A stretch of 64,000 nucleotides of DNA from Ruegeria lacuscaerulensis ITI-1157 (lineage in GTDB: Bacteria; Pseudomonadota; Alphaproteobacteria; Rhodobacterales; Rhodobacteraceae), in NCBI GenBank assembly GCA_000161775.1, contig GG704596.1:238425-302424 (forward strand), read 5' to 3'. Position numbers and translations under genes: made by a program. Position 1 is the stretch's first letter, and each line of letters opens with the position of its first letter. The notes below the pieces were generated by a model. That model searched no databases. It had not been told where the DNA came from and saw nothing but the letters and a program-made list of their open reading frames with translations. Of this stretch, positions 1 through 64,000 are shown piece after piece.

Positions 1-1
1 C

Positions 2-655
2 GTTTTCGTACGCGGGCGCGGCGTCAATGCGGAACTGGGCGGTGCGATCTTCATCCGCGGCACTACGGCCGCAGTGGTCCCGTCAGGTCAGATCGACCTG
101 ATCCGAGGTCACTTCGACATTCTCGGCCGCCGGCTGAATCTGACCAAGGGCGTCGTCAGCCTGCAGGGCGACCTGACCCCGTATATCGAATTCGAATCCT
201 CGGCCAGCACATCGGAAGGCACTGCCACGATCGAAATCGCCGGGCCGCTGGATGCCCCCGTGGTGGATGTTTTCTCGGACCCCGAACGCCCGGCCGAGGA
301 AGCCCTTGCCATGTTGCTGTTCGGCAACCGATTTTCCGAATTGTCGCCCTTCGTGATCGCGCAGATGGCGGCCTCACTGGCGCAGCTGAGCGGTGCGGGA
401 GGCGATGCCACCCAGGGGGTACGCGATGCGACAGGGCTGGATACGGTCGACATTGGTGCCACGGAAGGCGGGGCAGGCCGCCTGGGCGCCGGCGCCTACC
501 TGAGTGACAACCTCTATACCGATTTCACAGTGAATACCGAAGGCGATACCGAGGTGAACCTGAGCCTGGATGTCACCGACAGTTTCACCGTGCGCGGCAC
601 GGTGGACGGCAAGGGTGAAACCGGTATCGGCATCTTTTTCGAGCGCGACTATTGA
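2..655 (+). CDS. tamB: TamB (DUF490) translocation/assembly protein, C-terminal part, truncated by window edge
   Basis: Only the last 217 codons are visible. The frame is already open at base 2 and has no start, so the gene begins before the window. The sequence is the beta-rich C-terminal domain of TamB: a segment about an enclosed 'RGRGVNAELGG', the conserved 'DPERPAEEALAMLLFG' stretch and a terminal aromatic-ending beta strand (FFERDY). TamB is an inner-membrane-anchored periplasmic protein that works with an Omp85 partner in outer-membrane biogenesis and lipid transport. A tamA gene would be expected just upstream, outside the window. It converges on the thioesterase gene with a 21-bp gap. 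Family assignment is firm; precise function is inferred from the family. Confidence 0.88.
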   Translation, partial: VFVRGRGVNAELGGAIFIRGTTAAVVPSGQIDLIRGHFDILGRRLNLTKGVVSLQGDLTPYIEFESSASTSEGTATIEIAGPLDAPVVDVFSDPERPAEEALAMLLFGNRFSELSPFVIAQMAASLAQLSGAGGDATQGVRDATGLDTVDIGATEGGAGRLGAGAYLSDNLYTDFTVNTEGDTEVNLSLDVTDSFTVRGTVDGKGETGIGIFFERDY

Positions 656-676
656 GGGGCCGATCTGCCGCGTCCG

Positions 677-1198
677 TCAGTGTTTCCGGATACCGATAGG
701 CTGCCCGATCTGCGGCGCAGGCTCCAGACCCGCATGGTCGGACACCATCCGGGTCAGCCGCGCCGCGGCCCAGTCAGGATAGGGTTCCGACCGGCCTGTT
801 GTGTGGCTGACATTCATGAACAGGGCCTCTTGGGTGGCGCAGACCGTGCCGTCGTCTGCCCTGACCATCTGTGCTAAATAGTGACCGCGCTTGTGATCGG
901 CGTCCAGCATCCGAAACCGGAAAACCAATGCCTCGCCCTCGCGAACCTCGCGCAGGAAATGCAGATGCGACTGCAGGATGTACGGCCCCTGCCCCAACGC
1001 CGCCACCTGTGGTTCGCCCAGCCCCAGGTGATCGACCAACAGCCGTTCGAAGGCCAGATCGAACACCACGCCGTAATACCCCACATTCATATGACCGTTG
1101 TAGTCGATCCAGTCGGGCCGGACCGAGAAACCGGTGATCTCGACCGGCGCGGGGTACGGTCCGTCATGGCCGCCCAAGGGTTTGGATTGCGGGGTCAT
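677..1198 (-). CDS. acyl-CoA thioesterase, hotdog fold (4HBT type)
   Basis: This 173-residue protein has the single-hotdog thioesterase signature: 'WIDYNGHMNVGYY' near residues 30-42 carries the Asp/Asn-His-Met pattern of 4HBT enzymes. It probably hydrolyses a short or branched acyl-CoA; similar domains occur with carnitine and betainyl-CoA metabolism, but substrate cannot be read here. The ATG at 1198 overlaps the stop of the upstream cyclase gene (ATGA), which fixes the start and indicates translational coupling. An in-frame extension beyond this start overlaps the cyclase gene and has no family similarity. Likely co-transcribed with the cyclase as a two-gene unit. Confidence 0.8.
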   Translation of the reverse strand: MTPQSKPLGGHDGPYPAPVEITGFSVRPDWIDYNGHMNVGYYGVVFDLAFERLLVDHLGLGEPQVAALGQGPYILQSHLHFLREVREGEALVFRFRMLDADHKRGHYLAQMVRADDGTVCATQEALFMNVSHTTGRSEPYPDWAAARLTRMVSDHAGLEPAPQIGQPIGIRKH

Positions 1199-1983
1199 TC
1201 GCCGTCGTCCTCCTCGAAGATCGCCACCGCGCGGATGAACCCGGCCGAGGCGCCCTTGATCTTGAACGGAAAGCACGAGATCTCGAACCCCGTGGGCGGC
1301 AGGCTTTCCAGATTGGTCAGCTTCTCCATGTGGCAATAGCCGATCTCCATCGACGCGCGATGCCCCTCCCAGATGATCGAGGGGTCATGGGTTTCCGCGT
1401 ATTCCTGCGCGGTCAGCGGAAAGGGCGCGTCCCAACTCCAGGCGTCGGTGCCGGTCACGCGCACGCCGCGCTCGGTCAGGTACAACGTGGCCTCGCGCCC
1501 CATTCCGCAGCCTTTCATCAGGTAATCCGGCTGGCCATAACAGGTGCCGGCCGAGGTGTTGACCACGACGATATCCAGCGGTCGCAGGTCATGCCCGATC
1601 CGCTTCAGCTCGGCCGCGACATCGGCGGCGGTGACGACGTAGCCATCCTCGAAATGCCGGAAATCCAGCTTCACGCCCGGGTTCATGCACCACTCCAGCG
1701 GCACCTCGTCGATGGTGATCGCCCGCTCGCCCCGGTTCATGGTCGAGTGGTGATGGTACGGCGCGTCCAGATGGGTGCCGTTATGGGTGGCGATCTGCAG
1801 ACGTTCGATGGCCCAGCCCTCGCCACCGGGCAGGTCCTCTTTCCTCAGACCGGGGAAAAAGGCCATCACCTGCTCGGCCGTCTGGTCGTGGCTCATGTAT
1901 TCGATCTGCGGCAGCATGATCGGCGGGTCCGACACGATGCCGGTTTCCAGCGGAACGGACAGATCGACGAAACGGCGGGCCAT
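1195..1983 (-). CDS. cyclase family metal-dependent hydrolase (kynurenine formamidase-like fold)
   Basis: The 262-residue protein belongs to the cyclase/KynB-like superfamily. The metal-binding motif HNGTHLDAP lies at residues 67-75 (His67, His71, Asp73) with a further His77. Members hydrolyse amides or lactones, for example N-formylkynurenine or isatin; no substrate can be fixed from sequence, and no kynurenine pathway genes are adjacent. The ATG at 1983 is chosen because a strong GGAGGAG site lies just before it; a start nine codons earlier lacks this. A TTGACA hexamer at 2033-2038 could be a -35 box, but no good -10 follows. It overlaps the thioesterase gene by four bases. Confidence 0.78.
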   Translation of the reverse strand: MARRFVDLSVPLETGIVSDPPIMLPQIEYMSHDQTAEQVMAFFPGLRKEDLPGGEGWAIERLQIATHNGTHLDAPYHHHSTMNRGERAITIDEVPLEWCMNPGVKLDFRHFEDGYVVTAADVAAELKRIGHDLRPLDIVVVNTSAGTCYGQPDYLMKGCGMGREATLYLTERGVRVTGTDAWSWDAPFPLTAQEYAETHDPSIIWEGHRASMEIGYCHMEKLTNLESLPPTGFEISCFPFKIKGASAGFIRAVAIFEEDDGE

Positions 1984-2044
1984 GAACTCCTCCGGGATTG
2001 CGCGGCCCAAGGGTTGGCTGGCTGCAAGCTTCTGTCAAGCCATG

Positions 2045-2073
2045 AAAAAAGGCGGGCATGCGAGCCCGCCTTT
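2045..2073 (-). terminator. Rho-independent terminator of the formate dehydrogenase operon
   Basis: On the minus strand a perfect seven-base stem GGCGGGC/GCCCGCC with a six-base loop is followed by six T residues. It sits 27 bases beyond the FDH alpha stop codon and separates that operon from the cyclase/thioesterase pair. Confidence 0.88.
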
Positions 2074-2099
2074 CCAGGTTTCGTGAGTGGTTGCAGGCC

Positions 2100-4883
2100 C
2101 TACTCGGCCGCGATGGCGTCCTCGATCTTTTCGACGCGGATGGCCGAGAACTTGAACTCGGGGATCTTGCCATAGGGGTCGATGGCCGGGTTCGTCAGGA
2201 TGTTCGCCGCCGCTTCGACATAGGCGAAGGGGATGAACACCATGTCCTCGGCGATCGCCCGGTCGGCGCGCACCATGATCTCGATCGAGCCGCGCCGGGT
2301 GGTCAGGCGCACCATCTCGCCGGGTTCGATCCCCATCAGCTTGAGCGTGCGCGGGTTCATCGAACAGTTCGCCTCGGGTTCGACCGCGTCCAGAACCTTG
2401 GCACGACGGGTCATGGACCCGGTGTGCCAGTGTTCCAGCTGCCGCCCTGTGGTGGCGATCATGGGGAATTCCTCGTCCGGGGCCTCATCCGGGGGGATGA
2501 TGCTGGCCGGGGTGAATTTCGCACGGCCATCCGGGCGCGGGAAGCCGTCTCCGAACACGATGGATTGGCCGGGATCGGTCTCGGACAGCGAGGGATAGGT
2601 GATGCTCTCGGTCTCGAGCCGCTCCCATGTGATGTTGTCCAACGAGGCCATGGTCAGCTTCATCTCGGCAAAGACCTGCGAGACATCCGTGCAATCCCAG
2701 TTCAGCCCGATCCGCTGCGCCAGATCGACGGTGATCGCCCAATCCTCGCGCGCCTCGCCCGGCGGCGGCACCGCAGGGCGCACGCGCTGCACCTGACGGT
2801 TGGTGTTCGACACCGTGCCGTTCTTTTCATACAGCGCCGAGGCCGGCAGGATGATGTCGGCATAGTTCGCCGTCTCGGTCAGAAAGATGTCCTGCACGAT
2901 CATCAGATCCAGCTTGGCCAGCGCCTCGCGGGCGTGGTTCACGTCGGGGTCGGACATGGCAGGGTTTTCACCCATGATGTACATGCCCTTGATCTTGCCG
3001 GCATAGGCGTGGTCGATGATCTCGGTCACGGTCAGGCCCTTCTCGTTCGAGAAATCTCCCGAGTTCCAGACCTGGCTGAACCTGGCCCGCACGGCGTCGT
3101 CGGTGACCGATTGGTAGTCGGGCAGGAACATCGGGATCAGGCCGGCATCCGAGGCCCCCTGTACGTTGTTCTGCCCGCGCAGCGGGTGCAGACCGGCGCC
3201 CGGCTTGCCGACATTGCCCGTCATCAGGGCCAGCGAGATTAGGCAGCGCGAATTGTCGGTGCCGTGGATATGCTGGCTGACGCCCATGCCCCAGAAGATC
3301 AGACCCGCATTCGCATTGGCGAAAATCCGGGCCACGCGGCGCAGCTGATCCGGTTCGATGCCGCAGATCGGGGCCATCTTTTCGGGGGTGAACTGGCGCA
3401 GGTGCTCCTTCTCGGCCTCCCAGTTCTCGGTCCAGCGGTGGATGTACTGGCTGTCATACAGCTCTTCCTCGACGATCACGTTCATGATCGCGTTCAGCAT
3501 CGAGACATCGGCACCGGGCCGGAACTGCAGCATCTCGGTCGCGAATTTGCGCATGCCCACGCCGCGCGGGTCCATCACGATCAGCTTGCCGCCGCGCTTG
3601 GCGAACTGCTTGAAATAGGTGGCCGCGACGGGGTGGTTCTCGATCGGGTTGGCGCCGATGATGATGGCCACATCGGCATTCTCGATCTCGTTGAAGGTCG
3701 CGGTCACCGCGCCCGAGCCCACGTTCTCGATCAGCGCCGCCACCGAGGACGCGTGGCACAGCCGCGTGCAGTGGTCAACGTTGTTGTGGCCAAAGCCCTG
3801 CCGGATGAACTTCTGGAACAGATAGGCCTCTTCGTTGGTGCATTTGGCCGAGCCAAAGCCGGCCACGCTGCGCGGATCCTCATCCCGCAGCTTCATCAGC
3901 CCTTTGGCGGCCAAGTCCAGCGCCTCGTCCCAGGTTGCCTCGCGGAAATGGGTGCTCCAGTCGGCGGGATCGACGTTCAACCCCTTGGGCGGCGCATCAT
4001 CACGCCGGATCAGCGGCTTGGTCAGGCGGTGCGGGTGGTGGATATAGTCGAACCCGAACCGGCCCTTGACGCACAGGCGGCCTTCGTTGGCTGGGCCGTT
4101 GATGCCCTCGACATATTTGACCTTGCCGTCCTTGACCTTGAGGCTGACCTTGCAGCCCACCCCGCAGAAGGGGCAGACGCTTTCGGTCTCGCTGTCGTAA
4201 TCCTTGCTGTCGCCGCGCTGCTGGTCGTCCAGCACGGTGGCCGGCATCAGGGCGCCGGTCGGGCAGGCCTGAACGCATTCACCGCAGGCCACGCAGGTCG
4301 ACTCGCCCATCGGGTCGTTCTGGTCGAACACCACCTGCGCGGTGTGCCCGCGACCGGCCATGCCGATCACGTCATTCACCTGCACTTCGCGGCAGGCACG
4401 GACGCAGAGGTTGCAGTTGATGCAGGCATCCAGATTGACCCGCATCGCCACATGGCTGTCATCCAGCAGCGGGATCTTCTCGGGCTCTTTCGCCGGAAAG
4501 CGGCTGTCGCTGACATCGTTCAGCCTGGCCATGTCCCAGAAATGGCTGGAGGCATCGTGCGGCTGCTCGGGCTGGTCGGCCACCAGCAGTTCCATCACCA
4601 GCGCGCGCGACTTCTCGGCGCGGTCGGTGTCGGTTTTCACGACCATTCCTTCAGCCGCCGGACGGATGCACGAGGCGACCAGCGTGCGCTCGCCCTCGAC
4701 CTCGACCATGCAGGCGCGGCAGTTGCCGTCAGGGCGATAGCCCGGCGCGGGTTTATGGCACAGATGGGGGATCACCAATCCACGACCATTGGCCGCTTCC
4801 CAGATCGTGGTGCCCTGAGGCACGGTCACATCTTCGCCGTTCAGGTTGAAGGTGACGGTCTTGGTTTCGCTTGCGTCAAGCAT
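2100..4883 (-). CDS. fdsA: NAD-dependent formate dehydrogenase, catalytic alpha subunit (Mo/W-bis-MGD)
   Basis: At 927 residues this is the catalytic subunit of a soluble NAD-linked formate dehydrogenase, oxidising formate to CO2. In order: an N-terminal [2Fe-2S] domain (Cys42, 55, 58, 72); two ferredoxin-like [4Fe-4S] clusters (Cys154/157/160/164 and 197/200/203/207); a further [4Fe-4S] site (Cys237/240/244/271); then the molybdopterin oxidoreductase domain, with the metal-ligand Cys376 and catalytic His377 in HCTRLCH, and the C-terminal MGD-binding domain. The active residue is Cys, not selenocysteine. It follows the fused diaphorase gene by 11 bases and has a GGGAG-type ribosome site. The two-gene layout resembles the tungsten enzyme Fdh1 of Methylobacterium extorquens; which metal is used cannot be seen. 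Confidence 0.95.
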   Translation of the reverse strand: MLDASETKTVTFNLNGEDVTVPQGTTIWEAANGRGLVIPHLCHKPAPGYRPDGNCRACMVEVEGERTLVASCIRPAAEGMVVKTDTDRAEKSRALVMELLVADQPEQPHDASSHFWDMARLNDVSDSRFPAKEPEKIPLLDDSHVAMRVNLDACINCNLCVRACREVQVNDVIGMAGRGHTAQVVFDQNDPMGESTCVACGECVQACPTGALMPATVLDDQQRGDSKDYDSETESVCPFCGVGCKVSLKVKDGKVKYVEGINGPANEGRLCVKGRFGFDYIHHPHRLTKPLIRRDDAPPKGLNVDPADWSTHFREATWDEALDLAAKGLMKLRDEDPRSVAGFGSAKCTNEEAYLFQKFIRQGFGHNNVDHCTRLCHASSVAALIENVGSGAVTATFNEIENADVAIIIGANPIENHPVAATYFKQFAKRGGKLIVMDPRGVGMRKFATEMLQFRPGADVSMLNAIMNVIVEEELYDSQYIHRWTENWEAEKEHLRQFTPEKMAPICGIEPDQLRRVARIFANANAGLIFWGMGVSQHIHGTDNSRCLISLALMTGNVGKPGAGLHPLRGQNNVQGASDAGLIPMFLPDYQSVTDDAVRARFSQVWNSGDFSNEKGLTVTEIIDHAYAGKIKGMYIMGENPAMSDPDVNHAREALAKLDLMIVQDIFLTETANYADIILPASALYEKNGTVSNTNRQVQRVRPAVPPPGEAREDWAITVDLAQRIGLNWDCTDVSQVFAEMKLTMASLDNITWERLETESITYPSLSETDPGQSIVFGDGFPRPDGRAKFTPASIIPPDEAPDEEFPMIATTGRQLEHWHTGSMTRRAKVLDAVEPEANCSMNPRTLKLMGIEPGEMVRLTTRRGSIEIMVRADRAIAEDMVFIPFAYVEAAANILTNPAIDPYGKIPEFKFSAIRVEKIEDAIAAE

Positions 4884-4894
4884 GGCTGTCTCCC

Positions 4895-6598
4895 TCAGAT
4901 CTCATCGGCGAAATGTTTCATGACCAGGCGGATCGGGTTCGGGGCCGCCTGCCCCAGACCGCAGATCGAGGCATCGCCCATGACCTGGCACAGGTCCTCC
5001 AGCAGGTCGGTGTCCCACTTCTCGGCCTGCATCAGCTTGACCGCCTTTTCGCAGCCCGCCCGGCAGGGCGTGCACTGGCCACAGCTTTCGTCCTCGAAGA
5101 AGCGCAGCATGTTCAGCGCGGCATCCCGCGCGGTGTCCTGTTCGGACAGGACCACCACGGCAGCCGACCCGATGAAGGTGCCGTGCGGTTGCAGAGTGTC
5201 GAAGTCCAACGGGATGTCGTCCATCGACGCGGGCAGCAGGCCCGAAGACGGCCCGCCCGGTTGATACGCCTTGAACGCATGGCCGAGGGCCATGCCCCCG
5301 GCGGCCTCAATCACGTCAAGAATGGTCGAACCTGCCGGCAGCAGGTAGACCCCCGACTTGGCCACCCGGCCCGAGACCGAATAGCAGCGCAGACCCTTAC
5401 GGCCATTCTTTTCGACTGAGCTGAGGATTTCCGGGCCTTCCCGGCAGATCCTGGACACCCAGTAGAGCGTCTCGACATTGTGCACCAGCGTCGGGCGGCC
5501 GAATACGCCGACCTGCGCCACGAAGGGCGGGCGGTGACGCGGCAGGCCCTTCTTGCCCTCGATCGATTCGATCATCGCGGATTCTTCACCGCAGATATAG
5601 GCGCCCGCGCCGCGACGCAGGTCGATGTATCCTTTTTCGACGATCCCGGCCTGTTCCAGCGCAGCAATCTCGCGCCGCAGGATTTCCAGCACCGCCGGAT
5701 ATTCGTCACGCATGTAGATGAAGCAGGTCTGTGCCTCGACCGCCCAGGCGGCGATCAGCATGCCCTCAAGGAAAACATGCGGCGTGCGCTCCAGATAGTA
5801 GCGATCCTTGAACGTGCCGGGTTCGCCCTCGTCCCCGTTCACGGCCAGGTAACGCGGGCCGTCATTCACGCGGACAAAGCCCCATTTCTTGCCCGACGGG
5901 AAACCGGCACCGCCCAAACCGCGCAGGCCCGAGGCCAGAATCTGTTCCTGAACCGCCTCCCAATCGCCGCCCTCGCGCAGTTCTTTCAGCTTGGTGTAGC
6001 CGCCGTTCTCGACATAGGTCGCGAAGGTTTCGTAGTCAGGCAGATGGGCGTGGGTATCACCCGCCGCGATGGCGGCCTGCACCTTTTCGGGGGTCGCGTG
6101 GTCGATATGGTTGTGCCCGATTTCCAGCACCGGCGCGGTGTCGCAACGCCCCATGCAGGGCGCGCGCAGAACGCGCACTTCGGACGGGTCCAGCCCGTCC
6201 TCCAGCGCCTTTTTCAACTGCTGCGCGCCGGCCATTTCACAGGACAGGGAATCACAGACGCGGATCGTCAGGGCGGGGGGCGGCGTTTCACCTTCTTTGA
6301 CCACGTCGAAATGGGCATAGAAGGTCGCGGTCTCATAGATCTCGGCCTGCCCGATCCGCATCTCGACGGCCAGCGCGGCGATGTGGTCGGCGCTGATATG
6401 GCCGTGCGTGTCCTGGATCAGGTGCAGGAACTCGATCAGCAGGTCGCGGCGGCGCGGACGGTCGCCCAGCAGGCGCTGAATCTCGGCCTGCGCTTCGTCC
6501 GTGAACTGACGGCCCTTGGGCGTGTGCCGCCCCTTGCCTTTACCTGACTTCCAGACGCCCTTTGGCGCGCCTGATGGCTTGGTATCCAATGGTGCCAT
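4895..6598 (-). CDS. fdsB: NAD-dependent formate dehydrogenase, fused gamma-beta (NuoE-NuoF-like) subunit
   Basis: The 567-residue protein fuses a NuoE/FdsG-like thioredoxin-fold [2Fe-2S] domain (about residues 30-165; Cys115, 120, 148, 152) to a NuoF/FdsB-like diaphorase. The latter has the FMN/NADH glycine-rich stretch LRGLGGAGFPSGKKW near residue 230 and a [4Fe-4S] site with Cys506, 509, 512 and 546. It passes electrons from the alpha subunit to NAD+. In Rhodobacter capsulatus and Cupriavidus these domains are separate proteins (FdsG, FdsB); the fusion is the Methylobacterium Fdh1 arrangement. A GGAGGG site precedes the ATG. It is first in the operon, 86 bases from the LysR gene. FdsC/FdhD and FdsD-type accessory genes are not seen next to it. 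Confidence 0.94.
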   Translation of the reverse strand: MAPLDTKPSGAPKGVWKSGKGKGRHTPKGRQFTDEAQAEIQRLLGDRPRRRDLLIEFLHLIQDTHGHISADHIAALAVEMRIGQAEIYETATFYAHFDVVKEGETPPPALTIRVCDSLSCEMAGAQQLKKALEDGLDPSEVRVLRAPCMGRCDTAPVLEIGHNHIDHATPEKVQAAIAAGDTHAHLPDYETFATYVENGGYTKLKELREGGDWEAVQEQILASGLRGLGGAGFPSGKKWGFVRVNDGPRYLAVNGDEGEPGTFKDRYYLERTPHVFLEGMLIAAWAVEAQTCFIYMRDEYPAVLEILRREIAALEQAGIVEKGYIDLRRGAGAYICGEESAMIESIEGKKGLPRHRPPFVAQVGVFGRPTLVHNVETLYWVSRICREGPEILSSVEKNGRKGLRCYSVSGRVAKSGVYLLPAGSTILDVIEAAGGMALGHAFKAYQPGGPSSGLLPASMDDIPLDFDTLQPHGTFIGSAAVVVLSEQDTARDAALNMLRFFEDESCGQCTPCRAGCEKAVKLMQAEKWDTDLLEDLCQVMGDASICGLGQAAPNPIRLVMKHFADEI

Positions 6599-6684
6599 GA
6601 TGCCCTCCGAATTGAGGCCCCGTGTCTCATCAGCAATTCATATCGTCAAATCGCAAAACCGAATGGCACGATAACGACGGTTTA

Positions 6685-7566
6685 TCACCGCAAAGACGTC
6701 ACCACCCGTCGCAAGGCATCGACCGTGGGCAGTTCCGGGTCGCGCGCCAAGGTCGCCAGGCAGATCGGCTTGCTGACCACCGGATCGACCAGAGGCAGAA
6801 CCCGTGTCCCCTTCAGATCGCCCAGTGCCCGCACCAGAACGCGCGGCACCACCGTCGCCGCCAGCCCTTCGCGCGCCATGACCATCGAGGCGGTAAACCC
6901 GCTGGTTTCGGCCACCACACGAGGATGTAGCCCTTGTTCGGCGAAAATCCTGTCGAGAATGCGCCGGTTCTGCATCTGCGGCTCCAGCAGGCTGAGCGGA
7001 AACTCTGCCACCCGCGCCCAAGGGATCGGGCCGGTTTCCTGCGTCATGTGCTCGGGGACAAGCAGCACATAGGTCTCTTCATACAGGGGATGAACATGGC
7101 GCAGATCGGTGCCGATGCTGTCGCCATAGGTGATCCCGGCATCGATGCTGCCTTCGTCCAGCCGGTACTGGATCGCGGTGGCCGACATCGTCTCGATCCG
7201 CGACAGGATGCGGGGATGGGCCGCCTGCAGATGTTTGATCAGGCGTCCGGTAAAGGCGATGGCCGTGGGAATCACGCCCAGGATCAGGGTGCCGGTGATC
7301 TCGCCCTTGATCGCCTGCACCTCTTGCTCCAGCGCCTTGGCGTCATCCAGAATGCGGCGGGCGCGGCGGACGATCATCTCGCCCTCTTCGGTCAGGCCCT
7401 GAAACCGGTTGGCCCGGCGCACGATCGACACGCCCAGCCGATCCTCGAGGTTGCGGATGCGCATCGAGAACGCAGGCTGCGAGATGCCGCATTCCTCGGC
7501 CGCCTTGGCAAAGTGGCGATGCCGCGCAAGCGCGGACAGCAGGTGCAGGTCGCGAAGGTCGAACAC
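6685..7566 (-). CDS. LysR-family transcriptional regulator, likely of the formate dehydrogenase operon
   Basis: This 293-residue protein has an N-terminal winged helix-turn-helix (about residues 1-60, with the typical 'HFAKAAEECGISQPAFSMRI' recognition region) and a LysR periplasmic-binding-type effector domain (about 90-290). It lies directly upstream of, and in the same direction as, the formate dehydrogenase genes. LysR regulators are common in this position for fds/fdh operons, so control by formate is a reasonable inference. The 86-bp gap before the FDH genes holds an ATCG-N15-CGAT inverted repeat that could be its site, but the match is weak. Confidence 0.88.
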   Translation of the reverse strand: MFDLRDLHLLSALARHRHFAKAAEECGISQPAFSMRIRNLEDRLGVSIVRRANRFQGLTEEGEMIVRRARRILDDAKALEQEVQAIKGEITGTLILGVIPTAIAFTGRLIKHLQAAHPRILSRIETMSATAIQYRLDEGSIDAGITYGDSIGTDLRHVHPLYEETYVLLVPEHMTQETGPIPWARVAEFPLSLLEPQMQNRRILDRIFAEQGLHPRVVAETSGFTASMVMAREGLAATVVPRVLVRALGDLKGTRVLPLVDPVVSKPICLATLARDPELPTVDALRRVVTSLR

Positions 7567-7638
7567 GGGCGGGCCTCGGGGTTGCGGAGGATGCCCGCAG
7601 GATACCGGGAATGCCCGCCGGGAAAAGAGGTTTCGCGA

Positions 7639-8736
7639 TCAGGTGTTGAACAGGAAATGCAGCACGTCGCCATCCTTGACGACATAGCTTTTGCCTTCGG
7701 CTCGCATCTTGCCGGCCTCCTTGGCGCCCTGTTCGCCATTGCAGGCGACAAAGTCGTCATAGGCGATGGTCTCGGCGCGGATGAAGCCCTTTTCGAAATC
7801 GCCATGGATCACGCCCGCGGCTTGCGGGGCCAGCGTGCCGCGACGGATGGTCCAGGCGCGGGCCTCTTTCGGGCCGACGGTGAAATAGGTTTCCAGCTTG
7901 AGCAGGTCATAACCCGCGCGGATCAGGCGATCGAGGCCGGGTTCTTCCAGCCCCATTTCCTGCAGGAACATCTGTGCCTCGTCGGGCTCCAGCAGGCTGA
8001 TTTCTTCCTCGATCTTGGCGCTGATGATGACATGCGCGTTGCCCTGCTCGGCCGCCATCTTGGCCACGCGTTCGGAGTATTCATTGCCGGTGGCCGCGTC
8101 TTCCTCGGACACGTTGCAGACATAGAGAACCGGCTTGGTCGTCAGCAGTTGCAGGTTCTTCCAGGCCTTCGCGTCCTCGTCGCTGACCTCGACCAGGCGG
8201 GCGGGCTTGCCGTCCTCCAGCATCTGTTGCGCGGCGGCCAGCAGGCGATCCTGCTGCTGGGCTTCCTTGTCGTTGCCCTTGAGCTTGCGCACCAGGTTGG
8301 CGCGGCGCTTTTCGATGCTTTCCAAGTCGGCCAGCATCAGCTCGGTCTCGATGGTCTCGGCATCCGCCACAGGATCGACGCGGCCCTCGACATGGGTCAC
8401 GTCGCCGTCTTCGAAACAGCGCAGGACGTGGGCGATCGCATCAACCTCGCGAATGTTGGCCAGGAACTGGTTGCCCAGACCTTCACCCTTTGACGCACCT
8501 TTGACCAGGCCGGCAATGTCCACGAAGGTCATCCGGGTCGGGATGATCTGCTTGGACTTGGCAATGGCCGCCAGCTTGTCCAGACGCGCGTCCGGCACCG
8601 CTACGTCGCCCACATTGGGTTCGATCGTGCAGAACGGGAAATTCGCCGCCTGCGCGGCCGCGGTCTTGGTCAGCGCGTTGAACAGGGTCGACTTGCCGAC
8701 ATTCGGCAGACCCACGATACCCATTTTGAAACCCAT
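7639..8736 (-). CDS. ychF: redox-regulated ATPase/GTPase YchF (Obg family)
   Basis: A 365-residue YchF/OLA1 protein. It has the G1 motif GLPNVGKS at residues 9-16, a G3-like DIAGLVKGA, the family-specific NVSEED region in place of the usual NKxD (consistent with ATP preference), a coiled-coil insert in the middle, and the C-terminal TGS domain ending in [14 protein letters not shown]. Members bind ribosomes and act in stress responses. The ATG at 8736 follows an AGGAGG site; a start 15 codons earlier is not supported. It usually sits beside pth, but here pth is 3.8 kb away on the other strand. Confidence 0.95.
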
Positions 8737-8868
8737 TGCGGCCTCCTGATGCCATTCGACGGCTGCTTCTATGCATGTCACGAGGAATCCGCAAGGCGCT
8801 GGTCCGCCGCCCGACTGAGTCCCATCCGCAACATCACGATATTTCGCGGAATCGTGCGTCTTCTCGTG

Positions 8869-8898
8869 TTGAACTCACCGACATACGGTTCCTATCTA
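8869..8898 (+). promoter_or_regulatory. candidate sigma-70 promoter of the PagL-like gene
   Basis: TTGAAC (8869-8874) and TATCTA (8893-8898) are separated by 18 bases, and the coding start is 33 bases beyond the -10. The rest of the 194-bp gap between ychF and this gene shows nothing else clear. Confidence 0.4.
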
Positions 8899-8930
8899 CG
8901 ATCCGAGTTCCTCAACGGTGATGATTTGAC

Positions 8931-9416
8931 ATGAAGTATCTTCTTGCCTCAGCCGCACTTTCAGCCTTTGCGACCATGGCTCCCGCTCAATCCGTGATCT
9001 TTGGGGCCGGTTATGCCGATTTCTCGGACAGCTTTTCGGTGGACCCGGCGATTTTTTCGCTGGAATATCAGCACCGGCCGTTCCACCGGGCCGAACGGTT
9101 CAGTGCGACCTGGGGTGTGGCGATTTCGTCGGACAAGGACGGCGACAGCCATATCGGTGCCGGTCTGATCGGCACCTACCGGTTTGCCGACCGGTGGTTC
9201 GTCGAAGGCAGCGTGATGCCCGGCTATTACAACGAGTCGCTGGCGCTGAATGACCTGGGCGGCAGCTTTCAGATCCGCAGCCTGCTGGGGCTGGGCTATA
9301 CGCTGGACGGCGGCAACGCCGTGTCGATGGCGATCACCCACAAATCGAATGCCAGCACGCAAGAAAAGAATCCCGGGGTGAACGCCCTTATGCTGCGGTA
9401 TCATCTGATCTTCTGA
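8931..9416 (+). CDS. PagL-like lipid A 3-O-deacylase (acyloxyacyl hydrolase), outer membrane
   Basis: The 161-residue protein begins with a signal peptide (cleavage near AQ after residue 20) and continues as a small beta barrel. Near the C-terminus the motif HKSNAS places His137 and Ser139 in the HxSN arrangement of PagL, with Glu145 as a possible third catalytic residue, and it ends in an aromatic-rich strand (RYHLIF). PagL removes the 3-O acyl chain of lipid A in the outer membrane. Length and topology fit the family; overall similarity to characterised PagL is low, so enzymatic activity is inferred from the motif. It is a single gene with its own candidate promoter and terminator. Confidence 0.75.
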   Translation: MKYLLASAALSAFATMAPAQSVIFGAGYADFSDSFSVDPAIFSLEYQHRPFHRAERFSATWGVAISSDKDGDSHIGAGLIGTYRFADRWFVEGSVMPGYYNESLALNDLGGSFQIRSLLGLGYTLDGGNAVSMAITHKSNASTQEKNPGVNALMLRYHLIF

Positions 9417-9445
9417 TCCCGGCGGTCAGGACGGGATTGATTTTC
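9415..9445 (+). terminator. possible terminator after the PagL-like gene
   Basis: ATCCCG (9416-9421) pairs with CGGGAT (9432-9437), followed by TGATTTT. The stem is only six pairs and begins at the stop codon, so this is a modest candidate. Confidence 0.45.
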
Positions 9446-9494
9446 GGCCAAAGTTTCTGCACATCAGGTCCAAACCTGTATGCAAGGATCGTCC

Positions 9495-10286
9495 ATGACC
9501 CGTATCGACGCCAAGTTCGCCGCCCTGAAAGCCGAGGGGAAGAAGGCCTTTGTCGCCTATGTCATGGCCGGGGATCCCGACTATGACACCTCGCTTGAAA
9601 TCGTCCGCGGCCTGCCCGGGGCCGGCGTCGACGTGATCGAACTGGGCCTGCCCTTCACCGATCCGATGGCCGACGGCCCCACCATTCAGGCGGCTGGTCA
9701 AAGGGCGCTGGACGGCGGCATGACGTTGCAGCGCACGCTGGATCTGGCCAAGGCATTCCGGGAAACCGATGACACCACGCCGATCGTGCTGATGGGCTAT
9801 TACAACCCGATCTACAGCCGCGGGGTGGACAAATTCCTGGCCGACGCCAAAGAGGCCGGCATCGACGGCCTGATCGTCGTCGACCTGCCGCCCGAAGAAG
9901 ATGACGAACTGTGCCTGCCCGCGCAGGCGGCCGGTCTGAACTTCATCCGGCTGGCCACGCCCACAACCGATGACAAGCGCCTGCCGCGGGTGCTGCAGAA
10001 CACGTCGGGCTTTGTCTATTATGTCTCGATCACCGGCATCACGGGCGCGGCCGAAGCCGAGGCCACCGATGTCGGCCCCGAGGTCGCGCGCATCAAGGCG
10101 GCGACCGATCTTCCGGTGATCGTGGGGTTCGGCATCAACACGCCCGAGAAATCGCGCGCCATCGCCAGCGTTGCCGACGGGGCGGTGGTCGGCTCGGCCA
10201 TCGTCAGCCAGATCGCCGCCGGCAAACCGGTGGCCGAGGTACTGAACTTCGTGAAATCGCTGTCGGACGGCGCCCACAGCGCCTGA
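9495..10286 (+). CDS. trpA: tryptophan synthase alpha subunit
   Basis: A 263-residue TIM-barrel protein that cleaves indole-3-glycerol phosphate to indole and glyceraldehyde 3-phosphate, working with TrpB. The catalytic regions [16 protein letters not shown] (Glu and Asp of the active site), the MGYYNP loop and the phosphate-binding GFGI(N) and GSAIV segments are all present. The ATG at 9495 is preferred because AAGGA lies at the right distance; an in-frame ATG five codons earlier lacks a site. trpA stands alone on the plus strand, while trpF-trpB lie about 5 kb away on the minus strand, so the complex is encoded by separate transcripts. Confidence 0.96.
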
Positions 10287-10309
10287 CGCCAAACCCCCAA
10301 ACGGTTCTC

Positions 10310-10345
10310 AACCGCTGCAGGCCGCACGCCTGCGGCGGTTTTTCT
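10310..10345 (+). terminator. Rho-independent terminator of trpA
   Basis: ACCGC-T-GCAGG pairs with CCTGC-G-GCGGT, leaving a seven-base loop and one internal mismatch, and is followed by TTTTTC. It starts 24 bases after the trpA stop. Confidence 0.85.
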
Positions 10346-10444
10346 TTGCGCCTTTGACCCACCTGACCTCATGCGCAACTGGCCGTTGCGCCACGGCGGA
10401 AGAATTGGTAAGGAAACCTAACCAATCTGCAGAAGGGCGCGGCC

Positions 10445-11611
10445 ATGCCTGTCATTACCAATATCGACGACCTCAAACGCATCTATGAACGCCGGGTGCC
10501 CCGGATGTTCTACGACTATGCCGAAAGCGGCAGCTGGACCGAGCAGACCTTCCGCGACAACAGCGCGGACTTTCACGACATCCGCCTGCGCCAGAAGGTT
10601 GCGGTTGACATGTCAGGCCGCTCGACCGCGTCGCAGATGATCGGACAGGACGTGGCCATGCCGGTGGCCCTGGCGCCCGTGGGCCTGACCGGGATGCAGC
10701 ATGCGGATGGTGAAATGAAGGCCGCCAAGGCCGCGCTGGATTTCGGTGTGCCCTTCACGCTGTCGACCATGTCGATCAACTCGATCGAGGATGTAGCCGA
10801 ACATACCGGCGCGCCGTTCTGGTTCCAGCTGTACACCATGAAGGACGAGGATTACGTCCGCCGTCTGATCCAGCGCGCCAAGGATGCCAACTGCTCGGCC
10901 CTGGTCATCACCCTTGACCTGCAAATCCTCGGCCAACGGCACAAGGACCTGAAGAACGGCCTGTCCGCCCCGCCGAAACTGACGGCCAAAACGATCGCCA
11001 ACCTGATGACGAAATGGGCTTGGGGCATCGAGATGCTGGGCGCGAAACGGCGCGAGTTCGGCAATATCGTGGGCCATGTTCAGGGCATCTCGGATGCCTC
11101 GTCGCTGGGCGCATGGACCGCCGAACAATTCGATCCCAGTCTCGACTGGAAGAAGATCGAGAAACTGATGGAGCAATGGGGCGGCAAGGTGATCCTGAAG
11201 GGCATCCTTGATCCCGAAGACGCCAAGATGGCCGCCAAGCTGGGCGCCGACGCCATCGTGGTCTCGAACCATGGCGGGCGGCAGCTGGACGGCGCGCTCA
11301 GCTCGATCCGGATGCTGCCGCGGATCATGGATGCGGTGGGCGGCGACGTCGAGGTGCATCTCGACAGCGGCATCCGCTCGGGGCAGGACGTGCTCAAGGC
11401 GCTGGCGCTGGGGGCCAAGGGCACCTATATCGGGCGCGCGTTCGTCTACGGGCTGGGCGCGATGGGCCAAAAGGGGGTGACCACCGCGCTGGAAGTGATC
11501 CAAAAGGAACTGGACACCACCATGGCCCTGTGCGGCGAGCGCAACGTTGCCGATCTGGGGCCGCACAATCTGCTTGTCCCGCAGGATTTCTGCGGCCGCT
11601 GGCAGGAATGA
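10445..11611 (+). CDS. lldD: FMN-dependent L-lactate dehydrogenase
   Basis: A 388-residue alpha-hydroxy-acid dehydrogenase of the glycolate oxidase/LldD family. The active-site SNHGGRQLD motif holds the catalytic base His276 with the substrate-binding Arg following. FMN-binding segments MPVALAPVG, LYTMKD and HLDSGIRSGQDV are present. It oxidises L-lactate to pyruvate, feeding electrons to the respiratory chain. The N-terminal wording (PVITNIDDLKRIYERRVP) is typical of alphaproteobacterial LldD. The ATG at 10445 follows an AGAAGG-type site. It is monocistronic, with no lactate permease or LldR next to it. Related mandelate or glycolate enzymes are the alternatives. Confidence 0.9.
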   Translation: MPVITNIDDLKRIYERRVPRMFYDYAESGSWTEQTFRDNSADFHDIRLRQKVAVDMSGRSTASQMIGQDVAMPVALAPVGLTGMQHADGEMKAAKAALDFGVPFTLSTMSINSIEDVAEHTGAPFWFQLYTMKDEDYVRRLIQRAKDANCSALVITLDLQILGQRHKDLKNGLSAPPKLTAKTIANLMTKWAWGIEMLGAKRREFGNIVGHVQGISDASSLGAWTAEQFDPSLDWKKIEKLMEQWGGKVILKGILDPEDAKMAAKLGADAIVVSNHGGRQLDGALSSIRMLPRIMDAVGGDVEVHLDSGIRSGQDVLKALALGAKGTYIGRAFVYGLGAMGQKGVTTALEVIQKELDTTMALCGERNVADLGPHNLLVPQDFCGRWQE

Positions 11612-11721
11612 CGCGGAAATCGTTTTTACCTCTTTCCAAATGGCCGGATTCGGTCTAAGGACGCCGCTTCACGCGGGGTGACAGCCTTGGAGGCACCCTG
11701 CCCTAACATTGGAGATTTATC

Positions 11722-12369
11722 ATGGCTGGTGAGATTCCTGATCTCGTGGCTCTGGAACGGACGGGGACGGGCAAGGGCGCCGCTCGTCAGGCACGCCGCG
11801 ACGGCATGGTTCCGGGCATCGTATTCGGTGGCGACAAAGACCCGCTGCCGATCCAGATTCCGTTCAACGAACTGTTCAAGCGCCTGAAGGCAGGCCGCTT
11901 CAAGTCGACCCTGTGGAACCTGAAGGTCGAAGGCCACGAAGACGTCCGCGTCATCTGCCGCGACGTGCAGCGTGACGTCGTCAAGGACCTGCCGACTCAC
12001 CTGGACCTGATGCGCCTGCGCCGCACCAGCAGGATCGCTCTGTACATCCCGGTCGAGTTCATCAACGAGGAAGCGGCCCCCGGCATCAAGAAGGGCGGCG
12101 TTCTGACCGTCGTCCGTCCCGAGGTCGAACTGGTCTGCACCGCCGGTGACATTCCGGAAAAGATCACCGTCGATCTGACCGGCCTGAACATCAACGACGT
12201 CGTGACCATTTCGTCGGTCGAGCTGCCCAACGGCACCCAGCCGACCATCGATCGTGACTTCGTGATCGCCAACATCTCGGCCCCGACGGGCCTGGTCACC
12301 GATGATGACGAAGAGGGCGAGGACGTCGCAGTCGACGAAGTCGAAGTCGTCGGAGAAGACAAGGAATAA
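11722..12369 (+). CDS. rplY: 50S ribosomal protein L25/general stress protein Ctc
   Basis: At 215 residues this is the long, two-domain (CTC/TL5-type) form of L25: an N-terminal 5S rRNA-binding domain (about 1-95) and a C-terminal beta domain, followed by an acidic tail rich in Asp and Glu. It binds 5S rRNA in the central protuberance of the large subunit. A GGAG site lies before the ATG. It is followed by a strong terminator and then pth, the usual alphaproteobacterial pairing. The 110-bp upstream gap holds a GC-rich short hairpin but no clear promoter match. Confidence 0.95.
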
Positions 12370-12398
12370 GTCCCATCCGGGATTGGTCCGAGTTTCGA

Positions 12399-12428
12399 AC
12401 GGGGCGCTGGGTGGCGCCCCGTTTTTTT
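12399..12428 (+). terminator. Rho-independent terminator of rplY
   Basis: A stem of ACGGGGCGC against GCGCCCCGT is followed by seven T residues, 30 bases after the rplY stop. Confidence 0.92.
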
Positions 12429-12502
12429 GTTTGAACCGCAGAGCCGGCTTGTTTACCTGATCCTTGCGATCGAAAAGCGCGGCGCAACGCAAGGAACCAA
12501 GG

Positions 12503-13183
12503 ATGAAACTGTTCGTCGGACTGGGCAACCCGGGTGCGAAATACGCCAGGAACCGGCACAATATCGGCTTCATGGCCGTGGACGCCATCGCCGACGCGCA
12601 CGGCTTTGGCCCTTGGCGGTCCAAGTTCCAGGGCGAGGTTTCCGAAGGCCGGCTGGGCCGCGAAAAGGTTCTGCTGCTCAAGCCGATGACATACATGAAC
12701 CGCTCGGGCCAATCCGTGGGCGAGGCGATGCGGTTCTACAAGCTCGACTCGACCGACGTGACCGTGTTCCACGACGAGCTGGACCTGGCCCCCGGCAAGG
12801 TGCGCGCCAAATCGGGCGGCGGACATGCCGGGCACAACGGCCTGCGGTCGATCCATGACCATATCGGCGCGGCCTATGACCGGGTACGACTGGGCATCGG
12901 GCATCCCGGCCGCAAGGAACTGGTCTCGGCCTACGTGCTGGGCGACTTCGCAAAGGCTGATTCCCAGTGGCTGGAGGACGTTCTGCGCGGGGTTTCCGAT
13001 GGCGCCGTGCATCTGGCCGAGGGCGACACGGGCAAGTTCATGAATGCTGTCGCCCTGCGCACCGCGCCGCCGCGCAGCTCGACCACGGCATCCAAGCCCG
13101 CGCCCAAACCGGCCGCCCAGCCCACCGAGCCCGAGGCCGACACGCGTTCGGCGATGCAGCGGTTGCTGGACAAGTTCAAATAG
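12503..13183 (+). CDS. pth: peptidyl-tRNA hydrolase
   Basis: A 226-residue Pth that frees tRNA from dropped-off peptidyl-tRNA in the cytoplasm. It starts [11 protein letters not shown], has the catalytic His in RHNIGF, the MTYMNRSG segment and the conserved [12 protein letters not shown] loop. The C-terminal 35 residues are an Ala/Pro-rich extension (for example [10 protein letters not shown]) beyond the roughly 190-residue core, probably disordered. The ATG at 12503 follows AAGGAACCAAGG; an earlier in-frame ATG gives a non-conserved extension. It follows rplY beyond a terminator. Confidence 0.96.
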
Positions 13184-13262
13184 GCCGCCAAACCTGCCGC
13201 AACGTAGAGATTGCGGATGGCGCAAAGGCGCGGTCCAATGCAGACAAAAGCGGGAGGAAACC

Positions 13263-14426
13263 ATGAAAACGGCCCTGAAATGGCTGCTGCGTATCGTGCT
13301 GATGCTGGCGCTGGCCGCCGTCATCGTCGGCGTCTGGAAACGGGACGAGATCCAGCGGTTGCTGGCCGTGAACTCTCTGTTTTCCGAGGAAAAGATCGTC
13401 CACAACTTCTCGCATATGGATCAGGCCTTTCTGACCGCTCCCCTGCCCCGCGGCCATGGCCCCACATGGGATCTGCCCTATGGCCCCGCCTACGACCTGC
13501 CCGAGGGCGGCCGGGACTGGGTCGAGGAGAGAGCTGTCACATCCCTGCTGGTGATGCAGGACGGCCAGATCCGGTTCGAAGAATACTATCTGGGCACCGG
13601 GCCCGATGACCGGCGGATTTCATGGTCGATGGCCAAAAGCTATCTGTCGGCGCTGTTCGGCATCGTCATGAACGAAGGGGCCATCGCGTCACTCGACGAT
13701 CCGGTCGTCAAATATGCCCCCAAGCTGATAGGCAGCGCCTACGAACCCGCCACGATCCGCAATGTACTGAACATGGCCAGCGGCGTGACCTTTGACGAAG
13801 ACTACCTGGACCCCAATTCCGACATCAACCGGATGGGGCGCGTGGTGGCCCTGGGCGGAGAGCTGGATGATTTCGCAGCCTCGCTCAAGGACAGTTTCGC
13901 CGCCCCCGGCGAGGTCTGGCAATATGTCTCGATCGACACCCATGTCGTGGGGATGGTGATCCGCGGCGCCACCGGCCGCAGCATTCCCGACCTGCTGACC
14001 GAGAAAATCGTGCAGCCGCTGGGATTGGAGCGTGACGGCTATTTTGTCACCGACGGGGCCGGCGTGGCCTTCGTGCTGGGTGGGCTGAACTTCACCACCC
14101 GCGACTATGCGCGGTTCGGGCAGATGATCCTGCAGAACGGGGTACGCGACGGCCGCCAGATCGTGCCGGCCGACTGGATCACAGAATCGACCTGGCCCAG
14201 CGCACCGACCGAACCCGGCAAGATCGGCTATGGCTATCAATGGTGGATCCCGGTTGGCGCGCACGAAGGCGAGTTTCTAGCCCGCGGCGTCTATGGGCAA
14301 TACATGTATTTCGACCAGCCCCGCGGCGTTCTGATCGTGGCCACGGGGGCTGATCGAAAATTCCGCGAGCCCGGCGTCAACGAGCAGAACATAGAAATGT
14401 TCCGCAAGATCGCCCAAAGCCTGTAA
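13263..14426 (+). CDS. serine hydrolase of the beta-lactamase/class C (NylB-like) family, membrane-anchored
   Basis: The 387-residue protein has an N-terminal hydrophobic segment (about residues 8-24) with a short basic front, suggesting a signal anchor or signal peptide, then a beta-lactamase-fold domain. The nucleophile motif SMAK is at residues 122-125 (Ser122, Lys125), with a Tyr-Val-Ser element further on taking the YxN place. This resembles 6-aminohexanoate-dimer hydrolases and esterases rather than true AmpC. The real substrate is unknown. A strong GGGAGGAAA site fixes the start. It precedes the DUF2237 gene by nine bases and could be co-transcribed with it. Confidence 0.8.
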   Translation: MKTALKWLLRIVLMLALAAVIVGVWKRDEIQRLLAVNSLFSEEKIVHNFSHMDQAFLTAPLPRGHGPTWDLPYGPAYDLPEGGRDWVEERAVTSLLVMQDGQIRFEEYYLGTGPDDRRISWSMAKSYLSALFGIVMNEGAIASLDDPVVKYAPKLIGSAYEPATIRNVLNMASGVTFDEDYLDPNSDINRMGRVVALGGELDDFAASLKDSFAAPGEVWQYVSIDTHVVGMVIRGATGRSIPDLLTEKIVQPLGLERDGYFVTDGAGVAFVLGGLNFTTRDYARFGQMILQNGVRDGRQIVPADWITESTWPSAPTEPGKIGYGYQWWIPVGAHEGEFLARGVYGQYMYFDQPRGVLIVATGADRKFREPGVNEQNIEMFRKIAQSL

Positions 14427-14435
14427 GATCGATCC

Positions 14436-14816
14436 ATGCAGAAACAGGACAGCATCAATGTACTGGGCGGGGTACTGGCCCCATGTTCGCGGAAACCGCT
14501 GACCGGTTTCTTTCGCGACGGGGCCTGCAATACCTGCCCCGAGGATCGCGGCAGCCACACCGTCTGCGCGGTGATGACGGCCGAGTTTTTGGCCTATTCG
14601 AAATATGTCGGCAACGACCTGAGCACGCCTCGGCCCGAGTTCGACTTTCCAGGGCTGAAACCGGGTGACCGCTGGTGCCTGTGTGCCGGCCGGTTCCTGC
14701 AGGCCCATGACGAGGGCTGTGCGCCGAAGGTTCATCTTGAAGCGACGCACCGACGCGCGCTGGAGATCGTGCCCCTGCACGTTCTGACCAGCTACCGCGC
14801 TGATCCAGGGAAATAA
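14436..14816 (+). CDS. DUF2237 family protein
   Basis: A 126-residue protein that matches the DUF2237 family along its whole length: NVLGG.LAPCS at the start, then the conserved cysteines of NTCPEDRGSHTVCAVM, the GNDLSTPRPEF segment, and GDRWCLCAGR. The clustered Cys and His suggest metal binding, but no function is known for the family. It is placed just after the serine hydrolase gene, and no clear ribosome-binding site is visible, so translation may depend on coupling to that gene. Confidence 0.85.
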   Translation: MQKQDSINVLGGVLAPCSRKPLTGFFRDGACNTCPEDRGSHTVCAVMTAEFLAYSKYVGNDLSTPRPEFDFPGLKPGDRWCLCAGRFLQAHDEGCAPKVHLEATHRRALEIVPLHVLTSYRADPGK

Positions 14817-14820
14817 GGTT

Positions 14821-14857
14821 GAAACGAAAAACCCGGCACCATTGTCCTGTGCCGGGT
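14821..14857 (-). terminator. Rho-independent terminator of trpB (probably also ends the DUF2237 transcript)
   Basis: A perfect nine-base stem ACCCGGCAC/GTGCCGGGT with a nine-base loop is followed on the minus strand by TTTTCGTTTC. It lies between the converging DUF2237 and trpB genes. Confidence 0.85.
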
Positions 14858-14876
14858 CTGTGTCTGTTGGCCGACC

Positions 14877-16124
14877 TCAACCGGCCTCACGCCCTTCTGT
14901 GTCGGACATATCGAAATTCAGGTATTTCGCAACCGTCTGAACATCCTTGTCACCGCGTCCACACATGTTCATGCAGATGATGTGATCCTTGGGCAGATCG
15001 GGCGCGATCTTCATCACATGGGCCAGCGCGTGGCTGGGTTCGAGAGCGGGGATGATCCCCTCGGTCGCGCAGCACAGCTGGAACGCCTCAAGCGCCTCTT
15101 TGTCGGTAATCGAGACATATTGCGCGCGCCCGATATCGTGCAGCCAGGAATGCTCGGGGCCGATGCCCGGATAATCCAGACCGGCCGAGATCGAATAGCC
15201 CTCGAGGATCTGTCCGTCATCGTCCTGCAGCAGGTAGGTGCGGTTGCCATGCAACACGCCCGGCCGACCACCGGTGAGCGAAGCGCAGTGCTCCATCTTT
15301 TCGTTGACGCCCTTGCCGCCCGCTTCGACGCCGATGATGTTGACCGATTTGTCATCCAAGAACGGATAGAACAGCCCCATGGCGTTCGAGCCGCCACCGA
15401 TCGCCGCGATGATCGTGTCCGGCAGGCGCCCCTCGGCCTTCATCATCTGTTCCTTGGCTTCCTTGCCGATGATAGACTGGAAGTCGCGCACCATCGCCGG
15501 GTACGGATGCGGCCCGGCCACCGTACCGATGCAATAGAAGGTGTCGCGAACGTTGGTTACCCAGTCACGAAGCGCGTCGTTCATCGCGTCCTTCAGTGTG
15601 CCGCGGCCCGAGGTCACCGGAATCACCTCGGCCCCCAGCAGGCGCATGCGGAACACGTTGGGCGCCTGCCGCTGAACGTCATGGGCGCCCATGTAGACCA
15701 CGCATTTCAGGCCGAACTTGGCGCAGACCGTCGCGGTGGCGACACCGTGCTGCCCGGCCCCGGTTTCGGCGATGATCCGGGTCTTGCCCATGCGGCGCGC
15801 CAGGATGATCTGTCCCAGCACGTTGTTGATCTTGTGCGCGCCGGTGTGGTTCAACTCGTCGCGCTTCATATAGATCTTGGCGCCACCCAGATGTTCGGTC
15901 AGGCGCTCGGCGTGATACAGGGGCGACGGACGGCCCACATAGTTGGCCCACAGATCGTCCATCTCGGCCCAGAAACTCGGGTCGGTCTTGGCCTTCTCGT
16001 ACTCCTCCTCCAGCGACAGGATCAGCGGCATCAGCGTTTCACTGACGAACCGCCCGCCGAAGATGCCAAAGCGGCCGTTTTCATCCGGGCCGGACATGAA
16101 GGAATTGAACAGATCATTGGCCAT
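14877..16124 (-). CDS. trpB: tryptophan synthase beta subunit
   Basis: A 415-residue PLP enzyme joining indole and serine to make tryptophan. The PLP lysine is Lys98 in HTGAHKINN; the phosphate-binding GGGSNAMG loop and the [12 protein letters not shown]-terminal motif are present. The chosen ATG at 16124 has GGAG 11 bases before it and gives the usual N-terminus (ANDLFNSFM); starts eight and five codons earlier are possible but not conserved. It follows trpF by 121 bases and ends the minus-strand run ihfB-lapA-trpF-trpB with a terminator. Confidence 0.97.
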
Positions 16125-16245
16125 GGTGGTCTCCATCATCTTGCCCAACGTTCATAGGTGCTGGCGGCGGGATTTGCCATCGCAAATCGCGGCATTCGGG
16201 GCGAAGCAAACAGGTCAACCCGGCGACAACAGCCCTGGGTGGGGG

Positions 16246-16890
16246 TTATCCCGCCGCGCGAATGAAGGCGTCGATCAACGCCGGATCCTTGACGCCCGGT
16301 GCCGATTCCACCCCCGACGACACATCAACCTGCCGCGCGCCGGTCATCCGCACCGCTTCGGTCACGTTGTCAGGGGTCAGCCCCCCGGCCAGCATCCAGG
16401 GCCGGCGCCAATATTTGCGTCCGGCCAGCAGCCGCCAATCGAAGGCCAGCCCATTGCCCCCCGGAAGATCGGCGTTCCTGGGAGGCTTGGCATCGATCAG
16501 CAACTGGTCGGCCACGTCGGAATAGAGGTCGATCGCCGCGAGGTCCGCCTCGTCCGCAACGCCGATGGCCTTCATCACCGGCAGGCCGTAGCGGCTACGA
16601 ATCTCGGCAACGCGCGCGGGGCTTTCCCTGCCGTGAAGCTGAAGCATGTCCAATGGAACAATCTCCAGAAGCCGGTCCAGCTTGGCATCGCTGGCATCAA
16701 CCGTCAAGGCTACCTTGGCTACCCCCACGGGCACGCGGGTTGCCAGGTCGCGCGCCGCTGCGGGCTCCAGATGCCTGGGAGATTTCGGAAAAAACACGAA
16801 TCCCACATAGCGCGCGCCCGCATCGACGGCGGCACGCAACGTTTCCGGTTCGGTCAGGCCGCAGATCTTGACGCTGATTTCGCCAGACAT
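16246..16890 (-). CDS. trpF: phosphoribosylanthranilate isomerase
   Basis: A 214-residue TIM-barrel enzyme for the third step of tryptophan synthesis. It carries the catalytic Cys in VKICGLT near the start, the general acid Asp in the LIDAK region, and the phosphate-binding [10 protein letters not shown] and DVSSGVES loops. It lies eight bases after lapA and before trpB, in the usual Rhodobacterales order. trpA is encoded elsewhere in the window. Confidence 0.95.
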
Positions 16891-16898
16891 GAGGACGC

Positions 16899-17252
16899 TC
16901 AGCTGGCCTCATCCAGAAGGGCCAGCACGTCGTCCTCGCCTTGAGTCTGCTTTTTCTTGAGCTTCTTGACCTCGCGCTCGAGCTTCTTGACCTCGGTCTT
17001 TTTGACGGTGGCGTCCTTGCGATGCTTGTACTCGCGCAGCCATTCCCAGATGAATCCGATGACCAGCCCGGCCACCACGCCGCCCAGAACCACAAGGAAC
17101 AGGGGCAGGTTTGTCGAAAGGTTGAAGCCCAGCAATTCAGCCAAAGCATCCGGCATCAACTGCAAGTGAACCGTCTGCCGATTGGCCAGCGAGACCGACA
17201 CCAGAACGATTCCCAGCACCCCCAGGAACCCATATCGAATATAGCGCATCAT
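16899..17252 (-). CDS. lapA: LapA-domain (DUF1049) inner-membrane protein
   Basis: The 117-residue protein has two transmembrane segments (about residues 7-25 and 49-70) and a highly charged, Lys/Glu-rich C-terminal helix likely to form a coiled coil (residues 75-105). This is the LapA arrangement; in enterobacteria LapA works with LapB in control of lipopolysaccharide synthesis, but here no lapB is adjacent and the role is inferred only from the domain. Two adjacent ATGs (17252 and 17249) are equally possible starts. It lies between ihfB and trpF, with only a few bases on either side. Confidence 0.82.
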
Positions 17253-17256
17253 GATT

Positions 17257-17541
17257 TCACGCTTTACCGTTCAAACGGTCCCTTAGCAACTTGCCGGTCT
17301 TGAAAAATGGCACACATTTTTCTTCGACCTGGACGGTTTCGCCGGTTCGCGGGTTGCGCCCCACACGCGCATCACGCTTCTTGACGGAAAAAGCACCGAA
17401 CCCGCGCAGTTCCACCCGGTCGCCGCGTGCCATTGCGTCTGTTATTTCCTCGAAAACGGTATTCACGATCCGCTCGACGTCACGCTGGTATAGATGCGGA
17501 TTTTCGTCGGCAATTTTCTGGATCAGTTCTGAACGGATCAT
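17257..17541 (-). CDS. ihfB: integration host factor subunit beta
   Basis: A 94-residue HU/IHF-family protein. It starts [17 protein letters not shown], has the [21 protein letters not shown]-intercalating arm with the key proline, and ends in the LRDRLNG helix. IHF bends DNA as a dimer with IhfA (not in this window) in recombination, replication and transcription. The AGGGAGG-type site just upstream supports the ATG at 17541. A TATACT hexamer lies about 50 bases upstream and could be a -10 box, though a well-spaced -35 is not clear. It heads the ihfB-lapA-trpF-trpB run. Confidence 0.95.
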
Positions 17542-17748
17542 GCGTGCTACCCTCCCAGGTCACCGTGTCGTCTCGTCTACTGGTTTGGACAGTATAGGAA
17601 AAAACGCCGGCATGGGGAACGCAAACTCTGGCCGTCCAAGGCGCAATTTGCAGAAAAGAACAGGAAATCTGCCCACCAGCATGTAATTTCATGCAATCAA
17701 GCACGACCCTAATGCCAATTAACCCGGGTTTTCAGAACGCGTTGATTC

Positions 17749-17784
17749 GAAAAAGAAACGGCCCCGCACGGATGCGCGGGGCCG
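17749..17784 (-). terminator. Rho-independent terminator of rpsA
   Basis: The arms CGGCCCCGC and GCGGGGCCG (17759-17767, 17776-17784) form a nine-pair stem with an eight-base loop, followed on the minus strand by TTTCTTTTTC. It is placed 31 bases after the rpsA stop. Confidence 0.9.
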
Positions 17785-17814
17785 CCAATTCGGGTCTGTG
17801 CCGATGGGCCGGGC

Positions 17815-19491
17815 TTAGTCGCCCGACTTCAGCGCGGCGCCCAGGATGTCGCCCAGCGATGCGCCCGAGTCCGACGAACCGTACTGTTGAACGGCCTCTT
17901 TCTCTTCGGCGATTTCGCGCGCCTTGATCGACAGGCCCAGACGGCGGGTCTTGCTGTCGACGTTGGTGACGCGGACATCGACCTTGTCACCGACCGAGAA
18001 ACGCTCGGGGCGCTGTTCGGCACGGTCGCGGCTCAGGTCCGAACGGCGGATGAAGGACTTCATGCCTTCGTACTCCACCTCGATGCCGCCATCTTCGATC
18101 GCGGTCACTTCGACGGTGATAACCGAGCCACGCTTCACGCCGCCCACGGCTTCGGCGAACTTGTCACCGCCCAGGGCTTTGATCGACAGCGAGATACGCT
18201 CTTTCTCGACATCAACTTCCGAGACGACCGCCTGAACGACGTCGCCCTTGCGGTAGTTCTGGATGGCATCCTCGCCACGCTCGTCCCACGACAGGTCGGA
18301 CAGGTGAACCATGCCGTCGATGTCGCCTTCCAGGCCGATGAACAGACCGAATTCGGTGATGTTCTTGACTTCGCCTTCGACCTGCGTGCCCTCGGGGTGC
18401 GTTTCTGCAAACACTTCCCACGGGTTGCGCTGGGTCTGCTTGAGGCCCAGAGAGACGCGACGCTTGGCGCCGTCGATTTCCAGAACCATGACGTCGACTT
18501 CCTGGCTGGTCGAAACGATCTTGCCGGGGTGGACGTTCTTCTTGGTCCAGGACATTTCCGACACGTGCACCAGACCTTCGACACCGGGCTCCAGCTCGAC
18601 GAACGCGCCGTAGTCGGTGATGTTGGTGACGCGGCCCTTGTGTACCGAGCCCAGCGGGTACTTGGCAGCCACCAGATCCCACGGGTCTTCCTGCAGCTGC
18701 TTCATGCCCAGGCTGATGCGGTGGGTTTCCTTGTTGATCTTGATGACCTGAACCTTGATGGTCTCGCCGATCGACAGGATTTCCGACGGGTGGTTCACAC
18801 GGCGCCACGCCATGTCGGTGACGTGCAGCAGGCCGTCAACGCCGCCCAGGTCAACGAAGGCACCGTATTCGGTGATGTTCTTGACGACACCCTCGACGGT
18901 CTGACCTTCGGTCAGGTTGCTGATGACCTCGGCGCGCTGTTCGGCACGCGATTCTTCCAGGATGGCACGGCGCGAAACAACGATGTTGCCACGGCGGCGG
19001 TCCATTTTCAGGATCTGGAAGGGCTGCTTCAGACCCATCAGCGGGCCAGCGTCACGCACGGGGCGCACGTCAACCTGGCTGCCGGGCAGGAAGGCCACGG
19101 CACCGCCCAGATCGACGGTGAAGCCACCTTTGACGCGGCCGAAGATGGCACCTTCGACGCGCTCGTCGTTGGCATAGGCTTTTTCCAGACGGTCCCAGGC
19201 CTCTTCGCGGCGGGCCATCTCGCGCGAGATGACGGCTTCGCCACGGGCGTTTTCTGCCGCGCGCAGGTACACTTCGACCTCGTCGCCGACAGCGATTTCG
19301 GGCGCTTCGCCGGGATTTGCGAATTCTTTCAGATCGACACGGCCTTCCATCTTGTAGCCGACATCGATGATGGCCTGGCCCGCTTCGATCGCGATGACCT
19401 TGCCTTTGACAACCGAACCCTCTTCGGGGGTGTCCATTTCGAAGCTTTCATTCAGGAGGGCTTCGAATTCCTCCATGGTTGCGTTAGCCAT
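17815..19491 (-). CDS. rpsA: 30S ribosomal protein S1
   Basis: The 558-residue protein is built of six S1 (OB-fold) repeats, beginning near residue 25 and each ending in patterns such as ISLGMKQL, VSLGLKQT and LSIKA. S1 binds mRNA on the small subunit to aid translation initiation. The ATG at 19491 gives the conserved start ANATMEEFEALL and is preceded by AAAGGAAAA; a long in-frame N-terminal extension upstream is not conserved. It follows cmk, the standard gene pair, but with a 351-bp gap that contains its own promoter candidate and a terminator-like hairpin, so some control at the leader is likely. Confidence 0.97.
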   Translation of the reverse strand: MANATMEEFEALLNESFEMDTPEEGSVVKGKVIAIEAGQAIIDVGYKMEGRVDLKEFANPGEAPEIAVGDEVEVYLRAAENARGEAVISREMARREEAWDRLEKAYANDERVEGAIFGRVKGGFTVDLGGAVAFLPGSQVDVRPVRDAGPLMGLKQPFQILKMDRRRGNIVVSRRAILEESRAEQRAEVISNLTEGQTVEGVVKNITEYGAFVDLGGVDGLLHVTDMAWRRVNHPSEILSIGETIKVQVIKINKETHRISLGMKQLQEDPWDLVAAKYPLGSVHKGRVTNITDYGAFVELEPGVEGLVHVSEMSWTKKNVHPGKIVSTSQEVDVMVLEIDGAKRRVSLGLKQTQRNPWEVFAETHPEGTQVEGEVKNITEFGLFIGLEGDIDGMVHLSDLSWDERGEDAIQNYRKGDVVQAVVSEVDVEKERISLSIKALGGDKFAEAVGGVKRGSVITVEVTAIEDGGIEVEYEGMKSFIRRSDLSRDRAEQRPERFSVGDKVDVRVTNVDSKTRRLGLSIKAREIAEEKEAVQQYGSSDSGASLGDILGAALKSGD

Positions 19492-19581
19492 GTGGCGTTG
19501 TTTTCCTTTACATAACGTTTTTTCTGGCCGAGCGGTTGTCTCCGCCGGTCTTGGAGTTGGTCCGGCAACCCGAAACGGTTC

Positions 19582-19615
19582 CACAAAACAAAGAGGGCCG
19601 GCTGTGTCCGACCCT
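19582..19615 (-). terminator. terminator-like hairpin in the rpsA leader (cmk terminator or attenuator)
   Basis: On the minus strand AGGGTCGG and CCGGCCCT pair (one G-U) around a six-base loop and are followed by CTTTGTTTTG. It lies between the candidate rpsA promoter and the rpsA start codon, so besides ending read-through from cmk it would also interrupt transcripts starting at that promoter. Confidence 0.6.
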
Positions 19616-19661
19616 GCTCGTCTCATTGTTTTATGGCTCAAATTGCCTTGTCGACGGGCGC

Positions 19662-19690
19662 TCTATAGCGGGTTGGCGCCTGCACCGCAA
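19662..19690 (-). promoter_or_regulatory. candidate sigma-70 promoter for rpsA
   Basis: On the minus strand TTGCGG (19690-19685) and TATAGA (19667-19662) are separated by exactly 17 bases. This places a transcription start near 19655 and gives a leader of about 165 bases before rpsA. The remaining part of the 351-bp cmk-rpsA gap (19691-19842) shows nothing else recognisable. Confidence 0.6.
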
Positions 19691-19842
19691 GGGTTTCCGC
19701 ACGTTTCCGGGGCAATCGGCCGCGACTCGCCGCGATGGCCCGGCGCCTGTGTCCTCCGATCGCAGCGTCGGCATGTGCCGAAACCAGCCGGACGACCCGC
19801 GAACCCGTCCAATCCGGGCTCATTGACGTGCCGCCCGCGGCG

Positions 19843-20460
19843 TTACGGCTGGGCAGGCAGCTTTTCCGCGATCACCGCGATTGCCTTGTCCAGCGCGGCC
19901 TCGATGCTCAGATCCGTGGTATCCAGAAGCACGGCATCGTCGGCCGGTTTCATCGGGGCCGTGCTGCGCTCGGCATCCCGCGCGTCGCGCTCGCGGACAT
20001 CGGCCAGAACCTGCGCGCGGGTCACATCCGCGCCCTTCGCCACCAGTTCCAGATAACGCCGTTCGGCCCGCACTTCGGGGCTGGCGGTGACGAACAGCTT
20101 CACCTCGGCCTCGGGGCAGATCACCGTGCCGATATCCCGCCCGTCCAGCACCGCGCCGCCGGCCCGCCGTGCAAAGCTGCGCTGGAAATCGATCAAGGCC
20201 GCGCGCACCTCGGGGATCACGGCCACTTTCGACGCCGCCTGCGCGATCTCGGCGGTGCGCAGGTCGCCCTGCTCCAACTCCTCGGCCGTCAGGGACCGCG
20301 CCGCCTCGACCGGGTCGGTGCCGTCCAGCGTGCGTCGGCCGACCGCGCGGTACAGCAGCCCGGTGTCCAGATGCGCCAGCCCGAAATGCGCGGCAACGGC
20401 CTTGGAGATCGTGCCCTTGCCCGCCGCTGCCGGACCGTCGATGGCGACGGTAAAGCTCAT
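19843..20460 (-). CDS. cmk: cytidylate kinase
   Basis: A 205-residue (d)CMP kinase that makes CDP/dCDP from ATP. It has the P-loop [11 protein letters not shown] at residues 7-17, the substrate-binding DTGLLYRAV segment, and the LDGRDIGTV motif. The start overlaps the aroA stop (ATGA), so the two genes are translationally coupled, and rpsA follows. This aroA-cmk-rpsA order is widespread in alphaproteobacteria. Confidence 0.95.
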
Positions 20461-21803
20461 GTGCGCTCGACCTTGGCGCCCAGGCCGTTCATCAACGGCT
20501 CGAAGATCGGGAACGAGGTCGCGATCGGGCTGCCGTCATCGACCGAGACCGCCTGTTGCGCGCCCATGCCCATCACCATGAACGACATGGCGATGCGGTG
20601 GTCCAGAAAGCTTTCGCAGGTGCCGCCACCGGGCACGCCGCCGATGCCCAGCCCGTCGACCGACCACCAGTCATCGCCCTCGTCAACCGTGACACCGTTG
20701 GCCCGCAAGCCACGCGCCATGGCGTCGATGCGGTCGCTTTCCTTGACGCGCAGTTCCTTGACGCCGCCCATCATCGTCTTGCCGGTGGCGTTGGCCGCAA
20801 CCACCGACAGCACCGGATATTCGTCGATCATCGAGGCCGCGCGTTCGGGCGGAACGTCGATGCCCTTCATGTCGGGCGAATAGCGTGCGCGCAGATCGGC
20901 GACCGGCTCGCCGCCTTCCTCGCGCATGTTTTCATAAGTCAGATCCGCACCCATCTCGCGCAGCGTGGTGAACAGGCCCGCGCGCGTGGGGTTCAGGCCG
21001 ATACCCGGCACCAGAACGTCCGAGCCCGGCGTAATCAGGGCCGCACAGACCGGGAAGGCCGCGCTGGAGGGATCGCGCGGTACGGCGATCACCTGCGGTT
21101 TCAACTCAGGCCGGCCGGTCAGGGTGATGACCCGGCCTTCGTCGGTATCCTCGACGGTGATTTCGGCGCCGAACCCCGCCAGCATCCGCTCGGAATGGTC
21201 ACGGGTGGCTTCCTTCTCGATCACCACGGTCTTGCCCGGCGCGTTCAGGCCGGCCAGCAGAACGGCGGATTTTACCTGGGCCGAGGGCACCGGCACTTCG
21301 TACCGGACCGGCACGGGATCGGCCGCGCCGACGATGGTCATGGGCAGACGCCCGCCCGAGCGACCCACGGCTTGTGCCCCGAACAGCGCCAGCGGATCGG
21401 TCACCCGCGCCATCGGGCGTTTGTTCAGGCTGGCGTCGCCGGTGAAGGTCGCGCTGATCGGGCTGGTCGCCATCGCGCCCATGATCAGGCGCACGCCCGT
21501 GCCCGAGTTGCCGCAGTCGATCACCTGATCCGGCTCGGCAAAGCCGCCCACGCCGACGCCGTGCACCGTCCATTCGCCATTCCCGTGCGAGATCACCTCG
21601 GCACCGAAGGCGCGCATCGCCTTGGCGGTGTCCAGAACGTCTTCGCCTTCCAGCAGGCCCGAGATCCTGGTCTCGCCCACGGCCATCGCCCCAAGGATCA
21701 AAGAGCGGTGCGAGATCGACTTGTCGCCCGGCACTTCGGCCGTGCCGGTCAGAGGGCCGCAGGGATGCGAGGTCATCGGGATGGGCGTGCCGTGTCCGGA
21801 CAT
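20457..21803 (-). CDS. aroA: 3-phosphoshikimate 1-carboxyvinyltransferase (EPSP synthase, class II type)
   Basis: The 448-residue enzyme joins phosphoenolpyruvate and shikimate 3-phosphate in the aromatic pathway. It carries the four motifs of class II enzymes: [24 protein letters not shown] and NPTR. At the position where the glyphosate-insensitive CP4 enzyme has Ala100, this protein has Gly101 (in GNSGTGVR), as glyphosate-sensitive enzymes do. The ATG at 21803 gives the conserved N-terminus; upstream in-frame sequence is not conserved and runs into trmB. It overlaps cmk by four bases and lies 68 bases after trmB. Confidence 0.96.
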
Positions 21804-21871
21804 GAGGGCTCCTTTTGCGCTATCAGTGCCCCTGCCGATTAGCGAATTGGCGCCGCAGCGTCCAGCCGCAA

Positions 21872-22582
21872 TCACCCGTTGCGGCGGAAGGTCAGGTAGT
21901 GCGGCGTGCGGCCTTCGCGCAGGGCCTTCTGCTCGTAGCGGGTGGAAATCCAGTCGTCCCACGGCTTGCGCCAATCCTCGGGGCCCTCGGCCAGCCATTC
22001 GAAACCGGCGCGGGGCACCTCCTCGAGCGTCTGGCGGACATAGTCCGGGATGTCGGTGGCCACGCGGAAAATCGCGCCGGGTTTCAGCACACGGGCCAGC
22101 GGCTCCAGATGCTCGGGGGTCACGAAGCGGCGGCGGTGGTGCCGCTTTTTGGGCCACGGGTCGGGATAGAGCAGAAACGCGCGCGAAATGCTGGCATCGG
22201 GCAGCACGTCGAACAGGTCGCGCACATCGCCGGGATGCACCGCCAGGTTGGTCACTTCGGCCCGGCGGATCTTGCCCAACAGCATGGCCACGCCGTTGAT
22301 GAAGGGCTCGGCGCCGATGATGCCGATATCGGGGTTCTGCTGCGCCTGATGCACCAGATGCTCGCCGCCGCCGAACCCAACCTCAAGCCATACCGGCCTG
22401 CCGCCAAACAGCGCGTCCAGGTCGATCGGGGTGCGGTCGGGGTTGCTGTCCCAATCCACTGCGCCCGGCGACAGGGCGGCCAGGTCCTCGGACAGATAGG
22501 TCTTTTGGCTGGGCTTCAGGGTCTTGCCCTTGAAGCGGCCATAGAAGTTTCTCCGGGGGCGTTCGGGTGATTGGGTGCTCAT
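21872..22582 (-). CDS. trmB: tRNA (guanine-N7-)-methyltransferase
   Basis: A 236-residue SAM-dependent enzyme forming m7G46 in tRNA. It has the SAM-binding [12 protein letters not shown] motif, an internal [10 protein letters not shown] segment, and the family signature [17 protein letters not shown]. The ATG at 22582 gives a usual N-terminus with an FYGRFKGK motif; an ATG 12 codons earlier is less likely, and neither has a strong ribosome site. It lies after metK with a weak terminator candidate between, so a SAM-producing and a SAM-using enzyme are neighbours. Confidence 0.95.
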
Positions 22583-22654
22583 GCCGGTGCCATTACTGCG
22601 CTGGGGTTTGCGTTGCAAGGGTTGGAGCGCGCCTGATGAGCCCCGTCAAAACGG

Positions 22655-22680
22655 AAAAGACGCGCCACATCGGACGCGCC
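22655..22680 (-). terminator. possible terminator of metK
   Basis: On the minus strand GGCGCG and CGCGTC pair (one G-U) around a ten-base loop and are followed by TTTT. It lies between the metK stop and trmB. The stem is short. Confidence 0.5.
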
Positions 22681-22708
22681 TTGCCTAGTTGTGTTTCGCG
22701 ATGCCGCC

Positions 22709-23890
22709 TCAGACAGCCTTTTTCAAAGCCTCGACCAGATCGGTCCGCTCCCAGCTGAAGCCCCCATCGGCTTCGGGGTCGCGCCCGAAATGCCCATAGG
22801 CCGCGGTGCGCTGATAGATCGGCCTGTTCAGCTGCAGATGCTCGCGGATGCCGCGCGGGGTCAGGTCCATCACTTGTCCGACGGCCCGTTCGATCTCGGC
22901 ATCGGCAACCTGTCCGGTGCCATGGGTGTCGGCGTAGATCGACAACGGCCGGGACACGCCGATCGCATAGCTCAGCTGGATGGTGCAACGCTCGGCCATG
23001 CCGGCGGCCACGACGTTCTTGGCCAGGTACCGCGCGGCATAGGCCGCCGACCGGTCGACTTTGGTCGGGTCCTTGCCCGAAAACGCCCCGCCCCCATGCG
23101 GAGCCGCACCGCCATAGGTATCGACGATGATCTTGCGCCCGGTCAGGCCGGCATCGCCGTCGGGGCCGCCGATGACGAACTTGCCGGTGGGGTTCACATG
23201 CCATTCGGTCTGGTCGGTCAGCCAGCCTTCGGGCAGGATGTCCCGCACATAGGGTTCGACGATCCGGCGAATGTCGTCCGAAGTCAGCGCCTCGTCCAGA
23301 TGCTGCGTGGACAGCACGATCGAGCTGACGCCCACCGGCTTGCCGTCACGATAGATCACCGACAGCTGCGACTTGGCGTCGGGACCCAGCGCGGGCTCGG
23401 CCCCGCTTTTGCGGACCTCGGCCAGGCGGCGCAGGATTGCATGCGCATACTGGATCGGCGCCGGCATCAAGGCCGGGGTTTCCGTGGTGGCGTAACCGAA
23501 CATGATGCCCTGATCGCCCGCGCCTTCGTCCTTGTCGCCCGAGGCATCCACCCCTTGTGCGATATGCGCGGATTGTTCGTGCAGCAGGTTCGTCACCTCG
23601 ACCGTTTCGTGGTGGAACTTGTCTTGCTCGTACCCGATATCCTTGATGCAGGCGCGCGCGATCTCTTCGATCCGGCCCATGTAGTCATGGAGCCGATCCT
23701 GATCCGACAGCCCGACCTCGCCGCCGATCACGATACGATCGGTGGTGGCAAAAGTCTCACACGCAACGCGCGCTTCGGGCTCTTCGCTCAGAAAGGCATC
23801 GAGGACTGCATCGGAAATTCGGTCACAGACCTTATCGGGATGCCCTTCGGAAACGGATTCCGAAGTGAAGGTGTAGTTCTGTCGGGACAT
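22709..23890 (-). CDS. metK: S-adenosylmethionine synthetase
   Basis: A 393-residue MetK that makes SAM from methionine and ATP. It has the N-terminal substrate loop [12 protein letters not shown], the ATP-binding [13 protein letters not shown] signature, and the P-loop-like [16 protein letters not shown]. The start ATG at 23890 is six bases after the SD-like TGGAGC that forms part of the riboswitch directly upstream, which strongly supports this start. Expression is therefore expected to drop when SAM or SAH binds the leader. Confidence 0.98.
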
Positions 23891-23895
23891 GAAAG

Positions 23896-23943
23896 CGCTC
23901 CATTAAGATTTTCCCCGTCACGCCAGGAAGCCGTTGTGACGGG
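23896..23943 (-). promoter_or_regulatory. SAM/SAH riboswitch in the metK leader
   Basis: On the minus strand CCCGTCAC (23943-23936) pairs perfectly with GTGACGGG (23921-23914) to form the eight-pair P1. The loop reads AACGGCTTCCTGGC, identical in its core to the known SAM/SAH riboswitch, and after an A/T-rich linker comes TGGAGC (23902-23897). GCTTC in the loop can pair with GGAGC, making the pseudoknot that hides the ribosome-binding site. This class is described upstream of metK in Rhodobacterales. The element begins 44 bases after the lnt stop. Confidence 0.93.
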
Positions 23944-23987
23944 CATTCGACCGGATACGCCTCGAACGAAAGTAGGTCAATCCAAAA

Positions 23988-25493
23988 CTATCTCTTGCGG
24001 GAAAGAACGTTGCGCGCCAGCAGCAGCAGGATTGAGAGGATCAACAGGACCGGCACGTCACCCATTCTGGAATACAGGGTGGGCATCAGCGGCGCAGGTA
24101 TCCGCGCGTCGACATATCCCGCTTGGCCCAACGGCAGCGCCTCGGTCACCTCTCCCAGCGGATCGATCATTGCGGACACACCCGTATTCGCCGCGCGGGC
24201 CAAAGGGACCCCCTGCTCGATCGCGCGCATTCTGGCCTGAGCCAGATGCTGAAATGGCCCCGACTTGGTTCCGAACCAGGCGTCGTTGGTGACCTGCAGG
24301 AATAACGCGGGTCGCGCGGGGGCGTTGGCGGTGATCTGCGGGAAAATGGCCTCGTAACAGATCAGAGGCAATACCGCCCCAATCGTTCCAGCCTGCATCA
24401 ACCGAGGCCCTGGCCCCGCACTGAAGCCGCTGCCGGTGGTCGCAGCAAGACCGCTGATGCCGAAGCGGCCCAGCAGATCGCCCAGCGGGATGTATTCACC
24501 GAATGGAACAAGGTGGTGTTTGTCGTACAGACCTGCCGGGACACCCCTTTCGTCAAGATAGATCAACGAGTTGTAGATACGCGGCCCGTCCCCCCGCTGA
24601 ATCCCGACGAAGACTGGCGACCCTTGCGCTGCAGCGGCAATCGCCTGCAGGTACGGCTGCGCGCTGCCCAGCCAGGCCGGAACGGAGGTTTCCGGCCAGA
24701 CGATCAGATCAGGCCGCGGCTCAGCCGCCGTGAACTCGACTTGGCGCGCAAAAAAAAGCGGTGCAAAGGCCGGATCCCATTTCTGATGCTGGGGCGCGTT
24801 TGGCTGAATCAGGCGCACTGTCTTGTCGGTTTCGGATACGCTGGGACGCGTCGCGGCGTAAGTCCAAGACGCAAGCGAAAACGCCGCGACCACGATCGCC
24901 GGCGCCACGGCAGAGCGCAGCCTGTGATCGGCGGCCCACACTGCGCCCAGCGGAAGCACCACCAAGAGCGTCAGCGCCCCCAACCCGTAAGGCCCAACCA
25001 ACGACAACAGCTGCGCGACCGGCGTATCGACCCAGATCTGCGCGATCCCGGCCCATGGGAACCCCGTCAGGACATAACCGCGCGCAAATTCGGCCAACGC
25101 GACGCAGAGCGCCAGAACAACGGACCGACGGACCGGGTGCACGCCTGTGCCGCGATACGCAAGCCCGAACGCCGCAGCCCAGAACAAGGCAAGCCCGCCC
25201 GACATGAACGCCAATGCGAACGGAGCCATCCATGCATGACGTTGCGCGTCCACCTGGAAAGGCTCGATGATCCAGCTCAGAGCATGGGCGAAGTACCCCG
25301 TGGCAAACAGCCATCCCATCCATGCAGCGCGCGCGCGCGTCTCGCTCGAAAGGTACAACGGCACGATCAGAATCAGGGAAACCGCCGTGGCCGCCCAATA
25401 CCCGAACGGAGCCAGCCCGAATGCCGCAACCACCCCCAGCCCGAAGGCACAGGCGAAACGCAGCCAAGCGGGCCAGCGTGTGGCTGGGCTCAT
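23988..25493 (-). CDS. lnt: apolipoprotein N-acyltransferase
   Basis: A 501-residue inner-membrane protein with several N-terminal transmembrane segments (about residues 12-200) and a periplasmic nitrilase-like domain. The catalytic triad is visible as Glu268 (WPETS), Lys325 (YDKHHLVPFGE) and Cys379 (LICYEAIF). It adds the third acyl chain to lipoproteins. It overlaps the corC-like gene by four bases and is the last member of the miaB/phoH/ybeY/corC/lnt set, as in many proteobacteria. A final transmembrane segment lies at the C-terminus. Confidence 0.95.
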   Translation of the reverse strand: MSPATRWPAWLRFACAFGLGVVAAFGLAPFGYWAATAVSLILIVPLYLSSETRARAAWMGWLFATGYFAHALSWIIEPFQVDAQRHAWMAPFALAFMSGGLALFWAAAFGLAYRGTGVHPVRRSVVLALCVALAEFARGYVLTGFPWAGIAQIWVDTPVAQLLSLVGPYGLGALTLLVVLPLGAVWAADHRLRSAVAPAIVVAAFSLASWTYAATRPSVSETDKTVRLIQPNAPQHQKWDPAFAPLFFARQVEFTAAEPRPDLIVWPETSVPAWLGSAQPYLQAIAAAAQGSPVFVGIQRGDGPRIYNSLIYLDERGVPAGLYDKHHLVPFGEYIPLGDLLGRFGISGLAATTGSGFSAGPGPRLMQAGTIGAVLPLICYEAIFPQITANAPARPALFLQVTNDAWFGTKSGPFQHLAQARMRAIEQGVPLARAANTGVSAMIDPLGEVTEALPLGQAGYVDARIPAPLMPTLYSRMGDVPVLLILSILLLLARNVLSRKR

Positions 25494-26374
25494 GCAGCCA
25501 TGTCCGGCAGCATGACGCGCAAGCGCTTTATCCTGCGCGGATCGGCATCGATAACCTCGAATTCCGGGCCATCCGGGTGCAGTACCACTTCGCCGCGGGC
25601 GGGAACACGTCCAGACAGCATGAAGACGAGACCACCCAGAGTTTCGATCTCTTCCTCGTCCACATCTTCGTGGCTGGTCAGCGATCGGCCGATCTCGGCC
25701 TCGAAATCCTCAAGCGGGGCCTTGGCCTGGACGATGTAACAGCCGGGCCGTTCCTTGACCCACATCTGGTCTTCGTCGGCATCATGCTCGTCCTCGATTT
25801 CACCGACCACCTGTTCGATCAGGTCCTCGATGGTAACCAGCCCGTCGACGCCGCCATATTCGTCGATGACCAATGCCATGTGGCGCCGTTCGGTCTGCAT
25901 CTTGGCCAGCAGAACACCGATCGGCATGGACGGAGGTACGAACAGCAATGGCCGCAACATCGACGGCAGATCGAACTCCTTCGAATCGCCATTGAAGCCA
26001 TGCGTCAGGGCGAAGTCCTTCAGGTGCACAAACCCCAGAGGCGTGTCCAGCGTGCCTTCGTACACCGGAATACGCGACAGGCCGCTTTCGCGGAACACCT
26101 GCGCCAGTTCGTCCTTGCTGATCGTGACCGGAACCGAAACGATATCTGCGGACGGGATGGCCACGTCTTCGACACGCATCCGGCGAAGGTTGATCATGCC
26201 GCGCGATTGAGGCACCGCGGCCTGGTGTCCGTTCACCGGACCGCCCTGAGCTTCGTCCTGTGAAGAGAAGGCCTCCAGCAAGCGCGAGAACAACCCACTT
26301 TTTTTTCTGGTTTCTTCGCCGTTCTGTGATTGCGCGCTATGCGCCGCTCCAGAACTGCCGTCTATGTCGCCCAT
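25490..26374 (-). CDS. CBS-domain and CorC_HlyC-domain protein (CorC/YbeX family)
   Basis: The 294-residue protein has a pair of CBS domains (about residues 65-205; for example VYEGTLDTPLGFVHLKD and VIDEYGGVDGLVTIEDL) and a C-terminal CorC_HlyC transporter-associated domain (about 215-290). It lacks the N-terminal membrane domain of larger hemolysin-C proteins and so matches YbeX/CorC, which is tied to magnesium and cobalt efflux and, more recently, ribosome metabolism. Some databases label it hemolysin; there is no sign of toxin activity. It lies between ybeY and lnt and overlaps lnt by four bases. Confidence 0.9.
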   Translation of the reverse strand: MGDIDGSSGAAHSAQSQNGEETRKKSGLFSRLLEAFSSQDEAQGGPVNGHQAAVPQSRGMINLRRMRVEDVAIPSADIVSVPVTISKDELAQVFRESGLSRIPVYEGTLDTPLGFVHLKDFALTHGFNGDSKEFDLPSMLRPLLFVPPSMPIGVLLAKMQTERRHMALVIDEYGGVDGLVTIEDLIEQVVGEIEDEHDADEDQMWVKERPGCYIVQAKAPLEDFEAEIGRSLTSHEDVDEEEIETLGGLVFMLSGRVPARGEVVLHPDGPEFEVIDADPRRIKRLRVMLPDMAA

Positions 26375-26410
26375 ATTTCTATACCAATTGATCGGGCCCT
26401 CGGGCCTCTG

Positions 26411-26905
26411 TCACACATTATATGGGTTATCGATACCCAGTTTGCCAAGTATTTCGATTTCGCACCCCTCCATCAAAGTGGCGTCCGGGTCACGAACGTG
26501 ATCATAGCCCAACAAATGCAACACTCCGTGAACGATCAGATGAACAACATGATCGTCCATCGATTTTCCGGCTTCATTTGCTTCGCGCAGACATGTGTCG
26601 TAGGAGATCGCGATGTCGCCCAGCACGATCTCTCCGGTGAAATCCGGTTCGGGCAATGGTGGCGTCGCTCCGGGTTCTTCGGGTGCCAGGTCTTCGGCCG
26701 GCCAGCTGAGCACGTTCGTGGGTGCGGGCTTGCCGCGGAACTCGTTGTTCAATTCGGCTATCCGGGAATCGTCGCACCCCAGAATGCTGACTTCGCAGAG
26801 ATCGGGATTCATCCGCAGATAAGCAAGCGTCGCAGAAACCGCCCGGCGGGACAGTTCCTCCAACCGCTGCCAGCGGGAATCCTCCACGGAAATTTCCAGG
26901 TTCAT
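26411..26905 (-). CDS. ybeY: endoribonuclease YbeY (rRNA maturation factor)
   Basis: A 164-residue metal-dependent RNase for 16S rRNA 3'-end maturation and ribosome quality control. The zinc site is HGVLHLLGYDH (His126, His130, His136). The ATG at 26905 is chosen because GGAG lies 11 bases upstream; a GTG five codons earlier is possible. A variable acidic/Pro-rich stretch of about 20 residues (near 73-90) is common in alphaproteobacterial YbeY. It lies 35 bases after phoH and 36 before the corC-like gene. Confidence 0.94.
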   Translation of the reverse strand: MNLEISVEDSRWQRLEELSRRAVSATLAYLRMNPDLCEVSILGCDDSRIAELNNEFRGKPAPTNVLSWPAEDLAPEEPGATPPLPEPDFTGEIVLGDIAISYDTCLREANEAGKSMDDHVVHLIVHGVLHLLGYDHVRDPDATLMEGCEIEILGKLGIDNPYNV

Positions 26906-26940
26906 GTCGCACTGCTCCACGGCCGACGGGCTGTCGGCAT

Positions 26941-27963
26941 TCAGCCGGTTTCCCGTCCGCTGTCGGCCTCATACGCCTCGATGATCGCAGCGACAAGCGG
27001 ATGGCGTACAACGTCCTTGGAGGTGAAGTAGTTGAAGCTGATGTTCGGGATCGTTTTTAACAGCCGCTCGGCATCTGCAAGCCCCGAGGCAACCCCACGC
27101 GGCAGGTCAACCTGTGAACGATCCCCTGTGATCACCATCCGGCTGCCTTCTCCAAGTCGGGTCAGGAACATCTTCATCTGCATTGTCGTGGCGTTCTGCG
27201 CCTCGTCCAGGACGACGAAGGCATTCGACAGGGTGCGCCCGCGCATGAAGGCCAGCGGCGCGATCTCGATCCGCTTTTCTTCGATCAACTTGGCCAGTTG
27301 CTTGCCTGGCAGAAAATCGTTCAGAGCATCATACAGCGGCTGCATGTAGGGATCGACCTTGTCCTTCATGTCGCCCGGCAGATAGCCCAGCTTTTCCCCC
27401 GCCTCGACCGCTGGACGACTGAGGATGATCCGATCCACGTGCCCGCCGATGAACATCGACACACCGACCGCCACGGCCAGGTAGGTCTTGCCCGTCCCGG
27501 CCGGCCCGATGCCAAACGCAAGCTCGTTGTTGAACAGTGACTGGACATAGGCCTTCTGCGCGTCGGTTCTTGGCTCGACCAGCTTTTTCCGGGTCTTGAT
27601 CTCGACCGCGCCGCCCTTGAACATTTCCAGCTGATCGCCGTCGCGCGAGCCGGTGCCGTCCTCGGACCCGCCCATCCGCAACTCGCGGTCGACGTCTGCC
27701 GCGGCGACTTCGCGACCGCCCTCCAGTCGGGTGTACAGCGCCTGCAGGACCTCGATCGCCTGCTTTTGCGATTCGTCGTCCCCCATGACAACCAATTGAT
27801 TGCCCCTGCGGACAATCTGAACGGTCAGCTTTCGTTCGATTTCGGCCAGGTTGCGGTCATATTCGCCGCACAGGTCAATCAATAACCGGTTGTCTGGAAA
27901 TTCAACAAACGCCTCGCCTTGAGGCACTTCATCTTGCGGTGGGGTCAGGGCACCGATGGCCAA
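26941..27963 (-). CDS. ybeZ: PhoH-like ATPase (YbeZ)
   Basis: The 340-residue protein has an N-terminal KH-like region (about 20-80) and the PhoH P-loop NTPase domain with Walker A GPAGTGKT (residues 153-160) and Walker B VVLDEAQN. In proteobacteria it works with YbeY in rRNA processing. I choose a TTG start at 27963 because a clear AGGAG lies six bases before it; a further TTG 14 codons upstream has no such site. It heads the ybeZ-ybeY-corC-lnt series, separated from miaB by an outer-membrane protein gene. Confidence 0.92.
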   Translation of the reverse strand: MAIGALTPPQDEVPQGEAFVEFPDNRLLIDLCGEYDRNLAEIERKLTVQIVRRGNQLVVMGDDESQKQAIEVLQALYTRLEGGREVAAADVDRELRMGGSEDGTGSRDGDQLEMFKGGAVEIKTRKKLVEPRTDAQKAYVQSLFNNELAFGIGPAGTGKTYLAVAVGVSMFIGGHVDRIILSRPAVEAGEKLGYLPGDMKDKVDPYMQPLYDALNDFLPGKQLAKLIEEKRIEIAPLAFMRGRTLSNAFVVLDEAQNATTMQMKMFLTRLGEGSRMVITGDRSQVDLPRGVASGLADAERLLKTIPNISFNYFTSKDVVRHPLVAAIIEAYEADSGRETG

Positions 27964-28126
27964 TCCGTTCTCCTGTCTTGGCGTTGTCACACCGAGCGTA
28001 GACAAGTTGGATCAGTGGGCGCAAGCCACAGATCAAAAAAACTCACGCACTGCGTTCGAAATCGGCGACAGGGGGCGGTTTTTTGCCCGGAACTGACGCA
28101 AAAAAGGGACAGATGCGTCGTTGGTG

Positions 28127-28891
28127 TCAGAACCTGTAGTTCAATCCAAACCGCAGGCTGCGGTAGCTTGGCGTCGACTTGGTAGAAATCCCCGATCCGA
28201 AATCGATGACTTCCGATTGAAACTGGACATATTCCAGTTCCCCGGTGATCGACCAGTTCTCGCTCAACTGATGCTCGGCTCCGATACTGGCCGAGAACCC
28301 GGTGCGCCGGTCATCGTTTTCAACAGACGTTGTCGTTGCGCTGCTGGCGATGCTGCTGGTTGTCTTGATGTCGCCCTGAACAAGGCCAAGCGTCACGAAA
28401 TAGAGCACAGACCCGCTTGGATTGGTCAGGCCGTTCTTGAAACGCACCGCAGCAATGTCCGAAATTTCCGAACCGCCACGAACCGTCGTCCCGCTGATCT
28501 CACGCGTCACGGTGTCGTCCATCGAGACGAAATCGTAGCCGATCTCGAACCCGTAGACATAATCGCGACCTCCTCGGGCGGGCAGGACACCGCGCCAACC
28601 GCCGCGAACTCCGCCAAAACCGCCGCTCAGGTTCAAGTCGCCGATCGAAAAGGTTCCCGCCGGAGCGCCCAGGCCGAATCGGTCCGATCCGCCCGAGCCA
28701 TATCCACCGCTCAGCCCAAGATAAAACGCACTGACATCGTCGGAATACCGCTCCGGCCCCACAACGACCGGGTCGGCGGCGGCCCCACCCAGGTCGCTGG
28801 CGTCCGTCGGCGCTCCAAACAGCAGTGAAATGCCTGCCAGAACCAAAAATCGACCGACCGCAGATTGTCGGACCCCTGCCTCACGTATCAC
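28127..28891 (-). CDS. outer-membrane beta-barrel protein (Omp25/OmpA-like porin family)
   Basis: The 254-residue protein starts with a signal peptide (hydrophobic stretch FLVLAGISLLFGA, cleavage near TDA-SD) and goes on as alternating beta strands rich in Gly, Ser, and aromatics, ending RFGLNYRF with the terminal Phe of outer-membrane barrels. This is the alphaproteobacterial Omp25-like family; function is unknown. I choose the GTG at 28891 because AAGGAGG lies six bases before it; a longer frame upstream would give a non-signal-like N-terminus. It is inserted between miaB and the phoH-like gene, which are usually adjacent. Confidence 0.75.
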   Translation of the reverse strand: MIREAGVRQSAVGRFLVLAGISLLFGAPTDASDLGGAAADPVVVGPERYSDDVSAFYLGLSGGYGSGGSDRFGLGAPAGTFSIGDLNLSGGFGGVRGGWRGVLPARGGRDYVYGFEIGYDFVSMDDTVTREISGTTVRGGSEISDIAAVRFKNGLTNPSGSVLYFVTLGLVQGDIKTTSSIASSATTTSVENDDRRTGFSASIGAEHQLSENWSITGELEYVQFQSEVIDFGSGISTKSTPSYRSLRFGLNYRF

Positions 28892-29068
28892 TCGCACCCT
28901 CCTTTGCGGCGGCCCGAAACCCAGACCCGCCACTTTCTTGCCTTCCGCCACCTGTCAAACCGCTATGGAAAGCATGGATATCCTCGGAACATAGGTCCTA
29001 ACTATAAATCAAGGGTAAAATTTGGGGAGAAGAGTACTATTTGGTGTCGCGCCCAAAGGCCGGGAACG

Positions 29069-30388
29069 TCAGATCAATTCCCCGGCAAGTGAATTCGCCC
29101 CGGAGGCGGTAACGCGAACCGATCGCAAATCGCCCGCACCAAGGCCCTCGGCCTTGACGTGAACCGCATGAAGATACTCGGATTTCCCCACCATCTGCCC
29201 AGGCAGCCGGCCAGGCTTCTCGAACAGCACCTTCACTGTTCGTCCGACCATGGCATCCTGAATCTCGCGTTGATGCCGCGTGATGACCGCCTGCAGACGC
29301 TGCAGGCGGTCATCCGCCGCCTGCGGGTCCACCTGTGGGCGCTCGGCCGCAGGCGTGCCCGGCCGGGTCGAATACTTGAACGAATAGGCATAGCCATAGC
29401 GGACCTCTTCAACCAGATCCAACGTGGCCTGGAAATCTTCTTCGGTCTCTTCAGGGAAGCCCACGATGAAATCGCCCGACATCAGGATATCGGGGCGCGC
29501 CTCGCGAATCCGCTCGATCAGACGCAGATAGCTTTCGGCAGTGTGGCTGCGGTTCATCCGCTTGAGGATCCTGTCCGAGCCCGACTGCACCGGTAGATGC
29601 AGGTAAGGCATCAGCTTTTCGCAAGTTCCATGCGCCTCGATCAGGTCGTCGGTCATGTCGTTGGGATGCGAGGTGGTGAACCGGATGCGTTCCAGCCCGT
29701 CGATCCTGTTCAATTCCCAGATCAGCCCGGCCAAGGTCATGTCTCCGTTAGGGCCTGCGCCGTGATAGGCGTTGACGTTCTGACCCAGCAGCGTGATCTC
29801 GCGCACGCCGCGCTCGACCAGGTCCTGCGCCTCGCGCAGGATACGATCGGCGGGGCGGCTGACCTCGGCCCCGCGGGTATAGGGCACGACGCAGAAGGCG
29901 CAGAACTTGTCACAACCCTCCTGCACGGTCAGAAACGCCGTCGGGCCGCGTTTGGCCTTGGGACGGTTCTTGAGCTTCTCGAACTTGTCCTCTTCGGGGA
30001 AATCGGTATCCAGCGCCTTTTCGCCCGCACGCGCCTTGGCTTCCAGTTCGGGCAGGCGGTGATAGCTCTGCGGGCCGACGACCAGATCGACCAGCGGCTG
30101 CCGGCGCATGATCTCTTCGCCCTCGGCCTGCGCCACACAACCCGCCACGCCGATCTTCAGATCGGGCTTTTCGGCCTTCAACCCCTTGAAGCGGCCCAGT
30201 TCGGAATACACCTTCTCGGCCGCCTTTTCGCGGATGTGGCAGGTGTTCAGCAGGATCATGTCCGCATCTTCGGGCGACTGCGTTTCCACGTACCCCTGCC
30301 CGCCCAGCGCCTCGGACATGCGTTCGCTGTCGTAAACGTTCATCTGACAGCCATAGGTCTTGATATACAGCTTTTTCGGTTCGGACAT
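29069..30388 (-). CDS. miaB: tRNA-2-methylthio-N6-dimethylallyladenosine synthase
   Basis: A 439-residue radical-SAM methylthiotransferase acting on A37 of tRNA. The UPF0004 domain has Cys14, Cys50 and Cys84 for the auxiliary [4Fe-4S] cluster; the radical-SAM cluster is CDKFCAFC (Cys159, 163, 166); a TRAM domain is at the C-terminus. The ATG at 30388 gives the usual [16 protein letters not shown] start. The miaB-ybeZ-ybeY-corC-lnt order is a common proteobacterial set. Its 3' end is next to an AT-rich patch (about 28980-29050) that probably holds the promoter of the barrel-protein gene, although I cannot mark clear -35/-10 boxes. Confidence 0.96.
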
Positions 30389-30510
30389 GGGCTGGGCCTT
30401 TTGCGTTCGCTGGACCGGCGTCACTTATACGTATCGAACGCCGCTTGCAATGCCGGCGCAATTACCCGAATTTGGCGGCCAATTCCAGCGAGGCAGGCAG
30501 CAAACAGGCG

Positions 30511-31374
30511 ATGCAGCACGATTCTCTCGATGATTTTCTGAAATCCGGGCGGGCGGCCCTGTCCAAGGGGCCGGTGGCCCTGATCTTCGCCGAGGACGAT
30601 GTGGAAATCGACGGCACGCTGCGCCATCATCTCGACCTTGGGTTCAGATCGGTGATCGCCTTCATGCCGCCGGATTTCGCGATGGCCCCCGAACTTGCCC
30701 AGCGCGTGCACCGGGTGTCCATGCGCTGCACCCCGCGCGAGGCGGTCTTCGACGCCATCAACCGCATCATCCGCGCCGCGCCGTCGATCTGGATGTATTA
30801 TTGCTACAACTCGGAATACCTGTTCTTTCCCTTCTGCGAGACGCGCACGATCGGTGAGATGCTGACCTTTCACGCCGAGGAACGCCGCGAATCGATGCTG
30901 TGCCATGTCATCGACATCTATGCCGATGACCTGAGCGTACATCCGAACGGGGTCGCCCCCGATCACGCCATGCTGGACAGCACCGGATACTACGCCCACA
31001 GCCGGCACGACCAGGACGGCACCCCGCTGGAACGCCAGCTGGACATGTCGGGCGGGCTGCGCTGGCGGTTCGAGGATCGAATCCCCTACGAGCGGCGGCG
31101 CATCGACCGCATCGGCCTGTTCAAGGCCCGCAAAGGGCTGACACTTCTGCCCGATCACACCTTCAACGAGCCCGAATACAACACTTATGCCTGCCCTTGG
31201 CACCACAACCTGACCGCGGCCATCTGTTCGTTCCGCGCGGCCAAGGCGCTGTGCAGCACGGCCGGGCCGGGCGGCCCGATCACCAGTTTTCGCTGGCCCA
31301 ACTCGGTTCCGTTCCAGTGGAATTCGAACCAACTGCTCGAACTGGGCCTGATCGAGCCGGGCCAGTGGTTCTGA
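30511..31374 (+). CDS. conserved protein, possibly glycosyltransferase-like; function unknown
   Basis: A 287-residue soluble protein with no signal peptide or membrane segment. The opening SKGPVALIFAEDDVEIDGTL and the following alternating hydrophobic strands resemble the Rossmann-like front of family 2/92 glycosyltransferases, and the APSIWMYYCYNSEYLFFPF segment sits where such enzymes have their metal-binding acidic motif, but the classic DxD is absent. A WHHNLTAAICSFRAAKALC segment with His is near the C-terminus. It diverges from miaB with a 122-bp gap. Start at ATG 30511; the upstream frame is not convincing. I do not assign a function. Confidence 0.6.
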   Translation: MQHDSLDDFLKSGRAALSKGPVALIFAEDDVEIDGTLRHHLDLGFRSVIAFMPPDFAMAPELAQRVHRVSMRCTPREAVFDAINRIIRAAPSIWMYYCYNSEYLFFPFCETRTIGEMLTFHAEERRESMLCHVIDIYADDLSVHPNGVAPDHAMLDSTGYYAHSRHDQDGTPLERQLDMSGGLRWRFEDRIPYERRRIDRIGLFKARKGLTLLPDHTFNEPEYNTYACPWHHNLTAAICSFRAAKALCSTAGPGGPITSFRWPNSVPFQWNSNQLLELGLIEPGQWF

Positions 31375-31384
31375 AGCCGCGCCT

Positions 31385-32182
31385 TCAGCGCCTAAGCAGG
31401 ATCGGGAACCAGTCTTCGCGCAGGCGTTGCCCCGGCCGCATGTCATGTCCCGGAAAAGGCGGCGAGGTCCGCCCCGGACGCTCGACATAGCGCGCGTCGT
31501 CGCCCAGCAGACGCACCGAAAACGCCCGCCGACGCCGGTCCGAGCGGTTGCCCCGCGCGCCGTGCAGGGTGCGGAAATGAAAGGCGACCGCGTCGCCCGG
31601 CTCCATCTCGAACTCGACGATCCGCATCCCTTCGGCCTCGGGGTCGGGCACAGGCATGTACTGGCCTTCGTCGGGAAAGAACCCCTCCTCCGAGACCCAG
31701 CGCGTTGGCAGAACCTCTTTTTCCCACAGATGCGAGCCGGCTACGCACCGCAGCGTGGCCGCGCGCACCGGGTCCAGCGGCGACCAGAAACTGATCGTCT
31801 GCCGCCCCTCGACGAAATAGTAGGGCCCATCCTGATGCCACGGCGTGGCCATCGAGGTGCCCGGCTCTTTTACCAGCACGTGGTCGTGGAACATCTGCAC
31901 GGTTTCGGACTGCATCAGGTCGGCAGCGACCTCGGCCAGGGGCGAAGACTGGATGACCTCCTGAAACTGCGGAATGCGCGACCAGTTGCAGTAATCGTCG
32001 AAGAACCGGCCCGTTTCGCCCTCTTTCCTGTTTTCCGAGGCATAGGGGCCGGGCTGTTCCATGTTCAGGGCCACCCCGTCACACAGGGATTGAACGTGAT
32101 CGGCGAACAGGCCTTTGACAAGAACCACGCCGTCCTTCCGAAAGGCGTCGATCATCTGGGGCGTTACAAGGGGGTGTGGCAT
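31385..32182 (-). CDS. phytanoyl-CoA dioxygenase (PhyH) family Fe(II)/2-oxoglutarate oxygenase
   Basis: The 265-residue protein has the iron-binding facial triad of the family: His116 and Asp118 in TPWHQDGPYY and distal His207 in FRTLHGARGN, with a following Arg-rich stretch (RSDRRRRAFS) that would bind 2-oxoglutarate. PhyH members hydroxylate varied small molecules (fatty acyl-CoAs, ectoine, secondary metabolites); the substrate here is unknown. It lies tail-to-tail with the glycosyltransferase-like gene (10-bp gap) and 111 bp upstream of the irr stop. Its own gene order gives no pathway. Confidence 0.85.
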   Translation of the reverse strand: MPHPLVTPQMIDAFRKDGVVLVKGLFADHVQSLCDGVALNMEQPGPYASENRKEGETGRFFDDYCNWSRIPQFQEVIQSSPLAEVAADLMQSETVQMFHDHVLVKEPGTSMATPWHQDGPYYFVEGRQTISFWSPLDPVRAATLRCVAGSHLWEKEVLPTRWVSEEGFFPDEGQYMPVPDPEAEGMRIVEFEMEPGDAVAFHFRTLHGARGNRSDRRRRAFSVRLLGDDARYVERPGRTSPPFPGHDMRPGQRLREDWFPILLRR

Positions 32183-32293
32183 CGTGAACTCCGGCTGACG
32201 TGCCCGGCGATCTGTGCACGATCGACGGCTCGGTTCAACTGAAAGCTCCGGGATGCAATACCGCAGCCGCCAAGGACGAAGCGGCCGGGCTCT

Positions 32294-32713
32294 TCAAGCC
32301 TTCTTGCGCAGGCGGATGACCACATCAACGGATGCGATCTCGACCCCTTCGGGCGCCTTGGGCAGACGTTGGATCACCAGCTGATCCGAGGGCGCGTCAC
32401 TCAGCCGGCCCTCGTCTTCCCAGAAGAAATGTGGGTGGTCATGCGTGTTCGTATCGAAATAACTTTTGGACCCATCCACCGTGATCTCTTGCAGCACACC
32501 CGCATCGCAGAAGGCGCGCAGCGTGTTGTAGACGGTGGCCAGGGAAACGGCATCGCCTCTCTTCTTGGCCGACTCGAACAGGCTTTCGGCGGTGACATGG
32601 CGGTGCCGCCCGTCTCCGACAAGCAGTTCGGCCAAGGCAACCCGTTGTCGCGTCGGGCGCAGCCCGGCATGCACCAACCAATTCGTCGCAATGTCGCGGC
32701 TCTGATCCGTCAT
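32294..32713 (-). CDS. irr: Irr, Fur-family iron-responsive regulator
   Basis: A 139-residue Fur-superfamily protein with the Irr features: an N-terminal winged helix ([27 protein letters not shown]) and the His-rich NTHDHPHFF segment in place of the full set of Fur metal ligands and cysteines. In alphaproteobacteria Irr accumulates when iron or haem is low and controls iron-linked genes. It diverges from fabA, the conserved Rhodobacteraceae placement. A strong promoter candidate and a Fur-family-like box lie just upstream, and half of that box recurs over its leader, so it may control itself. Confidence 0.92.
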
Positions 32714-32742
32714 GAATTCGCAATCCGATTGTCTGATCCAAT

Positions 32743-32771
32743 ATATAAGTGCCGTCCGTCGGCAATGTCAA
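32743..32771 (-). promoter_or_regulatory. sigma-70 promoter candidate for irr
   Basis: On the minus strand a perfect TTGACA (32771-32766) is followed after 17 bases by TTATAT (32748-32743). A start near 32736 would give a leader of about 20 bases before the irr ATG at 32713. Confidence 0.75.
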
Positions 32772-32788
32772 TTGAAATTGATTCGCAA
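32772..32788. promoter_or_regulatory. candidate Fur-family operator in the irr-fabA intergenic region
   Basis: The 17-bp sequence TTGCGAATCAATTTCAA (minus strand) is an imperfect palindrome with outer arms TTG/CAA, and resembles the TTGCAAATnATTTGCAA type of Fur/Mur/Irr sites as I recall them. It directly abuts the -35 box of the irr promoter. The 13-base ATTCGCAATCCGA that includes half of it occurs again, perfectly, at 32716-32728 in the irr leader. Which regulator binds is not shown. Confidence 0.45.
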
Positions 32789-32900
32789 TCCGACCCGCCC
32801 CATCCGCCCGATGTGTTCGGGTGCTCTTGCAGGACCTTGCAAACGGGTGCTAGACGAGGCCAGATTGAACCAACAGACCCTAGGCAGGAGACGCGGCAGA

Positions 32901-33410
32901 ATGGCCCAATTCCCTAGCAGCTTTGACAAGGACGATCTGCTGAAATGCGCCCGCGGCGAATTGTTCGGCCCCGGCAACGCGCAATTGCCGGCGCCGCCAA
33001 TGCTGATGATGGACCGGATCACCGAAGTCTCTGCCGACGGGGGCGCGCACGGCAAGGGCCATGTGGTTGCCGAATTCGACATCACCCCCGACCTGTGGTT
33101 CTTTGAATGCCACTTCCCCGGCAACCCGATCATGCCCGGCTGCCTGGGCCTGGATGGCCTGTGGCAGTTGACCGGGTTCAACCTTGGCTGGCGGGGCTGG
33201 CAGGGCCGTGGCTATGCACTGGGCGTGGGCGAGGTCAAGCTGACCGGCATGGTGCGCCCCGACCGCAAGCTGCTGACCTATTACGTCGATTTCACCAAGG
33301 CCATACAAACCCGCCGCCTGACCATGGGTGTGGCGGATGGCCGGGTCGAAGCGGATGGCGAAGTCATCTATCAGGTCAAGGACATGAAGGTTGCATTGTC
33401 CGAAAGCTGA
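32901..33410 (+). CDS. fabA: bifunctional 3-hydroxydecanoyl-ACP dehydratase/trans-2-decenoyl-ACP isomerase
   Basis: A 169-residue hotdog-fold enzyme that dehydrates 3-hydroxydecanoyl-ACP and isomerises the product to the cis-3 form, the branch point to unsaturated fatty acids. The catalytic His71 lies in [14 protein letters not shown] and Asp85 follows in LDGLWQL. The ATG at 32901 with a GGCAGGAGA site upstream gives the conserved start; a 63-residue longer frame is not conserved and overlaps the regulatory region. It heads fabA-fabB-fabI, divergent from irr. Confidence 0.96.
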
Positions 33411-33458
33411 CGCCAGCTGAAGGACAATCTACAGGGAACGGAACACAGGAGTACGCTT

Positions 33459-34688
33459 ATGCGTCGCGTCGTCGTCACCGGATTGGGGGTCGTGTCCTCG
33501 ATCGGGAACAATGCCGAGGAAGTTCTTGCCTCGCTCAAGGCTGGCAAATCGGGCATCGAGGCCAATGCGCAGATGGCCGAACACGGCTTTCGCAGCCAGG
33601 TCGCCGGAACGCTCAAGATCGACGTGGCCGAGCATGTCGACAAGCGCACCCTGCGGTTCATGGGTCCCGGCGCCGCCTATGCGCATATCGCGATGAGCCA
33701 GGCGATCGCCGATGCCGGGCTGACCGAAGATCAGGTCGTGAACCCGCGCACCGGCCTGGTGGCGGGTTCGGGCGGGCCGTCGACCAGCGCCATGCTGACG
33801 GCGCATCAGACCGTTCTGAAAACCGGCGCGACGAAACGGATCGGGCCGTTCGCCGTGCCGAAATGCATGTGCTCGACCGTGTCGGCCAACCTGGCCACCG
33901 CCTTCAAGATCAAGGGCATCAACTATTCGATCACCTCGGCCTGTTCGACCTCGCTGCATTGCATCGGCAATGCGGCCGAGCAGATCATGATGGGCAAGCA
34001 GGACGTGATGTTCGCCGGCGGCGGCGAGGAACTGGACTGGACCTTGTCGTGCCTGTTTGACGCGATGGGCGCGATGTCGTCCAAGTACAACGACACGCCC
34101 GAGAAAGCCTCGCGCGCGTTTGATCAGGACCGCGACGGTTTCGTGATCTCGGGCGGCGGCGGCATCGTGGTTCTGGAAGATCTGGACCATGCCCTGGCCC
34201 GCGGTGCCAAGATCTATGCCGAAGTGACGGGCTATGCCGCAACATCGGACGGGCACGACATGGTGGCCCCGTCCGGCGAAGGCGGCGAGCGCGCAATGCG
34301 CCTGGCCCTGCAGAACCTGCCCGAGGACCGGAAGGTGTCTTACATCAACGCGCACGGCACCTCGACCCCGGTCGGAGATGTCGGCGAAGTCGAAGCCGTC
34401 CGCCGGATTTTCGGCGAGGGCAGCGTGCCGCCGATTTCGTCGACCAAGTCGATGACCGGCCATGCGCAGGGCGCGGCGGGCGCGCTCGAGGCGATCTTCT
34501 GCCTGCTGATGCTCGAACATGATTTTATTGCGCCGTCGATCAACGTCGACACATTGGCCGAAGGCATTCAGCCCGGCGAAATTGCCACGAAAGTGGTTGA
34601 AAACGCAGGCTTGGACAGTGTCATGACCAACAGCTTCGGCTTTGGCGGCACCAATGGCTCCATGGTTCTGTCCAGGTTTAACGGGTGA
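33459..34688 (+). CDS. fabB: beta-ketoacyl-ACP synthase I
   Basis: A 409-residue condensing enzyme that elongates the cis-unsaturated acyl-ACP made by FabA. The Cys-His-His triad is Cys162 (SACSTSLH), His299 ([11 protein letters not shown]) and His335 ([12 protein letters not shown]). It starts [16 protein letters not shown]. It lies 48 bases after fabA and runs nearly into fabI, fitting a single operon. Confidence 0.96.
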
Positions 34689-34693
34689 TTGAG

Positions 34694-35485
34694 ATGTCGA
34701 ACTGTCTGAAGGGAAAACGCGGCCTGATCATGGGCGTGGCCAATGACCGCTCGATCGCCTGGGGCATCGCCAAGGCCATGCACGAGGCCGGGGCCGAACT
34801 GGCCTTCACCTATCAGGGCGAGGCGTTCGGCAAGCGGCTTGAACCGCTGGCGCAAAGCCTGGGCAGCGACTTCATGGTCGATGCCGACGTGACCGACGAC
34901 GCCTCGCTGGACCGGGCCTTTGGCGAACTGTCCGCACGCTGGCCGACGATCGACTTTCTGGTCCACGCCATCGCATATTCGGACAAGACCGAACTGACCG
35001 GCCGGTTTCTGAACACGACGCGGGCCAATTTCAAGCACTCGCTGGATGTGTCGGCCTATTCCTTCATCGAAGTCGCGCGTCGCGCCTATCCGATGATGAA
35101 GGACAATGGCGGCACCCTGCTGACCCTGACCTATCAGGGGTCGAACCGGGTGGTTCCCAACTACAACGTGATGGGCGTGGCCAAGGCGGCGCTGGAATCG
35201 GCGACCCGCTATCTGGCCAACGACCTGGGGCCCGACGGCATTCGGGTCAACGCGATTTCGCCGGGCCCGATGAAGACGCTGGCCGGCGCGGCCATCGGCG
35301 GTGCGCGCAAGACCTACAAGTTCTGCGACCAGAACGCGCCGCTGCGCTCGAACGCCACGCTTGAAGCGGTGGGCGGCACGGCCGTCTACCTGGCATCCGA
35401 TGCAGGCGCCTGCACCAGTGGCGAGATCATCCGCGTTGATGGCGGGTTCCACGTTCTGGGCATGCCGCAGCCCGATTTCATGTGA
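34694..35485 (+). CDS. fabI: enoyl-ACP reductase (NADH), FabI
   Basis: A 263-residue short-chain dehydrogenase-like enzyme that performs the last reduction of each elongation round. It has the FabI nucleotide-binding start GLIMGVANDRSIAWGIA and the catalytic Tyr157-(x6)-Lys164, with Tyr147 ten residues earlier as in E. coli FabI. It is the target class of triclosan. The ATG at 34694 lies six bases after the fabB stop; a GTG at 34685 that overlaps the stop is an alternative. It is the last gene of fabA-fabB-fabI. Confidence 0.95.
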   Translation: MSNCLKGKRGLIMGVANDRSIAWGIAKAMHEAGAELAFTYQGEAFGKRLEPLAQSLGSDFMVDADVTDDASLDRAFGELSARWPTIDFLVHAIAYSDKTELTGRFLNTTRANFKHSLDVSAYSFIEVARRAYPMMKDNGGTLLTLTYQGSNRVVPNYNVMGVAKAALESATRYLANDLGPDGIRVNAISPGPMKTLAGAAIGGARKTYKFCDQNAPLRSNATLEAVGGTAVYLASDAGACTSGEIIRVDGGFHVLGMPQPDFM

Positions 35486-35496
35486 CTCGATCTTTC

Positions 35497-35535
35497 CCTG
35501 CCGCCGCCAAGATTTGACCAATTTTCGGCGGCAGG
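35497..35535 (+). terminator. hairpin after fabI, possible terminator or leader structure
   Basis: A perfect ten-pair stem CCTGCCGCCG/CGGCGGCAGG with a 19-base loop starts 12 bases after the fabI stop. Only TTTGG follows, so termination would be weak; it could instead shape the leader of the small gene starting at 35545. Confidence 0.5.
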
Positions 35536-35544
35536 TTTGGTCAC

Positions 35545-35739
35545 ATGAGCAAACTTGACCGGATAATTGCCAGCAGCCCACGCGCCCAACAGACCCGCCG
35601 AAAGGAAGGGTTTCTCAGCGAGCGTGCGCGCAAACTGCTGCTGACCCTTACGACACTGTTGATCTTGTGGGTGTTCTTTACCCAACCGCCGGTGCGGTCC
35701 GCGGTTGGGTCTTTGTTGAATCTGGTGCCCGGGCTCTAG
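35545..35739 (+). CDS. small single-pass membrane protein, function unknown
   Basis: A 64-residue protein with a basic N-terminal half (about residues 1-30, rich in Arg and Lys) and one hydrophobic segment (LLLTLTTLLILWVFF, about 31-46), predicting an inner-membrane protein with its N-terminus in the cytoplasm. No family is recognised. It lies between the fabI hairpin and the convergent FKBP gene. Codon use looks like that of its neighbours and the frame fills its gap, which supports a real gene; a clear ribosome-binding site is hard to see because the hairpin arm is directly upstream. Confidence 0.6.
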   Translation: MSKLDRIIASSPRAQQTRRKEGFLSERARKLLLTLTTLLILWVFFTQPPVRSAVGSLLNLVPGL

Positions 35740-35750
35740 GCCCGGACCGC

Positions 35751-36179
35751 TCAGTTGACCGAAACGACCTCGATGTCGAAGGTCAGGTCCTGCCCGGCCA
35801 GCGGGTGATTTGCATCCAGCGTGACGGTGGTCTCGGTGGCCTCGACAACGGTGACCGGCAAGGCCTGCCCGTCCGGGGTCTGCATCTGCAACTGCGTGCC
35901 GGGATCCAGCGGAATATCGGCCGGGATACCCTCGCGCGGAATGTCCTGGCGCATCGCCGGGTTCACCGGGCCATAGGCCTCTTCGCAGGCCACTTCGACC
36001 CGCTTCTTGTCGCCGACTTCCATCCCCGGCATTGCCGAATCCAGCCCCGGAATGATCTGGCCGGATCCGACCGCGAATTCCAGCGGCTCGCGCCCTTCCG
36101 AGCTGTCGAAGACTCGGCCGTCCTGCAAAGTGCCGGTGTAGTGAATGCGAACGGTGTCGCCTTGTTTGATTGCGGTCAT
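35751..36179 (-). CDS. FKBP-type peptidyl-prolyl cis-trans isomerase (SlyD-like)
   Basis: A 142-residue protein with the FKBP start VRIHYTGTLQDGRVFDSSEGREPLEF, the conserved GSGQIIPGLDSAMPGM, an AYGP motif and a central insert typical of SlyD (IF domain, about residues 75-120) with the closing NHPLAGQDLTFDIEV. It lacks the His-rich metal-binding tail of E. coli SlyD. It acts as a cytoplasmic folding helper. The ATG at 36179 follows GGAGG; the longer frame upstream is not conserved. Confidence 0.93.
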   Translation of the reverse strand: MTAIKQGDTVRIHYTGTLQDGRVFDSSEGREPLEFAVGSGQIIPGLDSAMPGMEVGDKKRVEVACEEAYGPVNPAMRQDIPREGIPADIPLDPGTQLQMQTPDGQALPVTVVEATETTVTLDANHPLAGQDLTFDIEVVSVN

Positions 36180-36307
36180 TGTGGCCTCCGGCCTTGAAGT
36201 AGAAAGAGCGCCCCAACCTAGTGCCTGCCGCGCTGTTGTAAACCCTTTTGCGCTTTTCCTGCAGGGACCATTGTGCAAACCTGCGCGCAATCACGGCGGA
36301 GTACCAC

Positions 36308-36994
36308 ATGGCAATCACGACCTGCGTTTTCGACGCGTACGGCACCCTGTTCGACGTGACCGCCGCGGCGCGGCTGGCGGCGGCCGAGCCCGGCTTTGAA
36401 GCGTTGCAGGCCAAATGGCCTGAGCTTGCCAATCACTGGCGCCTGAAACAGTTGCAATACACCTGGCTGCGCGCCGTGACCGACGCCCATGCCGATTTCT
36501 GGGACGTCACGCAGGACGGGCTGGACTGGGCGCTCGAGGCGACCGGCCTTCAGGGCGACCCGAACCTGCGCCAGCGCCTGCTGGATCTGTATTGGGAGCT
36601 TCAGGCCTATCCCGAAGTACCCGCGATGCTGAAGGCGCTGAAAGCCGGCGGAATGCAGACCGCGATCCTGTCGAACGGCTCGCCACCGATGCTCGAGGCC
36701 GCCGTCCGGTCGGCGGGCATCGGCGCGTTGCTGGACGATGTGCTGTCGGTCGAAAGCGTCGGCGTGTTCAAGCCCCATGCCAGGGTCTATGATCTGGTCC
36801 CCGAGCGGTTCGGCTGCGACCGGTCCGAAGTGCTGTTCGTCAGCTCGAACGGCTGGGACGCGGCCGGCGCCAGCGGATACGGCTTCGTCACGACCTGGGT
36901 GAACCGCGCCGGCGAACCGATGGACCGGCTGCCCTGGACACCAGCGCATGTGCTGTCCGACCTGACGCGCATCCCCGAACTGGCGGGCCTGTGA
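36308..36994 (+). CDS. haloacid dehalogenase, type II (L-2-haloacid dehalogenase family)
   Basis: A 228-residue HAD-superfamily hydrolase with the class II motifs: nucleophile Asp9 in FDAYGTLFD, the LSNGSP motif, Lys in FKPHARVY, and SSNGWDAAGASGYGF with the late Asp. True L-2-haloacid dehalogenases remove chloride or bromide from 2-haloalkanoates, giving D-2-hydroxy acids, and such activity is plausible in marine bacteria, but substrate is not proved by sequence. Its stop overlaps the start of the next gene by one base, placing it first in a run of tightly packed genes. Confidence 0.87.
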   Translation: MAITTCVFDAYGTLFDVTAAARLAAAEPGFEALQAKWPELANHWRLKQLQYTWLRAVTDAHADFWDVTQDGLDWALEATGLQGDPNLRQRLLDLYWELQAYPEVPAMLKALKAGGMQTAILSNGSPPMLEAAVRSAGIGALLDDVLSVESVGVFKPHARVYDLVPERFGCDRSEVLFVSSNGWDAAGASGYGFVTTWVNRAGEPMDRLPWTPAHVLSDLTRIPELAGL

Positions 36995-37821
36995 TGCCGC
37001 GTTTCGCGACCGCCGATGGCCTGAACCTTTACTACGCGGACACCGGCCAGGGGCAGCCGCTGCTGTGCCTGGCCGGGCTGACCCGCAACAGTCTCGATTT
37101 CTCGTTCCTGGCACCGCATGTCGCCGATCTGCGCATGATCGCGCTGGATTATCGCGGCCGTGGGCAATCGGACCACGACCCCGACTACCGCAACTATACC
37201 GTTGCGCAAGAGGCGCAGGACGTGATCGCGTTGATGGACCATCTGGGCCTCGACCGGGTCAGCATCCTGGGCACCTCGCGCGGCGGGCTGATCGCCATGA
37301 CGCTGGCCGCCACCTGCCCCGACCGTTTGGCCGCCGTGATCCTGAACGATGTCGGCCCGGTGATCGAGCCGCAGGGCATCGCCCGGATCATCGACTATGT
37401 GGGCCGCAAGCCGGTGTCGAAAACGCTCGATCAGGCGGCTGCGGTCCTGAAACAGATGATGGAGCCGCAATTCCCCGGCGTTCCGCTTGCGGTCTGGCGC
37501 AAACAGGCCGCGTTCCAGTACGAGGAAACGGCCGATGGTTTGGCCCTGCGCTATGACCCGGCCCTGCGCACCGCCCTGCTGGAGCAGATCGAAACCGGCG
37601 AAACCCCGGACCTGTGGCCCCTGTTCGACGCCTTGCACGACACCCCCACCGGCGTGATCCGCGGCGCCAACTCGGACCTTCTGAGCCGCGAAACGGTTGA
37701 TGCCATGCGCGCGCGCCATCCCGGCCTGATCACGGGCGACGTACCAGATCGCGGCCATGTCCCATTTCTGGACGAGCCGCAATCTCTCGACATCATCCGC
37801 AAGACATTGGAACTGGCATGA
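36994..37821 (+). CDS. alpha/beta hydrolase
   Basis: A 275-residue alpha/beta-fold hydrolase: oxyanion region CLAGLTRN, LDYRGRGQSD, nucleophile elbow GTSRGG with Ser95, and a late DRGHVPFLDEP giving the catalytic His. Substrate unknown; members include esterases, dehalogenases and lactonases. The ATG at 36994 shares a base with the stop of the dehalogenase gene (TGATG) and its own stop overlaps the dehydratase start (ATGA), so the three are surely co-transcribed and translationally coupled. Confidence 0.87.
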   Translation: MPRFATADGLNLYYADTGQGQPLLCLAGLTRNSLDFSFLAPHVADLRMIALDYRGRGQSDHDPDYRNYTVAQEAQDVIALMDHLGLDRVSILGTSRGGLIAMTLAATCPDRLAAVILNDVGPVIEPQGIARIIDYVGRKPVSKTLDQAAAVLKQMMEPQFPGVPLAVWRKQAAFQYEETADGLALRYDPALRTALLEQIETGETPDLWPLFDALHDTPTGVIRGANSDLLSRETVDAMRARHPGLITGDVPDRGHVPFLDEPQSLDIIRKTLELA

Positions 37822-38792
37822 GCACCATTGACCTGATCGAAGCCGCCGCCGACCGTCTGTCCGGCCATGTGCGCAAGACGCCTCTGCTGACTTCGCCCTT
37901 TCTGGACCAGATCGCGGGGCGCCGGGTGCTGGTGAAACCGGAATGCCTGCAGCATACCGGCAGCTTCAAGTTCCGCGGGGCTTGGTCGGCCATTTCAGCG
38001 CTGGACGACGCGGCCCGCAAACGCGGCGTGATCGCCTATTCCTCGGGCAATCATGCGCAGGGGGTGGCCCATGCCGCAACGCTGCATGGCACCGGGTCGG
38101 TCATCGTGATGCCCTCGGACGCGCCCCGGCTGAAGATCGAGAACACCCGCGCGCTGGGGGCCGAGGTGGTGCTGTATGACCGCGCCTCCGAGAGCCGCGA
38201 GGATATCGGCGAGGCACTGGCCGCCGAGCGCGGCCTGACCCTGATCCGCCCCTATGACGAACCGCAGGTGATCGCCGGGCAAGGCACGGTCGGCCTGGAA
38301 CTGGCGCAGCAAGCCCGCGATCTGGGCGTCGAGAAGGCCGATGTGCTGGTGTGTTGCGGCGGCGGGGGGCTGACCGCCGGCGTGGCCCTGGCGCTGGACC
38401 GACACGCGCCCGGCCTGCGCACCCGCCCCTGCGAGCCCGAAGGGTTCGACGATGTGAAACGCTCGCTGGCCGCAGGCAGCATCCAGGCGAATTCGGCCAC
38501 CTCCGGCAATATCTGCGACGCGATCCTGACGCCGCAACCCGGCGAGATCACCTTTCCCATCCTCAACCGCCTGTGCGGGCCCGGTCTGGCGGTCTCCGAG
38601 GCCGAAGCGCTGCAGGCGATGGCCCAGGCCTTTCTGCGCCTGAAGATCGTGCTGGAACCCGGCGGCGCGGTGTCTCTGGCGGCTGCGCTGTTCCGAAAGG
38701 ACGAAATCGCGGGCGATGCGGTGATCGTCGTGGCCTCGGGCGGGAATGTCGATCCGCAGGTCTTTGCCAAGGCGTTGGAATTCCTGACCTGA
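37818..38792 (+). CDS. threonine/serine dehydratase-like PLP enzyme
   Basis: A 324-residue fold-type II PLP enzyme with the PLP Lys51 in TGSFKFRGA, the SSGNHAQGVA substrate loop and the glycine-rich CCGGGGLTAGV. It lacks the C-terminal ACT regulatory domain, so it is not a biosynthetic IlvA, and is closer to catabolic threonine, serine-racemase-like or hydroxyaspartate dehydratases, among which sequence alone does not choose. It overlaps the hydrolase gene by four bases. Confidence 0.87.
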   Translation: MSTIDLIEAAADRLSGHVRKTPLLTSPFLDQIAGRRVLVKPECLQHTGSFKFRGAWSAISALDDAARKRGVIAYSSGNHAQGVAHAATLHGTGSVIVMPSDAPRLKIENTRALGAEVVLYDRASESREDIGEALAAERGLTLIRPYDEPQVIAGQGTVGLELAQQARDLGVEKADVLVCCGGGGLTAGVALALDRHAPGLRTRPCEPEGFDDVKRSLAAGSIQANSATSGNICDAILTPQPGEITFPILNRLCGPGLAVSEAEALQAMAQAFLRLKIVLEPGGAVSLAAALFRKDEIAGDAVIVVASGGNVDPQVFAKALEFLT

Positions 38793-38864
38793 CAAGCGGC
38801 CGGGCCAGATGCCATAAGATGCGGTAAACGTTGCAGAAACACAAAAAAGTCAAAGGTTGCCCAG

Positions 38865-39653
38865 ATGCACATCGCGGATTTCGGAGAGGTCAAGCTGCAC
38901 TATCGCGAGGACGGAGACCCCCAGGGGGCGCCCGTCGTCTTTGCGAACTCGCTGGGGACCGACATGCGCCTGTGGGACCCGATCCTGCCGCTGCTGCCCG
39001 ATGGTTTGCGCATCATCCGCTATGACAAGCGCGGGCATGGATTGTCTTCGCAGCCGCGTGGCCCCTATTCGATGGGCGCGCTGGTGCGCGATGCCGAGCA
39101 GTTGCTGGATCACCTGCAGGTCCGCGACTGTGTCTTTGTCGGGCTGTCCATCGGCGGAATGATCGCTCAGGGACTGGCCGTGAAACGGATGGACCAGATC
39201 CGGGCGATGGTGCTGTCGAACACGGCAGCCAAGATCGGCACTCCGGCGATCTGGGCCGACCGGATCGCGGCCGCGCGCAAAGGCGGGATCGAAGCCCTGG
39301 CCGACGCGACGATGGAGCGATGGTTTTCGAAGGCGTTCCGGTCCTCGCCGGACGTTCACCTTTGGCGCACCATGATGGTGCGGCAGCCATTGGAAGGGTA
39401 CCTGGGCTGTTGCGCCGCGATATCGGGAACCGATTTCTACACGCCCACCAGCGGATTGCGCCTGCCGACCCTGGGCATCGCCGGGTCCGAGGACGGATCA
39501 ACGCCGCCGGACCTTGTGCGCGAAACGGTCGATCTGATCCCCGGCTCGCGGTTCGAGTTGATCCGCAAGGCCGGACACCTGCCCTGCGTCGAACGGCCCG
39601 GCGACTACGCGGCGCTGCTGTCGGATTTTCTGGCCGAAACCGGGCACGTCTGA
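38865..39653 (+). CDS. pcaD: 3-oxoadipate enol-lactonase (alpha/beta hydrolase)
   Basis: A 262-residue alpha/beta hydrolase matching PcaD: ANSLGTDMRLWDP near residues 27-39, YDKRGHGLS, nucleophile Ser95 in GLSIGGMIAQ, and His in RKAGHLPCVERP. PcaD opens beta-ketoadipate enol-lactone in aromatic catabolism. No other pca gene is in the window, so it is either an orphan copy or a related lactonase. It follows the dehydratase after 72 bases and precedes another hydrolase by 13. Confidence 0.82.
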   Translation: MHIADFGEVKLHYREDGDPQGAPVVFANSLGTDMRLWDPILPLLPDGLRIIRYDKRGHGLSSQPRGPYSMGALVRDAEQLLDHLQVRDCVFVGLSIGGMIAQGLAVKRMDQIRAMVLSNTAAKIGTPAIWADRIAAARKGGIEALADATMERWFSKAFRSSPDVHLWRTMMVRQPLEGYLGCCAAISGTDFYTPTSGLRLPTLGIAGSEDGSTPPDLVRETVDLIPGSRFELIRKAGHLPCVERPGDYAALLSDFLAETGHV

Positions 39654-39666
39654 GAGGGAGGCGCCG

Positions 39667-40380
39667 GTGGCGAAGTTTCTGTTGATCCACGGGTCGTGCC
39701 ACGGCGCCTGGTGCTGGCGCGACCTGATCCCCGAACTTAGGGCGCTGGGGCACAGCGCGCGCGCCATCGACCTGCCCAGCCACGGCGTGGACCCGACGCC
39801 GGTATCGGCCGTCACCCTTGAGAGTTGCCGCGACGCGGTGCTTGCAGCGTCCACGCCCGACACCATCCTGGTCGGGCATTCCTGGGGTGGTTATCCAATC
39901 AGCGCGGCAGCCGACCATGCGCCCGACCGGATGCGGGCGCTGATATACCTGTGTGCCTACGTGCCCCGGCCCGGCCTTTCGATGATCGAGATGCGCCGGC
40001 AGTCTCCGCGGCAACTCATTGCGGATGCGGTTGAAAAATCGACCGCTGGCCTGTCCTACACCGTCCTGCCGGAACGGGTGCAGGGCATCTTCTATCATGA
40101 CTGCGCGCCTGAAACGGTGCGCTACGCCCTGGCGCGGTTGTGCCCCCAGGCCATCCGGCCCCAGGACACGCCATTGGACCTGAACGGCGGGTTTGCCCGC
40201 GTTCCCAAGGCCTATATCCGCGCCACCGACGATCGGACCATTCCCCCGGAATACCAAGAGGACATGAGCCGGATCGCACCACCGGATTTGCGCCTTTCCA
40301 TCGACAGTTCGCACTCGCCCTTCTTTTCGCGACCCGGACATCTTGCACAGCAACTGAGCGGATTGGCCGCCCGGCTCTAG
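39667..40380 (+). CDS. alpha/beta hydrolase (salicylate/methyl-ester esterase-like)
   Basis: A 237-residue hydrolase with LIHGSCHGAWCW near the start, nucleophile Ser72 in GHSWGG, and a late SSHSPFFSRP giving the catalytic His. The architecture resembles plant-type methyl esterases (SABP2-like) and EstC-like bacterial enzymes. It starts with GTG at 39667, supported by a GGGAGG site seven bases before; an upstream ATG is lacking. Downstream of pcaD and probably on the same transcript. Substrate unknown. Confidence 0.85.
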   Translation: MAKFLLIHGSCHGAWCWRDLIPELRALGHSARAIDLPSHGVDPTPVSAVTLESCRDAVLAASTPDTILVGHSWGGYPISAAADHAPDRMRALIYLCAYVPRPGLSMIEMRRQSPRQLIADAVEKSTAGLSYTVLPERVQGIFYHDCAPETVRYALARLCPQAIRPQDTPLDLNGGFARVPKAYIRATDDRTIPPEYQEDMSRIAPPDLRLSIDSSHSPFFSRPGHLAQQLSGLAARL

Positions 40381-40497
40381 CGGTCGGGAAGTGACCGCAC
40401 GTCACACGCCGTTTGCCGCCGTACACCACCCCGAGCGGGTTTCCAGGCCGGCATGGCCTCACTAGGCTCGGCCCGAAAAACAACGATTGGCACAGGC

Positions 40498-41697
40498 ATG
40501 CGGCTTCCATTTCTTTTTGCGTTCGGAACCGTGATGATCGATGCAATGGGCATCGGTCTGATCATGCCGATCATGCCGCAGCTGATCGTCGAGGTTCAGG
40601 GCGGGTCTCTGGCCTCGGCCGCCATCTGGGGCGGCATTCTCAGCACCGCCTTCGCGGCCATGCAATTCCTGTTCGGTCCGGTTCTGGGAAATCTGTCCGA
40701 TGCCTATGGGCGCCGGGTCGTTCTGCTGGTGTCGCTGCTGATGATGGCGCTGGACTATGTGGTGATGGCGATTGCGGGCAGCATCTGGCTGTTGCTGGCC
40801 GGGCGCATTCTGGGCGGCATCACGGCAGCCACGCATTCCACCGCCGCGGCCTTCATTGCCGACGTGTCGAAACCCCAAGAGAAGGCGGCCAATTTCGGGC
40901 TGTTGGGCGCGGCGTTCGGGGTCGGCTTCGTGCTGGGGCCGCTGATGGGCGGGCTGCTGGGCGAATATGGCACACGCGCGCCGTTCTGGGCCGCCGCGGT
41001 GCTGTCTGTACTGAATTTCTGCCTTGGATTGCTGGTCATGCCGGAAACGGTGACCAAAGGGAACCGCCGCCCGTTCCAGTGGCGTCGCGCCCGCCCCGAC
41101 AGCGCCCTGCGCGCGATCGCCGGCCTGCCCGGTATCCGGCCGCTGCTGTGGGTCTATTTCCTGTATTCGGTGTCGATCTATGTCTACCCGGCCATCTGGT
41201 CCTATTTCACGGTCGAACGGTTCGGCTGGTCGACCCAGATGATCGGGTTGTCTCTGGCCGTCTACGGGCTGGGCATGGCTGCCGTTCAAGGCGGGCTGAT
41301 CCGCCCGGCCACCCGGCATCTGGGCGAGCGCAGGACGATCCTGCTGGGCATGGTGTTCGAGATCGTCAGCTTTCTGCTTCTGGGTTTTCTGACCAATGGC
41401 ACCATCGCCCTGATGCTGATCCCGATCACCGCCTTGGGCGCGATGGTCACCCCGGCCCTTCAGGCGCAGATGTCGCGCGCCACGCCGGATTCGCAACAGG
41501 GCGAGCTGCAAGGCGTGCTGGCCGCCCTCCACGCGCTGTCGATGATCCTTTCTCCACTGGTCATGACGGCGGTGTTCGCGCAATTCGCCCAGTCCGATGC
41601 CGCGATCTATCTGCCGGGGGCGCCGTTCCTGCTGGCGATGGGCCTGATGCTGGCCGGGTTCGCGTTGTTTTTGCGAGCAAGGGCTTCCGATACGTAA
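40498..41697 (+). CDS. MFS transporter, TetA-like (DHA1) drug:H+ antiporter family
   Basis: A 399-residue integral membrane protein with about 12 transmembrane helices. The front end (LPFLFAFGTVMIDAMGIGLIMP) and the loop motif GNLSDAYGRR between helices 2 and 3 are those of TetA-type antiporters; the antiporter motif C-like GVGFVLGPLMGGLLG is in helix 5. It would export small hydrophobic compounds in exchange for protons. True tetracycline resistance is not shown. Start at 40498 by family; an ATG 15 codons earlier is possible. It is unclear whether it belongs to the preceding operon (117-bp gap). Confidence 0.88.
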   Translation: MRLPFLFAFGTVMIDAMGIGLIMPIMPQLIVEVQGGSLASAAIWGGILSTAFAAMQFLFGPVLGNLSDAYGRRVVLLVSLLMMALDYVVMAIAGSIWLLLAGRILGGITAATHSTAAAFIADVSKPQEKAANFGLLGAAFGVGFVLGPLMGGLLGEYGTRAPFWAAAVLSVLNFCLGLLVMPETVTKGNRRPFQWRRARPDSALRAIAGLPGIRPLLWVYFLYSVSIYVYPAIWSYFTVERFGWSTQMIGLSLAVYGLGMAAVQGGLIRPATRHLGERRTILLGMVFEIVSFLLLGFLTNGTIALMLIPITALGAMVTPALQAQMSRATPDSQQGELQGVLAALHALSMILSPLVMTAVFAQFAQSDAAIYLPGAPFLLAMGLMLAGFALFLRARASDT

Positions 41698-41777
41698 CAA
41701 CGACATGGGAATGACGTTTTCCGTCTTGCAGCCCGCGGCTTCAAACGCCACCGTGGCCCAAACCAAACGAGGGATCC

Positions 41778-42872
41778 ATGCAGACCATCAAAGCCGCCGT
41801 ATGCCGCGCCTTCAACGAGCCGCTTGTCATCGAAGACATCCAGATCGCGCCGCCCGGCATGGGCGAGGTCGAGGTCACGTTGGATGCGGTGGCGATCTGC
41901 CATTCCGACATCACCTATGCCAGCGGCGCCTGGGGCGGGTTTCTGCCCGCCGTCTACGGGCACGAGGCCGCCGGTGTGGTCTCGGCCGTCGGAGAAGCCA
42001 GCGGAGGGTTCAAGGTTGGCGATGCGGTCGTGGTGACCTTGATCCGCGCCTGCGGATCCTGCCCGTCCTGCGCCAGCGGCAAGCCGGTGATCTGCGAAAC
42101 GCCCTATGACACAGTCAAGGGCCCGCTGCGCACCGCAGATGGCGGGCCGCTGGAACAAGCGATGGCCTGTGGCGCCTTTGCCGAAAAGGTCGTGGTCAGC
42201 CACCGCCAGATCGTCAAGATACCCGACGCGATGCCCAAGGACGTGGCCAGCCTTCTGTCCTGCGGGGTGATCACCGGCGTGGGGGCGGCGGTCAACGCCG
42301 CGCAGTTGCGCCCGGGTCAGGATGTCGTGGTCATCGGCGCCGGCGGGGTGGGCCTGAACGCCATCCAGGGCGCGCGGCTGGCCGGGGCCCGGCGGATCGT
42401 GGCCGTGGACATGACCGAGGAAAAGCTGGAAATCGCCAAGGAATTCGGCGCCACCCACGGGGTTCTGGCCACGCTGAAAGAACCGTGGAAAGCAGCCTAC
42501 AAGGCCCTTGGCGGTCGCGGGGCCGATGCGGTTCTGATCACCGTCGGTGCGATCCCCGCCTATGATCAGGCGCCCCGCTATCTGGGTCGCGGTGGCAAGG
42601 CGGTTATGATCGGCATGCCGCATTCCGGTGCGCAATCCAGCTATGAGCCGGTCATTCTGGCGGCCCTGGGTCAGGGCATGGTCGGGTCGAAGATGGGCGA
42701 CGTGGTGATCCAACGCGACATTCCGTGGATGATCGATCTGTATGAACAGGGGCGGTTGAAGCTGGACGAGCTGATCTCGGGTCGCTGGACGCTGGAACAG
42801 ATCAACGAGGCCATCGAGGACACCAAGACCGGGTCGGCCAAGCGCAACGTCATCGTTTTCGACCGGGGCTGA
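41778..42872 (+). CDS. zinc-dependent alcohol dehydrogenase (MDR superfamily)
   Basis: A 364-residue medium-chain dehydrogenase. Catalytic zinc ligands are Cys41 (ICHSD), His62 and Glu63 (GHEAAG), with the structural zinc set Cys92, 95, 98 and 106; the NAD(P)-binding motif is VIGAGGVGLN. The overall pattern resembles class III-like/formaldehyde or S-(hydroxymethyl)mycothiol-type enzymes, but specificity is not clear. It has an AGGGA site and lies ahead of the enolase-superfamily gene by 31 bases, which suggests both act on related sugar or polyol substrates. Confidence 0.9.
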   Translation: MQTIKAAVCRAFNEPLVIEDIQIAPPGMGEVEVTLDAVAICHSDITYASGAWGGFLPAVYGHEAAGVVSAVGEASGGFKVGDAVVVTLIRACGSCPSCASGKPVICETPYDTVKGPLRTADGGPLEQAMACGAFAEKVVVSHRQIVKIPDAMPKDVASLLSCGVITGVGAAVNAAQLRPGQDVVVIGAGGVGLNAIQGARLAGARRIVAVDMTEEKLEIAKEFGATHGVLATLKEPWKAAYKALGGRGADAVLITVGAIPAYDQAPRYLGRGGKAVMIGMPHSGAQSSYEPVILAALGQGMVGSKMGDVVIQRDIPWMIDLYEQGRLKLDELISGRWTLEQINEAIEDTKTGSAKRNVIVFDRG

Positions 42873-42903
42873 CGGCTCCGGACCACCGGCGGGAGGAGAC
42901 CGG

Positions 42904-44136
42904 ATGAAACTGCAGGATCTCGACATCATCGTGACCGCCCCGCCCGCGCCGGGCTGGGGCGGGCGCTATTGGATTCTGGTGAAAGTCACCACCGACACCG
43001 GCATCACGGGCTGGGGCGAGTGTTATGCCTCCTCGGTCGGTCCCGAGGCGATGAAACACGTCATTCGTGACGTGTTCGACCGCCATATGGCCGGCGAAAA
43101 CCCCGAGAATATCGAGCTGATGTTCCGCCGCGCCTATTCCAGCGGCTTCACCCAGCGCCCCGACCTGACCGTGATGGGCGCGTTCTCGGGGCTGGAAATC
43201 GCGTGCTGGGACATTCTGGGCAAGGACCGGGACCGCCCGGTTTACGCTCTGATCGGCGGCCGGATGAACGACCGCATCCGGGCCTACACCTATCTGTACC
43301 CGCTGCCGCAGCACAATCTGACCGATTTCTGGACCTCGCCCGAACAGGCCGCGGAAAGCGCCGCCGAAGCGGTCCGGCGCGGCTTCACCGCCGTCAAGTT
43401 CGACCCGGCCGGCCCCTACACGATGCGCGGCGGGCATATGCCGGCCATGTCCGACATCTCGATGTCGGTGGCCTTCTGCAAGGCGATCCGCCAGGCCGTG
43501 GGCGACAAGGCCGACCTGCTGTTCGGCACCCATGGCCAGTTCAACACCGCGGGCGCCATCCGCCTTGGGCAGGCGATCGAGCCTTTCTCGCCGCTTTGGT
43601 TCGAAGAGCCCACCCCCCCGGACATGATCGAGGACATGGCCCGCGTCGCCCGCAATGTCCGCATTCCCGTGGCCACGGGCGAGCGGATGACGACCAAGGC
43701 CGAGTTCGGCGCGGTTCTGCGCGCCGGCGCAGCCGAGATCCTGCAGCCCGCGCTGGGGCGGGCCGGTGGAATCTGGGAGATGAAGAAGGTCGCCGCCATG
43801 GCCGAGGTCTTCAACGCGCAGATGGCGCCGCATCTCTATGCCGGGCCGGTGGAATGGGCCGCCAACGTCCATCTCGCGGCCTCGATCCCCAACCTGCTGC
43901 TGCTCGAGACCATCGAAACGCCGTTTCATGACCGGCTGATCAAGGGCTCGATCCGGGTCGAGAACGGCTTTGTCGAACCGCCTTCGGCCCCCGGCCTGGG
44001 CATCGAGGTCGACGAGGAACTGGCCCGTGCCCACCCCTATTCCGGCGACGGTCTGCACCTGCAGATGCAGGAAGACCCCTGCGACTATGTCAACGGCAAT
44101 GCGTTTCAGGGGGGCGCACCCGCGAGCGAGGGGTGA
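42904..44136 (+). CDS. mandelate racemase/muconate lactonizing enzyme family (acid-sugar dehydratase-like)
   Basis: A 410-residue enolase-superfamily protein with N-terminal capping domain and TIM barrel. Metal-ligand candidates appear along the strands: an acidic/His GTHGQFN where many have D.N, WFEEPTPP, and ATGERM, with the later MAPHLYAGP holding a His that acts as base in dehydratase subgroups. This layout is typical of sugar-acid dehydratases (galactonate/gluconate-type), but the precise substrate cannot be read. A GGGAGGAG site precedes the ATG. Probably co-transcribed with the alcohol dehydrogenase. Confidence 0.85.
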   Translation: MKLQDLDIIVTAPPAPGWGGRYWILVKVTTDTGITGWGECYASSVGPEAMKHVIRDVFDRHMAGENPENIELMFRRAYSSGFTQRPDLTVMGAFSGLEIACWDILGKDRDRPVYALIGGRMNDRIRAYTYLYPLPQHNLTDFWTSPEQAAESAAEAVRRGFTAVKFDPAGPYTMRGGHMPAMSDISMSVAFCKAIRQAVGDKADLLFGTHGQFNTAGAIRLGQAIEPFSPLWFEEPTPPDMIEDMARVARNVRIPVATGERMTTKAEFGAVLRAGAAEILQPALGRAGGIWEMKKVAAMAEVFNAQMAPHLYAGPVEWAANVHLAASIPNLLLLETIETPFHDRLIKGSIRVENGFVEPPSAPGLGIEVDEELARAHPYSGDGLHLQMQEDPCDYVNGNAFQGGAPASEG

Positions 44137-44197
44137 CAAAACCTGACGAATTGGTGCATACAGGCCCGGCCCGATTGTCAGCGCTGCAAGGTATACC

Positions 44198-44539
44198 GTG
44201 ATCCGTCAAGAATCCGACCAAACGTTCCAAGCCGCCGAACCGGCCTCGGACATGGCCGAAAGCGCGGCCCAGGCCACCGCGTTTCTGAAAACCCTGGCCC
44301 ATGAAGGGCGGCTGATGATCCTGTGCCACCTGAGCGCCGGTGAAAAATCGGTGGGAGAGTTGGAGAGGTTGCTGAACCTGCGCCAGGCCGCGGTTAGCCA
44401 GATGCTGGCGCGGCTGCGGGCCGAGGGCCTGGTATCCACGCGGCGTGAAGGCAAAACGGTCTATTATTCGCTTTCGGACGGGAACACCTCGCAGGTCATC
44501 GATCTGCTGTATTCGCTGTACTGCAAGCCGCAAAGCTGA
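44198..44539 (+). CDS. ArsR-family regulator with SqrR/BigR-like dithiol (persulfide sensor) pattern
   Basis: The 113-residue winged-helix protein carries Cys43 (in RLMILCHLSAGEKS) and Cys109 (in YSLYC near the end), 66 residues apart. This is the same spacing and sequence context as Cys41/Cys107 of SqrR and Cys42/Cys108 of BigR, which sense sulfane sulfur by forming a tetrasulfide link. The DNA-binding helix is LRQAAVSQMLARLR. It starts with GTG at 44198; an ATG 18 codons later would also keep both Cys. No sulfide oxidation gene lies next to it, and the tail faces the ABC-like gene with only six bases between. Confidence 0.82.
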   Translation: MIRQESDQTFQAAEPASDMAESAAQATAFLKTLAHEGRLMILCHLSAGEKSVGELERLLNLRQAAVSQMLARLRAEGLVSTRREGKTVYYSLSDGNTSQVIDLLYSLYCKPQS

Positions 44540-44545
44540 CCCGGA

Positions 44546-47500
44546 TCAGCGCGAGACGTACCCCGCAATCACCTGCATCAACTTGAACGCCGTCGCCGCG
44601 TCGTTTTCGACCACGGCCAGAAACTCCTCTTCGCCGATGCGCAGGCAGGTCAGATCGGTTTCGGCCACCATGCTCAGCGCTCGGGGTTCCTTGCGAATCA
44701 GGCCCAACTCGCCGACCAGGGTGCCCGGCCCGACGCGGCTCACCAATTGGTCGGGGCCGCCCTTTTGCGGCAGGTACAGGCCCGCCTCGCCCTCGATGAT
44801 CATATAGGCCCCGTCTGTGGGTTGATCGTCCTTCAGGAACACGACCTCGCCAGCGCTGGCGCGATACCATTGCGCGCCAAAGGCCAGCAGGCGCAGCTGG
44901 CGCCGGTCCAACCCGGAGAACAACGGCGTCTGTTCAAGCGCACGCAGCTTGCGGACCAGATCCGCCGAAGCCGCGCCCTCGCCCTCGGATTCGGATGCGA
45001 TTTGGTCTGACACGACCCGACCTTGCCGGATTTCAACATACATGTCGAATACGGCAGGGGTCTGGAACTGATCGTTCAGATAGATGATCGTCGTGTCGGG
45101 CAGCAGCGCACGCAGGTTCCGAAACACTGCGACCTGCGTTTTCATGCCATAGCTTGCCAATGCGTTTTCCAGGATCAGAATATCTGGCTTCTTGATCGTG
45201 GCGCGGGTGAAGGCAAGCGGCTCGGACAGGGCCGCCGACAGGTTCTGCCCGCCCAGAGTGACCGGGATGTCATAGATCAGTTCGATCACCAACGGGCGCG
45301 CGCCGTTCTCGGCCAACACATCTGCGACCAGCTTGCGAACCTCGTCCGAGCGCGCACCGCCGATCTGACTGACCTTGCCGAACAGCGCGTTCTCCATCAC
45401 CGACAGCCCCGGTGCAAACGCCGCGGGGTCCAGCCGGACGAACACATCGTCCAGCCGCTCCATCAATTTATCCGCGTGGCTGTGGCGCAGTTCCAGAATG
45501 CGGCTCTTCAATTCATCGGAAAAGGCCGGGCCGATCTGCTCGGCCGAGATCACGAACGGCACCGCCAGCAAGCTGGCCAATTGCTCGTCATCCAGCCCGG
45601 CGGCTCCGGTTTCGCGCGTGCGCTCGACCAGTTCCACCGCCGCCTCATAGGTTGCGGCCTCGAGCCCCAGTTTCCGGAACAGCGGGTGGTCGGTTCCATC
45701 CAACCCGAAGATCTGCCGCAGCATTTCGATCACGTCGCGTGTCAACGCCACCAGCGTTTCGTCCAGCCCCAATTCCCTCAACTGCTGCAGAAATACGGTC
45801 TGCTGTGCCAGCAACTGCTGGGTGACCGGCAAGCGCGGCACCGCAAACAGAAGGTTTTCGGCCACCGGCAGCGCCGAATTGTACGTGGCGCGATCAAACA
45901 GCAGCGCCTGCTGCTCCAGCCCGGCCTTGCGAATGGCGTCCTGCACCACCGGCCGCAACTCGACCAGCCGGACGGCGAGTTCGGGATGCAGATCCGGATC
46001 AAAAACCTGTTCGGCCCCGCGTTGGAACAGGGTCGGCCCCGAACCCATGCCCTCGATCAGCTTCAGCCACCAGTCCCGCAGGTCCTGGTTGGTTTCAAAC
46101 CCGGCCAGCGACGGATCGAGCCATTCGGCGTCGAGCGGATCGGGGCTGTTGCCGGCGCGCAGCGTTTCCTCAAAGTCGGGATCGTCGGGCGGCGGGGTCA
46201 ACGGACGCTGCCGCAACGGCATCATCACGTTGTCGCCAATGGTCCCCTGAAACATCACCGGGCGCGAGGTCGCATGTCCGATCCGAGCAGCGATCACCGC
46301 CTGGTGCAGGCCGGACAGGTCCCGCCCCGCGACCTCGACCTTGCCCGATCCGGGCAGGATCTCGCGCGTCAGCAGATCGGCAAGCGCGCGGCGGTCTTCC
46401 TCGCTGGGGGCTGCGACGCCGATGGTCTGGCCAGCGCCGAAGGTCAGGTTCAGATCGTCCAGCACCTGGTTCCCGTCCAGATCGCGCACCGTCACCTGAT
46501 CCAGCACGATATCGCCATCCAGGCGCGGTATGTCGCCCGGCTCGCCTTCGAACAGTTTTTCGTCGATCATGCCCTGAGGGGCAAAGCGTTCGATCACCAC
46601 GTTCCACCGCAGCGACATGTCCTGGGTCTGATTGTAGTAGGTCAGCAGTTCCTTCCAGGGCGAGCTCAGATCCTTGTACGCGGCCAGTGCGGCCACCAGC
46701 GCCCCCAGCGAAATCGACCCTTGCAGCACCAGCAGACCGCCCACCAGGTAGAACATGAACGGCGTCAGTTGGGTGATGAAGTTGTTGATGAACTTCATGA
46801 AGAATTTCTTCTGGTAGATCTCGAACCGGATTCCGAACAACCGGCCCAGCTGCGCCGAGATCAACGCCAGTCGATAGCGCCATCCGCCGTTCTGGCGCAG
46901 GGTGGCTGCGCCGGCCGCGTTTTCGCCGATCTGAGCGGCCAGAACGCGCACCTCTTGAATGCGGCGCTTGTTCAGAAGGTTGATCTGCCGTTGCAGCCGC
47001 GGGATCAGCCAGGCCTGCACCGGGATCAGCGCCACCGCGGCCAGCCCGAACCAGACACTTTGCAGAAACAGGAACGACAGGATCGTCAGCATCTGCCCCG
47101 CCTGCAACACCGGCTGACTGATCGCATCGCCCATCAACCCGCCCATCGGCTCGCTTTCGGCGGTGATCATCGAGACCAGCTCGCCCTGGCTGACCCGTTC
47201 GAAATAGGGCTGCGGGAACCGCAGCGCCCGCCGGATCAGCTGATAACGGAACCGGCGCAGCATCCGCTCGCTCAGGACACCTTTCATTGTGTTGATGCGC
47301 ATTTTCATCAAGCCGTGGGCCAGAACGGCGGCCAGAAACGCAAAACACAGAATGACCAGGAATGTCGTTTGCGCCAGGGAATAGCCCCAGACCTCGACGA
47401 CCTCGCTCGAGGCGCCGATCGCATCGTTGATGATGCGCTTGGGCAGTTCCAGAGTCAGATACAGCAGTGGAAAAAGGGTCGCCGTCACGGCCAACAGGAT

Positions 47501-47611
47501 CAGCTGATCGCGCTTGGAGTATTTCCAGATGAACCCGAAAATCGAACGTTCTATGGACTCTGCCCCTGCTGATGGACCGAAATTTGAAACTGGCAACGTT
47601 CGAATGAACAA
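44546..47611 (-). CDS. ABC-like exporter protein with degenerate, interrupted nucleotide-binding domain and C-terminal CNBD
   Basis: At 1021 residues this is a type-IV exporter-like membrane domain (about 25-345, six helices), a nucleotide-binding-like domain split in two (about 365-470 and 780-870) and a cyclic-nucleotide-binding-like domain (about 897-1018; GELGLIRKEPRALS matches the phosphate cassette). The NBD is not canonical: the Walker A position reads GVAAPSEEDRRA with no GKS/T; the signature is LSAALSE; Walker B ends ILILEN in place of DE; the H-loop position has YLND. A Q-loop (MFQGTIGDN) remains. Some 310 residues are inserted between Q-loop and signature. It may bind but is unlikely to hydrolyse ATP normally. 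The first possible start is TTG at 47611 without a good ribosome site; TTG at 47596 is an alternative. Confidence 0.85.
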   Translation of the reverse strand: MFIRTLPVSNFGPSAGAESIERSIFGFIWKYSKRDQLILLAVTATLFPLLYLTLELPKRIINDAIGASSEVVEVWGYSLAQTTFLVILCFAFLAAVLAHGLMKMRINTMKGVLSERMLRRFRYQLIRRALRFPQPYFERVSQGELVSMITAESEPMGGLMGDAISQPVLQAGQMLTILSFLFLQSVWFGLAAVALIPVQAWLIPRLQRQINLLNKRRIQEVRVLAAQIGENAAGAATLRQNGGWRYRLALISAQLGRLFGIRFEIYQKKFFMKFINNFITQLTPFMFYLVGGLLVLQGSISLGALVAALAAYKDLSSPWKELLTYYNQTQDMSLRWNVVIERFAPQGMIDEKLFEGEPGDIPRLDGDIVLDQVTVRDLDGNQVLDDLNLTFGAGQTIGVAAPSEEDRRALADLLTREILPGSGKVEVAGRDLSGLHQAVIAARIGHATSRPVMFQGTIGDNVMMPLRQRPLTPPPDDPDFEETLRAGNSPDPLDAEWLDPSLAGFETNQDLRDWWLKLIEGMGSGPTLFQRGAEQVFDPDLHPELAVRLVELRPVVQDAIRKAGLEQQALLFDRATYNSALPVAENLLFAVPRLPVTQQLLAQQTVFLQQLRELGLDETLVALTRDVIEMLRQIFGLDGTDHPLFRKLGLEAATYEAAVELVERTRETGAAGLDDEQLASLLAVPFVISAEQIGPAFSDELKSRILELRHSHADKLMERLDDVFVRLDPAAFAPGLSVMENALFGKVSQIGGARSDEVRKLVADVLAENGARPLVIELIYDIPVTLGGQNLSAALSEPLAFTRATIKKPDILILENALASYGMKTQVAVFRNLRALLPDTTIIYLNDQFQTPAVFDMYVEIRQGRVVSDQIASESEGEGAASADLVRKLRALEQTPLFSGLDRRQLRLLAFGAQWYRASAGEVVFLKDDQPTDGAYMIIEGEAGLYLPQKGGPDQLVSRVGPGTLVGELGLIRKEPRALSMVAETDLTCLRIGEEEFLAVVENDAATAFKLMQVIAGYVSR

Positions 47612-47758
47612 AGCAGGCCGAAGTTACTGCATTCGCGTTCGGCGACGCAAATGGATTCAGGGGTTCGAAAACATATCCACCTTGTGTGAACAAGTTCATT
47701 TGCGAACACGCGAATTTGCACCTAGTCTTTGGTGGGGATGATATCGGGAGGGATATAT

Positions 47759-48151
47759 TTGCCTGCCACACTAGGCACAGTGCTGCTTTTGGTTGCGTTG
47801 CTACAAGCCAAGCACATGTTCGCCGACTTTTTCCTCCAGACGCCCAAGATGTTGTCGGGGCGGGGGGTCTATCTGCATGGCGGACGCGCCCAACATGCTT
47901 TGGTGCATGTCGTGGGCTCGATCATTGTTTTTGCTTTTTTTGGCGCGCCTCTTGCATTCATCCTGATCATCGCAGCGCTGGAATGGATCGTCCATTTCAA
48001 CATCGATTTCGTCAAAGCCAGCTATTCCGACAAAAAGCAGCTTAAACCCGATCAGGCGGCCTATTGGCGCGCGGCGGGGCTGGATCAGTTTCTACACAAC
48101 CTGACCTATGTCGGCATGGCCTGGGCCTGGGTCGAGTTCGCGCCCGGATGA
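47759..48151 (+). CDS. DUF3307 family membrane protein
   Basis: A 130-residue protein with about three transmembrane segments; it contains the KHMFADFFLQTPKM motif and conserved His residues (RAQHALVHVVGS; WIVHFNIDFVKASY) typical of DUF3307. Function is unknown. I choose a TTG start at 47759 since GGGAGG lies eight bases before it and the resulting N-terminus matches the usual length; an ATG at 47738 is the alternative. It diverges from the ABC-like gene across 147 bp and its stop touches the lrp gene end. Confidence 0.78.
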   Translation: MPATLGTVLLLVALLQAKHMFADFFLQTPKMLSGRGVYLHGGRAQHALVHVVGSIIVFAFFGAPLAFILIIAALEWIVHFNIDFVKASYSDKKQLKPDQAAYWRAAGLDQFLHNLTYVGMAWAWVEFAPG

Positions 48152-48613
48152 TCAAAGTTCGACCGGGCGGTTGCGCTTGACCGGACGCAGCACGACATTC
48201 GTCTGCGCACTGGCAACCGCCGGCAGCCGAAACAGGAAATTCTCGAGAAACTCGTTGTAGGCCACCAGATCCCGGCACAGGACCCGCAGGTGGTAATCGG
48301 CCTGACCGGTGGTCGAATAGCACTCCTGCACCTCTTTGCACGTCTCGATCGCGCGGATGAACTCCACGATCCTGTCCGGGTCGTGGCGGGTCAGATGCAC
48401 ATGCACGATCGCCTCGAACCCCAGCCCCATCGCGGCCGGGTTCACGACCGCGCCATAGCGCTCGATGACACCCGCCTCTTCCAGCGCGCGCACCCGCCGC
48501 CACAGGGCCGAGGCCGACATGCCGACAGCATCCGCCAGATCGGAATTCGACATGCGACTGTTCTTCTGCAAAAGCGCCAGGATGCGGCGATCTCTGTCGT
48601 CCAGCTCCAACAT
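48152..48613 (-). CDS. Lrp/AsnC-family regulator, probably of the divergent indolepyruvate oxidoreductase
   Basis: A 153-residue protein with an N-terminal helix-turn-helix (LDDRDRRILALLQKNSRMSN; SASALWRRVRALEEAG) and the RAM effector domain with a GQADYHLRVL turn that binds amino acids in Lrp proteins. Its gene diverges from the indolepyruvate ferredoxin oxidoreductase gene, so control of that enzyme by an aromatic or branched amino acid is likely. An inverted repeat ACCAGTT-N16-AACTGGT lies four bases upstream of its start. The start ATG at 48613 is the only suitable one. Confidence 0.9.
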   Translation of the reverse strand: MLELDDRDRRILALLQKNSRMSNSDLADAVGMSASALWRRVRALEEAGVIERYGAVVNPAAMGLGFEAIVHVHLTRHDPDRIVEFIRAIETCKEVQECYSTTGQADYHLRVLCRDLVAYNEFLENFLFRLPAVASAQTNVVLRPVKRNRPVEL

Positions 48614-48616
48614 GCG

Positions 48617-48646
48617 ACCAGTTTATTTCAAAAACTCCCAACTGGT
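48617..48646. promoter_or_regulatory. inverted repeat between lrp and iorA, candidate Lrp-type operator
   Basis: ACCAGTT (48617-48623) and AACTGGT (48640-48646) are perfect inverted repeats with a 16-bp A/T-rich spacer, 23 bp centre to centre. They lie just upstream of the regulator start and 107 bp before the oxidoreductase start. Confidence 0.5.
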
Positions 48647-48752
48647 GAACAAATTTTTCGCAAGACCCCCAACTTTCCGGAGCAATTGGAACGTTTTTTC
48701 ACGCAGGTCGGTCCAGAATTCTCGGGTTCAAACCTACGCGCGGACCCCTGCC

Positions 48753-51700
48753 ATGAGCCACCACGACAGCGCCCTTCGGACCTATCAACTTGCAGACCGC
48801 TATAACCAGACCAGCGGCCGAGTATTCCTGACCGGTACGCAGGCGCTGGCGCGCATCCTGATGGATCAGGCGCGGCGCGACCGCGATTCCGGGCTGAACA
48901 CGGGCGGGTTCGCCTCGGGCTATCGCGGCTCGCCCTTGGGCGGGCTGGACTTGGAGCTGTGGCGCGCGCGCGAACGGCTGAAATCCGACCGCATCACCTT
49001 CATGCCCGCCGTGAACGAGGATCTGGGCGCAACCGCCGTTCTGGGCGCGCAGCAGGCGACTCTGGACCCGCAGTGCGAATTCGAGGGCATCTTCTCGATG
49101 TGGTACGGCAAGGGGCCGGGCGTCGACCGCTCGGGCGATGCGCTGAAGCACGGCAATGCCTATGGCTCGGCCCCCAAGGGCGGCGTGCTGGTCGTGGCCG
49201 GTGACGACCACGGCTGCGTCAGCTCCTCCATGCCGCACCAGTCCGACGTGGCCTTCATGGCATGGTTCATGCCCACGCTGAACCCCGCCTCGGTCGAGGA
49301 GTATCTGGAATACGGCGAATACGGCTTTGCGCTGTCGCGGTTTTCCGGCACCTGGGTCGGGTTCAAGGCGATCTCGGAAACCGTCGAAAGCGCTCGCTCG
49401 GTCGAGCTGCGCCCCGACCGGCAGTTCATCCTGCCCGAGATCGACCTGCCCCCCGGCGGGTTGCACGTGCGCGCCGCCGACCTGCCCTCGCCCGAGATCG
49501 AGATCCGCATCCAGCACAAGCTGCGCGCCGTGCGCGCCTTTGCCGAGGCCAACCCGATCGACCGGCGCATCTATGACCTCGACCACGCCAAGTTCGGCTT
49601 CGTCACCACCGGCAAGGCCCATCTGGACCTGATGGAGGCGCTGCGCCTGCTGGGGCTGGACGAGGCCGCCTGCCGCCGTCTGGGCATCGACATCTACAAG
49701 GTCGGCATGGTCTGGCCGCTGGCCCGACGCAACGCGCTGCGCTTCGTGAAGGGCAAGGCCGAGGTTCTGGTGGTCGAGGAAAAACGCGGCATCATCGAAA
49801 GCCAGTTCAAGGAATATTTCTATGACTGGCCCGGCGACAAGCCGCACAAAATGGTGGGCAAATACGACAGCCACGGCGAGCCGCTGATCCCCTGGACGGG
49901 TGAACTCAGCCCGCTGATGCTGGTGCCCATCGTGGCCGACCGCCTGCACCGGTTTTTCCCCGAAGAGGAGCTGCCCGCCAAGGCCAAGGCGCTGACCGAT
50001 CATCCCCCGCAACTGATCAACGTACCCGGCGCGACCCGCACGCCCTATTTCTGCTCGGGCTGCCCGCACAACACCTCGACCAAAGTACCCGACGGCTCGA
50101 TCGCGGCCAGCGGCATCGGCTGTCACGTCATGGCCTCGTGGATGGATCGCCATACCGTTGGTTATGCCCAGATGGGCGGCGAAGGCGTGCCGCATGTGGT
50201 GGCGTCCAAGTTCAACGGCGGCAAGCACATCTTCCAGAATCTCGGCGAGGGCACCTGGTATCACTCGGGCTCGCTGGCGATCCGGCAGGCGGTCGCGGCC
50301 GGGACCAACATCACCTACAAGATCCTCTACAACGACGCCGTGGCGATGACCGGTGGCCAGCCGGTGGACGGCCCGGTCAGCGTCGCCGGCATCGCCCAGA
50401 CCTGCCGCGCCGAGGGCGTGGAACGGATCGCCATCGTGTCGGACGATATCTCGAAATTCCACCACGCGGATTTCCCGGCGCAGACAACCTTCCACGACCG
50501 CGCCGAACTGGACATCTTGCAACGCGAGCTGCGCGAGATCCCGGGCGTCACCGTTCTGATCTATGAACAGACCTGCGCCACCGAAAAGCGCCGCCGCCGC
50601 AAGCGCGGCACGATGGAGGACCCCAAGCGGTTCGTCTGGATCAACGACCTGGTTTGCGAAGGCTGCGGCGACTGCTCGGTCGAATCCAACTGCCTGAGCG
50701 TCGAGCCGCGCGAAACCCCGCTGGGGCGCAAGCGCAAGATCAACCTGTCGACCTGCAACAAGGATTTCTCGTGCCTCAACGGATTCTGCCCCAGTTTCGT
50801 GACCATCGAAGGCGGCGAACGCCGCAAACGCATGGCAAAGCTGGATCTGGCAACACTCGAGGACGGGCTGCCCGACCCTGCCCTGCCCCGCCTGGACAAA
50901 CCGTTCGAGCTGCTGGTTACCGGCGTGGGCGGCACGGGCGTGGTAACGGTGGGGGCGCTGATCACGATGGCGGCCCATCTCGAAGGGAAAGGCGCCTCGG
51001 TCCTGGATTTCACAGGCTTTGCTCAGAAATTCGGAACCGTTCTCAGCTATATCCGTTTGGGCGACACTCCGAACGCGCTGAACCAGGTCCGCATTGATCA
51101 GGGCGCGGCCGATGCGGTGATTGGTTGCGACGTCGTCGTCAGTTCGGCCCCCAAAGCCTCGGCGCATTACCGCAAAGGTACGCGCGTGGTGCTGAACCGG
51201 GCGGAAATGCCGACCGGCGATATCGTTCTGCGCCGCGACGCTCAGTTGCGGGTAAAAGCTCGTGAACAAGCCATTCAGAACGTGGTCGGGGCGGAAAACC
51301 TGTTCGGTTTCGACGCCAACGCGGTGGCGGAAACCCTGCTGGGTGATGCCGTGTTTGCCAATGTGATCATGCTGGGTTTTGCCTGGCAGCACGGTCTTGT
51401 GCCGGTATCGCAAGTCGCGCTGGGTCAGGCCATTTTGCTGAACGGCGTCGCTGCCGAAAAGAACCGTCTGGCTTTTGCAATTGGGCGCAACATGGCAGTT
51501 CGTCCGGACGTTCTGGCGCTGCCTTCCGACGACGTTGGTTCAGAAGAAACACTGGATCAGATGATTGCGCGCCGTACCGCCTACCTGACCGAGTATCAAA
51601 GCGCGAAATACGCGCAGGCCTATGCCGATCGTATCGCCGCCCTCCGCTCGGCGCTGCCGCAGGCTGACGAGACCCTGCTGCGCAGCGTCGCCCGCAACCT

Positions 51701-52181
51701 GTTCCGCTTCATGGCCTACAAGGATGAGTTCGAAGTCGCGCGGCTGATGACTTCGGACCATTTCGCAAAGGATCTGGCCAACCAGTTCGAGGGCGATTTT
51801 GCGATCCGCTTCCACATGGCTCCGCCCCTGCTGAGCCGCAAAACGGACGCCCGGGGCCGGCCGCTGAAAAAGGCGTTCGGACCTTGGATGCAGCCGGTTC
51901 TGCGGGGCCTGTCAAAGATGCGGGCGCTGCGCGGAACAGCTCTCAATCCGTTCGGCTATCACGCCGAAGCGCGCCTGCACCGCGATCTGCTGAATTGGTA
52001 CCAGGGGCTGTTGGACCGCCTTGAGGCCGAGAACGGGGATCGGGATGCCGAAACGTGGCAATGCATCCTGGCCTGCGCCGACGAGATCCGCGGTTACGGC
52101 CCGGTTCGGATACAAGCGGCCGAGACCGCCAGACGAAAGGTCGAAGACTTGTTGCGCGCGCCGCGCGCTCAGGCCGCCTGA
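48753..52181 (+). CDS. iorA: indolepyruvate ferredoxin oxidoreductase, fused alpha-beta (IorAB-like)
   Basis: A 1142-residue 2-oxoacid oxidoreductase joining in one chain a pyrimidine/diphosphate domain, a TPP-binding domain (FCSGCPHNTSTKVPDGS near residue 436, and the later metal-pyrophosphate loop), a ferredoxin-like [4Fe-4S] site (CEGCGDCSVESNC, Cys635, 638, 641, 647) and the gamma domain (VTGVGGTGVVTVGAL near residue 722). It turns aryl pyruvates into aryl-acetyl-CoA with ferredoxin reduction, in aromatic amino acid breakdown. The ATG at 48753 begins the conserved sequence; the gene's 3' end overlaps the next, convergent gene by 13 bp. Confidence 0.92.
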   Translation: MSHHDSALRTYQLADRYNQTSGRVFLTGTQALARILMDQARRDRDSGLNTGGFASGYRGSPLGGLDLELWRARERLKSDRITFMPAVNEDLGATAVLGAQQATLDPQCEFEGIFSMWYGKGPGVDRSGDALKHGNAYGSAPKGGVLVVAGDDHGCVSSSMPHQSDVAFMAWFMPTLNPASVEEYLEYGEYGFALSRFSGTWVGFKAISETVESARSVELRPDRQFILPEIDLPPGGLHVRAADLPSPEIEIRIQHKLRAVRAFAEANPIDRRIYDLDHAKFGFVTTGKAHLDLMEALRLLGLDEAACRRLGIDIYKVGMVWPLARRNALRFVKGKAEVLVVEEKRGIIESQFKEYFYDWPGDKPHKMVGKYDSHGEPLIPWTGELSPLMLVPIVADRLHRFFPEEELPAKAKALTDHPPQLINVPGATRTPYFCSGCPHNTSTKVPDGSIAASGIGCHVMASWMDRHTVGYAQMGGEGVPHVVASKFNGGKHIFQNLGEGTWYHSGSLAIRQAVAAGTNITYKILYNDAVAMTGGQPVDGPVSVAGIAQTCRAEGVERIAIVSDDISKFHHADFPAQTTFHDRAELDILQRELREIPGVTVLIYEQTCATEKRRRRKRGTMEDPKRFVWINDLVCEGCGDCSVESNCLSVEPRETPLGRKRKINLSTCNKDFSCLNGFCPSFVTIEGGERRKRMAKLDLATLEDGLPDPALPRLDKPFELLVTGVGGTGVVTVGALITMAAHLEGKGASVLDFTGFAQKFGTVLSYIRLGDTPNALNQVRIDQGAADAVIGCDVVVSSAPKASAHYRKGTRVVLNRAEMPTGDIVLRRDAQLRVKAREQAIQNVVGAENLFGFDANAVAETLLGDAVFANVIMLGFAWQHGLVPVSQVALGQAILLNGVAAEKNRLAFAIGRNMAVRPDVLALPSDDVGSEETLDQMIARRTAYLTEYQSAKYAQAYADRIAALRSALPQADETLLRSVARNLFRFMAYKDEFEVARLMTSDHFAKDLANQFEGDFAIRFHMAPPLLSRKTDARGRPLKKAFGPWMQPVLRGLSKMRALRGTALNPFGYHAEARLHRDLLNWYQGLLDRLEAENGDRDAETWQCILACADEIRGYGPVRIQAAETARRKVEDLLRAPRAQAA

Positions 52182-52900
52182 TCCAGCGCCGAGGCTTTGT
52201 AGGCTGCGAGCCAAGCCGCATCCAGCCGGTCGACAACGGCTGGATCGAACCGCTCTTCGACCTCCCAATACCGGCCGGATGGCACCACGTAACCTACCTC
52301 ACACTCGGCCTGCAGCAGAGCATCGACGTGTTCGGTGCGCGGCAGGGCCTCGGGGATCAGTTCGGTATGCGAAACGGATGGATAGACCAGCCGGCTGGGT
52401 CCGGAGGACAACCGCACCACATTGCAATCCTGTCGCGCCGCCAGCAGCGCCAGCCGTGCCGATTTCGCCTCGAGCGAGCGCAGGGTGACGTCGGCGCGCA
52501 AGGGATCGGCCGTTCCCTGGCCGTAGAAATGCGTATTGCCCGAGCGCGGATAGACCATGTCGCAGCCAAAGAAGGCCATCACTGATGGTTTGAGGGCACC
52601 CAACGCCCAGTACCCGGCGGTAAAGGCCATGGTGCCACCGGCATAGACAAAGCCGCCATACGCGTTCTGGATCGGGACATAATCCTGCGCCGTCACGATG
52701 CGCTGCGTCGCTGTCAGACAGTCGGGGCGGTTCTCGGCCGGAAAATCCTCGGGATGGATCAGGAAATCCCAATCTTCGCGGATGCGCCAGGCGTTGTTGA
52801 TGGCCACGATATGAGTGAACGGCCCACGCGCCCAATCCCGCGCCGCCAGCGCTGCGGGCGCACTTCCCAAGATCAGAACTTTGGTGTCATTCTCCGCCAT
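52169..52900 (-). CDS. conserved protein, MptE/GT42-like Rossmann fold suspected; function unknown
   Basis: A 243-residue soluble protein. It opens with KVLILGSAPAALAARDWA and VAINNAW, the pattern of MptE-like pyrophosphokinases and sialyltransferase-like Rossmann domains (nucleotide binding by a glycine-Ser-Ala-Pro loop), and has FFGCDMVYPRSGNTHFYG in the middle, reminiscent of GT42/DUF115 proteins. No more exact assignment is made. It converges on and overlaps the 3' end of the oxidoreductase gene by 13 bases. Upstream is the FAD-oxidase gene (54-bp gap). Confidence 0.6.
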   Translation of the reverse strand: MAENDTKVLILGSAPAALAARDWARGPFTHIVAINNAWRIREDWDFLIHPEDFPAENRPDCLTATQRIVTAQDYVPIQNAYGGFVYAGGTMAFTAGYWALGALKPSVMAFFGCDMVYPRSGNTHFYGQGTADPLRADVTLRSLEAKSARLALLAARQDCNVVRLSSGPSRLVYPSVSHTELIPEALPRTEHVDALLQAECEVGYVVPSGRYWEVEERFDPAVVDRLDAAWLAAYKASALDQAA

Positions 52901-52954
52901 CGCACCTGCCCTTTCTCAGTGTTTCCCGAGAGCTAGCGCATTTGTCCGGCTTGG

Positions 52955-54259
52955 CTAGCCAAGGACCGAAAAGCTGCTTTCCTCGTTGATGGGCCGCTTG
53001 CGGGAATAGAAGCCCACGTCGATGGTGCGTTGAATATGGGGCAATTGGAATTGCAGCGGCCAGGTGTCGTGATCGCCACCGCCCTCGCAATACTCGATCA
53101 GGGCCGCCATCATCTTGCCCGCGATCGGTGCGTTCTTGTATTGGTTCCCGCTGGTTCCGCAGGCCATGTAAAACCCTGGCAGGCTGGACTTGTCATAGAT
53201 CGGGATCCAGTCAGTCGAGGCGTCGTACAGATCGACCACACCACGCGTTCTGGACGGAATGCCCAAGCTGGGAACGCGCTGCGCGTATCGCATGGCCTGC
53301 GTCGTCCACTGGTCGGTGAAGTCATGGTTGTAGTGGACATCGTCCTCGCACCACTGATGCGGGTCGCATTCCGGGTCTTCCGAGCCGATCAGAATGTGGT
53401 TTCCATGTTCCGGCCGGCAGTAGCATGCGATGTCGCTGTCCGAGACGATGGTGCCCTGACACTCGAAATCGAACCCTTCGGGCGCGGGGACATGGACCAC
53501 CTCCTGCCGCAGCGGGCGGGTTTCGATGGTCATGTCGTCCAGCACCCCGGCCATGCGGTTGATGATCGACGATCCCGGCCCGGCCACGTTGATCACCACC
53601 GGCGCGTGAATCTCTTCGCCCGAGGCCAGCCGTACGCCTTTGACCCTGCCACCTTCCTGCAAGATTTCGACGACCTCGGCCCCGGTCCGCACCTGCGCAC
53701 CGCGCTGCGTGGCCGCATGCATCAGGTTCTGCGCCGACAGGGCCGGATCGGTGACATAGCCAGCCTTGGGCCAGAACACCGCCCCCTGCATCCTGCTGCC
53801 ATTGGGCTGACCAAAGGCTGGATCGTCCATCCGTTTGGCAGGGGAAAAACTGTCCAGCGAGTAGATCGGCAGACGGTCGAGAATCTGTTCGGCCGACCAT
53901 TCCTCAAACGGGCAATCCAACTCGGCGCTGTATTTCATGTGCTTTGACAGGTGGCCATTGGCCTCGGTCTTCATGACCAGGCACCCGGTCTCGCGGAACT
54001 GCGCCAGATCGGCCCCGTCGGACAGGCCCAGATACTCGGCCCAGTCGCGCCAGTAGTGATAGCCCTCCCATGCAAAGGCGGTGCCGTCGAAGGTGGAATA
54101 ATGCATCCGGACAATCGCGCAGGACCCGGCGGTCGAGCCGTGCCCCACCTGCGCGTTGCGGTCCAGCGACAGGGTCTTCCAGCCGGCCTTGGTCATCTCG
54201 AACGCGATGGCCGCGCCGATCACGCCCGTTCCGATGATGATTGCGTCAGGCTGGCTCAT
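52955..54259 (-). CDS. FAD-dependent amine/D-amino-acid oxidase (DadA/sarcosine-oxidase-like)
   Basis: A 434-residue flavoprotein of the DAO family. The dinucleotide-binding motif IIIGTGVIGAAIAFEM and the following acidic strand LSLDRN are at the N-terminus, with the DAO-typical GSTAGSCAIVRMHYS loop near residue 45 and the late GLYMACG-type sequence FYMACGTSGNQ. It probably oxidises a secondary or N-methylated amine. It lies at the end of the minus-strand run with TetR, MttB-like and dimethylglycine dehydrogenase genes, overlapping TetR by 14 bases. The ATG at 54259 begins the conserved part. Confidence 0.86.
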   Translation of the reverse strand: MSQPDAIIIGTGVIGAAIAFEMTKAGWKTLSLDRNAQVGHGSTAGSCAIVRMHYSTFDGTAFAWEGYHYWRDWAEYLGLSDGADLAQFRETGCLVMKTEANGHLSKHMKYSAELDCPFEEWSAEQILDRLPIYSLDSFSPAKRMDDPAFGQPNGSRMQGAVFWPKAGYVTDPALSAQNLMHAATQRGAQVRTGAEVVEILQEGGRVKGVRLASGEEIHAPVVINVAGPGSSIINRMAGVLDDMTIETRPLRQEVVHVPAPEGFDFECQGTIVSDSDIACYCRPEHGNHILIGSEDPECDPHQWCEDDVHYNHDFTDQWTTQAMRYAQRVPSLGIPSRTRGVVDLYDASTDWIPIYDKSSLPGFYMACGTSGNQYKNAPIAGKMMAALIEYCEGGGDHDTWPLQFQLPHIQRTIDVGFYSRKRPINEESSFSVLG

Positions 54260-54932
54260 GGCTTGATCCTCCCTCCCAGCAGCGCTTGGCATAGGCGCTG
54301 AATTCCTCGATTTCCTCGGGCCGCGGCTCGACCCCGGTAAAGACGTACAGGTAGTGCGGCACCAGAGACAGGCGCGTCGCCAACGGCTCGTTCAATTGCG
54401 CCAGATCATAGCCGATCTGCATGTAGTACAGCACGCGCGCGCGGGTTTCAGCTTCGACCGCCTCATAGCCATGGCGGGCGAACATGGCGCGCAGCGCGGC
54501 CAGGCGGCGCGCATCGGACAGGTCCAGCATCCGCCGCACCTTGCCCGACCGCCGCGCCCAGTCGCGCACGGCAAAGTCCAGCGCCGTGTCGAACAAGGCG
54601 GTGTTGACCACGCAACGATGCACGTTGCAGACGGCGGCGGTGATGGTCTCGGCCGGGGCCTCGGCCTGCGCGATCAGGGCGGCGGTGTTGGTGGCCTGCC
54701 AGCGATCCAGCAGCGCATCCAGCAGGTGTTGCCGGGATTTGAAGTACCAGTAGAACGAGGACCGCGACACCGCCATGCGCTCGGCCAGGTTCAGCACCTT
54801 GACCTGCTCGACCCCGTCCGAGATCAGCACATCCATCGCCACGTTCAACCAGTCGTCGCGCGTGACCTTGACGTTCCCGACCAGAGGCTCGGCCTTGGGG
54901 TCGTCACGATGCAGGATGGGTTTGCTGTTCAT
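54246..54932 (-). CDS. TetR-family transcriptional regulator
   Basis: A 228-residue regulator with an N-terminal TetR helix-turn-helix (VTRDDWLNVAMDVL; MAVSRSSFYWYFKSRQHLL) and an all-helical ligand domain. Its start comes one base after the MttB-like gene ends and it overlaps the FAD-oxidase gene by 14 bases, so it is encoded inside the operon and likely controls the methylated-amine genes around it. The inducer is unknown. Confidence 0.9.
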   Translation of the reverse strand: MNSKPILHRDDPKAEPLVGNVKVTRDDWLNVAMDVLISDGVEQVKVLNLAERMAVSRSSFYWYFKSRQHLLDALLDRWQATNTAALIAQAEAPAETITAAVCNVHRCVVNTALFDTALDFAVRDWARRSGKVRRMLDLSDARRLAALRAMFARHGYEAVEAETRARVLYYMQIGYDLAQLNEPLATRLSLVPHYLYVFTGVEPRPEEIEEFSAYAKRCWEGGSSHEPA

Positions 54933-54933
54933 C

Positions 54934-56469
54934 TCAACTCTCCGGCGGCGCGCCGCCCTCGGCGGTTCGACGGGCGATGAAGTCGCGCATGGCGTCCAGC
55001 CCGGGCTGGCCCTGCGCGGGTGGTTCGAAATTGTTCAGAATGTTACGCCAAACCGTAGTGGCCCGGTGGTTCGCATCGACCGATCCGCGTTCGGTCCAGG
55101 TGCCGAAATTGGCATAGTCATGCAGGTGCGGTTCGTAGAATTCGGTGGTGTAGCGCTCCATCGTCTGGCTGGCGGCGAAGAAGTGGCTTCCGGGCTCGAC
55201 CTCGCGCAAGGCAGTGTCGAACCCGATTTCGGCCCGCCCGGCCTGCGCGCCCGCGCAGAGCTCGGCTACCATGTTCAGCACCTCGGCATCGCAGACCAGC
55301 TTTTCGAAGGACACGGTCAAACCACCTTCCAGCCACCCGGCCGAATGGATGATCACCGTGGCCCCCGCCATCAGACAACCCCACAGCCCGAACTGATTTT
55401 CATTGGCCGCCTGCACGTCATTGGCGTTCGAGGCCGAGCCGGCCGCCGACCGCCACGGCAGGCCCAGATGGCGCGCCAGCTGCCCCGCCGCCAGCGAGGC
55501 CTGAAAATGCGAGGGCGTGCCAAAAGCCGGGGCGCCGGATTTCATGTCCACGTTGCTGGTGAAGGTGCCATAGCAGACCGGCGCGCCGGGTCTGGCCAGT
55601 TGGGTCAGCGTCAGGGCCGCCAGCGCCTCGGCATGGGACAGGGTGATCGCGCCCGCGACCGTGATCGGCGCCATGGCCCCCATCAGCGTGAACGGCGTGA
55701 TGATCGACATCTGCCCGTGACGGGCAAAGTCGATCAGTCCCTGCGCCATCGGAATGTCCAGCGTGCGCGGGCTGTTGGTGTTGATGATCGTGTAGCAATG
55801 CGGCCGGGCGCGGAACTCGTCATCCGACAGGCCCCGCGCGACCGAGAGCATTTCAAAGCAATCCATCACCTGCGGCGTCCCGCGCGAGAAGAAAAACGGG
55901 AACTTGTCGGTCAGCTCGATCTGCGCCTGCGTGGTGAAATAGTGGCGCAGGTGGGTGGGCACGTCCTGCGGCTCGACCTGCGGCGAGATCATCTGGAACA
56001 CGTCGAAATGATGGGTGAGTTTCAAGAACTCGAGGTAATCCTGCCCGCTGGCCGGGCGGCGGCCGCGCTCCAGATCGGTGGCATTGGGCGCGCCTGCGCC
56101 GGGCTGGAAGACAAGGCTGCCCAGTTCCAGCGTAAAATCGCGATGCCGCGCCCCGGCCCGGCAGTCGATGGATTTGGGGGCCGAAGTCAGTGCGGCCTCG
56201 ACCAGATCGCGGCCGATGAACACCATCTCGCTGTTTTCATCCACCCGCGCGCCCGCAGCGGCAAAGAGGCGCCGCGCCTCGGGCAGCAGGACCTTGACCC
56301 CCAGTTCCTCCAGCGTGCGCAGAGCAGTTTCGTGCATGTCGGCGATCTGATCGGCAGGAAAGACCTCCATCACCGGAAACGGGTTGCGCAACTGGCGATA
56401 GTTCACATCGCGGCTGGCGGTGTCCGCGCCCCGGCCCCGCCGCCGGCCTTCTCTGCCCCGCGCCGCCAC
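54934..56469 (-). CDS. MttB-like trimethylamine methyltransferase family protein (non-pyrrolysine)
   Basis: A 511-residue member of the MttB superfamily. It has the basic Arg/Gly-rich start common in this branch and a TIM barrel with the conserved GAMAPITVAGAITLSHAE segment. There is no in-frame TAG, so no pyrrolysine; non-Pyl relatives move a methyl group from betaine-like quaternary amines to a corrinoid protein. No corrinoid protein is encoded in this window. The GTG start at 56469 comes two bases after the stop of the dehydrogenase gene. Exact substrate (for example glycine betaine or a related compound) is not shown. Confidence 0.87.
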   Translation of the reverse strand: MAARGREGRRRGRGADTASRDVNYRQLRNPFPVMEVFPADQIADMHETALRTLEELGVKVLLPEARRLFAAAGARVDENSEMVFIGRDLVEAALTSAPKSIDCRAGARHRDFTLELGSLVFQPGAGAPNATDLERGRRPASGQDYLEFLKLTHHFDVFQMISPQVEPQDVPTHLRHYFTTQAQIELTDKFPFFFSRGTPQVMDCFEMLSVARGLSDDEFRARPHCYTIINTNSPRTLDIPMAQGLIDFARHGQMSIITPFTLMGAMAPITVAGAITLSHAEALAALTLTQLARPGAPVCYGTFTSNVDMKSGAPAFGTPSHFQASLAAGQLARHLGLPWRSAAGSASNANDVQAANENQFGLWGCLMAGATVIIHSAGWLEGGLTVSFEKLVCDAEVLNMVAELCAGAQAGRAEIGFDTALREVEPGSHFFAASQTMERYTTEFYEPHLHDYANFGTWTERGSVDANHRATTVWRNILNNFEPPAQGQPGLDAMRDFIARRTAEGGAPPES

Positions 56470-56471
56470 GA

Positions 56472-58874
56472 TCAGCCCCGCATCGCCTTGCCCTCGGGGT
56501 CATAGGGCGACGGCGCGATCACCCGCGCGGGCCGCTCGACCCCGACCACATGCACCGACAGTTCGGTGCCCGGCTGCGCCTTGTCGCGGTCCACCAGCGC
56601 CATGGCCAGCGACTTGCCGATATAGTGGCCATACCCGCCGGAGGTCACGAAACCCACGCGCTGGTCGCCGGCCCAGACAGGTTCGTACCCGCTGGCGTCG
56701 GCATCCAGAGCGTCCACCTCGAGCGTGACTTGAACCTGCGCCGGGCCGTTGCCCTCACGTTCGGCCAGTGCCGCGTCCTTGCCGACGAAGTTCTTGGTCC
56801 AGTCGATCCAACGGTCCATGCCGGTCATGCCGGGGGTGTAGGCCTGGGTGAACTCGGCCGACCAGATGCCAAAGCTTTTCTCAAGCCGCGTGGACAGCAT
56901 CGCGTTGAAGCCGCATTCGCGGATCCCTTCGCTGGCCCCGGCCTCGAGCAGCGCGCGGCGCAGGGCAATGTGGTCACCATAGCGGCAGTTGATCTCGTAC
57001 CCCTTTTCGCCGGTGACCGACATGCGGGCCACGCGGGCGCGCACGAGGCCGATGTCATAGGCACCGCAACCCATGAATTTGAGTCCCGAGATATCCTGCT
57101 CGGCCAGTTTCTCGACCACCGCCTGAGATTTCGGACCAACCACGGCGAAGCCGCAGACCTCCTCGCCCAGGTCACGCACCTGTACGCCGTCGATCATGTG
57201 ATCGTCGAACCAGCGCATGTGCCAGGCCCGCAGGTAATAGCTGCCCATGATCCACCGGGTGCCGTCGCCCCAGTTCAGAACCGTCAGGTCGCCCTTCAAC
57301 CGCCCGTTCTCGCCCAGCATCGGCGCCAGTTTCGCGCGGCCCGGTCCGGGCAGTTTCGAGGCCATAACCTTGTCAAGCCAGATTTCCGCATTCGGCCCCG
57401 AAACCTCGAACCGTGAGAACCCGGTGATGTCCATCAAGCCCACGCCTTCGCGGATGGTGCGGCATTCCTCGGCCACGATGTCGAAGGCGTTCGAGCGTTT
57501 CAGGGTCGGCGTTTCCTCGAACCCCTTGGGCGCGAAATAGAGCGGCACCTCGAGATCCCAGCTGATGCCCCATTTGCAACCCGCTTCGGTCATCGCGTCA
57601 TGGGCCGGCGACATTTTCAGCGGACGTCCGGCGGGCAGTTGCTCGTTCGGATAGGTCATCACGAAACGGCGGGAATAGAACTGCCCGGTCGTCTCGCGGA
57701 TGTAGCGCTTGTTCTGCGCGTAATCGCCGTAGCGCGCCACGTCCATCGGCCAGGCGTCGGCCTCGGGCTCGCCATGGATCATCCACTCGGCCAGCGTCTT
57801 GCCGACGCCACCGCCCTGCAGGAATCCGGCCATCACCGCGCAGGCGGCCCAATAGCCGCGCTTGCCCGGCACCGGACCGACCAGAGGGTTGCCGTCGGGC
57901 GAGAAGGTGAACGCACCGTTCACCCATGTCTTGATGCCCACGTTCTGGATCGCCGGGTAGCGTTCGAACCCCAACATCAGTTCGTTTTCGATGCGGTCCA
58001 GCTGCTCCTGGAACAGCTCCTCGCCATAGTTCCAGGGCGCGCCGTCCATGGCCCAGTGCTCGTGATCCACCTCGTAGATACCGACCAGAACGCCCTTCTG
58101 ATCCTGCCGCATATAGGTGAAGCCCTCGAGATCCACGGTCATCGGCATCTCGAAATCGGCCGTCGCGACCTCGGGCACGGTGTCGGTGATCAGATAGTGG
58201 TGTTTCAGTGGCGACACTGGCAGTTCGATCCCCGCCATGCGCCCCACCTGCTTGGCCCACAGGCCGGCGGCGTTGACCACATGTTCACAGGTGATCGTGC
58301 CCCGGTCGGTCACCACCTGCCAGCCATCGGCGGTCTGGATCAGTTCCTCGACCTTGGTTTCTTCGTAGTATTCCGCCCCGCGCTTTTTGGCGGCACTGGC
58401 ATAGGCCTGCACGGTGCCCGTGGTGTCGATGTAGCCCTCTCGGTCGGCCCACATCGCGCCCAGAATGCCGTCGGTAGACATGATCGGACAGCGTTTCTGC
58501 GCCTCTTCCGGGCTCAGCAATTCGCAATCGTCGATGCCGATGGACTGGAAGATGCGGTAATTCGCCTGCAACCACTCCCACCGCTCGGGGGTTCCGGCCA
58601 GCGTCAGGCCGCCGGTCATGTGCAGACCGATATTCTGGCCCGACTCCTTCTCGATCTCACTCAGCAGGTCGATCGTGTAGGCCTGCAACGCCGCCATGTT
58701 CGGATCGGCGTTCAGTGCGTGGATCCCCCCCGCGGCGTGCCATGATGACCCCGAGGCCAGCCGCCGGCGTTCCAGCATGACCACATCCGACCAGCCGAAC
58801 TTGGCCAGATGATACAGAACCGAGGCGCCGACGACGCCGCCCCCGATGACAACAACGCGATACTGCGATTTCAT
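56472..58874 (-). CDS. dimethylglycine dehydrogenase-like FAD oxidoreductase with GcvT domain
   Basis: An 800-residue fusion: an N-terminal DAO-type FAD domain (VVVIGGGVVGASVLYHL; SSWHAAGGIH, where the His is the likely covalent FAD attachment site), an oxidoreductase cap domain and a C-terminal GcvT-like folate domain (from about residue 420; AMLSTRLEKSFGIWSAEF, ending in the typical GYGHYIGKSLAMALVD). Such enzymes demethylate dimethylglycine or sarcosine and hand the one-carbon unit to tetrahydrofolate. A GGGAGG site supports the ATG at 58874. First gene of the methylated-amine cluster, upstream of the MttB-like gene. Confidence 0.92.
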   Translation of the reverse strand: MKSQYRVVVIGGGVVGASVLYHLAKFGWSDVVMLERRRLASGSSWHAAGGIHALNADPNMAALQAYTIDLLSEIEKESGQNIGLHMTGGLTLAGTPERWEWLQANYRIFQSIGIDDCELLSPEEAQKRCPIMSTDGILGAMWADREGYIDTTGTVQAYASAAKKRGAEYYEETKVEELIQTADGWQVVTDRGTITCEHVVNAAGLWAKQVGRMAGIELPVSPLKHHYLITDTVPEVATADFEMPMTVDLEGFTYMRQDQKGVLVGIYEVDHEHWAMDGAPWNYGEELFQEQLDRIENELMLGFERYPAIQNVGIKTWVNGAFTFSPDGNPLVGPVPGKRGYWAACAVMAGFLQGGGVGKTLAEWMIHGEPEADAWPMDVARYGDYAQNKRYIRETTGQFYSRRFVMTYPNEQLPAGRPLKMSPAHDAMTEAGCKWGISWDLEVPLYFAPKGFEETPTLKRSNAFDIVAEECRTIREGVGLMDITGFSRFEVSGPNAEIWLDKVMASKLPGPGRAKLAPMLGENGRLKGDLTVLNWGDGTRWIMGSYYLRAWHMRWFDDHMIDGVQVRDLGEEVCGFAVVGPKSQAVVEKLAEQDISGLKFMGCGAYDIGLVRARVARMSVTGEKGYEINCRYGDHIALRRALLEAGASEGIRECGFNAMLSTRLEKSFGIWSAEFTQAYTPGMTGMDRWIDWTKNFVGKDAALAEREGNGPAQVQVTLEVDALDADASGYEPVWAGDQRVGFVTSGGYGHYIGKSLAMALVDRDKAQPGTELSVHVVGVERPARVIAPSPYDPEGKAMRG

Positions 58875-58952
58875 CCCGACCTCCCCTGGACGATTCCCAA
58901 AGGACGCTAGGGGCACTGTTCACTTCTGTCTAGACATTTCTGTACAGTGCTG

Positions 58953-59582
58953 TCAGGCGCTCGCGCTGGGCCGCGCCTGCACGCTGTCGAACCAGGCTTG
59001 GGTTGCCGTATTGCCCTCGGGGATGCGCATCTTGATGACGCGGGCGAAATCCACGAACACGAAGGTCGAGATGTCGGCCAGCGAGAACGCCTCGCCCGCG
59101 ATGAAGGGGCTGTCCTGCAGGCGCTCTTCGAGCAGGTCGAAGAACGCTCTGACGCGCGCGATGCCGCGTTCGGCCAGTTCGGGGATCTGCGGATGGTTCT
59201 GCGGGCCGGGAATGGCGCGGTCCTTGAAGGCCGGATGCGTGTTGCGCAGCGCGTCGGCGATGGGCGCCCCGCCCTGCTGTTCGACGATCGCATTCCACAT
59301 CAGCACCAGCCCTTTCTCGTCCGGTGTCCGCCCCATCAACGGAGGCTCAGGGAAGCGCGCCTCGAGATAGGCAGCGATGCCGAGGTTCTCGGTCAGAAAG
59401 GTCCCCTCGTCCGTGACCAGAACCGGGATGGTGGCGCGGGGATTTACCTTTCGGAACGCCTCGCTCATTTGCTCGCCCTTGGCGATCGAGATGTCGCGGG
59501 TTTCGATCTGCAGCCCTTTTTCGGCGATGAACATGCGGGCGCGGCGCGGGTTCGGGGCGGTTGAGCAATCGTAAAACAGCAT
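58953..59582 (-). CDS. glutathione S-transferase family protein
   Basis: A 209-residue GST with the thioredoxin-fold N-terminal domain (start LFYDCSTAPNPRRARMFIAE; cis-Pro in ATIPVLV; ENLGIAAYLE) and an all-helical C-terminal domain. It has Ser/Cys rather than Tyr near the N-terminal active position. Its substrate is unknown. It lies 78 bases upstream of the dehydrogenase gene and may read into that operon. The possible role is detoxification of formaldehyde-like or electrophilic products, but this is a guess from position. Confidence 0.88.
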   Translation of the reverse strand: MLFYDCSTAPNPRRARMFIAEKGLQIETRDISIAKGEQMSEAFRKVNPRATIPVLVTDEGTFLTENLGIAAYLEARFPEPPLMGRTPDEKGLVLMWNAIVEQQGGAPIADALRNTHPAFKDRAIPGPQNHPQIPELAERGIARVRAFFDLLEERLQDSPFIAGEAFSLADISTFVFVDFARVIKMRIPEGNTATQAWFDSVQARPSASA

Positions 59583-59674
59583 GGGCAGTCCTTTGCGTGA
59601 ACGTCACGCGAAGGTTAGACCGCCCGCCGTGCCGGGATCGAGTCCCCGCGCAAAGTGACCCTGCGGAAGGCCGC

Positions 59675-60172
59675 TCAGCGCCGGTAGATGAAGCAGCGAC
59701 CCGGCACCGCGCCTTCGGGAAGAGGCTGTTCCGCCAGCGTTTCGAAATACATCCGGTCGCTCGAGACCATCAGACCGCCCTCGGCCAGAAGCGGTTCGAT
59801 CAACGGCGACACGAGGCGGGCGAAGGCGTCGTTCTTTTCGCGGTTGTGACCGCCCAGGTCGGCATGGATCAGGCTGGCGGTCGCGCCGAACCGATCCAGC
59901 GCGGCGGGCAGCGTCTCGCGCACGTCGCCCAGGATCAGACGGTCTTCGGGCGGCGTGGAATCGGGGTGCGAGGCCACGGCGCGTTCGAACACATAGACCG
60001 GGCGATCCTGGATGCGCAGGATCATGTGGTGATAGGTCCGCCCGTTGCCCAGCCCCAGCTCGAACACCGGACCGGCCATGCCGGATGTCTGGGCGATAGC
60101 GGCATCCAGGCAGGCCCGCTGCGAAACCATGCGGTCGATGAACAGGTCCAGGCGGCTTTGCTGATGTGGCAC
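59675..60172 (-). CDS. class I SAM-dependent methyltransferase-like protein
   Basis: A 165-residue protein with a SAM-binding glycine motif VFELGLGNGRTYHHM near residues 36-50, an acidic end of the second strand (VYVFERA), and LILGDVRETLP and LIHADLGGHN, matching a small seven-strand methyltransferase fold. Substrate unknown. Start is GTG at 60172, supported by GGAGAG just upstream. It lies 92 bases upstream of the GST gene, and diverges from the peptide ABC operon across 232 bp. Confidence 0.8.
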   Translation of the reverse strand: MPHQQSRLDLFIDRMVSQRACLDAAIAQTSGMAGPVFELGLGNGRTYHHMILRIQDRPVYVFERAVASHPDSTPPEDRLILGDVRETLPAALDRFGATASLIHADLGGHNREKNDAFARLVSPLIEPLLAEGGLMVSSDRMYFETLAEQPLPEGAVPGRCFIYRR

Positions 60173-60404
60173 GATCTGATCTCTCCGTGATATCTTGCGG
60201 GCCCGCTGGCGCAGACCGGTAGGGCCTTGGATGACAAAAACTCAAGCCTTTGTGTAGGGACAATGCGCCAAGGGACGCGATTCCGCGACGTTTTCCCCCA
60301 AGAAGGTGTTTGACTAGTTGCCCCCGAGCGCGCGAAACTGCGTCAAAAAACGGGGAGTTGATCAAAGCCATGCCCACCGGCGGCCAAACGGGCGGGAGCC
60401 CCGC
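60173..60404. other. 232-bp divergent intergenic region
   Basis: It lies between the methyltransferase (-) and the peptide ABC operon (+). It must hold promoters for both, but I see no convincing -35/-10 pair, operator repeat or structured RNA in it. Confidence 0.5.
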
Positions 60405-62177
60405 ATGACGGCCTTGCTGTCTGTCCGAGACCTGAGCGTCGGTTTCGGGGACGGGGAGTCCGTCGTCAAGGATGTCAATTTCGACGTCGAGGCCGGGCAG
60501 ACGCTGGCTCTGGTCGGAGAGTCCGGGTCGGGCAAGACCATATCATGCCGGGCGGTGCTGCGCATCCTGCCGCGCGCGGCCCAGATCCGAAGCGGTACGA
60601 TGACTTTCGGTACCGGACAAAACCGGCTTGATCTTGCCACACTTGGCGAGCGCAGGATGCGCGACATCCGGGGGAACCGGATCTCGATGATCTTTCAGGA
60701 GCCGATGCGGTCGCTGTCGCCGCTGCACAAGATCGGCAACCAGGTCAGCGAAGTCTTGTGGCTGCATCGGGGCGCCTCCGAGTCTGAGGCGCGCAAGGAA
60801 GTGCTGAAACAGTTCGAGCGTGTCGGCTTTCCCGATCCCGCGCGGGCCTATGACTCCTATCCCTTTGAAATGTCGGGCGGGATGCGACAGCGCGCGATGA
60901 TTGCCATGGCCATGGTGGCCAAGCCCGACCTGCTGATCGCCGACGAACCCACCACCGCGCTGGACGTGACGACGCAGGCGCAGGTTCTGGGGCTGATCAA
61001 GGACCTGCAGCAGGAAACCGGTATGGCGCTGATCCTTGTGACGCATGACCTGGGCGTGGTGGCCAACATGGCCGAACAGGTGGTCGTGATGCACAAGGGC
61101 CGCGTGATGGAGGCAGGATCCGCCCAGCTGATCCTGACCGAACCGGCCCATCCCTACACCCGGCAATTGTTCGAAGCCGCACCGGAAATCCCCGACGAAG
61201 ACGCCGTGGGCATCCCCATGCCGGACGAGGACCTGATCCTCGAGATGAAGGGCGTTTCCAAGACCTACACGATGCGGGCGGGCCGCGGGTGGAAGGCCGA
61301 CAAGCTGATCCACGCCTGTCGTGGCATCGACCTCAAGCTGGCCCGGGGCAAAACGCTGGCCGTGGTCGGCGAAAGCGGGTCGGGCAAGACCACGGCCGCG
61401 CGTATCGCACTGGGCGCCGAACTGCCCGACCCCGGCGGCGAGGTTCTGTTTCGCGCCACGTCGCAGGACGATCCGATCCTGGTGCACCAGATGACGCGCG
61501 CCGAACGCACGCTGTTTCAGCGCAAGGCGCAGATGGTGTTTCAGGACCCTTACAGCTCGCTCAGCCCGCGGATGCGCATTCAGGACGCATTGACCGAACC
61601 GCTTGAAATTCACCGGATCGGCACCCCGGCCGAACAGCGGGACAAGGCGGCCGAGATGCTCAAACGCGTCGGACTGAACGCCGACATGCTGAAACGCTAT
61701 CCCCATGCCTTTTCCGGCGGCCAGCGCCAGCGCCTGTCGATCGCCCGCGCGATGATGCTGGACCCAACGCTGATCATCTGCGACGAACCGACCTCGGCGC
61801 TGGATGTCTCAGTGCAGGAGCAGATCCTGACGCTGCTCGAGGATCTGCAGGACAGTCTGAACCTGTCCTATTTCTTCATCTCGCACGATCTGGCGGTGGT
61901 GGCCCGCATCGCAGACGAAGTCGCCGTCATGCGGCAGGGGCTGGTGGTCGAACAGGCCCCGCCCGAGACGCTGTTCTACAACCCCCGCCACCCCTACACC
62001 AAGGCGCTGATCGCGGCCCAGCCCGAGCCCGACATCAACCGCCCCATCGACCTGAAGCTTGTCGCCCTGGGCGCCGGATCCCCGGACAGCTGGGATGACG
62101 CCTTTCGTTTCTCGGACTCCGTGATACCTTCACTGGTAGAGATGGAGCCCGGCCATAAGGTACGTTGCCATGTTTAA
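60405..62177 (+). CDS. peptide/oligopeptide ABC transporter, fused double ATP-binding protein (DppD-DppF-like)
   Basis: At 590 residues this protein has two complete nucleotide-binding domains in tandem. The first has Walker A GESGSGKT (residues 38-45), signature [11 protein letters not shown] and Walker [13 protein letters not shown]; the second has GESGSGKTT (from residue 322), signature [14 protein letters not shown] and [12 protein letters not shown]. Both have the oligopeptide-transporter C-terminal extension with HPYT. It powers uptake of a peptide or similar solute. The ATG at 60405 follows a CGGGAG-type site; an earlier frame is not conserved. It overlaps the substrate-binding protein by eight bases. 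Confidence 0.93.
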
Positions 62178-64000
62178 GACTTCACGATTGCTGACGCTGG
62201 CCACTGTTCTGGCCTCTGCCCTCGAGCTTGCCGCATCGGCGGACACCCTGCCCGAGCTGCAGGAAAGCACATTCTGGAAGACCGAAGTCGATGCCGGGCA
62301 CCTTCCCCCGGTTCACGAGCGCATCCCGCACGAGCCGCTGATCGTCGATCTGGAGGCCAAGGGCCGTGCCTTCGGCAAACAGGGCGGCACCCTGCGCACC
62401 ATGGTCACGCGGTCCAAGGACATCCGTCAGATGGTCGTCTATGGCTATGCCCGGCTGGTGGGCTATGACGCCGACTACAACCTGGTGCCCGACATTCTGG
62501 CCAGCTACGAGAACGACGGCAACCGCAAGTTCACCCTGCATCTGCGCAAGGGTCACAAATGGTCCACCGGCGCGCCCTTCACGTCCGAGGATTTCCGGTA
62601 CTGGTGGGAGGATGTGGCCAACAACGAATTACTCAGCCCATCGGGCCCGCCCGATTTCCTGCGGGTCGAAGGCAAGTTTCCCAAGGTCTCGTTCCCCGAT
62701 GAAACGACCGTGATCTATGAATGGGAAGCCCCGAACCCGAACTTTCTTCAATCGCTGGCGCAGGCCCGCCCGCCCTTCATCTATCGACCATCCGAGTTCC
62801 TGAAACGCTATCACGAGAAATACGCCGACAAGGAAGAGCTTGCATTCCAGGTTGAAGATGCACGCGTCAAAAGCTGGGCCGCGCTGCACAACAAGCTGGA
62901 CAACCTGTACAAGTACGACAACCACGAACTGCCGACCCTTCAGCCCTGGCTGAATGCCAGCTCGGGAAAGAAGATCCGGCACAATTTCGTGCGCAACCCC
63001 TACTATCACCGTATCGACGCCAAAGGCGTACAACTGCCTTATATCGACGTGGTCGAGATGGAAATCGTCGCCTCCGGCCTGGTCGCTGCCAAGGCCAATG
63101 CCGGCGAGACCGATCTGCAGGGCCGCGGGCTTGATTTCCGTGATGCCTCGATCCTGAAAAAGGGCGAGGCAAAGGGCAATTACAAGACATTGCTGTGGAA
63201 GACCGGCGTCGCCTCGCAGATCGCGATCTATCCCAACCTGAACTATGACGACGAGGTCTGGCGCAACGTGCTGCGCGATGTGCGCGTCCGCCGGGCGCTG
63301 TCGCTGGCCATTGACCGACCGACCATCAATCAGGCCCTGTATTTCAAACTGGCGCATCCGGCCGCCATGTCGGTGCTGCCCGCCTCGCCCTTCTACAGTG
63401 AAGAAAACGCGCAGGCCTGGGCGCAGTACGACATCGACCGGGCCAACGCCCTGCTGGACGAGGCCGGACTGGACAAGCGTGATCGGAACGGCATCCGTCT
63501 GCTACCCGACGGCCGCCCGATGGAGCTGGTAATCGAGACCGCCGGCGAACGGCAAGAGGTCGAGAACGCGCTGCAGATCGTCACCGACACCTGGCGCGAC
63601 ATCGGCGTCAAGCTGGTCATGCGGCCGCTGGACCGGGACATTCTGCGCAACCGGGTGTTTGCCGGAAACACGATGGCATCGGTCTGGTACGGATGGGACA
63701 ACGGGATCCCGCAGGTCTATACTTCGCCGCTGTACGTGGCGCCCACCGATCAGGTGTTCCTCTCCTGGCCGAAATGGGGCCAGCACTATCAGACCGGCGG
63801 CGGTTCCGGCGAACCGCCCGATCTGCCCGAGGCGCAGCGCCTTCTGGAACTGGCCCATGACTGGCAGGTCGCCACCGACGACGATCAGCGCCGCGCGGCG
63901 TGGGAAGCCATGCTCAAAATCCACGCCGAACAGGTCTATGCCATCGGCATCCTGAACGGGGCACCGCAACCGATCGTGGTGTCCAACCGTCTGCGCAACG
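62170..64000 (+). CDS. peptide/oligopeptide ABC transporter substrate-binding protein (SBP family 5), truncated by window edge
   Basis: 610 codons are visible with no stop, so the gene continues past the window. The N-terminus is a signal peptide ([20 protein letters not shown]), then the family-5 peptide-binding fold: GGTLRTMVTRSKD near residue 75 and the VRVRRALSLAIDRPTIN motif near residue 370. It binds peptides or other solutes in the periplasm and delivers them to the ABC permease expected downstream. Its ATG overlaps the stop of the ATPase gene by eight bases. Length (over 610) is on the long side for this family, as in SBPs of agrobacterial-type opine or microcin-C-like systems; the solute is unknown. 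Confidence 0.9.
   Translation, partial: MFKTSRLLTLATVLASALELAASADTLPELQESTFWKTEVDAGHLPPVHERIPHEPLIVDLEAKGRAFGKQGGTLRTMVTRSKDIRQMVVYGYARLVGYDADYNLVPDILASYENDGNRKFTLHLRKGHKWSTGAPFTSEDFRYWWEDVANNELLSPSGPPDFLRVEGKFPKVSFPDETTVIYEWEAPNPNFLQSLAQARPPFIYRPSEFLKRYHEKYADKEELAFQVEDARVKSWAALHNKLDNLYKYDNHELPTLQPWLNASSGKKIRHNFVRNPYYHRIDAKGVQLPYIDVVEMEIVASGLVAAKANAGETDLQGRGLDFRDASILKKGEAKGNYKTLLWKTGVASQIAIYPNLNYDDEVWRNVLRDVRVRRALSLAIDRPTINQALYFKLAHPAAMSVLPASPFYSEENAQAWAQYDIDRANALLDEAGLDKRDRNGIRLLPDGRPMELVIETAGERQEVENALQIVTDTWRDIGVKLVMRPLDRDILRNRVFAGNTMASVWYGWDNGIPQVYTSPLYVAPTDQVFLSWPKWGQHYQTGGGSGEPPDLPEAQRLLELAHDWQVATDDDQRRAAWEAMLKIHAEQVYAIGILNGAPQPIVVSNRLRN

Follow-up and report, generated by a model that had tools for sequence, protein, structure and literature searches.

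An exporter-like ABC protein of Ruegeria lacuscaerulensis with altered nucleotide-binding motifs, a C-terminal cyclic-nucleotide-binding domain and a probable ATA start codon

Results

Locus and domain architecture

The window, a stretch of 64,000 nucleotides of Ruegeria lacuscaerulensis ITI-1157 (contig GG704596.1), contains at positions 44546–47611 of the minus strand an uninterrupted frame (P0001), which comprises 1021 codons, as the first-pass annotation had stated, when counted from a TTG; the probable true coding part is 44546–47554. All features given below are located on the same strand. An exporter-type transmembrane domain (residues 20–345; 46577–47554), also proposed in that annotation, was recovered by Pfam ABC_membrane (PF00664) at residues 58–309 with 55.8 bits (cut-off 28), and resembles PCAT1 and TM287/288 in the structure model. 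It is followed by the N-terminal part of a nucleotide-binding domain (NBD; residues 362–462; 46226–46528), an expanded helical segment without Pfam match (residues 465–786; 45254–46219), the C-terminal NBD motifs (residues 791–848; 45068–45241) and a cyclic-nucleotide-binding domain (CNBD; residues 919–1004; 44600–44857). Pfam ABC_tran (PF00005) scored 16.1 bits on the protein, below the cut-off of 25; the model nonetheless matches the ComA NBD, and on this basis the NBD retains its fold despite the lost motifs. SUR2B was among the structural matches listed for the model, all models being of single chains.

Relatives and grouping

The best 80 of 416 relatives, together with further loci, were reduced to 58 representatives at 80% identity, one locus with a split frame (L062) and two at contig edges (L061, L099) being left out. 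In addition, 55 loci (L138–L192) were drawn from 131 positive genomes; for the loci numbered L142 and above, the profile recognised 51 frames, of which the 49 with at least 700 residues were used (excluding L148 and L150). Family members were found here in Alphaproteobacteria only. Groups were defined by identity to the window protein and not by clade: A, at least 56.5% (n = 38, window protein included); B, 43.5–56.5% (n = 17); and C, lower, containing the other alphaproteobacterial relatives (n = 53). The family tree, calculated by a quick method with SH-aLRT only, places two loci counted as B (L112, L126) on the A side.

Nucleotide-binding motifs

None of seven canonical NBD motif features is present in the window protein (A401/D406/R407/R408 in Walker A, S449 at the Q-loop, LSAAL, E815/N816, D847). 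Walker A (GVAAPSEEDRRA at 398), signature (LSAALSE at 791), Walker B (LILEN at 812) and H-loop (YLND at 844) are indeed non-canonical, as noted in the first pass. The Q-loop, which had been read as retained, is not: the aligned residue is Ser449 (SRPVMF), and Gln occupies this column in 0/38 sequences of group A, 0/17 of group B and 6/53 of group C.

When the motif columns of homologues were aligned, as had been suggested, the loss proved common to both Rhodobacterales paralogue lines, A and B: Walker A GK, Q-loop Gln, signature S..Q, catalytic Glu and H-loop His were found in none of their 55 sequences, window protein counted. Homologues with normal motifs, which would have pointed to a local artefact, exist in part, since group C members reach up to 5 of the 7 features; the full set occurs in none of the 108 sequences of the three groups, and 16 of the 53 group C members have no feature at all. 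As relatives thus lack the motifs partly or wholly, the loss belongs to the entire family; on sequence grounds it is a family-wide trait, complete in the Rhodobacterales lineage, and not an artefact.

The replacement of GK by [DE]-R is itself conserved, and the Walker B Asp is kept in 29/38 group A and 15/17 group B sequences, though the window protein has Glu815 instead. Both would suit sites that are re-purposed rather than dead, where another nucleotide would take the place of Mg-ATP or the chemistry would be shifted. We consider this very improbable, as an acidic side chain inside the P-loop would repel phosphate and the protein has neither the signature nor the catalytic Glu nor the His.

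Extra NBD segment

About 340 residues separate the signature (791) from the Q-loop column (449), compared with about 56 in an ordinary exporter encoded elsewhere in this genome, so that the true excess is nearer 280; the large gap described earlier is therefore real, its figure of about 310 residues matching neither the spacing nor the excess. Two repeat units, U2 (residues 536–620; 45752–46006) and U3 (residues 692–785; 45257–45538), were aligned by hhalign with a probability of 98.9%, and residues 692–786, approximately, continue into the normal signature helix. Asn586 in U2 and Asn741 in U3 are each invariant (108/108). Hence the insert is not merely a foreign domain; judged by this alignment, it is derived in part from a duplication within the NBD.

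Start codon

The TTG at 47611 is doubtful as the true start; the comparison of orthologues places it probably 19 codons downstream, at an ATA (codon 20 of the frame; 47552–47554), which would probably give a protein of about 1002 residues. An SD-like AGGGG lies 9–13 bases upstream of the ATA at 47554, and codon periodicity sets in at the ATA/ATC codon across 97 distinct orthologous loci. In group A, 95 of the 97 distinct loci have ATA or ATC at this position (ATA alone in 72), and the SD is conserved together with it; the group B paralogue has ATG at the same position in 17/17. These counts were taken from a second alignment with L112 placed in A, the group C count excludes 21/53 rows without Trp at the anchor column, and the binomial test on start codons takes no account of shared descent. 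An in-frame upstream ATG, GTG or TTG is present in 35 of the 95 non-ATG group A loci (in 31 within 25 codons); for these and for the window gene with its upstream TTG, the assignment rests on comparison. The orthologue of TM1040 is annotated from about 17 codons past the ATA/ATC codon.

Initiation at codons of the ATA class is discriminated against by IF3, and translation of the gene is probably weak or conditional. Known odd starts under IF3 control are, in the part of PMC5472188 used here, those of infC (ATT in E. coli, ATC in Streptomyces) and sigR (GTC). The present gene likewise probably starts outside ATG/GTG/TTG, but here ATA dominates, the orthologue line is that of a membrane protein, and control by IF3 is putative. 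If confirmed, the ATA/ATC start would add a conserved example to the small set of unusual initiation codons described so far, one that misleads gene callers, as in the TM1040 annotation.

Cyclic-nucleotide-binding domain

The C-terminal CNBD of the first-pass annotation was matched by Pfam cNMP_binding (PF00027) with 60.7 bits (cut-off 27.5). It contains GE...PR (VGELGLIRKEPRAL), which we take, from work on PKA and CRP, to be the phosphate-binding cassette, and the corresponding Glu968 and Arg977 are retained in 38/38 group A sequences. The nearest solved chains include PKA regulatory subunits, the PKA chains reading GELALI..PRA here. In group B, Asp replaces Glu in 15/17, and ligand binding by the predicted domain may therefore differ there or be lost.

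In most of group C the CNBD is encoded downstream by a gene of its own, frequently with glycosyltransferase-like genes adjoining; at 3 of 22 C-type loci (L196, L200, L205) no CNBD gene was found by the gene finder. Three group C proteins (L181, L182, L184) carry a C-terminal extension of CNBD length, yet retain GKS in Walker A and Asp-Glu in Walker B. Since these are extended with motifs, and the 16 group C members mentioned above have none, CNBD fusion and motif loss are, by sequence comparison, uncoupled traits.

Conservation and selection

The membrane domain is the best-conserved part (80% mean pairwise identity in group A) and is better conserved than the NBD, an ordinary exporter showing the reverse order. 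Of 53 invariant columns, 47 fall in residues 29–343, CNBD columns being ineligible as three rows are without this domain. In terms of sequence, the strongest constraint is on the membrane domain, with the CNBD second; the former could be kept for partner binding and not for transport. Omega was 0.03–0.24 in every part where it was defined (four pairs; dS about 1 or above in three).

Decay of the gene or a local artefact, i.e. a pseudogene or sequencing error, was considered on account of the missing motifs and of a likely start other than ATG, GTG or TTG, and was rejected as practically impossible: full-length open orthologues are found in many genera, omega is low, and the replacement residues are conserved, as is the SD with its ATA/ATC start. 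The earlier argument against decay was thus upheld. Together with the retained CNBD Glu and Arg, the shared motif loss under such omega values speaks against decay and makes ATP hydrolysis by the protein unlikely.

Gene neighbourhoods and NBD-free relatives

Neighbour clusters were built with a simple gene finder, some small clusters representing wrong-strand frames. A DUF3307 gene is the conserved divergent neighbour at 24 of 25 group A loci; the group A neighbours (DUF3307, an ArsR-type regulator) give no pointer to glycans. Relatives consisting of the membrane domain only, without NBD, occur in unrelated gene settings, one being a copper oxidase/cytochrome c cluster; their surroundings were searched for an NBD with a single ordinary NBD as query. 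In the membrane-domain tree, NBD-free and full proteins form one clade (support 97) with two aberrant C rows (L190, L192) outside, and this clade is tentative, as the outgroup consisted of three ordinary exporters with very long branches.

Rhizobial pairs were found in S. meliloti R14 (Q1M65_09435 and Q1M65_09440) and S. medicae (U8C40_35165 and U8C40_35160). Each pair resembles the window gene in that a full-length homologue (about 30% identity) adjoins a CNBD gene annotated as Crp/Fnr; it differs in that the CNBD is a gene of its own and PF00005 scores above cut-off (39.6 bits in S. medicae). Unlike the window gene, the rhizobial locus has glycosyltransferase, polysaccharide deacetylase and cyclase genes nearby; an ABC importer set, a glycosyltransferase and purine-use genes surround the rhizobial relative. 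The S. meliloti relative might be the same gene as MsbA2 (locus tag SMb21191). In the portion of PMC12239276 used here, MsbA2 is accompanied by glycosyltransferase genes of its own, located upstream.

Discussion

Proposed function

On balance, we favour the reading that the window gene encodes an exporter-derived protein that is not run by its own ATP hydrolysis and whose NBDs form a relay probably controlled by the CNBD. Two copies of the protein, or one copy and the group B paralogue, would form the usual exporter dimer; predicted binding of a cyclic nucleotide at the C-terminal CNBD would rearrange the NBDs, which, as a purely mechanical relay, would alter the state of the membrane domain. 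The latter may either pass a substrate, such as a glycolipid, downhill or only signal. From its relatives, the family may have originated next to cell-surface glycan genes, as an exporter whose CNBD subunit was a protein of its own; in the Rhodobacterales lines the motif loss widespread in the family would have become complete and the CNBD fused. Several of the above observations weigh against the favoured reading: the Asp in the CNBD of most group B sequences, the uncoupling of CNBD fusion from motif loss, the three C-type loci at which the gene finder saw no CNBD gene, the Walker B Asp kept in most A and B sequences, a membrane domain that could be conserved for partner binding, and group A neighbours that give no pointer to glycans. 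A more specific version, an ATP-independent cyclic-nucleotide-gated conduit with a dead duplicated NBD relay and a CNBD switch, in which the AUA/AUC start and IF3 limit dosage relative to the ATG-started paralogue partner, is doubtful in its entirety.

A pure regulatory scaffold, moving no substrate, would be a cyclic-nucleotide-responsive membrane receptor serving to anchor or control a second membrane protein, much as the sulfonylurea receptor regulates its potassium channel. The motif loss in both A and B, the NBD-free relatives in unrelated settings and the conserved divergent DUF3307 neighbour fit such a role, whereas the concentration of invariant columns in the membrane domain also suits a retained substrate path; we hold the scaffold to be possible but rather unlikely.

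In ABC proteins, a nucleotide site is composed of Walker A and B of one chain and the signature of the other. The protein might still be ATP-powered by pairing with a partner half-transporter, with one working site as in TM287/288, TmrAB and TAP. Co-occurrence of A and B in 149 genomes (both in 22, A only in 4, B-like only in 2, neither in 121; sets assigned by hand with the family tree as guide, and a Fisher test that takes no account of shared descent) is as expected of heterodimer partners, and asymmetric exporters, in which one of the sites is degenerate, occur commonly according to the part of PMC7756269 consulted. However, neither A (0/38) nor B (0/17) provides a canonical Walker A GK or signature S..Q; as a site needs both chains, none would be complete in an A–B pair or with any canonical half-transporter, and ATP-powered transport appears improbable.

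The window protein and its relatives make up a natural series: some NBDs have up to 5 of 7 features, others are folded but motif-less, and some membrane domains have no NBD. Such a series allows the role of an exporter that has lost ATP hydrolysis to be studied. The CNBD, mostly a separate neighbour gene in relatives and fused here, would link cyclic-nucleotide signalling to an exporter scaffold, and the protein may show a pump turning into a signal-controlled membrane device.

Comparison with known systems

PCAT1, TM287/288, TmrAB and TAP share the PF00664 and PF00005 architecture; the window protein differs from them in that no complete nucleotide site would arise whatever the pairing. Compared with ordinary ABC exporters, the excess residues lie in the NBD helical subdomain, a CNBD is present at the C-terminus, and the order of conservation between membrane domain and NBD is inverted. 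In asymmetric exporters, degenerate motifs can persist with a structural or sensor role, as set out in the section of PMC7756269 at hand. Those exporters keep one active site, whereas here a canonical site is possible at neither position. Exporter-type ABC proteins that are not pumps have a precedent in SUR1/SUR2 and CFTR, which gate a channel or form one; they bind ATP, keep at least one working site and are not known to carry a cyclic-nucleotide domain. The fold alone links them to the window protein.

Nucleotide-binding domain

The ABC-exporter-like protein encoded on the minus strand at 44546–47611 (residues numbered over the 1021-codon open frame) was shown to be conserved and to combine an exporter membrane domain with a folded nucleotide-binding domain (NBD) devoid of catalytic residues, an expanded helical part of the NBD (the insert) and a cyclic-nucleotide-binding domain (CNBD) that retains its ligand residues. 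Motifs were counted in one alignment of 108 family sequences, ranked by identity to the window protein and divided into its orthologue line (group A, n = 38 including the window protein), a paralogue line (group B, n = 17) and wider alphaproteobacterial relatives (group C, n = 53). The window protein carries A401, D406, R407 and R408 in place of the Walker A glycines and Lys-Ser/Thr; its signature reads LSAAL, and E815-N816 and D847 occupy the columns of the Walker B Asp-Glu and the H-loop His, respectively. The Q-loop, which the first-pass annotation had regarded as retained, was lost as well, since the aligned Gln column is S449.

For groups A, B and C, respectively, Walker A GK was present in 0/38, 0/17 and 23/53 sequences, Walker A Ser/Thr in 0/38, 7/17 and 6/53, the Q-loop Gln in 0/38, 0/17 and 6/53, the signature S..Q in 0/38, 0/17 and 18/53, the Walker B Asp in 29/38, 15/17 and 13/53, the catalytic Glu in 0/38, 0/17 and 21/53, and the H-loop His in 0/38, 0/17 and 12/53. 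None of the 108 sequences carried all seven features (highest score 5/7, in four group C sequences) and 16/53 group C sequences carried none; motif erosion is thus family-wide. The loss in groups A and B is not free drift, because Arg is conserved at position 407 (38/38 A, 15/17 B) and is preceded by Asp or Glu (38/38 A, 16/17 B).

In ABC proteins, two chains share each nucleotide site, one contributing its Walker motifs and its partner the signature. On this mechanism, a chain supplying neither would complete no site, and a window-type chain would therefore be excluded from a complete site with any partner. By the motif test, the window protein is placed outside the ATP-driven class, though descended from it.

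Constraint and distribution

Within group A, sequence pairs shared on average 80% identity in the membrane domain, 75% in the CNBD, 66% and 61% in the two parts of the NBD, and 55% in the insert; the corresponding values within group B were 72%, 52%, 55% and 58%, and 45%. Identity of the membrane domain exceeded that of the NBD core in 703/703 A, 136/136 B and 1213/1378 C pairs, versus only 34/300 pairs for an ordinary exporter encoded in the same genome (25 sequences). For the window gene against four orthologues, omega was 0.03–0.24 in each part where defined.

A search of the own genome gave a full-length paralogue (52% identity) on the second contig. In the family-level sample, 34/149 genomes were matched at E 1e-30, and the NBD-segment profile matched 131/385 genomes at class level and 31/398 at phylum level, all 31 being the own genome or labelled as the same family or class. 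Named genera among the matches were Ruegeria, Phaeobacter, Leisingera, Sulfitobacter, Azospirillum, Sinorhizobium and Rhizobium. The tree separated group C from A + B (support 98), with A and B as old paralogues inside the family of the window genome. By hand count of the 149 genomes, 22 had both A and B, 4 A only, 2 B-like only and 121 neither, which, uncorrected for shared descent, fits a joint complex. A record labelled Nocardioides marinus (L071, JAHVJD010000004.1), in which a 69% identical roseobacter-type gene was found, is probably mislabelled or contaminated, and an orthologue broken into two frames of 543 and 463 residues in a metagenome-assembled genome (L062) reflects a frameshift or assembly error.

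Cyclic-nucleotide-binding domain and neighbouring genes

The phosphate-binding cassette of the window-protein CNBD is VGELGLIRKEPRALSM. Glu968 and Arg977 were conserved in 38/38 group A sequences; in group B, Arg was present in 17/17 and Glu was replaced by Asp in 15/17. The nearest solved chains included cyclic nucleotide binders, PKA regulatory subunits among them, and the own genome gave ten class III cyclase matches above the cut-off.

Twenty-two C-type loci were inspected with their flanks using a simple gene finder. A separate downstream CNBD gene of about 150–210 residues was present in 16/22, the ABC frame was long enough to contain the CNBD in 3/22 (L198, L211, L214), and no CNBD gene was found by the gene finder in 3/22. 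Separate CNBD genes also occurred in two further loci (L116, L117), and the pair was present in two annotated rhizobial records. The CNBD is fused in Azospirillum lipoferum and in groups A and B. As it is a neighbouring gene in some relatives and fused in others, there is fair comparative evidence that the two would work together. Fusion by itself is not coupled to motif loss, since L181, L182 and L184, three group C sequences whose extension has the length of a CNBD, retain Walker A GKS and the Walker B Asp-Glu.

Neighbour clusters of the 22 C-type loci were named by our own sequence reading and from annotations of related records. The ABC-CNBD pair tended to adjoin, mostly divergently, glycosyltransferase-like genes (cluster B 20/22, cluster C 17/22), and histidine-phosphatase-like and polysaccharide-deacetylase-like genes adjoined it in 9/22 loci each. 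On S. meliloti pSymB, an adenylate/guanylate cyclase gene and a DUF3095 gene (L218 3787–8094) lie in the same stretch as the rhizobial pair, about 12–16 kb from it, and are a possible ligand source for this pair. The group A gene is accompanied by a divergent gene for a DUF3307 small membrane protein (47729–48151 in the window; retained in 24/25 loci) and in 13/25 loci by an ArsR-type gene. A gene for a CPBP/CAAX-protease-like membrane protein lies 3′ of the group B gene in 10/14 loci (L216, L118–L129, L137, L219); one annotated record has an 11-base overlap of the group B gene with a CAAX-type membrane protease gene.

Membrane-domain relatives without an NBD

The own genome encodes a 318-residue membrane-domain-only relative (L003, C1:2157422–2158342), conserved at 77% identity in a further genome of the same genus and at 65–72% in three other genera; it adjoins a gene resembling that of elongation factor P. 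A second NBD-free type is found on roseobacter plasmids adjoining plastocyanin/azurin genes; in one of two records read, a copper oxidase cluster contributes genes for cytochrome c beside it. Matches to this gene or family members were obtained in 105 plasmid records (83 with at least 80% coverage). Four stand-alone relatives carry an N-terminal extension (L131, L132, L234, L235), two of them on plasmids of Sulfitobacter and Phaeobacter; on the plasmids read, the setting is a TolC/copper oxidase/azurin cluster. A search with a single ordinary NBD gave no match in six stretches of 16–19 kb around NBD-free genes and showed no NBD gene near L131 and L132; its sole match, in a seventh stretch, was the group B paralogue. 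In the membrane-domain tree, the NBD-free proteins clustered with the window-protein family (support 97, relative to an outgroup of three ordinary exporters on very long branches).

Proposed mechanism

The window protein would no longer hydrolyse ATP; its state would be set by the CNBD, with the NBD acting as a relay. The protein may let a substrate pass downhill, perhaps a surface glycolipid given the descent from glycan-linked relatives, or may only signal to a partner. Because constraint is strongest on the membrane domain, we slightly favour a retained substrate path.

Start codon

The probable start codon of the window gene is ATA (47554–47552, minus strand), with AGGGG upstream, as judged from comparison of group A loci (L009–L088 and, in part, L089–L112). 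Among 97 distinct loci, this column was ATA in 72, ATC in 23 and ATG in 2, i.e. ATA or ATC in 95/97. It was ATG in 17/17 group B sequences and in 25/32 readable group C sequences (otherwise TTG 3, CTC 2, CTG 1, GTG 1), none of the 32 having ATA or ATC. In 60/95 non-ATG group A loci there was no ATG, GTG or TTG between this codon and the in-frame upstream stop; the other 35/95 had one in frame upstream, as does the window gene. Across group A loci, pairwise identity from −57 to −19 was flat at 0.29 at all three codon positions, a Shine-Dalgarno-like GG was conserved at −11/−10 (0.92 and 0.96), and codon periodicity (0.83, 0.94, 0.54) began directly 3′ of ATA/ATC. Within group A genes, ATA makes up 3.3% of Ile codons. 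Gene callers overlook this start, the annotated start in TM1040 being about 17 codons late.

Odd start codons are known for infC and sigR, both IF3-limited (PMC5472188). Group A resembles them in a start codon outside the common set, and the group A gene may likewise be under IF3 control.
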